IMG/VR virus record: IMGVR_UViG_3300020165_000109
Location: 1-29,213 of that record
Strand: one strand, 5' to 3'
Source of the DNA: a virus
Length of the DNA stretch: 29,213 bases
Shown piece after piece: positions 1 to 29,213 of this stretch (its first letter is position 1; every line of letters starts with the position of its first letter). The notes beneath the pieces were generated by a model, which did not search any database, had not been told where the DNA came from, and saw nothing but the letters and a program-made list of their open reading frames with translations. The position numbers and the translations under genes are program-made.

Positions 1-166
1 TAGTTGTTTGTAAACCATTAGTAACAGAATACACATCTACGTCAGAAATAGATGTTCCACCATTTGCTGCTGTGTAAAATGTTGCAAATTTAAATATTTT
101 CTTTAAATCTTGACTATAAGAATTAAAGGTACATAAAACTAATAGAAAAACTAATATTTTTTTCAT
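1..166 (-). CDS. Secreted protein with signal peptide (N-terminal part only)
   Basis: The ATG at 166 opens a frame that stays open to the left edge (55 codons seen). The protein begins MKKILVFLLVLCTFNSYSQ and continues with Asp-Leu-Lys-Lys. This is a basic N-end, a hydrophobic core and a likely cleavage site after Ser-Gln or just before the Gln, typical of Bacteroidetes exported proteins. The mature start is rich in aromatic and small residues (FATFYTAANGGTSISD). A late-type promoter motif lies 13 bases upstream of the ATG, unlike the replication genes to its right, so it is probably expressed with the virion genes. A phage gene for an exported protein could act in the host envelope (lysis, superinfection exclusion, surface change), but the function is unknown. 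The C-terminal part lies outside the window. Confidence 0.7.
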   Translation of the reverse strand, partial: MKKILVFLLVLCTFNSYSQDLKKIFKFATFYTAANGGTSISDVDVYSVTNGLQTT

Positions 167-171
167 TTTAT

Positions 172-188
172 TAAATTTATTATAAATA
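172..188 (-). promoter_or_regulatory. Late-type promoter motif before the secreted gene
   Basis: The sense strand reads TATTTATAATAAATTTA, a match to the first 13 bases of the TATkTATAAyAAAATAA motif found before the structural genes. The TATTTATAA core ends 13 bases before the ATG at 166. The promoter role is inferred from recurrence and position. Confidence 0.45.
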
Positions 189-272
189 TATGAAAAAAAA
201 TTATATGTATGTTTTAACAATATTTACTTAAAAATCCATAATATAATCTAGTGATCCAATCATCTTTTCTCA

Positions 273-2126
273 TTATACTACTTCACAAGCTCCACCTGCA
301 CAAGCTGCTTGATCTTTTAAGTCAGTTTCATCAGTCATTTCAACTATTTGTGTTAAATCAATATTATTTAAATGACTTTCCATCTCTAAGAATTTTTCTT
401 CTGTTATATCTTCAAAAGGTGCTTGAGTATATGAACCATTATCATAAGGTAAAACAGCTAACCCATTAAATGTGTTTTTATTTTTCCACATCCATTCACC
501 AACTGTATCCCATTCATTTTGTTTAACTGAAATTGTAGCTGATACATTATTAGTATTAGATCCCTTCCTATGTCCTCCTTTTACCCATTCTATATTGAAT
601 TTTTTAGTTCTTTCTAATAAATCCATAGCACTTTCTGTTCTATAAATTGCCCCATCAGGTGATTTTTGTGGAACTGAAACAACTGCTTGAATATCTGGTT
701 TGAAAAAATCATCTTCTACTAATTCTGGATGATTATTTGCAAGATATTTATATATTGCTTCATTTTTTCCTAATCTCATACGTCTTACATAAAAATCATT
801 ATGCCAAGCATGAATACCTGATGAAGTTCCTAATACTAATGAACTAGTTCCTGAAGGTTTAACAGTTGTTACACGAGCTGCTTTTTTAATTCCTAATATT
901 TTTGAAATTTCTAAATTTATATTTTTAGCATGTTCAGCTGCTTCCTCTAAGTCAAAATCTAAAATAACACCACTTGCAATCCCTGTCATTCCTACCCCAG
1001 CAAGTGCATCTTTTTCAGTTGTTTTTTTCCAAATATCTCTAAGATAATGAAAATCAGTATATGCTGCTTGTAAAGTTCCTAAAAATGCACCAGCTTTAAC
1101 TCTTTCGTTTAAATCTTCTTGTGATTCTACATTAGATACATTAACTTCTGTTAAATTACAAAATTGAAAAGGTCTTAAAGCAATTTCACAACATGGGTTA
1201 GTTCCCCAATCTTTATCATTTGAAAAATATACTCCAGGTTCACCTGAATTACTAGCTACAATTTTTCCCCATAAACCTAAAAAATCTTTTTTTCTAACTT
1301 TATGACGAATAACTACTGCTGAGTTGTTAGCTCTACCTCTTTGTGGGTTCAATTCCCACCAAGCACCATGTTTTGAAGTTAACATTTCATTATCATGTAA
1401 ATCAAATAATGAAATTAGTGCTGCTCTTCGAATACCACCAGATAATACTGCATCAGCAATATGACAAATAATATCATGTGCCTCAATAGATGATAATTGT
1501 TCTCCATCTTTTTTTCTATCAAGTACTTTTTGAATTTGAAATAAACATTCTTTTAATGGTTCAGGTCCTGGTGCTTTACCTCCTACAGTAATTAATTCTG
1601 CCCCTTTTGGTCTAATATCTCTATAATCAAATATAGGCATTGTTTTAGTTTTACCTAAGTAAGCCTTCATAATTGCTCTTACAGCATCAGCCCATCCTTC
1701 AATTGAATCTCCAATTAAAAATCTTTTTTCTTTAGTTGCTTTATGGATTTCAGGTAATTTTTCAATATGATGTTGTTGAACTGAAAAACCAACTCCACAT
1801 CCTGAAAGTAGTAAGAACATTGTTTCACTAAATGCTCTAAAATCATCAATTGGTAAAAATGAACAATTAAATATCCTTGCATTATTTATAGCAATTGGTT
1901 TTCCAGCAAATTGTAAACTACGCATTGAAGGTAAAACTTTTTTATCATATACTAATTTATATACATCTTCTATTTCTTCTTTTAATTGTGGGAATTTTTC
2001 TTGATGCATCTCTTTATTTCTTGTAACTAATTCTTCCCATGTTTCTCTTCTTTGTTTTGAAGGAACGTATTTAGCATATTTGTTATATACTACTATGTCT
2101 GATAGTATTTCTTGTGTAATGTTCAT
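273..2126 (-). CDS. nrdJ: Class II (adenosylcobalamin-dependent) ribonucleoside-triphosphate reductase
   Basis: Reduces ribonucleotides to deoxyribonucleotides with a B12-generated thiyl radical and supplies dNTPs for phage replication. The catalytic pattern is complete. C88 (IFNCSF) and C323 (FCNL) match the reducible pair. C312 and E314 in NPCCEI match the radical cysteine and acid, with the same 2- and 11-residue spacings as C408/E410/C419 of the Lactobacillus leichmannii monomeric enzyme. The C-terminal CAGGAC (C609, C614) is the C-x4-C redox shuttle. At 617 residues it is shorter than the roughly 740-residue Lactobacillus enzyme and has no N-terminal ATP cone. The start at 2126 is 8 bases after the helicase stop, so it is the last gene of the nuclease-helicase operon. 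No Shine-Dalgarno sequence is present; the leader is A-rich. No clear terminator follows. NrdJ is used as the family symbol. Confidence 0.92.
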   Translation of the reverse strand: MNITQEILSDIVVYNKYAKYVPSKQRRETWEELVTRNKEMHQEKFPQLKEEIEDVYKLVYDKKVLPSMRSLQFAGKPIAINNARIFNCSFLPIDDFRAFSETMFLLLSGCGVGFSVQQHHIEKLPEIHKATKEKRFLIGDSIEGWADAVRAIMKAYLGKTKTMPIFDYRDIRPKGAELITVGGKAPGPEPLKECLFQIQKVLDRKKDGEQLSSIEAHDIICHIADAVLSGGIRRAALISLFDLHDNEMLTSKHGAWWELNPQRGRANNSAVVIRHKVRKKDFLGLWGKIVASNSGEPGVYFSNDKDWGTNPCCEIALRPFQFCNLTEVNVSNVESQEDLNERVKAGAFLGTLQAAYTDFHYLRDIWKKTTEKDALAGVGMTGIASGVILDFDLEEAAEHAKNINLEISKILGIKKAARVTTVKPSGTSSLVLGTSSGIHAWHNDFYVRRMRLGKNEAIYKYLANNHPELVEDDFFKPDIQAVVSVPQKSPDGAIYRTESAMDLLERTKKFNIEWVKGGHRKGSNTNNVSATISVKQNEWDTVGEWMWKNKNTFNGLAVLPYDNGSYTQAPFEDITEEKFLEMESHLNNIDLTQIVEMTDETDLKDQAACAGGACEVV

Positions 2127-2134
2127 TTATTGTT

Positions 2135-3502
2135 TTATTTATTAAGTGTGAAAAATTGATTTGCTAATGCTTTTTTATCATAACTGTCTACTTCACCAAA
2201 TGGTTTAGTAATTTGGGTTGAATCTTGTTCTTTTTCGTAATCGTCAGGATTATAATCTTTTACAATAAAATGACCAGTTGCAGTATCAGCTTCTACTCCA
2301 AATGTTAATCCATCAATACCGTATCTATTCTTCATAATATGAAATCTTCCTGTTCCGTTTACTTTATCTGCTTTTTTTCTTGAAAGAGAAATACACACAT
2401 CAGTAATCATTATTTTATCATATGATCCTGCTGCTTTATCTCCTTCAACAATATCGTCTTTTGCTCCTGCACGATTTACCTGAGAAACTGACCAAATAGG
2501 GATGTCTAATTGGCGAGCTAATCCTTTAGTGCTTTGATAAATATCATCAATTTCTCCTTTTCTATCAGATGTTTTCTTTTTTGTTCCTAATAAATCAACA
2601 TAATCAATAATTACTAAATCAGGTTTAATTCCCATGTCAGTTATTTTTGTAATATGTGACTCAATTGTTGACATTGTTGCGCGACCTGTTGCAAATTCTT
2701 TAATAATTAACTCACCTTCTAAACTAGGCATTATTTCTTCTATTTTTTCTCTATTTTGTAAAATTCTATCAACTGGTATTTTACTAAAGAAAGCATCATA
2801 TCTTCTTCCTACATATTGTTCACCTAATTCTAATGTATAATGTACTACATTGTAACCCATTCTTACAGCAAATCCACCTAATGCAACTAATGACCAAGAT
2901 TTACCTCCTCCAGGGTTACCAAATATTAAACCAAAATCCCCATTTCCTAAACCACCTTGTAATAATTCATTAATTCTTGCCCAAGGTGTTGGAATTGTTG
3001 TTCTAGCATCTTCTCTAAATCTTGATTCTAAATCTTTTAAGTATTCATGTCCTACATTTTTATCATTACCAGCTTGTAAAGCACTTGATATTATAGTTTT
3101 AATTGAATCAAAATCACCTGCTTTTAATAAATCTACAGAAGACATTAATGCTTTTTTTATTTGTTGGTTTTTACAAAATCCAGTAAATTCTTCTTGTACA
3201 TATTCTAAATCTTCATCTGATGCTTGGTATGCTTCTCTTAATTGTTCTTTAACTGATAATTGTAGTACTTCATTATCAATTTTTTTAACTTCAACTTTTA
3301 AAATATCCATTGAAGGTGTAGTATGATACTTATCATAATATCTTAATATCTCCTTAACAATCCACTTATGAGCTTGATTGTCAAAATATTCATCACTTAA
3401 AATATCTTGAATATTAACTAAAAATTCCTTATGTGTTAATAAGGAAGATAGCACCTTTATTTGAAAATGGGGGCCATATTGGTTTAGGTTTTTTAACGTC
3501 AT
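2135..3502 (-). CDS. Replicative DNA helicase, DnaB/T4 gp41-like
   Basis: Hexameric 5'-3' helicase that unwinds the fork ahead of the phage polymerase. The N-terminal ~150 residues are helical, as in the DnaB N-domain. The RecA-like motor follows, with Walker A at residues 195-202 (GNPGGGKS), a catalytic-Glu segment HYTLELGE near 225, Walker B LVIIDYVDLL ending near 305 (D300) and the H3-like SVSQVNRAG segment. The length of 455 fits T4 gp41 (475) and bacterial DnaB. It starts 5 bases after the stop of the upstream nuclease and ends 8 bases before the reductase, so the three are cotranscribed. No primase was seen in the window. DnaB versus gp41 cannot be decided by eye, but the helicase assignment is firm. 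Confidence 0.9.
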   Translation of the reverse strand: MTLKNLNQYGPHFQIKVLSSLLTHKEFLVNIQDILSDEYFDNQAHKWIVKEILRYYDKYHTTPSMDILKVEVKKIDNEVLQLSVKEQLREAYQASDEDLEYVQEEFTGFCKNQQIKKALMSSVDLLKAGDFDSIKTIISSALQAGNDKNVGHEYLKDLESRFREDARTTIPTPWARINELLQGGLGNGDFGLIFGNPGGGKSWSLVALGGFAVRMGYNVVHYTLELGEQYVGRRYDAFFSKIPVDRILQNREKIEEIMPSLEGELIIKEFATGRATMSTIESHITKITDMGIKPDLVIIDYVDLLGTKKKTSDRKGEIDDIYQSTKGLARQLDIPIWSVSQVNRAGAKDDIVEGDKAAGSYDKIMITDVCISLSRKKADKVNGTGRFHIMKNRYGIDGLTFGVEADTATGHFIVKDYNPDDYEKEQDSTQITKPFGEVDSYDKKALANQFFTLNK

Positions 3503-3507
3503 GTAAC

Positions 3508-4539
3508 TTATTTTTTTATAACTAATTGTTTGAAAATATCATCTACCCAAAATTCTACATTTCGTATCATCCCACCTAATTTATCTTGATGGTACATGGA
3601 TATGAATTGTTCTGGAATATACGAAGGAACCTCTGAATTAACAACCTTATTTATATATTTTTCATCATTTTTATCTATCATTGGATTTTCTAAATCCATT
3701 ATTTTATAGTTTTTTTCCATTTCATCCATATTTTGGAGAACACGAGCATAAACTACATGATCTTTTAATTTGGCTTCACATATAGTGAATATATCTTCTA
3801 AATTCATATCACGCTCCATTAATTCAGGGAATTTTTTATATAATCCTTTTTCACCTAAACCCTTAACACCTTTGATTTTATCTGAATTATCTCCTAATAG
3901 TGTTTTATGTAATATAAAGTTTTTGGGAGACATTTTATATTTATCAATTACTGTTTGTTCTGTATAATATTCTTTTTCCATAGGGCGATATACAATAACA
4001 TTTTTGTTTACTAATTGTAAAAAATCCTTATCAGAAGATACTATAAATACTTTGTCTTCTGGTTTTTTAGGAATAATATTTGACATATATGCTATAATAT
4101 CATCAGCTTCTACTTTATCAATACTAATAGTTTTAACAGGTAATGTTTTTAGATAATGGATAATTCTAACCATTTGATCTACCTTAGCATCATCTTCATC
4201 ATCTTTATCATCAAAAGCATCCCAATTAGTTATACGTTGTAAATCTCTACCTGATTTATATAGTGGGTTAATGTTTTTTCTATTATTAGCTGATCCAGCC
4301 CCATCAAACACTACATAAACCTGTGTTGGTTGAGTTTGACGTATCATAGCGCCTAATGAACGAAAGAATCCACCTAAACCACCTATATGAACCCCATCAG
4401 GATTAACCATATTCATTACTGCAAAATTTCTAAAGAATAGATTTAAACCATCTATCATTAATATTCTTTCACTTTTTACAGTTTCTTCCCCTTGTTCTTG
4501 AATTCCATCAAGAAGTTTAAATAATTCTTTCTGTTTCAT
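3508..4539 (-). CDS. FEN/RNase H-type 5'-3' exonuclease (T4 Rnh-like)
   Basis: Metal-dependent structure-specific nuclease, expected to remove RNA primers and 5' flaps during lagging-strand synthesis. The acidic metal-ligand clusters of the family appear in order: D30 (LMIDGLN), D79 (VVFDG), E144/D146/D147 (VEADDI) and D170/D172 (SSDKD). They are followed by the helix-three-turn-helix with D217/D220 (LLGDNSDKIKGVKGLGEKG). An acidic stretch at residues 110-117 may belong to the helical arch. The length of 343 is close to T4 RNase H (305) and longer than the 5' nuclease domain of Pol I. A 9-bp hairpin and a TCGTATATT motif lie just upstream of the start. It forms an operon with the downstream helicase (5-base gap). 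It supplies a 5' nuclease that the compact polymerase lacks. Confidence 0.88.
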   Translation of the reverse strand: MKQKELFKLLDGIQEQGEETVKSERILMIDGLNLFFRNFAVMNMVNPDGVHIGGLGGFFRSLGAMIRQTQPTQVYVVFDGAGSANNRKNINPLYKSGRDLQRITNWDAFDDKDDEDDAKVDQMVRIIHYLKTLPVKTISIDKVEADDIIAYMSNIIPKKPEDKVFIVSSDKDFLQLVNKNVIVYRPMEKEYYTEQTVIDKYKMSPKNFILHKTLLGDNSDKIKGVKGLGEKGLYKKFPELMERDMNLEDIFTICEAKLKDHVVYARVLQNMDEMEKNYKIMDLENPMIDKNDEKYINKVVNSEVPSYIPEQFISMYHQDKLGGMIRNVEFWVDDIFKQLVIKK

Positions 4540-4552
4540 TTGATTAATTTTT

Positions 4553-4585
4553 ATACCCGGAATATACGAAAAATACTCCGGGTAT
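4553..4585. other. Perfect 9-bp inverted repeat before the 5' nuclease gene
   Basis: ATACCCGGA (4553-4561) and TCCGGGTAT (4577-4585) form a perfect 9-bp stem around a 15-base loop, in the gap between the recombinase stop and the nuclease start. Neither strand has a T-run after the stem, so a standard intrinsic terminator is unlikely. The sense-strand TTCGTATATT promoter-like motif lies inside the repeat. It could be a repressor operator, an RNA-processing hairpin or a translation-control element. Confidence 0.6.
4561..4569 (-). promoter_or_regulatory. TCGTATATT motif, possible early/middle promoter
   Basis: Sense-strand TCGTATATT sits 21 bases before the nuclease ATG. The same 9-mer occurs before the gp32-like gene and before the polymerase gene. 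TATATT resembles the first part of the Bacteroidetes -7 element TAnnTTTG. The same 9-mer also occurs inside two coding regions nearby, which weakens the call. Confidence 0.35.
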
Positions 4586-4591
4586 CAAAGT

Positions 4592-5668
4592 TTATTGTGG
4601 CTCTTCTCCAAAAGATGCAATATCAGAGTATGCTTGATCTTCTTCAACTACTCTAAAATCATCACCCCCTAAGATAGCTTTCCAATCTTCTTTTCTATCT
4701 TCTTTGTAAGCTTTTAACTCCTTATCATTATCATTAATAAAACCATGAGGTGTCATAACAATTTTACCTCTAGTGGTAACACCATTAATATGATTTTTAT
4801 CAATTTGAATGTTTACTCTTTTAGCAAATTCAACTTGTTTACCATCTTTAATTGCTTTTATTTTAGAAGTTCCAGCTGACATTACATTACCAAATGTAAC
4901 TACAAATGTTGAGTCAAACCACATAGCATAACCACCTTTATTCATTAATTTTGGTTGTCCCATAGGTGATTCAGCTTTTAATGTCCAAACCTTATTAATA
5001 CAAACTAATGTATTAGTATAAGGTGATGACTCTTTTCTAGATAATGTAATCTTTTGATTTACACTATTACCAAATTGAGTTGACATAGCACCTGCATTCC
5101 ATTCATTGTTGTTTTTATTTGATTTAATAGACATTTCACAAGGTACTGATCCAATAGAATCCCATAAGAATAATAAATCATAAGGTAAATTACCTTTCTT
5201 TTGTTCATCAATTAAATCTAAAATAAATCCAGCTACATCTTCAATAGAATTAATAGTTTCTCTATCTACATAAATAAAGTTACCTTCATAATTTTCTACT
5301 TCACCCGTTTCTTCATTTATAACTTCTTTAACATCCATACCCATCATTTTTGCATGATCCCAAGACCATTTCATCTCTGTAATAATAAATACTGGTAGGA
5401 TTTTACGAGTTTGAGCAGCAACAGCTGCTTCTAAAAGTGCTGTTGTCTTACCTGTATCTGAATGTCCTCTAAGAAGAACAATATGACCCATAGGAATACC
5501 TGGAATTGAAGTTACATCCTGAAATGCTGGTGATAAAGGAATCCATTCTTGATCTTTAAACTTAATATTAGATGTTAATCCTTTTTTTGCTTTAAAAGCA
5601 TTTAAGTTAAAATTTGATTGTATTTCCGCAGAGACTGCCTCCGATAGTGTTTTTTTCTTTCTCGCCAT
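4592..5668 (-). CDS. uvsX: UvsX/RecA-like recombinase
   Basis: ATP-dependent strand-exchange protein that would load on gp32-coated ssDNA for recombination-dependent replication and repair. It has a RecA core with Walker A GHSDTGKT at residues 68-75 and Walker B LLFLWDSIGS with D170. A following segment rich in N, Q and S (residues 183-210) fits the DNA-binding loop region. The length of 358 is close to T4 UvsX (391) and RecA (about 350). The N-terminus is strongly basic (MARKKK), and the C-terminus is acidic, as is common for RecA-like regulatory tails. It starts 13 bases after the gp32-like stop and appears cotranscribed with it. The symbol rests on T4-like context; a more general phage RecA-like ATPase is the alternative. 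Confidence 0.85.
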   Translation of the reverse strand: MARKKKTLSEAVSAEIQSNFNLNAFKAKKGLTSNIKFKDQEWIPLSPAFQDVTSIPGIPMGHIVLLRGHSDTGKTTALLEAAVAAQTRKILPVFIITEMKWSWDHAKMMGMDVKEVINEETGEVENYEGNFIYVDRETINSIEDVAGFILDLIDEQKKGNLPYDLLFLWDSIGSVPCEMSIKSNKNNNEWNAGAMSTQFGNSVNQKITLSRKESSPYTNTLVCINKVWTLKAESPMGQPKLMNKGGYAMWFDSTFVVTFGNVMSAGTSKIKAIKDGKQVEFAKRVNIQIDKNHINGVTTRGKIVMTPHGFINDNDKELKAYKEDRKEDWKAILGGDDFRVVEEDQAYSDIASFGEEPQ

Positions 5669-5681
5669 GTATTATTATTTA

Positions 5682-6494
5682 TTAAAACGGTAAATCATCA
5701 TCTCCACCTTTACTATCATCTTTAAATAAATCATCAAACTGATCTGCTTTTGATTTTGATTTACTATTATCTGTAGAATATTTTGGAGCTGTAGTAGTAT
5801 CTTTTGGAATTGAAGGTGATACTTCAGTTTCACCATCTGATAGAAATTCTTCTAATGATGATTTAACTTCATCAAAAGTAAATCTTTTAAATACATCCAT
5901 TGGATTAGGTTGATTATCTAATAAAGATTGAACTAAAGTTTCATTATCTGATAATGGAGTTGTTTTAAGAGACGGTCCTACTGATGTTTTATTATATGGT
6001 GTTCCTGTTACTTCAGGTCCTACAGTAGTTAATTTAATATCTCTACCACCTACTATATCAGTAAAATCACCAATCTCATCATCAGAAGCCATGTTTAAGA
6101 AATCTTGATAAACTTCTTTACCAAATTGCCATAATTTAACACCTTCACTTTCCTCACCCCTTACTATAATAGGAGCAAAAATACGAGTTTTAGCGTCTAA
6201 TTTTTTAGCTAATCTCCAATTTTCTTTATCTCCACTTTGACGTAATTGTTTTGTGAATTCTTGAATTGGGTCTTTTTCACTCCAGTTTTGTGGGGATGCC
6301 ATTACTCTTTGACCTATACCATAATAAAATAGCATTTCTGTAAAAGGAATTTGTTTGTTAAATTTGTTAGGTACTACTCTAACTACTTGTTTACCAACTG
6401 ATGGTTTCCAGAAAAGTGATTTTCCACCTCCTGATTTGTTTGTAGATTGCTTGTTTAACGATTCTAAGCGTTGTTTAATTAGGTTTAAATCCAT
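5682..6494 (-). CDS. gp32-like single-stranded DNA-binding protein
   Basis: Coats ssDNA at the fork and organises replication and recombination proteins. The architecture fits T4 gp32: a short basic N-terminus (residues 1-20) for cooperative binding, a core with basic and aromatic residues (GGGKSLFWKPSVGKQVVRVVP at 22-42 and onward), then a Ser/Lys/Asp-rich linker and an acidic C-terminal tail. Unlike T4 gp32 it contains no cysteine, so the zinc ribbon is absent. It ends in DDDLPF, closely resembling the DDDIPF tip of bacterial SSB, which recruits partner proteins. The length of 270 is near T4 gp32 (301). A TCGTATATT motif and a small inverted repeat lie upstream. The recombinase follows 13 bases downstream. 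Confidence 0.82.
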   Translation of the reverse strand: MDLNLIKQRLESLNKQSTNKSGGGKSLFWKPSVGKQVVRVVPNKFNKQIPFTEMLFYYGIGQRVMASPQNWSEKDPIQEFTKQLRQSGDKENWRLAKKLDAKTRIFAPIIVRGEESEGVKLWQFGKEVYQDFLNMASDDEIGDFTDIVGGRDIKLTTVGPEVTGTPYNKTSVGPSLKTTPLSDNETLVQSLLDNQPNPMDVFKRFTFDEVKSSLEEFLSDGETEVSPSIPKDTTTAPKYSTDNSKSKSKADQFDDLFKDDSKGGDDDLPF

Positions 6495-6537
6495 AATAAC
6501 TTTTTTTTGGTTTATAACGTTTATTTAATATGATGTA

Positions 6538-6557
6538 AATATACGAACGAATGTTCG
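6538..6557 (-). promoter_or_regulatory. TCGTATATT motif with adjacent inverted repeat before the gp32-like gene
   Basis: Sense-strand TCGTATATT (6546-6538) lies 43 bases before the ATG at 6494 and continues as TATATTTA, close to the Bacteroidetes -7 element. A small inverted repeat, CGAAC-GAAT-GTTCG (6544-6557), overlaps its upstream end and could be an operator. This gap (6495-6567) holds no gene. Confidence 0.4.
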
Positions 6558-6567
6558 AGGAGCCTAA

Positions 6568-7041
6568 CTATACTTCAAGAATTTTATGAATTTTTGTCTT
6601 TAATTGCTTTAATTCATCTCTTTGAGTAAGTAAAACTGTATTTCTATAATGCTGCCAATTAATTGGGAATTTAGTATCAACTACTCCTCCATTTAATTTT
6701 TTAATTAATTCATTAAGAGCATTTATAGTATATAATGTATTTGATTCTTTTTTTCTATGTACAAGAATTGTGTTTTGTGGTAAACTATCTAGATTTGCCT
6801 GATCAATATTATATGTGCAAACATATTCGTCATTACTTTTAATATGTAAAACAAATATCTTATTATACATAATATTATACTTAGAAGTAAGATCCTTAAT
6901 TAATGAATCTAATTCTTCTAATGTTGTAAAAGTGCAAAATAATTTATTATTCAAATCTTTTATATTTAATGTAGAGAATTCGTTAAAATCATCTATAGTA
7001 TACATATTAACAGGTTTATCTAAAATCGTAGTTGCTTCCAT
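6568..7041 (-). CDS. Conserved-looking protein of unknown function between polymerase and SSB
   Basis: A 157-residue protein that I do not recognise. It is mixed alpha/beta in character, with no signal peptide or membrane segment and only one visible cysteine pair (in FCTFTT and YVCTYN). The C-terminal part is basic and helical (QRDELKQLKTKIHKILEV). The ATG at 7041 overlaps the end of the polymerase gene by 26 bases, which suggests translational coupling. An alternative ATG at 7005 (MYTIDDFNEF) lies after the polymerase stop and is equally plausible. Position between the polymerase and the gp32-like gene suggests a replication accessory role (clamp, loader or polymerase partner), but the sequence does not show one. 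Confidence 0.75.
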   Translation of the reverse strand: MEATTILDKPVNMYTIDDFNEFSTLNIKDLNNKLFCTFTTLEELDSLIKDLTSKYNIMYNKIFVLHIKSNDEYVCTYNIDQANLDSLPQNTILVHRKKESNTLYTINALNELIKKLNGGVVDTKFPINWQHYRNTVLLTQRDELKQLKTKIHKILEV

Positions 7042-8275
7042 AACTTTCTTTTATTTGTAATTTATATTTTTTTATTATTTGTTTAATTTCATCAATTAAA
7101 TCTTCTTCTCCTTCTTTAAAATCAAACAAAAACGAATCATAAGTATATAAGACCAGCTTAGTTTCTCGATTTCTTAATGATTTAAATATGTCCCACAATA
7201 TACGAACATTCATTGCGGTCTCCAAGTTTTGAAGAACATAATTCAATAATTTTTGAGGTTTCATATCCTCTAACTTATCTTTTCTATACACATGCTTTGA
7301 AACAGGACACTCTATCCAGCCCTTTTCGTTAAATTTTTGCCACAAATCATCTACATATATTTGTACTCTTTGAAAAAATTCCAGATCTTTAAACTGCTCG
7401 AATACTCCTCCGTATAGTTGTTTGAATGTTAGCTCTTTAGATTTGTGGTAATCCACACCATACATTTTTGCAAAAGATTTATGAATATCTTCATCCCCAA
7501 AATTATACCCCACCAACAAACCCAAAAGAGTAGGATGGTAAGCACCAATATCAAGCTCAATAAATTTATCATTACGTGGAATAAAACTCTTCCTACATCC
7601 ATTATCTTTATTAAGTGCTGCATAATTAACTCCATTAAATTTATTTGAGGGTCTTGTTGTTAGTGTTTTAAAGTTGTATTGCGTGTATACATACTCACTA
7701 CGCTCATCGTAAAAGTGCGATTTGAATTCATCTCTATTAATTCGTATACCACTTTGCTCCACGGCGTTGAAAACCACTGTGGCTTTGTTGTTGTAAAAGT
7801 CGTTGATTGGTTCATTTATTTTGTTTTTTAAGTCGTTAAATATGTTTTCACAATATTCATAATGTTTAACTATAGGTACTATTCTGTTTATGTCTTTTTT
7901 ATTAGGATATTTGTTGTAAAAATAATTATGTGTTTGTGTTGTTTCTGGTATATACGTAGGCGTTGTTAATGTTATGTCAAAGAGCTTTTGTAATACTAAA
8001 TAATGTAAAAATTCCTTCTTATCACGTACATACACCTTGTCTAATGTGTTTAATACACATTTTATTGCGTCTATACCAACGTTTAATGTCTCGCTATGGT
8101 CATTTGTCAATATAAACCCTTTTGTGGCATTTAACGGACGAATATAAACAGCACATATGCCTCCTTTTGTGGGATGTTCTACATTAGAATATGGAATTAT
8201 TTCAACAAATGCTTCCTCTCTAACATAATTTTTAAATACTTCTAACTGCTTACTATCTTCAACTAACCAAAACAT
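7016..8275 (-). CDS. Compact family A DNA polymerase
   Basis: Probable replicative DNA polymerase of the Pol I (family A) fold. Motif A is FIELDIGAYHPTLLGLL with D242. Motif B has K280, F284 and Y288-G289 (KELTFKQLYGG), at the spacings of K758, F762 and Y766-G767 in Klenow. NYVLQ gives N345 and Q349, matching N845/Q849. Motif C is YTYDSFLFDF with D380, where most relatives have His-Asp-Glu. The segment TTRPSNKFNGVNYAAL (206-221) matches the template/primer-grip region, usually TGRLSS-like, before motif A. At 419 residues it is much shorter than T7 (704) or E. coli Pol I. The ~180-residue N-terminal part may be a reduced exonuclease-like domain, but I cannot identify its metal ligands. It starts 17 bases after a TCGTATATT motif and heads the replication block. 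Confidence 0.82.
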   Translation of the reverse strand: MFWLVEDSKQLEVFKNYVREEAFVEIIPYSNVEHPTKGGICAVYIRPLNATKGFILTNDHSETLNVGIDAIKCVLNTLDKVYVRDKKEFLHYLVLQKLFDITLTTPTYIPETTQTHNYFYNKYPNKKDINRIVPIVKHYEYCENIFNDLKNKINEPINDFYNNKATVVFNAVEQSGIRINRDEFKSHFYDERSEYVYTQYNFKTLTTRPSNKFNGVNYAALNKDNGCRKSFIPRNDKFIELDIGAYHPTLLGLLVGYNFGDEDIHKSFAKMYGVDYHKSKELTFKQLYGGVFEQFKDLEFFQRVQIYVDDLWQKFNEKGWIECPVSKHVYRKDKLEDMKPQKLLNYVLQNLETAMNVRILWDIFKSLRNRETKLVLYTYDSFLFDFKEGEEDLIDEIKQIIKKYKLQIKESYGSNYDFR

Positions 8276-8292
8276 AACTCTTATTTTGGTTC

Positions 8293-8301
8293 AATATACG
8301 A
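8293..8301 (-). promoter_or_regulatory. TCGTATATT motif before the polymerase gene
   Basis: Sense-strand TCGTATATT followed by GA lies 17 bases before the ATG at 8275, in the 48-base gap between the last structural gene and the first replication gene. It is the third copy of the motif in a replication-module gap. The promoter role is inferred. Confidence 0.4.
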
Positions 8302-8323
8302 GGAATTTATCTATAATCCAAGT

Positions 8324-9169
8324 TTAATCATAAATACTTGTTAAAATAATGTTATTTCCAGTATTATGAGATTTACCTGTCATAATAGTACCATCTAACA
8401 TTACATGATAATATCCTATATAAGTTTTTCCATTTGGAAGAATAAGCCCTTCCTCTCCTTCTCTTGAGGGATCACCAGTATATAGTATTTTTCCACTATT
8501 AGGAGCATAAAATTGAAGGTAATCAAGACTAAAATTAGTTGGTTTATTTAAAAATTCTGTAAGGCCTGTTTTATTTAATTTTCTTTCTTTTAATTCTAAT
8601 ACATTTCTATTTGCTGTTGATACTTCTACCTCTCCTCCTACTAAAGCCCATTGAATTTTAAAGGGTATATATAATTCATATAGATATTGAATATCTTGAT
8701 CTATTATTTTATTATAAGTAGTTTTATCTAATTCTGTATAAATATTTTCATTAGTTTTAACTACAAAATATCTCATAAATACTCCCAATTTATATTCTTC
8801 ATCTGTTGGCGTTGGATAATATTGTTGTGGAACTAATTTAGTAACAGATATATCTATTTTTCTTACATTATTATAAACATCAACATCTATCATATTTTGA
8901 TATTGTCCTGGTACTACTTCTGAATCATAATTGCTAGCGTATTGTTGGAATGATTGTCCCTGAGATGTTAAATCCCATACATTATTTGTAACAGTATTTA
9001 TTGGTACTAGTTCTTCTATTAATGTATCATTAGGATTTTTACCAGTAAAAAATTTTCCAGTATACATAGTCCAATAATAACCTGTATAAGGTACTCCTGT
9101 AACTATATTTTTATACTCATTACCTTTAGTATATAAATTAGTTTTTATTTTATTTTTTGGTATATACAT
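8324..9169 (-). CDS. Structural protein with an internal Y-x-G-Y-Y repeat (baseplate or fibre-attachment candidate)
   Basis: A 281-residue protein, rich in Tyr, Asn and Thr, with beta-type composition and no signal peptide. It has two copies of a 17-residue motif. The N-terminal copy begins at Y28 (YTGYYWTMYTGKFFTGK) and the C-terminal copy at Y250 (YIGYYHVMLDGTIMTGK), with nine identities and no gap. Similar Tyr-Gly-Tyr/His motifs near the ends of virion proteins in marine phages come to mind from memory, but no family name can be given. It starts 2 bases before the upstream hub stop is cleared and is the last gene of the baseplate operon. A role at the baseplate periphery or in fibre attachment is inferred from that position. 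Confidence 0.7.
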   Translation of the reverse strand: MYIPKNKIKTNLYTKGNEYKNIVTGVPYTGYYWTMYTGKFFTGKNPNDTLIEELVPINTVTNNVWDLTSQGQSFQQYASNYDSEVVPGQYQNMIDVDVYNNVRKIDISVTKLVPQQYYPTPTDEEYKLGVFMRYFVVKTNENIYTELDKTTYNKIIDQDIQYLYELYIPFKIQWALVGGEVEVSTANRNVLELKERKLNKTGLTEFLNKPTNFSLDYLQFYAPNSGKILYTGDPSREGEEGLILPNGKTYIGYYHVMLDGTIMTGKSHNTGNNIILTSIYD

Positions 9170-9171
9170 TG

Positions 9172-12100
9172 TTAAGCTACGTAAGGATTTGGTAATAATT
9201 TTCTATTTCTTGCCACTGATTGTACTGATGAATCAAAAGATCTAGGTAATTCTGACCATATTGTTGTTTTATTAGATTTTTGAGATTCTGAAAAATTATC
9301 AACTCCTCCATTATTTATTATTTCCATCTTAAAAGAACCAATACTATATAAAGTATTCATTAATTTATTCATTGCAGCTTCTGATTGATTTAATGCTGGG
9401 TTAAGATAAGCTTGTCCTGTTCCTTTTTGTCTACCTTTTTGATTATTTTGGGCATTAAATTTAAGACCAGGACCTATACAACCTTCAAGCCAACCTGGTG
9501 CTTTAGGTGCTCTATGAATTAAAACTGCAGCTCTTGTAAATTTATTTCCAAATAGTTTGTTAAAAGCATAACCCCCTAATGAATTACCTATTAACCAAAA
9601 ACATTTACCATGTTTACCACTAACATGAGATTTTACTCTATAAGAATCTACTGGAATGCAACTTATTGAATTTTGATTACCTAACCATGGTAATTCTGAT
9701 GTTGCTAATGAATATAATATAGTTTGTTCATCTTCTGCTAAGATATCCATTATTCCTAATGTTTGAGTACCATCATCCATTATTCTAGTTACTCTTATTC
9801 TTAATAATTCATCTTCTGGTGGTTGTTCTCCTGGAGGTGGTGGTAAATCACTACCTACATTAGTATTAGTACCTCTAGATGTTGGAGTTGAACCTCCTAC
9901 TAAACTTGCAGCAAAAGTTCCTGCAATTCCTCCACTAGTAGGTGATTCAAATTTTTGTGGTTTAGGAGTTGATTGTGTACCAATTTTTGTTATCCAAGCA
10001 GAATTATTTATAATATGATCTGTAGTTTTAACTAATATTTCTACTGAGTCTTTATCATAAGCTGGTGGTAGAATTTTTTCATCAATTAAGAATTTTTGAT
10101 ATAATTTTATACCAGATATACCATCTATATCCATATTAAAATTAAAAGGTAAGAAAAATGGAGCTGCAAGTTGTCCTAAACCTCCTTTTCCTACTGGTTG
10201 TGATAATATCCCTACTATAAGATTTATATATGTTGTGTGTAATTCTTGAAAAGATTCAATATCTGATTGGTCAAATTGTCTATCATTTATAACATCTTCA
10301 AATACACCTCCATAATTTCCAGTAAACCAACCCCAAAAACCTCCACTTGTCATTTTTTTAATTGAGTCTTCAATTTGTTCTTCTTGAGTTTTTACTACTT
10401 CTCCATCTTCATCTACTTCTTCTTTAGGTGAATAATTTCCTTTAGTTGGAATAATTCTATCTACTATACCTGAATTATAATTAGAAAATGAGGTTGCATT
10501 TCCTGATACTTGGTTACCATTACTTTGTGCTCCAATTGTAATCATTGATGAAAAATTAGAAGGTATACTTCCATCAATTCCTAAATCTCTTATTATACTT
10601 CCTCCTATATTTGGTGTAATTCCAAAAGTATTAAATCTACACATTTTACCTTCAGATAATTGTACAGGTTGTTTAATAAATCTTTGAGGGGCATTTTCTA
10701 TAAATCTAGCACCATTACCATCATCATTTAGTTTTATAGTAATATTATTAATTCCTCCTAATGTTTTTGTTATATCTGCAATTATTTGATTTAAAAAATC
10801 TAATAAAGATAAAGCATTATCTTCATCTCTTGGAGCTTGTTGTAAAACTTTTGCTATATGATTTATATTAACATAAATACTTGCTAACTTTCCAGTATAA
10901 ACTTCTCCACCTTTATAATCTGATCCATTTCTAGTTATAAATTTATCCATACTAGTTTGTTTAAAGTCTCTATCAACACCTGGTATGTTATGTCTTAAAT
11001 GAGGAATTACACATACTAAAGGATTAGGAGAGAATTGTCCTGGTGGAGATAAAATATAATTTTCATCATTTTCAAGATCTTCAAATTTCATATCAAATGA
11101 AAAAGTTGGTATTCCTGTATTAGGATCCTGAGTTATAATATACTTTTGAATATAAGCTATTAAATAACCAAATGTAACATAAGCTTGAGGAGATTCATTA
11201 TCATCATCATCTGTTGAAGTATCACCTAAACATAATACTGCTTTTTTAATTGAAATATCAGTTTTTTTAAAATCATCAGAAGGTAGAGGAAATTGTTTTA
11301 ATTGTGCTTCATGAACTCCATCATTAGTATTATCCCCATATATTCTTCCTGGTACTTTATAATTTTGATAAATACTAAATAACCAAGTATTTAGTGATGT
11401 TTTATTAGCATTAGCTATTAAAGGAATATCATCACTTTTTTCATCATCTTCTTCACTTTTCTTTTTATTTTTAATAGTTTCATCATCTATAGCATTTAAT
11501 GATATATTTACTTTAAGACTTTCTAATACATCTCCTAAACCTGTTAAATTAATAGTACAATCATAACTTCCATCAGGATTAAATGTCCATTTAAAATTAC
11601 TTATTTTACCATATACTCCTTCATAATTTCCAGATCTATTTTCTCTTTCCTTTTCTATTCTTTTTGTAATTTCAAAATGATTTTTTTCTTGAATTTGTTT
11701 GTTAAACATATAACGTAAAGCTGGTGAATTAAAATTATTAAATGTTTGTAATTCTCCAGAATTGTTTAAATAATTACTCCACCCAAATTCTAATAATAAA
11801 GTATACCCAGGACGCATATATAAAGCATCTATTAATGCTAATTGTATTTTACTATAACATTTTATTTTAATTTCAGTTTTTGTTAAAGCACCATTATTCA
11901 TATACTTTAAAGATGCTTCTGTAATACCAGGCATTGGTATAAATCCTCTTTCAGATGTACCTCCCCAACCATAAGCACCATTAAATGTTTGGTTTGTTAT
12001 GTTTAAACCAGCATTTGCTCTAAAACTATCTCCTACTTTTGAAATTGCACCCCCTTGTAATATAAAATTTTTAGCTAAACCATCACCTGCAATATCATCA

Positions 12101-12321
12101 ATATTAATTCCATCTAATCCTCCTAATCTTTTTAAGATATCAATTCCACCTCCTTCATCTTGCAAAAGATCTACAGAACTTGCTAATCTAATCCAAGGTG
12201 TTTTTGATTGTTGGTATAATAAATCTTTAGTATCTTTTCCACTTCCTCTACCTAAAGAAAATTGTCTTTGTTCAATTTGTGTAGTTACCCATTCTGCAAA
12301 TGGTGATCCTAATATATTCAT
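9172..12321 (-). CDS. Large baseplate hub protein with C-terminal DUF5675-like domain
   Basis: A 1049-residue protein, probably the central baseplate hub. The N-terminal half is beta-rich and has a conserved-looking segment around TLLLEFGWS. Residues ~820-838 form a Pro/Gly/Glu linker (SDLPPPPGEQPPEDE). From ~840 to 1000 the pattern fits DUF5675: ELPWLGNQNSISCIP, then a His (H936, VLIH) and a Gly-Cys-Ile (C948, EGCIGPG) 12 residues later. That His...GCI layout resembles the catalytic signature of L,D-transpeptidases, although the folds may be unrelated. Order in the operon (tape measure, initiator, LysM-like, hub) matches simple contractile tails. It starts 2 bases after the LysM-like gene's stop codon. 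The hub role is inferred mainly from order and size; the DUF5675 call is from pattern memory. Confidence 0.62.
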   Translation of the reverse strand: MNILGSPFAEWVTTQIEQRQFSLGRGSGKDTKDLLYQQSKTPWIRLASSVDLLQDEGGGIDILKRLGGLDGINIDDIAGDGLAKNFILQGGAISKVGDSFRANAGLNITNQTFNGAYGWGGTSERGFIPMPGITEASLKYMNNGALTKTEIKIKCYSKIQLALIDALYMRPGYTLLLEFGWSNYLNNSGELQTFNNFNSPALRYMFNKQIQEKNHFEITKRIEKERENRSGNYEGVYGKISNFKWTFNPDGSYDCTINLTGLGDVLESLKVNISLNAIDDETIKNKKKSEEDDEKSDDIPLIANANKTSLNTWLFSIYQNYKVPGRIYGDNTNDGVHEAQLKQFPLPSDDFKKTDISIKKAVLCLGDTSTDDDDNESPQAYVTFGYLIAYIQKYIITQDPNTGIPTFSFDMKFEDLENDENYILSPPGQFSPNPLVCVIPHLRHNIPGVDRDFKQTSMDKFITRNGSDYKGGEVYTGKLASIYVNINHIAKVLQQAPRDEDNALSLLDFLNQIIADITKTLGGINNITIKLNDDGNGARFIENAPQRFIKQPVQLSEGKMCRFNTFGITPNIGGSIIRDLGIDGSIPSNFSSMITIGAQSNGNQVSGNATSFSNYNSGIVDRIIPTKGNYSPKEEVDEDGEVVKTQEEQIEDSIKKMTSGGFWGWFTGNYGGVFEDVINDRQFDQSDIESFQELHTTYINLIVGILSQPVGKGGLGQLAAPFFLPFNFNMDIDGISGIKLYQKFLIDEKILPPAYDKDSVEILVKTTDHIINNSAWITKIGTQSTPKPQKFESPTSGGIAGTFAASLVGGSTPTSRGTNTNVGSDLPPPPGEQPPEDELLRIRVTRIMDDGTQTLGIMDILAEDEQTILYSLATSELPWLGNQNSISCIPVDSYRVKSHVSGKHGKCFWLIGNSLGGYAFNKLFGNKFTRAAVLIHRAPKAPGWLEGCIGPGLKFNAQNNQKGRQKGTGQAYLNPALNQSEAAMNKLMNTLYSIGSFKMEIINNGGVDNFSESQKSNKTTIWSELPRSFDSSVQSVARNRKLLPNPYVA

Positions 12322-12323
12322 TT

Positions 12324-12647
12324 TTATAACTCATTTAAATTATTATAACTATCTATTATACCACTAATATCTACTGGTATAGCTATTTGTGAACCAGGAT
12401 TAAGAAAAAGTGATCCAAAATTAACTTTATTAGGATTTCTAATTGATATTATCCACCATAAAGTTACATTATTATAAAATTGATTAGCTAATAAATCTAA
12501 TCTATCTCCCCATTCTGTCTCAACATAAATATCACTTTCACGAGCTCCAACCTCAGGATAAAAAACTGTGTTATAATATTTATCTCCTATAGTTCCAACA
12601 AATCGATCTTCATTTCTTAATATTTTTATATCTTGATATCTATCCAT
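12324..12647 (-). CDS. LysM-like baseplate protein (T4 gp53-type)
   Basis: A 107-residue protein with a LysM-like core at residues 44-95: ETEWGDRLDLLANQFYNN, then LWWIISIRNP and GSQIAIPVDI. These are the 'start' strand, the two helices and the closing strand of a LysM fold. T4 gp53 and the small LysM proteins of phage tails and contractile injection systems (Afp7-like) use this fold to join the hub to the tube or wedge. Size and position between the probable tube initiator and the hub match that role. Only 6 bases separate it from the upstream gene and 2 bases from the hub gene, so the three form a tight operon. Binding to peptidoglycan is not implied. Confidence 0.72.
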   Translation of the reverse strand: MDRYQDIKILRNEDRFVGTIGDKYYNTVFYPEVGARESDIYVETEWGDRLDLLANQFYNNVTLWWIISIRNPNKVNFGSLFLNPGSQIAIPVDISGIIDSYNNLNEL

Positions 12648-12653
12648 TATAAT

Positions 12654-15047
12654 TTATTGAATTACTGCTCCACCTTGTGCATATGATTTATAAGGATCTG
12701 AGTAGTTAGTAGTTTTGTTATTATTAGCTAATGATATATATTTCTGAGTTGGATCTGTTAAACTATCTGCTTTAGCTGGTATGAATTTTTGTATTGGTAT
12801 AAATGTAAATCCTGTTACTTTTATCATATGAGGTAATTCTTTTACACTTTGATCAGTTCCCCCTTGTTCATTAATACCTATTTCCCATGGTGATTCTTCA
12901 GGAACTCCAAAACTTAAACTTTTTATAATACCTGGTTGTTCATATAAATAACCTCCCATAGTTAATCTTACTATATTTCCTCTCATAAATCCTGCTGAGT
13001 TATAATCTGGTGCTAAAGATGAAGCTAGATAATTTAACTTTTTATACATTGGAATTAATTCAGCTTTTGATTGAGCATATACTGTCCAACTCATAGAAAC
13101 TTCTCTTCCAAATCCTTGATAATTATATAATTCTTCTCCTCTACCTGCGTAATTTACAGAATCCCACTTAGCTGTATAATTATCATTAAAACTATCTATA
13201 AATGCTCTGAAATGGAGATAAGTAGCTATTCCATTAGCAGCATCATTATTAATAATAGCTATTCTAAATTTTATAGAATCATTAACTGCTTTTGTTAAAT
13301 CTACTGCTTCTCCTTCATACATAGGTAAAGCATTTAAAGTATCTATTGCTTGTAAAGTTTTAGCATCAATACCATAATGTAAAACATCTTTAACTTCTCT
13401 ACCACCATTAGTTGATGAATTATTTAAAACACCAGCGTTTCCTCCTGGATTTCCTAAATTTAATCTTACATCTATATTTTGATCTACATAATCTGGTGAT
13501 AATGATAATACTGATGATTGTGTAATTCCTGTTTTAATAGTTTTCCCCTCTATTTGAACAACTTTTCTAAAATCTTTTGGATTTTTTAATCCTTTTCTAC
13601 TTCCAATTACTCTATCACTATAAAGTTGAGCTTGAGTAAAAGTAGCTGTTCCATTTTCTGTTGTTTTTGATTCCCATGATGTTAAAGCATCATCTCCTAC
13701 TTTTGTAGAATATACACTATTATTCCAACCTTGAATAGCGCTAGTAAATTGATCACTATAATTATTATTACCTAATTTTATAGTTAATTCATCTGTTAAT
13801 TGAGATACTGATTCAGGAAATAAATTTCCAAATATTCCTGTAACACCAGAACCAGATATAAATAAATTTCCCTTAGAAATTTGAAAAATATTTAAATTAT
13901 TACCAAAGGTTGTTGTTGGTTTTGTAAAAACACTATAATTATTAGGACCTTCAGGATTTATAAAACCAGCATTCATAGCTGCTGCTCTACCTGATGCTCC
14001 ACCATCTGGAAAAGTAAAGTCTTCATCCATACTACCATATATGTAAGGACTTATATTTGCAAGACCATCATATGCCCTTGCTAAAGGTTCAAAACCTCCA
14101 TAATCACTAAATGCTAAGTTAAAAATAGAATTATTCCAAACATCAGAAACACCTCTATAATTAGCATCTTTTACAAGAACAGATGGTACTGGTCTTTTAT
14201 ATATTGAATAATTTCCTGATGAAGAGATTTCTGGGTTAGAAGTTGATAAAAATCCAGATGTTTGTACTTTTGCATTTTGCCTACCAGTTCTTTGATCAGC
14301 AAAAAGAATATTAGTATTACCTATACCTAGAATTGAACCTGGTCCTCCACCATATTGTAATATTGAAGCTTGAGCTTGTCCACCAGGATTTAATATTATA
14401 TTTCCTCCTACAGTTACTGATGGTGTATTAGTATTTATAGCAGTGTTTAAATTAACTAATCTATTAGAATCTTTAATATCATCTGATGTATTTTGCATAT
14501 TTACAGTAGCAAAATAACTATTTACCCCTCCATTATTAGAAGATTTAAAATCAGTTGTTAAAGGAGTATTATCTGTAAGAGGATTTATACCAAATAAATT
14601 AGTAATTCCTGTTGCAACTGGATCTACTGCTGCTTGAAGTAATGTACCTACAGGAGTATATAAACCTTGATTAAGTCCTCCTCCAGCATAACCTGCACCA
14701 AAAGAAGCTTCTGTTTTTACATTATTACGTGATAATACATTTTGTTTAGCTATAAATTCAAAACCATTAGGAGATCTTGTATCAAATAGCATTTGTGTTA
14801 ATCTACTTACATCATTCGCAACAGCATTAACAACACCTAAACCTCCCCTTAATAAAAAATCTACAGAATCAGTACTTAACCCAACATTTTCTTGATCGGC
14901 AAATGTTTGACTTGGGTTATTATATTCAACACCAGGTATACGTTTTGTAATATAAGGTTGATTACTTCTACCTGAATCAAACCTATCATTTCCGTAAGTG
15001 TCCCATTTTAGTTTATTAAACCTCGTAGTTGATGTTATTAGTGGCAT
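12654..15047 (-). CDS. Probable baseplate or tail-tube initiator protein
   Basis: A 797-residue virion protein. The N-terminal ~180 residues include a Gly/Ala-rich stretch and RSPNGFEFIAKQNVLSRNN (near 92-110). The middle is low in charge and rich in Asn, Gly and Ser. The C-terminal ~200 residues look like a folded beta domain: FRAFIDSFNDNYTAKWDS, GFGREVSMSWTVYAQSKAEL, then ITY-like strands ending HMIKVTGFTFIPIQKF. That region resembles the tube-like domains of baseplate proteins that start tube assembly (T4 gp48/gp54 role). Position right after the tape measure and before the LysM-like gene supports this. No enzyme motif was seen. The exact T4 counterpart is uncertain; the virion role is well supported by context. 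Confidence 0.6.
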   Translation of the reverse strand: MPLITSTTRFNKLKWDTYGNDRFDSGRSNQPYITKRIPGVEYNNPSQTFADQENVGLSTDSVDFLLRGGLGVVNAVANDVSRLTQMLFDTRSPNGFEFIAKQNVLSRNNVKTEASFGAGYAGGGLNQGLYTPVGTLLQAAVDPVATGITNLFGINPLTDNTPLTTDFKSSNNGGVNSYFATVNMQNTSDDIKDSNRLVNLNTAINTNTPSVTVGGNIILNPGGQAQASILQYGGGPGSILGIGNTNILFADQRTGRQNAKVQTSGFLSTSNPEISSSGNYSIYKRPVPSVLVKDANYRGVSDVWNNSIFNLAFSDYGGFEPLARAYDGLANISPYIYGSMDEDFTFPDGGASGRAAAMNAGFINPEGPNNYSVFTKPTTTFGNNLNIFQISKGNLFISGSGVTGIFGNLFPESVSQLTDELTIKLGNNNYSDQFTSAIQGWNNSVYSTKVGDDALTSWESKTTENGTATFTQAQLYSDRVIGSRKGLKNPKDFRKVVQIEGKTIKTGITQSSVLSLSPDYVDQNIDVRLNLGNPGGNAGVLNNSSTNGGREVKDVLHYGIDAKTLQAIDTLNALPMYEGEAVDLTKAVNDSIKFRIAIINNDAANGIATYLHFRAFIDSFNDNYTAKWDSVNYAGRGEELYNYQGFGREVSMSWTVYAQSKAELIPMYKKLNYLASSLAPDYNSAGFMRGNIVRLTMGGYLYEQPGIIKSLSFGVPEESPWEIGINEQGGTDQSVKELPHMIKVTGFTFIPIQKFIPAKADSLTDPTQKYISLANNNKTTNYSDPYKSYAQGGAVIQ

Positions 15048-15067
15048 CTATAGGTTTTATTTGTTTT

Positions 15068-15460
15068 TTATCTCAAGAAAGTCTCACCTGTTCCTTGGAA
15101 TCGATTTGCTGCTGCTTTCCCATCTTTACTACCTTGTGCTAATATAAAATCATCATATGTTGATTGATTATTATATTGAGTAAATCCTGCTCCAGAAGCT
15201 AAATCATTTTTAGGTCCAGTAAATGCTTGTAACCTTGTTGGTTCTGGTAAAGGAGCTGTTCCCATTTTATTATTTACATTTTCATATTGATTTACATCTG
15301 ACGCTAATGGATTACCATCATACGAGTATAAATCATGTAATGTAGATTGCATGTCTCTAGTACTAGGCCCTGATAATGCAGGTACAGCTTGAGATGGGTT
15401 ATTAGGATAACCTAATCTTGAACCTCCTGACTCATATTTGTTTTCTAATGATTGTGCCAT
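15068..15460 (-). CDS. Small virion-operon protein of unknown function
   Basis: A 130-residue protein, hydrophilic and rich in Asn, Gln, Ser, Gly and Pro, without membrane segments or a signal peptide. Much of it looks extended or disordered (for example YPNNPSQAVPALSGPS). The C-terminus FQGTGETFLR is more ordered in character. It opens the baseplate operon behind its own late-type motif and ends 20 bases before the next start. It could be a baseplate linker or a decorating protein. I do not recognise a family. Confidence 0.7.
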   Translation of the reverse strand: MAQSLENKYESGGSRLGYPNNPSQAVPALSGPSTRDMQSTLHDLYSYDGNPLASDVNQYENVNNKMGTAPLPEPTRLQAFTGPKNDLASGAGFTQYNNQSTYDDFILAQGSKDGKAAANRFQGTGETFLR

Positions 15461-15475
15461 AATTTTTAATTTTAA

Positions 15476-15492
15476 TTATTTTGTTATAAATA
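15476..15492 (-). promoter_or_regulatory. Late-type promoter motif before the baseplate operon
   Basis: Sense strand TATTTATAACAAAATAA, an exact match to the consensus shared with other structural genes. It lies 15 bases before the ATG at 15460 and immediately after the tape measure stop. Confidence 0.55.
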
Positions 15493-18117
15493 TTAACCTA
15501 TTTTAGAAGATGCAATTGCTAAGTTTCTTCCTACTTTAGCACCATCTAATAAAACATCTCCTCCTTTTTCTACAATTGCTATTAATTGGTCTAATTTATC
15601 AACAATCATTGAATCTTCATTATCTCCACCACCTCCGCCTCCAAATACTGAAGCTAATTTCATTAATGGAGATGAAACTAAGGCTAAACCTGCTAAAGCC
15701 CCTATAATAGGTAATGCACCTATTCCTGCTATAGCCATAGATGCTAATCCTACTGATATTCCTACTAATGCTGGTCCTAATAATAAAAGTGGTAGTATAT
15801 TTTCCATACTAACAGCTTCCATTAATTTAACAAATCCATCTGCTACTGCTGTTACTACAGTAGCTACTCCAGTAAATATAGAATTTATTACAGTTCCAAA
15901 AGCTTTTATCCCAGGAGCAGCAACTTTAAGGGCAAAACCTATACCTATTATACTTAAAGTTAATATTCCCATACCAGCTGCTATTCCTGCTAATTGAGGA
16001 CCCATTATAGCTTTACCAAGAGAAGATAATCCTTTTCCTATTCCTGTAAGAAAGTTTTGAATTGTTTTCCCAAGTCCAGGTTTTACACCTTTTGTACCTT
16101 TTGTTATTTTATCTAAACCTCCACCTGTTTTTTCTCCAAAACCTAATGATTCTTTTAATTTACCAGCACCTCCTCCAGTTGCCATATCTTTTAAACCTGA
16201 ACCTAAACCTTTTAAATTTTTAAAAGCTCCACCTATACTATCTTTCATAGTAGTAAAGTGTTTAGCAACTCCCCCCATTTTCATTAATCCTATTGTTGCT
16301 AATAAAGGAACTAAAATTTTAGTATTTGATAAAACTCCTGCAATAGGAGTTACAATGTCTGCTAATAAATCCACAAGAGGAGCTAATGCTTGAGATATTT
16401 TAGCCATTGCTGCTTCCATTTTTTTTCCTGCTTCTTCTTGTTTCATTTGTTCAAGTGTTTGTTTTTGAGCAGCACTTAAACCTTCTTCTGACATACCAAC
16501 TGATAAACCTTGTTGAATAAGCATTTTTGCCATTTCTTCTGTACTCATACCTAAAGCTTTAGCTTGTGCTTGTTGTTGAATACTATTCATTTTTGCAAAA
16601 CTTGCTGATGTAATTCCTTGATTTGATAATTCCTTAGCAACTGTTTCAAGATCATTATTTAATGCTGCTTGTCTTGCTTTTTCTAAATTTAATTGTTTAC
16701 CAGTTAACAATTCTGCTTCCATTTCTGAAGCAATAGAACTTTCAAAGTCAAGTAATGAGCTTGCTAATTTTTTTACACCTGCTAAAGTAGTACCCATAGC
16801 AGCTGCAGCAGCACCTGCTGCTCCTAATTTTTCAGGATAACCTGAATATAAAATACCAATATCTACAGATACATTAGCTACATCTTCTAATACTCCTTTA
16901 GCTAATATTCCTGCTTTATTTTGTTTATTAAAAGAATTTACACCTGCTACAAGAGCTTCATTATTTGCTTTAACTGATTTACCATTTAATTTTGACATTT
17001 TAGCTAATTGACTTGCTTCTTTAGCAGTCATTCCCATATAATGTTCAATCCTTGATGCTTCTAGTAAATCTTCTGGTGTAAAGATATTAGTAGCATTCAT
17101 ACTAAGCTCTTTAGTTAAAGCTGTAGCAGTTTTAAGATAATCAGTCATAGTAATAAAGCCACTATTCGCTGCATCTATTTGTAATGCAAAAGTATTACCA
17201 TCTTGACCTGTAGTTCTTTGAAAATCAACTGCTGCTTTATCTACTTCTTTAAAGCCTTTTAACATTGCACCTAATATAACTGTTGGGTCTGTAAGAGTAC
17301 TTGTAAGTCCCTTAAATGCACTTTGTATACCAACTCCTAAAACTCCCCATCTACCAAGTGCTTTTCCTCCTCTTTCAGCATCAGAAGCAGCTTCTCTCAT
17401 ATCTTCTGCAACTTTGTCTATACCAATTGCTTCAGCAAATCCTCCAAAATTCTTTTTTAGAGCTCCTACAACTTTACCTGCTATTCCAAGTCTTTGATTA
17501 ATTCTTTCTTGTATTGCTTCTTCTTCTTTAGATGATTGTAGATTTTTTTCAGCAGCATCACCCATCCCATAAATTAAAGCTAAACGTTGGGTTTCTTTAT
17601 CTAAACCTTGTGCAGATTTTGAAAGATCTTGTTCAACAAACCCATTAATTCTTTCAGCTATTGTTAATTTTTGATTTAATTTTGCTAATTCTTCACCTTC
17701 AGCATTTACAATTCGATTTCTAAGACTATCTATTGTAGCAAGATTAGATATTCTTTTTTGATTTTTTTCATTAAGAGCTTGAGCTTGTTGTTGTTGTTCT
17801 GAAGTTAATGTTTTTTCATTAATTAATCTTTCTCTAGTAACTGCATTAATTTGAGATTCTTCTTTTAAAATTTGTTTAGTAAGATTAGAAGATTCACCTA
17901 AAGCAACTTTATTTTCTTCAGAAGCACTAGTAATTTGTCTTGATATACTTAATAAAGCTTTATCAAAATCATTTGTTTTTTGACGAATGCCTAATTGATC
18001 TTTTAACTCCTGATTAAGGTTTCTAGCTTCCTCGGATAACTGGGCAGCTAAGATTACACCTTGTTCTAAAGCTTGATTATTAGCCTTTATATCTTTACCG
18101 TTTTCCTTTATACCCAT
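15493..18117 (-). CDS. Tape measure protein
   Basis: Sets tail length and is thought to exit with the DNA. The 874-residue protein has the typical plan. Residues ~1-230 form an Ala/Glu/Lys/Gln-rich coiled coil. The middle has further helices with Met/Ala-rich stretches (TAKEASQLAKMSKLNGKS). A strongly hydrophobic zone covers ~690-830, with several potential membrane-crossing segments (for example LTLSIIGIGFALKVAAP and LPLLLLGPALVGISVGL). It is followed by a Gly run and a C-terminal tail ending VLLDGAKVGRNLAIASSKIG. It follows the tube and chaperone genes, the usual order. At roughly 1.5 angstroms per residue it would predict a tail near 130 nm. A hairpin and a late-type motif precede the start. 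Confidence 0.85.
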   Translation of the reverse strand: MGIKENGKDIKANNQALEQGVILAAQLSEEARNLNQELKDQLGIRQKTNDFDKALLSISRQITSASEENKVALGESSNLTKQILKEESQINAVTRERLINEKTLTSEQQQQAQALNEKNQKRISNLATIDSLRNRIVNAEGEELAKLNQKLTIAERINGFVEQDLSKSAQGLDKETQRLALIYGMGDAAEKNLQSSKEEEAIQERINQRLGIAGKVVGALKKNFGGFAEAIGIDKVAEDMREAASDAERGGKALGRWGVLGVGIQSAFKGLTSTLTDPTVILGAMLKGFKEVDKAAVDFQRTTGQDGNTFALQIDAANSGFITMTDYLKTATALTKELSMNATNIFTPEDLLEASRIEHYMGMTAKEASQLAKMSKLNGKSVKANNEALVAGVNSFNKQNKAGILAKGVLEDVANVSVDIGILYSGYPEKLGAAGAAAAAMGTTLAGVKKLASSLLDFESSIASEMEAELLTGKQLNLEKARQAALNNDLETVAKELSNQGITSASFAKMNSIQQQAQAKALGMSTEEMAKMLIQQGLSVGMSEEGLSAAQKQTLEQMKQEEAGKKMEAAMAKISQALAPLVDLLADIVTPIAGVLSNTKILVPLLATIGLMKMGGVAKHFTTMKDSIGGAFKNLKGLGSGLKDMATGGGAGKLKESLGFGEKTGGGLDKITKGTKGVKPGLGKTIQNFLTGIGKGLSSLGKAIMGPQLAGIAAGMGILTLSIIGIGFALKVAAPGIKAFGTVINSIFTGVATVVTAVADGFVKLMEAVSMENILPLLLLGPALVGISVGLASMAIAGIGALPIIGALAGLALVSSPLMKLASVFGGGGGGDNEDSMIVDKLDQLIAIVEKGGDVLLDGAKVGRNLAIASSKIG

Positions 18118-18121
18118 TAGG

Positions 18122-18138
18122 TGATTTTGTTATAAATA
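18122..18138 (-). promoter_or_regulatory. Late-type promoter motif before the tape measure gene
   Basis: Sense strand TATTTATAACAAAATCA, one base from the consensus, 4 bases before the ATG at 18117. It directly follows the hairpin that ends the preceding unit. Confidence 0.5.
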
Positions 18139-18144
18139 TCAAAA

Positions 18145-18163
18145 GCATCTATTTTTTAGATGC
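18145..18163 (-). terminator. Probable weak intrinsic terminator spanning the extension ORF's stop
   Basis: On the sense strand GCATCTA and TAGATGC form a perfect 7-bp stem around a five-A loop, with CTTTTGATATTT after it. The stop codon of the extension ORF lies within it. The T-run is short, so termination may be partial and act as an attenuator between the chaperone and the tape measure. Confidence 0.5.
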
Positions 18164-18358
18164 CTTTGTTGTATAGTTAGGGGATGATGAAGGTTTTGAT
18201 TTTACTTTTTTAAGAAATTCTGGTGATGTTACTTTACCATCAGTAGTTACTGATTTACTATTACTATTTTTTCCTTGAGCTTTTTTAACTGCTTTATTTT
18301 CTTCTATATAAAAATCATTTATTTTTTGAAATGTAAAATTACGTAACCATATAGGCAT
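18149..18358 (-). CDS. C-terminal extension ORF downstream of the gp26-like gene (probably frameshift-expressed)
   Basis: From the ATG at 18358 this is a 69-residue protein beginning MPIWLRNFTFQKINDFY and ending in a basic, Ser/Lys-rich, disordered-looking tail (KKVKSKPSSSPNYTTKASKK). The ATG is probably not the true start. The same frame is open upstream to 18469 and encodes protein-like sequence (FSQIHDIVFHGKGGYDWHT), overlapping the end of the gp26-like gene without any ATG, GTG or TTG. The simplest reading is a product made by a frameshift from the gp26-like gene (see the slippery site entry), giving about 101 extra residues. Independent translation from 18358 or from a rare start codon remains possible. 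Position between tail tube and tape measure fits a tail-assembly chaperone extension. Confidence 0.65.
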   Translation of the reverse strand: MPIWLRNFTFQKINDFYIEENKAVKKAQGKNSNSKSVTTDGKVTSPEFLKKVKSKPSSSPNYTTKASKK

Positions 18359-18469
18359 ATTATAAATTGTATGCCAATCATAGCCCCCTTTACCATGAAA
18401 TACTATATCATGAATTTGAGAAAATAAACTTACCCTATAAATCTGCGTCAGGCCAAAAAAATGTAAGCC
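18359..18469 (-). other. Open +1-frame overlap and T7 slippery site at the end of the gp26-like gene
   Basis: The extension frame is open from 18469 to 18149 and overlaps the last codons of the gp26-like gene (stop 18437-18435). A run of seven T on the sense strand (18461-18455) lies inside the overlap. The gp26 frame reads TTT TTT TGG there, and the extension frame reads TTT TTT GGC one base later. A +1 (or -2) slip at this run would fuse 242 residues of the gp26-like protein to 101 new residues, 343 in all. The 32 codons between the slip site and the ATG at 18358 contain no usual start codon. Confidence 0.6.
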
Positions 18470-19181
18470 CTATAGGGATTGTGATGTTCTCCTCGCCACC
18501 TTGTAATTCTATAGGTATATTTAAGTTAACATCTGGTTGGAAATCCTTTATATAATTTCTAAGTGATCTTGAATCTTGAGCTAAAAAATAGGTATCTACA
18601 AACTCTCTAATATCTTTTGCTTCATCTTTTCCATCTATTGATAATATCATATATTTAAGGCGTGTTGATAAATCAGCTGATAGTTTTGGGTTAATCTTTT
18701 TTAAACCTTTTAATTCTCTTTCAATTTTTACTTCATCACCATGTGTTAATAATTTAAATGTAATTATAGATCCTGATTTAGGTAGAGTAAATGAAAATTC
18801 ATTTTTACCTTGTTCAAATTTAGATTTATCAATCTCTTTATTTTCTAATGTAGATAAATCTATTTTAATTTTTTCATCTTTATAAGAAAATTCATAATCA
18901 TTACCATAACCTAATATTCTAGCAGCTATTAATAATGCATTTTTATCACCTACTATAAGATCATTATAATTTACTTTAGATACTATTAATGCTTTTAATA
19001 ATTTATCTAATACAGTACCATTTTGAATATATGATTGATTTGTAAGGATATCTTCTTCCTTAGCTGTCATATATTTCATTTCAATTTTTCCAGATGATAG
19101 TGGACTTTCTTTATCATAAACTAAACCTTTTGATGGAAGTTCTACGATTTCTGTTGGGAATTTATACTTTTCTTCGCTCAT
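18435..19181 (-). CDS. Baseplate hub assembly chaperone, T4 gp26 / T4_baseplate family
   Basis: A 248-residue cytoplasmic assembly factor of the family containing T4 gp26. Recognisable features are the N-terminal PTEIVELPSKGLVYDKESPL (residues 9-28), then KIEMKYMTAKEEDILTN, and the C-terminal IPIGLTFFWPDADL. T4 gp26 (208 residues) helps assemble the hub and is not part of the finished tail. Here the gene lies between tail tube and tape measure, where other phages carry the G and GT tail chaperones. Its end overlaps an open +1 frame at a T7 run, suggesting a second, longer product. It starts 10 bases after a weak late-type motif and lies downstream of a terminator, so it is separately transcribed. 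Confidence 0.8.
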   Translation of the reverse strand: MSEEKYKFPTEIVELPSKGLVYDKESPLSSGKIEMKYMTAKEEDILTNQSYIQNGTVLDKLLKALIVSKVNYNDLIVGDKNALLIAARILGYGNDYEFSYKDEKIKIDLSTLENKEIDKSKFEQGKNEFSFTLPKSGSIITFKLLTHGDEVKIERELKGLKKINPKLSADLSTRLKYMILSIDGKDEAKDIREFVDTYFLAQDSRSLRNYIKDFQPDVNLNIPIELQGGEENITIPIGLTFFWPDADL

Positions 19182-19185
19182 ATCT

Positions 19186-19199
19186 TTTATTTGTTATAA
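19186..19199 (-). promoter_or_regulatory. Late-type promoter-like motif before the gp26-like gene
   Basis: Sense strand TTATAACAAATAAA, matching the TATAAC-AAAATAA part of the consensus with one base missing, shortly before the ATG at 19181 and after the terminator of the previous unit. It is weaker than the other copies. Confidence 0.35.
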
Positions 19200-19225
19200 C
19201 TTAATTTCATGTATACATATATAAT

Positions 19226-19254
19226 ATAAAAAAAAGCTTGACCGAAGCCAAGCT
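19226..19254 (-). terminator. Intrinsic terminator with UUCG loop after the tail tube gene
   Basis: On the sense strand AGCTTGGC-TTCG-GTCAAGCT forms an 8-bp stem (one G-T pair) closed by the very stable C(UUCG)G tetraloop, followed by a run of eight T (19235-19228). It lies about 25 bases after the tube stop codon and before the gp26-like start. It is a canonical intrinsic terminator, which would let tube be made in excess over the downstream chaperone. Confidence 0.88.
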
Positions 19255-19280
19255 ATTCTTTAATATATTTAAAATTTCTT

Positions 19281-19769
19281 TTAGAAATTTAATACGCAGT
19301 AATCCATTCCTAAATTTAATGTAATATCTTGAGCTTCTGCTTCAGTATCCCAATTAAATCCTTTAAATGTTGCATCTTTAATAAATGCTCCTTTTATAAT
19401 CCATTCAGAAACTACATCTCCTACAGGACCTAATACATTAATAGTTACATCTTTCTTATAAAAATCAGAATAACCATCTCTACCAGTAACTGATTCATGA
19501 TGTAATCTTACCCACTCCATAGTAGCTTGTGCTCCTGATGGTGTAATTGGGTCATATAATGTCATTGAAATATCAGCCCATTTAGCTTTTCCTTTTACTT
19601 TTCTATAAGTATTAATGTGATTTAATACTATTTCACCTTGCTCTACCTTAATTTCACCAACTTCTTTAATCATATATGATGGTATACCATCTACATACAT
19701 TATAAATCTATTGGCAACTTTTGGTTCAAAAGCTGTGAAGAACATTTCGTTTGGATTTACTACTGCCAT
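19281..19769 (-). CDS. Tail tube protein (T4 gp19-like)
   Basis: Major tail tube subunit, stacking in hexameric rings around the tape measure. The length of 162 is the same as T4 gp19 (163). Visible features are the N-terminal NRFIMYVDGIPSYMIKEVG (residues 21-39), the central ADISMTLYDPITPSGAQA, and the C-terminal strand of an alternating beta pattern ending DITLNLGMDYCVLNF. Position directly after the sheath gene matches T4 18-19. It has its own late-type motif 12 bases upstream of the ATG and a strong terminator downstream, so it forms a single-gene unit suited to high expression. Confidence 0.88.
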   Translation of the reverse strand: MAVVNPNEMFFTAFEPKVANRFIMYVDGIPSYMIKEVGEIKVEQGEIVLNHINTYRKVKGKAKWADISMTLYDPITPSGAQATMEWVRLHHESVTGRDGYSDFYKKDVTINVLGPVGDVVSEWIIKGAFIKDATFKGFNWDTEAEAQDITLNLGMDYCVLNF

Positions 19770-19781
19770 TTTATTATTGTT

Positions 19782-19798
19782 TTATTTTATTATACATA
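19782..19798 (-). promoter_or_regulatory. Late-type promoter motif before the tail tube gene
   Basis: Sense strand TATGTATAATAAAATAA, matching the TATkTATAAyAAAATAA consensus, 12 bases before the ATG at 19769 and after the sheath stop. Confidence 0.55.
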
Positions 19799-19814
19799 TT
19801 ATGTTTTATACTTT

Positions 19815-22800
19815 TTATGATGGGAATGTAGCTCCAGTTGGTAAAATGTTGAAATCTAAATAAATAAATTCAGCTGTTTTAGTTGGTTGGATATAAATTG
19901 CACCTACCATTTGATTTCTATCAACTACATCTGGTCCATTATTTGAAGCATCCATAACTACCTTAAATGCAAATAAACCTTGTCTTTGTTGTACTGATTC
20001 TAAATATGGGTTTACTTGAGATAAAAAGTTATTTCTTGTTGCTGCTGTATTTTGTTCAAATACTAAATTATCAGCAATCTGTACAATGTAAGATTTTAAT
20101 GCTATCAATAATCTTCTTACATTTATTCTATCTAATGCAGATGCTGCTGTTTGAAGTGTTTTTTGTCCAAATACTACAACTCCTTTTCCAGGGAATGTAG
20201 CTATTGGGTTAACTTTACCTACATACAGATTATCTCTATTAGTTTGAGTTAATTTTCTTTGTGCTTGTACTACCGTACTTAAGCCACCTCTATTAATTCC
20301 AGCGGGAGCGAACCAAGCTTCACTTGTTCGGTCATTAAACGCGTACACACCCGGAATCATCGATGAAGGCACCGTCCATACTAACTGTCCTGAATTAGGA
20401 TCACTTACTTGAACCCATGGCCAATAAGCAGCAGCATATGAGTTATCTATTTTTGCAGCTTGAGCATTTACTGATGTAACTGTTCCATTTGGATAATTAA
20501 CTAAATCTACTAATGCTATAGCATCTCCTCTATCTGCTGTATTCTGTATTAATAAATTAAGTGGAGTTACATTTGATGGTGCTGCATAAATTAAACCAGG
20601 AGCTGTTATAATATTATATGAATAATCATCTTTATTTGCTAATAAATTAAAAGCATCAATATAATTACTTCCTGCTCCACTAGCCATTTCTGTTGAAGTT
20701 AAACCTTGTGTATTATCATCTGTTATTGCATCATAGTATTTAGCTTGAGTATAAGAAGGATATCCTGTTTCTGAAAATAAAGCTCCATTAGCTCCTGCAA
20801 ATGATCCACTTCCTACATCTGGAAGAGAAGATGAATATGCGTCATTTGGTGAACCATTATTATCAAAATAATTTGGTGTTTTATATGCTACATTACTTAC
20901 TCTTACATATCTTGAAGCATTTCCATATGATCCTGTTGTTTCTACATATGGATCTGAAGTTCCAGCTCCTCTAAGTACTTTTTTCATATCTCCAACTACT
21001 TTAGATATGTAATTAGATGCTTTTGGATCTAATGAAACATTAGGGAATATTTCAAGTACTCTTTTAGCTGTTGAAGTATCATTACCTTGTCTAATTATTA
21101 AACTAAATGTTCCAGAAGCTATATCAGTTGCTTGTATTTCCCATCTTACATTATTTGCTGTACCATTTGTTAATATTCCATTATTTCCTGTTGCAGTTCC
21201 ACTATTCATTATTATTCCTTCTGAAAGTGTTTCTAATGTAAATGCTTCTGCATCTAATAGATCTGCATTTTGTAAATCTATTAATAATGCTGTTGTTGGT
21301 GTTCCTATGTTAGCTGCTGCTGCAACTCCTAAATCATCACCTACTATAAATGAATCACTAGCACCTTGAGCTGCTAATGTAATTGAAGTTGGTTCAATTA
21401 TTAAATTGTTATCACCATTATTTTGAGCAGTTGCTGCATTTACTTGAAGTGCTGCGGCTGTAGCAGCTCCAGAATTTTCTAAATCACCTGATGCTAAAGT
21501 AAATACTACATCAGCTGAAGGGAAATCTGTACCTGTTATATCTGTACCTGCAATTGAAATAGTATTTCCTGCTTGGAATCCTTCTACTGCTGTTGCATTT
21601 GTTGGTGTTATACTAGTAACAGTTGATCCTACATTAGCATTTGCAAATGTAGCAGTTGCAGTACCTGATGCTAAACTTAATCCTGAAATTGAATTAATTG
21701 AAGCAGCATTAAATGTTATTACAGTTGGTACTGTTGAACTATAACCTGTACCACCTGATACTAAATTAACGGCATTTAAAGCACCTCCACTAAATCCTAA
21801 AGTAATTATACCTCCTGTTCCACCACCTGCTATTGAAGCACCTGCTGTTACTAAATCAGCTACATTTACTTGTGCAGTTGTTCCAGTAAATAAACCACCT
21901 CCTTGTTCAACTGCTGTAATACCTCCACCACCTGGGGTTATTGTACTTGCTGCAAATATTCCTGATTTAGCCCATGTTAAAGTAAATGTTGCACCTGATC
22001 CTTTAGATAAAGCTGTTCCATTAGCAACTTGATACTTTGCAGTTGTACCTGTAGTACCTTCAGTAATAGTTATACTACCTGCTGCTGTAGTTCCTGTTTG
22101 ATTTGTTGATGGAGTTTTTGCTGCTACTTTAATCATTCCTGATCCTAAAGCTCCTGCTGGAATTGTTAATACATCTGTAGCTACATATCCTGTTCCTGGT
22201 TTAGTAATTGCTAAAGTAGCTATTCGTCCTCTTTGTGTTGAACCTAATTCTGTACCAATTGTTACTGTTGCTTCAGCTCCAGTTCCTGTTCCTCCACCAA
22301 GAGCAACTCCTGTAAATGATCCACCTACAAGACAAGTTAATGGAACTAAAGTACCATTATCAAATCTAAAAGCTATTGAATCTGCAGTTGCTACTGCACT
22401 ATTTGTTCCTGTGTATAATTTTCCTATACTTGTTCCTCTTACCATATTAATAGAAGTACCTGTATCTACACCTCCTGGATCATTCTTTGTAACAAGTATG
22501 TTATTAAATGTCCCAGCTGTACCACCTTGAGCAGTTGAACCTGCTGATGCTGTAAAATTAAAAGGAGCTGGAGTTAATTTTGTACTTTCTTCATTATTTC
22601 TAATTGGGTCAGTTGTTGTAGTTGCAGAAGTCCATGACCCTGAAGCTACTCTATTTACTATTAAAGATGTACCACCATTATTAAAATAGTTATAAGCTGA
22701 GATTGATGTAAAATAAGTGTATTCGTCTGAACCACTTGCAAATGTACTACCGTAATTTGCTAAATATTCTGAGTAGCTTGTTACTAATTTAGGAACTCCT

Positions 22801-22919
22801 ACTCTACCTAAAACAGTTGGACCAACGATACAAGCTCCTGCTTGTACGGGTAGTGAAGTTACTTGAGATTGATCATTTTCTCTTGCTAGTACTCCTGGGG
22901 AAATTAATGTTTCTGCCAT
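19815..22919 (-). CDS. Tail sheath protein with a ~470-residue insertion
   Basis: Contractile sheath subunit (T4 gp18 role). The N-terminus has the family start (SPGVLARENDQSQV, then GACIVGPTVLGRVG). The C-terminal ~450 residues hold the conserved core: FSLIIRQGND near 605, AAYWPWVQVSDP, FNDRTSEAWFAPAGINRGG, then INVRRLLIALKS and the C-terminal DFNILPTG. At 1034 residues it is far longer than T4 gp18 (659). The excess lies between about 120 and 590. This part is almost free of aromatic and charged residues, is rich in Thr, Gly, Ala, Ser and Val, and has repeat-like motifs (PGTGYVATDVLTIP and GGTGYSSTVPTVITF). It probably forms a beta-rich surface domain on the tail exterior. It has its own late-type motif and lies directly before tube. 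Confidence 0.9.
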   Translation of the reverse strand: MAETLISPGVLARENDQSQVTSLPVQAGACIVGPTVLGRVGVPKLVTSYSEYLANYGSTFASGSDEYTYFTSISAYNYFNNGGTSLIVNRVASGSWTSATTTTDPIRNNEESTKLTPAPFNFTASAGSTAQGGTAGTFNNILVTKNDPGGVDTGTSINMVRGTSIGKLYTGTNSAVATADSIAFRFDNGTLVPLTCLVGGSFTGVALGGGTGTGAEATVTIGTELGSTQRGRIATLAITKPGTGYVATDVLTIPAGALGSGMIKVAAKTPSTNQTGTTAAGSITITEGTTGTTAKYQVANGTALSKGSGATFTLTWAKSGIFAASTITPGGGGITAVEQGGGLFTGTTAQVNVADLVTAGASIAGGGTGGIITLGFSGGALNAVNLVSGGTGYSSTVPTVITFNAASINSISGLSLASGTATATFANANVGSTVTSITPTNATAVEGFQAGNTISIAGTDITGTDFPSADVVFTLASGDLENSGAATAAALQVNAATAQNNGDNNLIIEPTSITLAAQGASDSFIVGDDLGVAAAANIGTPTTALLIDLQNADLLDAEAFTLETLSEGIIMNSGTATGNNGILTNGTANNVRWEIQATDIASGTFSLIIRQGNDTSTAKRVLEIFPNVSLDPKASNYISKVVGDMKKVLRGAGTSDPYVETTGSYGNASRYVRVSNVAYKTPNYFDNNGSPNDAYSSSLPDVGSGSFAGANGALFSETGYPSYTQAKYYDAITDDNTQGLTSTEMASGAGSNYIDAFNLLANKDDYSYNIITAPGLIYAAPSNVTPLNLLIQNTADRGDAIALVDLVNYPNGTVTSVNAQAAKIDNSYAAAYWPWVQVSDPNSGQLVWTVPSSMIPGVYAFNDRTSEAWFAPAGINRGGLSTVVQAQRKLTQTNRDNLYVGKVNPIATFPGKGVVVFGQKTLQTAASALDRINVRRLLIALKSYIVQIADNLVFEQNTAATRNNFLSQVNPYLESVQQRQGLFAFKVVMDASNNGPDVVDRNQMVGAIYIQPTKTAEFIYLDFNILPTGATFPS

Positions 22920-22928
22920 TTTATGTTA

Positions 22929-22945
22929 TTTTTATGATAAATATA
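22929..22945 (-). promoter_or_regulatory. Late-type promoter-like motif before the sheath gene
   Basis: Sense strand TATATTTATCATAAAAA, a degenerate copy of the late-type motif (core TATTTATCA), 9 bases before the ATG at 22919. Confidence 0.4.
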
Positions 22946-22963
22946 CTAAATTTTTTCAAAATT

Positions 22964-23221
22964 TTATTTACTTGGTAAAAATTCACCAGTATCTAAAGAA
23001 ATAGTACCTGGGCCATATTTTTTTTCTAATTCTTTAGCAAGTGCTGCTTCTTCTTGTTGTAAACCTTGTAAACTTAATTTTAATTGTTCTTTTTTTATTT
23101 GAATGTTATAATTTTGTACTTCTATAACTCCTGAAACTTCTGTAATTTTCTTTAATCTATCTTTTAATTCTTGAATTTTACTAATTTCTTCTTTTTCTAA
23201 AACTTTTTCTTTACTAATCAT
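22964..23221 (-). CDS. Small coiled-coil protein of unknown function
   Basis: An 85-residue, highly charged protein. Residues 1-70 are dominated by Lys, Glu, Leu and Ile in a heptad-like pattern (EISKIQELKDRLKKITEV, then KKEQLKLSLQGLQQEEAAL), predicting one long coiled coil. It ends KKYGPGTISLDTGEFLPSK, which breaks the helix and may be a binding tail. There is no membrane segment. It opens the sheath region behind a perfect late-type motif. It could be an assembly chaperone or scaffold for the sheath or fibres. No family recognised. Confidence 0.75.
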   Translation of the reverse strand: MISKEKVLEKEEISKIQELKDRLKKITEVSGVIEVQNYNIQIKKEQLKLSLQGLQQEEAALAKELEKKYGPGTISLDTGEFLPSK

Positions 23222-23227
23222 TATGAT

Positions 23228-23244
23228 TTATTTTGTTATACATA
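23228..23244 (-). promoter_or_regulatory. Late-type promoter motif before the coiled-coil gene
   Basis: Sense strand TATGTATAACAAAATAA, differing at one position from the copy before the baseplate operon, 6 bases before the ATG at 23221. Confidence 0.55.
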
Positions 23245-23263
23245 TTAAAAAATTTCTCATAAT

Positions 23264-23827
23264 TTAATAATTATAAACAAGTTTTGGTATTAAATATTTA
23301 TCTTTATGATAATATTGGCAAAACATATTTTTTGGTGGATTAACATCAATTTCTTTTAAATAAAGATTTCCCCATTTAAGATTATTACAATTATGTTTTA
23401 AAGATTCTTCTGCATCTGCATTATACCAAGTAATTATTCCTTTAGGGTTTAAATTATTTTCTATATTAGGTAAAAAATGGTGCCAATTTTTTTCTTCCCA
23501 AGTATCATGCATAACACCATCATATTTTTTATCTTTAGGAATACTATCAAACCAATCACCTTTTATAGGTATTACATTTGGTTTATCTTTAGCCCATTCT
23601 AGTAATCGTTTAAAAACTTCATTATGTATTTCAATTATAGTATGAGTATTAATATTTGCTTGTTGGATAAAATTAGCACATATACCCATTCCAAAACCTA
23701 TTTCTAATATATCACCCCCATTTTCTGTAACTACTTTAGCATGTTCTTGCATTAAATCGGTTTCCCAATCCATCATTATTTCACGACCTTCTTCATCTAA
23801 AATTTTATCTTTTAAGAAGGTATACAT
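23264..23827 (-). CDS. SAM-dependent guanidino N-methyltransferase-like protein (GAMT/RMT2 type)
   Basis: A 187-residue class I methyltransferase. The SAM-binding loop is LEIGFGMG (residues 41-48), with the post-strand-2 acidic residue E66 (TIIEIH) for ribose binding. The segment MMDWETDLMQEHA (18-30) aligns with the WETPYM region of guanidinoacetate methyltransferase, and GVMHDTWEE (104-112) with its YDTYPL region. E22 and D108 then sit where GAMT Glu45 and Asp134 hold the guanidinium group (family knowledge from memory). The related RMT2 enzymes methylate protein arginine. The predicted substrate is thus a guanidino group, on a small molecule or on an arginine of a phage or host protein. 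The gene overlaps the end of the upstream fibre gene by 16 bases, indicating translational coupling, and is followed by the sheath unit. Confidence 0.78.
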   Translation of the reverse strand: MYTFLKDKILDEEGREIMMDWETDLMQEHAKVVTENGGDILEIGFGMGICANFIQQANINTHTIIEIHNEVFKRLLEWAKDKPNVIPIKGDWFDSIPKDKKYDGVMHDTWEEKNWHHFLPNIENNLNPKGIITWYNADAEESLKHNCNNLKWGNLYLKEIDVNPPKNMFCQYYHKDKYLIPKLVYNY

Positions 23828-25998
23828 GGATTACAGTTATAACAATAATCTTTTTTACAATTACAATCTTCTCCATTCCATTCTTGAGCTTCAACATCTA
23901 ATAAATGATATCTTAACATCATAGGTTCTTTACCTTTTACAGCATGTAGATTTTCTTGTGCCATTGTTCCTGTAAATTCTCCTTTACCATATTTTGTAGG
24001 ATTTTTAAACTCAAATTTATAATAATTAATTCCAGAAGGAGAGACACCAATTTTTTCTATATTTTTTTTATATCTTCTATCTGAACAAGTTACTTGATCT
24101 ACAACCATACCAGTTGATTGGTAACTTCCAAGAGTACCAGAAGTAATAAATCCTTTCCCCATTTGAAATGCAAATGTACCTCTTCCTGGACTATTTTGAA
24201 ACCATAAATCAGCAGTTTTAACACCTCCTGTAAAAGTATCAATAAAGGGTGTTGTACATGATGAATCTGTAAAAAGTAAAGTTCCTGTAGTTGGAGTAGA
24301 AAGTCCAGCTCTTCTAGTATAAAGTGTTCCAAGAGCAGTAATCTCTGTTGCATTACATTGTCCATCAGATTCCTCTGTTCCTCCTGCATATGATCCTCCA
24401 ACAACTCCTGAAATACTAAAGCTAGTAGTAGTAAATCCTGATCCTGTAACTTCATCTGTCATGAAAAAAACAGTTTCATCGTCCTTAGTAGTATTAGCAT
24501 CATACCACCCTCCACCTGTACAAGAATGGAATTCAAAAATATCACCTTCTGCAACATTAGTTCCAAATCTAGTTGATGTAAATCTTTGGTTTACAGTTCC
24601 TGAAAAAAATCCATCATCACCATCTAAACCTAAAACACGAGTTTCTTGCCATACACAACTTGAATTATATCTTGATATTGTAAATGCTTGGGAATTACTA
24701 TAACCATTAGTAATGAAAGCTGCATAACCATTAGATGTATCTACATTGGCTGCAGATACTGTGAATTTATTAAATGCTTTTTGACTTATAAAAGGAGTCA
24801 TTTCTGTACCACTACCATCTGCTTGAGATTCAGCTGTAAATATCATACCTTGTCCTTGATTATTTGGTCCTGCATTTTGAAATAAAGTTGTTGGAGTTCC
24901 TCTAAAATATGATACTCCTGTTTGTGACGGATTTATATAAATCCATTCAGCAAGAGAAGTAAAACCTTGACCATTTATATCCATTATAGTAGTTTGGGTA
25001 GAAGTAGAACTTGCTCCAGATCCATTTCCAGTTCCAGTTCCTGTTCTCTTTATAAGAGTTTTATTAGCAGATTGGCCATCTATATGTTGAGCTGGTCCTG
25101 CTACAGCAATTATATGTCCTTGTTGTGAAAACCAACCATATAATTGTTCATTAGTTAAAGGAAACATTGGAACTGAATCATAAACATCAGTAGTAGTATG
25201 TCTTCCTCTCCAACAACATATTAAGAAATTAGATGTAATTAAATAAGTTGGAAAACTACTTATATCCATATTATCTTCAAAGAAATCATCTGAATCAGCA
25301 AATATTTTGCTATTATCAGCAGCTTGACCTGTGGTAACAGTAGTTGGATTTGTAGTTGAAGGTATTCTAAGTTGGATTATTGCTCCTTCAGATGAAGTAG
25401 CTCCAGTTGATTTTTCTGGTTCAGGATCTAAACAAAAAGCAAATATTTTATTACCATTTGTAGTTGATTCTCTATCATTTCTAGTTGCAAATGTATAACC
25501 AGCAAATCCTCCATAAGCACCAGTTGCTCCTTCAACACCACTATAATAAAAATGAAAAGGTCTATCACATTCAATTCTATCACCTATAGCAAGAGATGTT
25601 AATGATTGTTCACCATTAGCATTAATAGTAGTCTGAAGTGATCCATTTTTATAAATACGAGTAGTATTATTCCAAGCTCTTACTATCCAAGTCCCAGCAA
25701 AAGTACAAAAAAAACAATTTCCAGGAGTACCTACTATATAACCTGTTCCCTTATTTATCATAAATCTATTGAAGTCAGTTAATACTGATCCTTCAACAGT
25801 ATATTGAAATCCTTTTAATGCTGAAAGATAAGGTTCTTGTAAAAAAGCTGGTGTATTACTTATAGGCATCCCTGCCATATATCCTGTGTAATTACAAGAT
25901 GCTGAAATACTAGGATCAGCTAAAGTTGAACCTGAGTAAGTACTTTCAATATTTTCATAAATGTCATCTAATGAAATATTATTAACAGTTGGACACAT
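23812..25998 (-). CDS. Tail fibre protein with C-terminal S74-like chaperone domain and Cys-rich tail
   Basis: A 728-residue fibre or spike protein, rich in Gly, Ser, Thr and aromatics, with beta-type composition and no signal peptide. Near the C-terminus CSDRRYKKNIEKIG marks the start of a Peptidase S74 intramolecular chaperone domain, whose Ser in Ser-Asp-x-Arg is the self-cleavage nucleophile in known members. GTMAQENLHAVKG follows, as in that domain. The usual long C-terminal helix seems to be missing. Instead the protein ends with a short cysteine cluster (EDCNCKKDYCYNCNPCIPS, six Cys). The main body has several further cysteines (NCFFCTF, LICCW). It lies 6 bases after the collagen-like fibre gene, forming a two-fibre operon. 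Receptor binding is inferred. Confidence 0.75.
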   Translation of the reverse strand: MCPTVNNISLDDIYENIESTYSGSTLADPSISASCNYTGYMAGMPISNTPAFLQEPYLSALKGFQYTVEGSVLTDFNRFMINKGTGYIVGTPGNCFFCTFAGTWIVRAWNNTTRIYKNGSLQTTINANGEQSLTSLAIGDRIECDRPFHFYYSGVEGATGAYGGFAGYTFATRNDRESTTNGNKIFAFCLDPEPEKSTGATSSEGAIIQLRIPSTTNPTTVTTGQAADNSKIFADSDDFFEDNMDISSFPTYLITSNFLICCWRGRHTTTDVYDSVPMFPLTNEQLYGWFSQQGHIIAVAGPAQHIDGQSANKTLIKRTGTGTGNGSGASSTSTQTTIMDINGQGFTSLAEWIYINPSQTGVSYFRGTPTTLFQNAGPNNQGQGMIFTAESQADGSGTEMTPFISQKAFNKFTVSAANVDTSNGYAAFITNGYSNSQAFTISRYNSSCVWQETRVLGLDGDDGFFSGTVNQRFTSTRFGTNVAEGDIFEFHSCTGGGWYDANTTKDDETVFFMTDEVTGSGFTTTSFSISGVVGGSYAGGTEESDGQCNATEITALGTLYTRRAGLSTPTTGTLLFTDSSCTTPFIDTFTGGVKTADLWFQNSPGRGTFAFQMGKGFITSGTLGSYQSTGMVVDQVTCSDRRYKKNIEKIGVSPSGINYYKFEFKNPTKYGKGEFTGTMAQENLHAVKGKEPMMLRYHLLDVEAQEWNGEDCNCKKDYCYNCNPCIPS

Positions 25999-26004
25999 AA
26001 ACTT

Positions 26005-29000
26005 TTATTTTTTATTTTTTAACTTATCAATTTCAGTTTTTAATTCATTAACAGCTTGAATTAGTACGGCTACTAATCTATCATATTTAACTGCTTTATA
26101 ACCATTTTCTCTTGTTTGAACTATTTCTGGAAATATTTTTTCTATTTCTTGTGCTATCATACCTATATCATGTCCTTCATTTTCATGTATTCCTGGTTTA
26201 GGTATCCAATCAAATGTAACACCACTAAGTTTTGATAGTTTTTCTAATGCATTTGGTATAGGTAATATATTAGTTTTTAATCTTCTATCTGATGAATAAA
26301 ATGCAACAACATCATTTGTAGCTCTAATTAAACCTGGTGTTATAGGAGATGATGTTCCTACTCCTAAAGCACCATTAACATATAATGTAGTACTATCAAA
26401 TGTTAAATTAGCTTCTGCTGTTAAATTTGGTGATGTACTATTTAATGTCATAACACCATTATTTGTTGATCCTGTAATTGTAGCTGTACCACTTGTACCT
26501 GATGATCCTGATGAACCTGAAGTACCTGATGATCCTGATGAACCTGAAGTACCTGAAGAACCTGAGCTACCTGATGTACCTGAAGATCCTGATGAACCTG
26601 AACCACCCCCACCACCTTGTAATGCAAGAGTTGCATTACTAGAACCACCATTTAAAAAGAAATCACTTGTATTAAAAGTAATTTGAGATAGGCCTGAAAT
26701 AGTATTTGATCCTCCCCCTCCTTGAAAAATTCCAATTGCTGTTACTGATGTACCTGATGAACCACTTGAACCTGAAGTACCTGATGAACCTGATGAACCT
26801 GAAGTACCTGAACTACCTGAACTACCTGAAGAACCTGAAGAACCTGATGTACCTGATGATCCTGAAGAACCTGAAGTACCTGAAGAACCACTAGATCCTG
26901 ATGTACCACTTGAACCTGATGAACCACCTTCTGTAAATATTATACTACATAAATCATCATCTGCAATTGTAGTTGCAGATTTTGCTAATTGTGTAACATT
27001 AAAAGATCTATAGGATCCTGTTGGATCTCTTGGATCTATTACTGATGTTGCTCTTAATACTGTAAACTTAGTTGGATCTTCATTTGAAACAATTCTTATA
27101 AGGAATGGTAATTGAAGACCTTCAAGGAAAGTTGTAGCTGTAAAAGTTCCTGAAGGGATAAGTTTTGATTGATTATCAAAACCTACTTGAGTTGTTGTAG
27201 TACCCCATGTTGCATCAAATTGGAAATAAGTAAGAGCTGGTTGAGTTCCACCACTACCAATAAATGTTGTAGCATCATAATAATATTGAAGCATCCAAGC
27301 TTGACCTGATGTACCTGATGAACCTGAGCTACCTGAGCTACCTGAAGTACCTGATGAACCTGAGCTACCTGATGTACCTGATGATCCTGAAGATCCTGAA
27401 GTACCTGATGATCCTGAAGAACCTGAAGAACCACTTGATCCTGATGTACCTGAAGAACCTGATGATCCTGATGTACCACTTGATCCTGATGAACCACTTG
27501 TTCCTGATGAACCTGAAGAACCTGATGTACCTGATGAACCTGATGAACCACTTGATCCTGATGAACCTGAATCACCATATGCTGCAAATTCTACAGAACA
27601 ATTATCAAAAGCAGATGTTGCAACAAGTATATTACCTGAAAGATTTGTTACTGTAACTGTATATACATTTGAAGATGGTCCTGATACAGCAGTAACTTTC
27701 ATTACTGAAAATGAATTTGAATTACCTGTAGCATCTCGTAATGTAACTACTCCCATTCCTGTTGTTGAATTACCTGTATCATCCCAACTTTCAATCCAGC
27801 CATCTACATCTTCTCCATTATTATTTTCTTTACTAATTGTTAAAGTAGTTGGACCTTCACCAGGAATACTAAATGATGCTCCTACTCCACCTTGTCCTGG
27901 TGATAATGTATTACCTTTATAATCAAATATGATTCCACCTTTTAAACCTGATGAACCTGAAGAACCTGATGATCCTGAAGTACCTGATGAACCACTTGAT
28001 CCTGATGTACCTGATGATCCTGAAGAACCTGATGTACCTGATGATCCTGATGAACCTGAAGAACCACTTGATCCTGATGTACCTGAAGAACCTGAAGATC
28101 CTGAAGTACCTGATGATCCTGAAGAACCTGAAGAACCACTTGATCCTGATGTACCTGATGATCCTGATGATCCTGATGTACCACTTGATCCTGATGAACC
28201 ACTTGAACCTGAAGATCCTGAAGTACCTGATGATCCTGAAGATCCTGAAGTACCTGATGATCCTGAAGAACCTGAAGAACCACTTGATCCTGATGTACCT
28301 GAAGAACCTGATGATCCTGATGTACCACTTGATCCTGATGAACCTGATGTACCTGATGAACCACTTGATCCTGAAGTACCACTTGAACCTGAAGAACCTG
28401 GACCACCTGTAGCTGAAAATTGAACTGTTACTTTAGTCCCTGTTGTTAATCCTGTTAATTGTGTAGATTTTTCATCAACATTAAACGTACTTACACCTGA
28501 TGTATTATTAACAAATGATGTTATTGTTCCTACGAAAATTTGATTACTTGTGTTATCAGCAGTTTGTATTGTTACTGTACCTAAATTAGTAGCACTTCCA
28601 TTATCATCCCATGATCCTATCCATCCAGCTACGTCCGTACCTTCATGATTATCTTCATCTATAAATAACTGTGATTGTGCTCCATTTAATCCTACTTCTC
28701 CAGCACCAATACTACCAACTACATTTGCAGTGTTAAATTCATATAACATTCCTCCTCTAAATCCTGATGAACCTGATGATCCACTTGATCCTGATGTACC
28801 ACTTGAACCTGATGAACCTGATGTACCTGATGATCCTGAGCTACCTGATGTACCTGAAGAACCACTTGAACCTGATGTACCTGATGATCCTGATGAACCT
28901 GAAGAACCACTTGATCCTGATGTACCTGATGAACCACTTGATCCTGATGTACCTGAAGATCCTGATGAACCTGAAGCACCTGATGATCCTGAAGATCCTG

Positions 29001-29213
29001 AAGTACCTGATGATCCTGAAGAACCACTTGATCCTGATGTACCTGAACTACCTGATGATCCTGAAGTACCACTTGATCCTGATGAACCTGAAGATCCTGA
29101 TGAACCTGTTGCCCCTGATGAACCTGATGAACCTGAAGAACCTGATGAACCTGAAGTACCACTTGAACCTGAAGAACCTGAAGTACCTGAAGAACCACTT
29201 GAACCTGATGAAC
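26005..29213 (-). CDS. Modular collagen-like tail fibre with S74 chaperone domain (N-terminus off the window)
   Basis: The frame is open through the right edge (at least 1068 codons). The ATG at 28749 is internal: upstream of it the same frame reads GSSGSSGFRGG, joining directly to more Gly-x-y repeats. Five blocks of Gly-Ser-Ser/Gly-Thr-Ser repeats alternate with globular domains at about 28420-28761 (A), 27573-27944 (B), 26935-27306 (C) and 26613-26742 (D). A and B are paralogous: both start G-F/L-R/K-G-G and share DVxGWIxSWDD. The C-terminus holds a full S74 chaperone domain (SSDRRLKTNI, GHDIGMIAQEIEKIFPEIV, YDRLVAVLIQAVNELK), which should trimerise the fibre and then cleave itself off at the Ser. 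Gly at every third residue without Pro predicts collagen-like triple-helical stalks. This is likely the long receptor-binding fibre. Confidence 0.85.
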   Translation of the reverse strand, partial: SSGSSGSSGTSGSSGSSGTSGSSGSSGSSGSSGATGSSGSSGSSGSSGTSGSSGSSGTSGSSGSSGSSGTSGSSGSSGASGSSGSSGTSGSSGSSGTSGSSGSSGSSGSSGTSGSSGSSGTSGSSGSSGTSGSSGSSGTSGSSGSSGSSGFRGGMLYEFNTANVVGSIGAGEVGLNGAQSQLFIDEDNHEGTDVAGWIGSWDDNGSATNLGTVTIQTADNTSNQIFVGTITSFVNNTSGVSTFNVDEKSTQLTGLTTGTKVTVQFSATGGPGSSGSSGTSGSSGSSGTSGSSGSSGTSGSSGSSGTSGSSGSSGSSGSSGTSGSSGSSGTSGSSGSSGSSGSSGTSGSSGSSGTSGSSGSSGSSGSSGTSGSSGSSGTSGSSGSSGSSGSSGTSGSSGSSGTSGSSGSSGTSGSSGSSGSSGLKGGIIFDYKGNTLSPGQGGVGASFSIPGEGPTTLTISKENNNGEDVDGWIESWDDTGNSTTGMGVVTLRDATGNSNSFSVMKVTAVSGPSSNVYTVTVTNLSGNILVATSAFDNCSVEFAAYGDSGSSGSSGSSGSSGTSGSSGSSGTSGSSGSSGTSGSSGSSGTSGSSGSSGSSGSSGTSGSSGSSGTSGSSGSSGTSGSSGSSGSSGTSGQAWMLQYYYDATTFIGSGGTQPALTYFQFDATWGTTTTQVGFDNQSKLIPSGTFTATTFLEGLQLPFLIRIVSNEDPTKFTVLRATSVIDPRDPTGSYRSFNVTQLAKSATTIADDDLCSIIFTEGGSSGSSGTSGSSGSSGTSGSSGSSGTSGSSGSSGSSGSSGTSGSSGSSGTSGSSGSSGTSVTAIGIFQGGGGSNTISGLSQITFNTSDFFLNGGSSNATLALQGGGGGSGSSGSSGTSGSSGSSGTSGSSGSSGTSGSSGSSGTSGTATITGSTNNGVMTLNSTSPNLTAEANLTFDSTTLYVNGALGVGTSSPITPGLIRATNDVVAFYSSDRRLKTNILPIPNALEKLSKLSGVTFDWIPKPGIHENEGHDIGMIAQEIEKIFPEIVQTRENGYKAVKYDRLVAVLIQAVNELKTEIDKLKNKK
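26488..26612 (-). repeat. Gly-x-y repeat block 5 of the long fibre
   Basis: Collagen-like Gly-Ser-Ser/Gly-Thr-Ser coding repeats next to the C-terminal chaperone module. Basic unit is 9 nt, with a common 27-nt (nonapeptide) pattern. Confidence 0.85.
26743..26934 (-). repeat. Gly-x-y repeat block 4 of the long fibre
   Basis: About 190 bp of collagen-like Gly-Ser/Thr-Ser coding repeats between domains C and D, with Ser coded by several different codons. Confidence 0.85.
27307..27572 (-). repeat. Gly-x-y repeat block 3 of the long fibre
   Basis: About 265 bp of Gly-x-y coding repeats between domains B and C. The x and y positions are almost only Ser and Thr. Confidence 0.85.
27945..28416 (-). 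repeat. Gly-x-y repeat block 2 of the long fibre
   Basis: About 470 bp of Gly-Ser-Ser/Gly-Thr-Ser coding repeats between domains A and B, the longest block fully inside the window (about 52 triplets). The antisense strand also stays open for long stretches because of the repeat, but that frame is not a gene. Confidence 0.85.
28762..29213 (-). repeat. Gly-x-y repeat block 1 of the long fibre, reaching the right edge
   Basis: At least 450 bp of Gly-Ser/Thr-Ser coding repeats, in frame with the fibre gene and still running at the window end. One Gly-Ala-Thr-Gly irregularity is visible near 29110. Confidence 0.85.

Follow-up and report, generated by a model that had tools for sequence, protein, structure and literature searches.

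A predicted programmed +1 frameshift in the gp26-type tail assembly chaperone gene of a group of myophages

Phage lambda (gpG/gpGT) and phage P2 (E/E+E′) both encode a short tail assembly chaperone and a frameshift-extended form of it between their tail tube and tape measure genes, with a −1 shift at X_XXY_YYZ heptamers, and the review by Atkins describes such G-T frameshifting as widely conserved except in T4 (PMC5009743). The same review covers +1 shifts in phage structural or tail genes: the tail chaperone of the haloarchaeal myovirus HSTV-2 is a likely +1 case, and PSA cps/tsh, a capsid/tube case, shifts at CCC; neither is described there as gp26-type (PMC5009743). In T4-like phages, chaperone genes were identified by Vladimirov, Gautam, and Davidson in 2022 (Virology 566:9–15), a study represented here by papers that cite it (PMC12846349, PMC10885494). 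According to these papers, T4-like phages carry a short chaperone copy and a fused longer copy (PMC10885494), and their chaperone genes contain poly-T −1 signals (PMC12846349). As relayed there, the role of T4-type gp26 as a G-type chaperone is already established.

Here, we describe a related locus whose predicted shift is +1 instead of −1 and whose chaperone gene is of the gp26 type, unlike lambda gpG. The direction of the shift is shared with HSTV-2, likened by description only, and with PSA. A preliminary description of this DNA regarded frameshifting of a gp26-type protein as new and proposed that, if real, it could give gp26-type hub chaperones and lambda G/GT equivalent roles in tape measure loading. 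The equivalence had already been published (PMC12846349, PMC10885494), and the apparent novelty lies in the +1 direction, across a large and diverse group of gp26-type phages. Our literature search on gp26/gp51 and frameshifting found no +1 report, with Vladimirov et al. 2022 known through the citing papers.

The locus lies on the minus strand of a 29,213-nucleotide stretch of marine phage DNA (IMG/VR record IMGVR_UViG_3300020165_000109), hereafter the window. Along that strand, an ORF at the sheath position is followed by a gp19-type tail tube gene, a gp26-like ORF, and an ORF of 874 codons where the tape measure gene would lie. The tail tube gene (19281..19769), immediately upstream of the gp26-like ORF, matches PHROG_4542 tail tube with E 2.3e-20. 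The 874-codon ORF (15493..18117) gave no family match in a profile search and is assigned by position and size; its ATG follows the extension stop by 32 nt, and the ORF in the same position in Flavobacterium phage immuto is annotated as a tail tape measure protein. The chaperone pair is thereby located between tail tube (by PHROG_4542) and tape measure (by position and the immuto annotation), as proposed earlier, in the same gene order as lambda V-G-T-H. We count this order in favor of the explanation developed below.

The gp26-like ORF (18435..19181, minus strand) encodes 248 residues, the putative short tail assembly chaperone (G / TAC-N), and ends in ...GLTFFWPDADL followed by TAG. This stop of the unshifted product (18435..18437) lies 4 codons after a CCT. 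A second frame, +1 relative to the gp26-like ORF, is open from stop to stop for 106 codons (18469 to 18149), starting GLHFFGLTQIYRVSLFSQIHDIVFHGKGGYDWHTIYNMPIWLR. Around the junction, the frame-0 codons are ACA TTT TTT TGG CCT GAC GCA GAT TTA TAG; within the predicted frameshift site (18446..18461), TTT TTT TGG CCT GAC in frame 0 becomes TTT TTT GGC CTG AC. in the +1 frame. The extension, a T-like domain occupying 18149..18460 including its stop, would add ~101 residues after the shift, for a fusion of 343 residues. The first start codon of any kind (ATG, GTG, or TTG) in the extension frame is the ATG of ...YNMPIW, which follows the TTT TTT slip codons by 32 codons. The preliminary description had reported several of these features, namely the normal end of the gp26-like ORF, its overlap with a second frame (18149–18469), the start-less stretch, a T7 run read as either TTT TTT TGG or TTT TTT GGC, and a fusion of ~343 residues, and all of them were reproduced.

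The gp26-like product belongs to the T4 gp26 family (PF12322 / PHROG_150) by full-domain profile matches. It matched PHROG_150 (baseplate hub) across residues 4–243 with E 2.5e-11 and PF12322 (T4_baseplate) with E 3.7e-5 and 23.9 bits, just below the 24.5 cut-off; the PF12322 scores of its relatives L003 and LIS04 were 57.5 and 85.6 bits, respectively. The short product and the extension were folded as separate models. The AlphaFold model of the gp26-like product has a pLDDT of 92, and its matches in BFVD, which are predicted structures, are named T4-like baseplate hub assembly protein. The top PDB match was YqbN (3klu; Z 5.6, rmsd 5.3, 89 aligned); a further match was to the HK97 tail assembly chaperone (2ob9; Z 4.7, rmsd 5.2, 82 aligned; Foldseek E 1.1). 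Both Z values exceed those of unrelated entries (3.1), are low in absolute terms, and hint at a TAC-like fold. PDB sequence searches with either the gp26-like or the extension alignment returned no relative.

The extension model is helical and gave nothing below E 0.6 against BFVD. Its relationships emerged from profile comparison: the window-type extension profile matched that of cyanophage gp51-type extensions (89%, E 2e-6; controls with shuffled columns ≤2.5%), and the cyanophage profile in turn matched the C-terminus of T4 gp51 (96%, E 1e-9; such controls ≤9%). Because the direct comparison of the window-type profile with the T4 gp51 C-terminus was not significant (0.8%), the kinship of the extension to T4 gp51 runs through the cyanophage extensions. 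PHROG_634 (gp51-type) was matched by the extension of the relative L130 (E 0.002) and not by that of the window itself. T4 gp51 consists of a PF12322 domain followed by the C-terminal domain that matches the cyanophage extension, an architecture equivalent to that of the in-frame fused copy attributed to T4-like chaperones in the papers citing Vladimirov et al. T4 gp26 and gp51 are thus of the same family as the window gene, and the C-terminal domain of gp51 is homologous, through the cyanophage form, to the window extension; T4 uses two separate genes, whereas the window locus would use one gene and a +1 frameshift.

Both parts are found by tblastn in the same +1 relation in isolates, namely three Flavobacterium phage immuto strains and Microcystis phage Mel-JY01, as well as in many IMG/VR contigs. 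Relative to the window, immuto shows 60% identity in gp26 and 38–40% in the extension. The presence of the arrangement in isolates, and not in assemblies only, further favors the proposed frameshift. Of 186 distinct junctions, 179 keep the +1 frame open for 150 nt or more beyond the gp26 stop. The scored set comprised the 177 distinct +1 junctions with a recognizable F-[FL]-aromatic-P motif; in each of these, the +1 frame stays open through the gp26 stop and specifies a homologous extension, at gp26 identities as low as ~36%. The T7 run at the junction would also be a natural place for a sequencing or assembly indel that split a single gene, a reading we consider vanishingly improbable given the same phase in 177 distinct junctions and several isolates, with none found in which the frames are fused; the comparative data refute such an artifact. 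The exceptions that we inspected were L264 and L259, in which the extension has its own ATG; L269, in which it lies in the −1 frame; and junctions affected by a contig end or by an indel further upstream (L266 and L013, for example). The −1 frame is open for at least 100 nt past the stop in only 21 of the 177 junctions, and the extension lies in +1, not in the frame that a lambda-type −1 shift at X_XXY_YYZ would enter.

Coding constraint in the extension frame extends upstream of the core methionine (NMPIWLR). We compared single-base codon differences pairwise between the gp26 stop and this methionine. In the +1 frame, 74% were synonymous versus 19.5% expected (pairwise counts 53987 vs 19291, from pairs that are not phylogenetically independent); in the two other frames, the synonymous share was 11% and 9%. 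Because the effect is both large and frame-specific, it is very hard to doubt, from these alignments, that the start-less stretch is translated as +1 coding sequence. The constraint that the preliminary description had proposed to look for in this overlap is strong. Together with the 177 junctions, it lends strong comparative support to the claim that a programmed shift fuses gp26 with its extension. We infer that programmed +1 ribosomal frameshifting very probably yields two tail assembly chaperones from this gene, one short and G-like, the other long and GT-like.

The same data bear on whether the extension is instead a separate protein, translated from a non-canonical or downstream start by translational coupling and never fused to gp26. 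Public annotations do give truncated separate ORFs, and in L259 and L264 the gp26 stop is directly followed by an extension ORF that starts with an ATG of its own. All 159 of the other scored junctions, however, lack a start codon from the shift site to the gp26 stop, and 116 of these 159 have none before the core methionine. The first ATG of the extension usually falls inside its most conserved motif, with coding constraint reaching upstream of it, and only the two ATG-bearing relatives depart from the otherwise frozen slip codons. Translation of the extension as a protein of its own is accordingly an improbable account of the family. A conventional ATG, which the preliminary description had proposed to look for in homologs, is present directly behind the gp26 stop only in L259 and L264, exactly those in which the motif is lost (TTC TTG TAT CCT GAC in L259, TTC CTT TGG CCA GAT in L264). 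The amino acids at both junctions are nearly retained despite the decayed motif, and in sequence comparison the two relatives serve as natural controls for what the nucleotides at the site contribute. In both (L264, ~2700–3000; L259, ~2700–3030), the extension ORF has ~20 extra N-terminal residues, and the change is between frameshift and split genes.

The codons at the shift site are nearly frozen. At the 177 junctions, codon 1 is TTT in 168 and TTC in 9, and codon 2 is TTT in 158, CTT in 17, and CTA in 2. Phe at codon 2 is thus never TTC, compared with a gene-wide TTT:TTC ratio of 79:21, and 17 of the 19 Leu codons are CTT versus 20% expected. Codon 3 is TGG in 169 junctions and another aromatic codon in the rest. 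Codon 4 is CCT in 176, with a single CCA (L032), although CCT makes up 34% of Pro codons gene-wide, and an Asp following CCT is encoded by GAC in 132 cases and GAT in 1, compared with a gene-wide GAC:GAT ratio of 22:78. The conserved CCT and GAC could arise in part from dual coding (Pro/Leu and Asp/Thr) instead of acting as a shift signal. Conservation of a slippery run, for which the preliminary description had proposed a test, holds in the sense that YUU_U is present at codon 2 in 175 of 177 junctions and UUU_Y in 177 of 177, the latter being weakly informative, as most FF pairs would contain UUU_Y. The uninterrupted T7 run itself is not invariant; it is replaced by TTT CTT T in 17 junctions and by TTC TTT T in 9.

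These interruptions discriminate among mechanisms. The preliminary description allowed either a +1 or a −2 shift, and the +1 alternative is favored. A −2 frameshift was rejected as the main model, since interrupted runs such as TTTCTTTGG bar −2 re-pairing, and the same applies to TTCTTTTGG. RNA polymerase slippage on the T run could generate a subset of mRNAs one base shorter, and the window and most relatives do have at least 7 consecutive T. T runs of 3–4 do not support transcriptional slippage, and 28 junctions with runs of only that length (TTTCTTT, TTCTTTT, and TTTCTAT) retain the +1 arrangement, which makes a transcriptional origin highly improbable.

The main alternative for the slip codon, a variant of ribosomal +1 shifting and not its opposite, would place the shift at the proline codon (CCU to CUN, by tRNA-Pro), giving ...FFWP-TQIYR instead of ...FF-GLTQIYR. 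We consider this unlikely, though well ahead of the other alternatives. CCT is kept in 176 of 177 junctions whatever base comes next, and +1 shifting at Pro CCC is documented in Listeria phage PSA (PMC5009743). The codon usage at codon 2 (TTC in none of 158 Phe codons where 21% is expected, CTT in 17 of 19 Leu codons where 20% is expected) points instead to YUU_U, and L032 has CCA. The distinction between slips at Phe and at Pro is blurred because a need for Pro in frame 0 and Leu in +1 would by itself force CCT. The Thornevirus-like +1 relatives LIS04 and SP-15, which keep TTT TTT without a frame-0 proline, favor the Phe slip as judged from their sequences.

In the mechanism that we propose, most ribosomes would read the gp26-like ORF to TAG and produce the short chaperone. 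A minority would slip one base forward at YTT_T(GG CCT) and produce the 343-residue long chaperone with its helical C-terminal domain. The most likely step would be movement of the P-site peptidyl-tRNA from UUU (or CUU) to the overlapping UUU with Trp UGG in the A site, after which the ribosome would read GGC CTG AC. into the extension. The frame-0 stop is 1–4 codons after CCT in the relatives; therefore, the shift would take place at sense codons and not at the stop. If the two products divide their tasks as lambda gpG and gpGT do, coating of the tape measure protein would fall to the short form and recruitment of the tail tube protein to the long one.

The E. coli RF2 gene offers a mechanistic parallel, with a CUU_U +1 slip, a stop codon in the A site, and a Shine–Dalgarno-like stimulator. 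Both RF2 and, as proposed, the window locus would involve P-site re-pairing of YUU_U one base forward; in the window locus, by contrast, the A site would hold UGG, and no consistent stimulator was found. Downstream of the site, there was no excess RNA folding (z −0.80 vs −0.96 inside the gene, for pseudoknot-free folding against mononucleotide shuffles). Upstream, a Shine–Dalgarno-like stimulator is not conserved: an SD-like tetramer occurs in 61 of 179 junctions, and GGG is found within 15 nt of the site in only 79 of 179. We tentatively suggest, at somewhat less than an even chance, that +1 recoding at a new class of site, YUU_UGG_CCU, has replaced −1 recoding in a large, mostly uncultured branch of gp26-type myophages while the protein pair stayed the same. 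This candidate class, about which we are similarly tentative, would be a sense-codon one that needs no stop codon, RNA structure, or Shine–Dalgarno-like stimulator. Within the family, a +1 site with no obvious stimulator occurs in hundreds of natural versions.

Other members of the wider family encode the same pair differently. Cyanophage-type phages have the same gene pair, gp26 and a short "gp51" ORF, and a homologous extension, but with a −1 site at T_TTT_TTN. In the gp26 genes of cyanophage-type and Aeromonas-65-type phages (L270–L361), in-phase T_TTT_TTN is present in 81 of 81 distinct junctions; the −1 extension is open in 80, the exception (L296) ending at a contig edge, and no long +1 frame was found in any of the 81. 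These −1 sites may already be included in Vladimirov et al. 2022, which we know from its citing papers. The annotated cyanophage "gp51" of 45–59 aa corresponds to the −1 extension cut to its first ATG. Cyanophage short "gp51" has been noted to lack ~200 residues (PMC3037559), and the comparison of reading frames suggests that this cut would explain the missing residues. Extensions in −1 also occur in Stenotrophomonas phage RAS14, Xanthomonas phage XacN1, LR756511, and L269, and extensions in +1 occur in Bacillus phage SP-15, Listeria phage LIS04, and Streptococcus phage GXN1.

The pair thus appears to exist in four encodings: +1 in the clade of the window, −1 in the cyanophage type, own starts in L259 and L264, and gp26 plus fused gp51 in T4. 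With the pair constant and its decoding varied, it becomes testable whether selection keeps the short:long ratio and not the way of making it. Annotations can also be corrected: immuto entries currently carry the extension as a truncated hypothetical protein, and cyanophage entries carry it as a short gp51.

Several further features were observed in the course of this work. In jumbo and other phages (L006, 3283; L373, 2280; L007; L269), gp26-type genes have a −1 extension whose T run is TTTTTTT or TTTTTTC. The phages of Gram-positive hosts, SP-15 (L372, 1941), LIS04 (L004, 3208), and GXN1 (L005, 3229), have a different +1 site, which is TTTTTT...CCCGAT in SP-15 and LIS04. In the window, the sheath-position ORF (19815–22919, minus strand; 1034 codons) is far longer than T4 gp18 and contains Gly/Thr-rich stretches. 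A 914-codon ORF (26005–28749, minus strand) contains long GSSGTSGSSG repeats, and several long ORFs on the opposite strand are shadows of this repeat. The C-terminal end of its product resembles an S74-type intramolecular chaperone (DRRLKTNI...).
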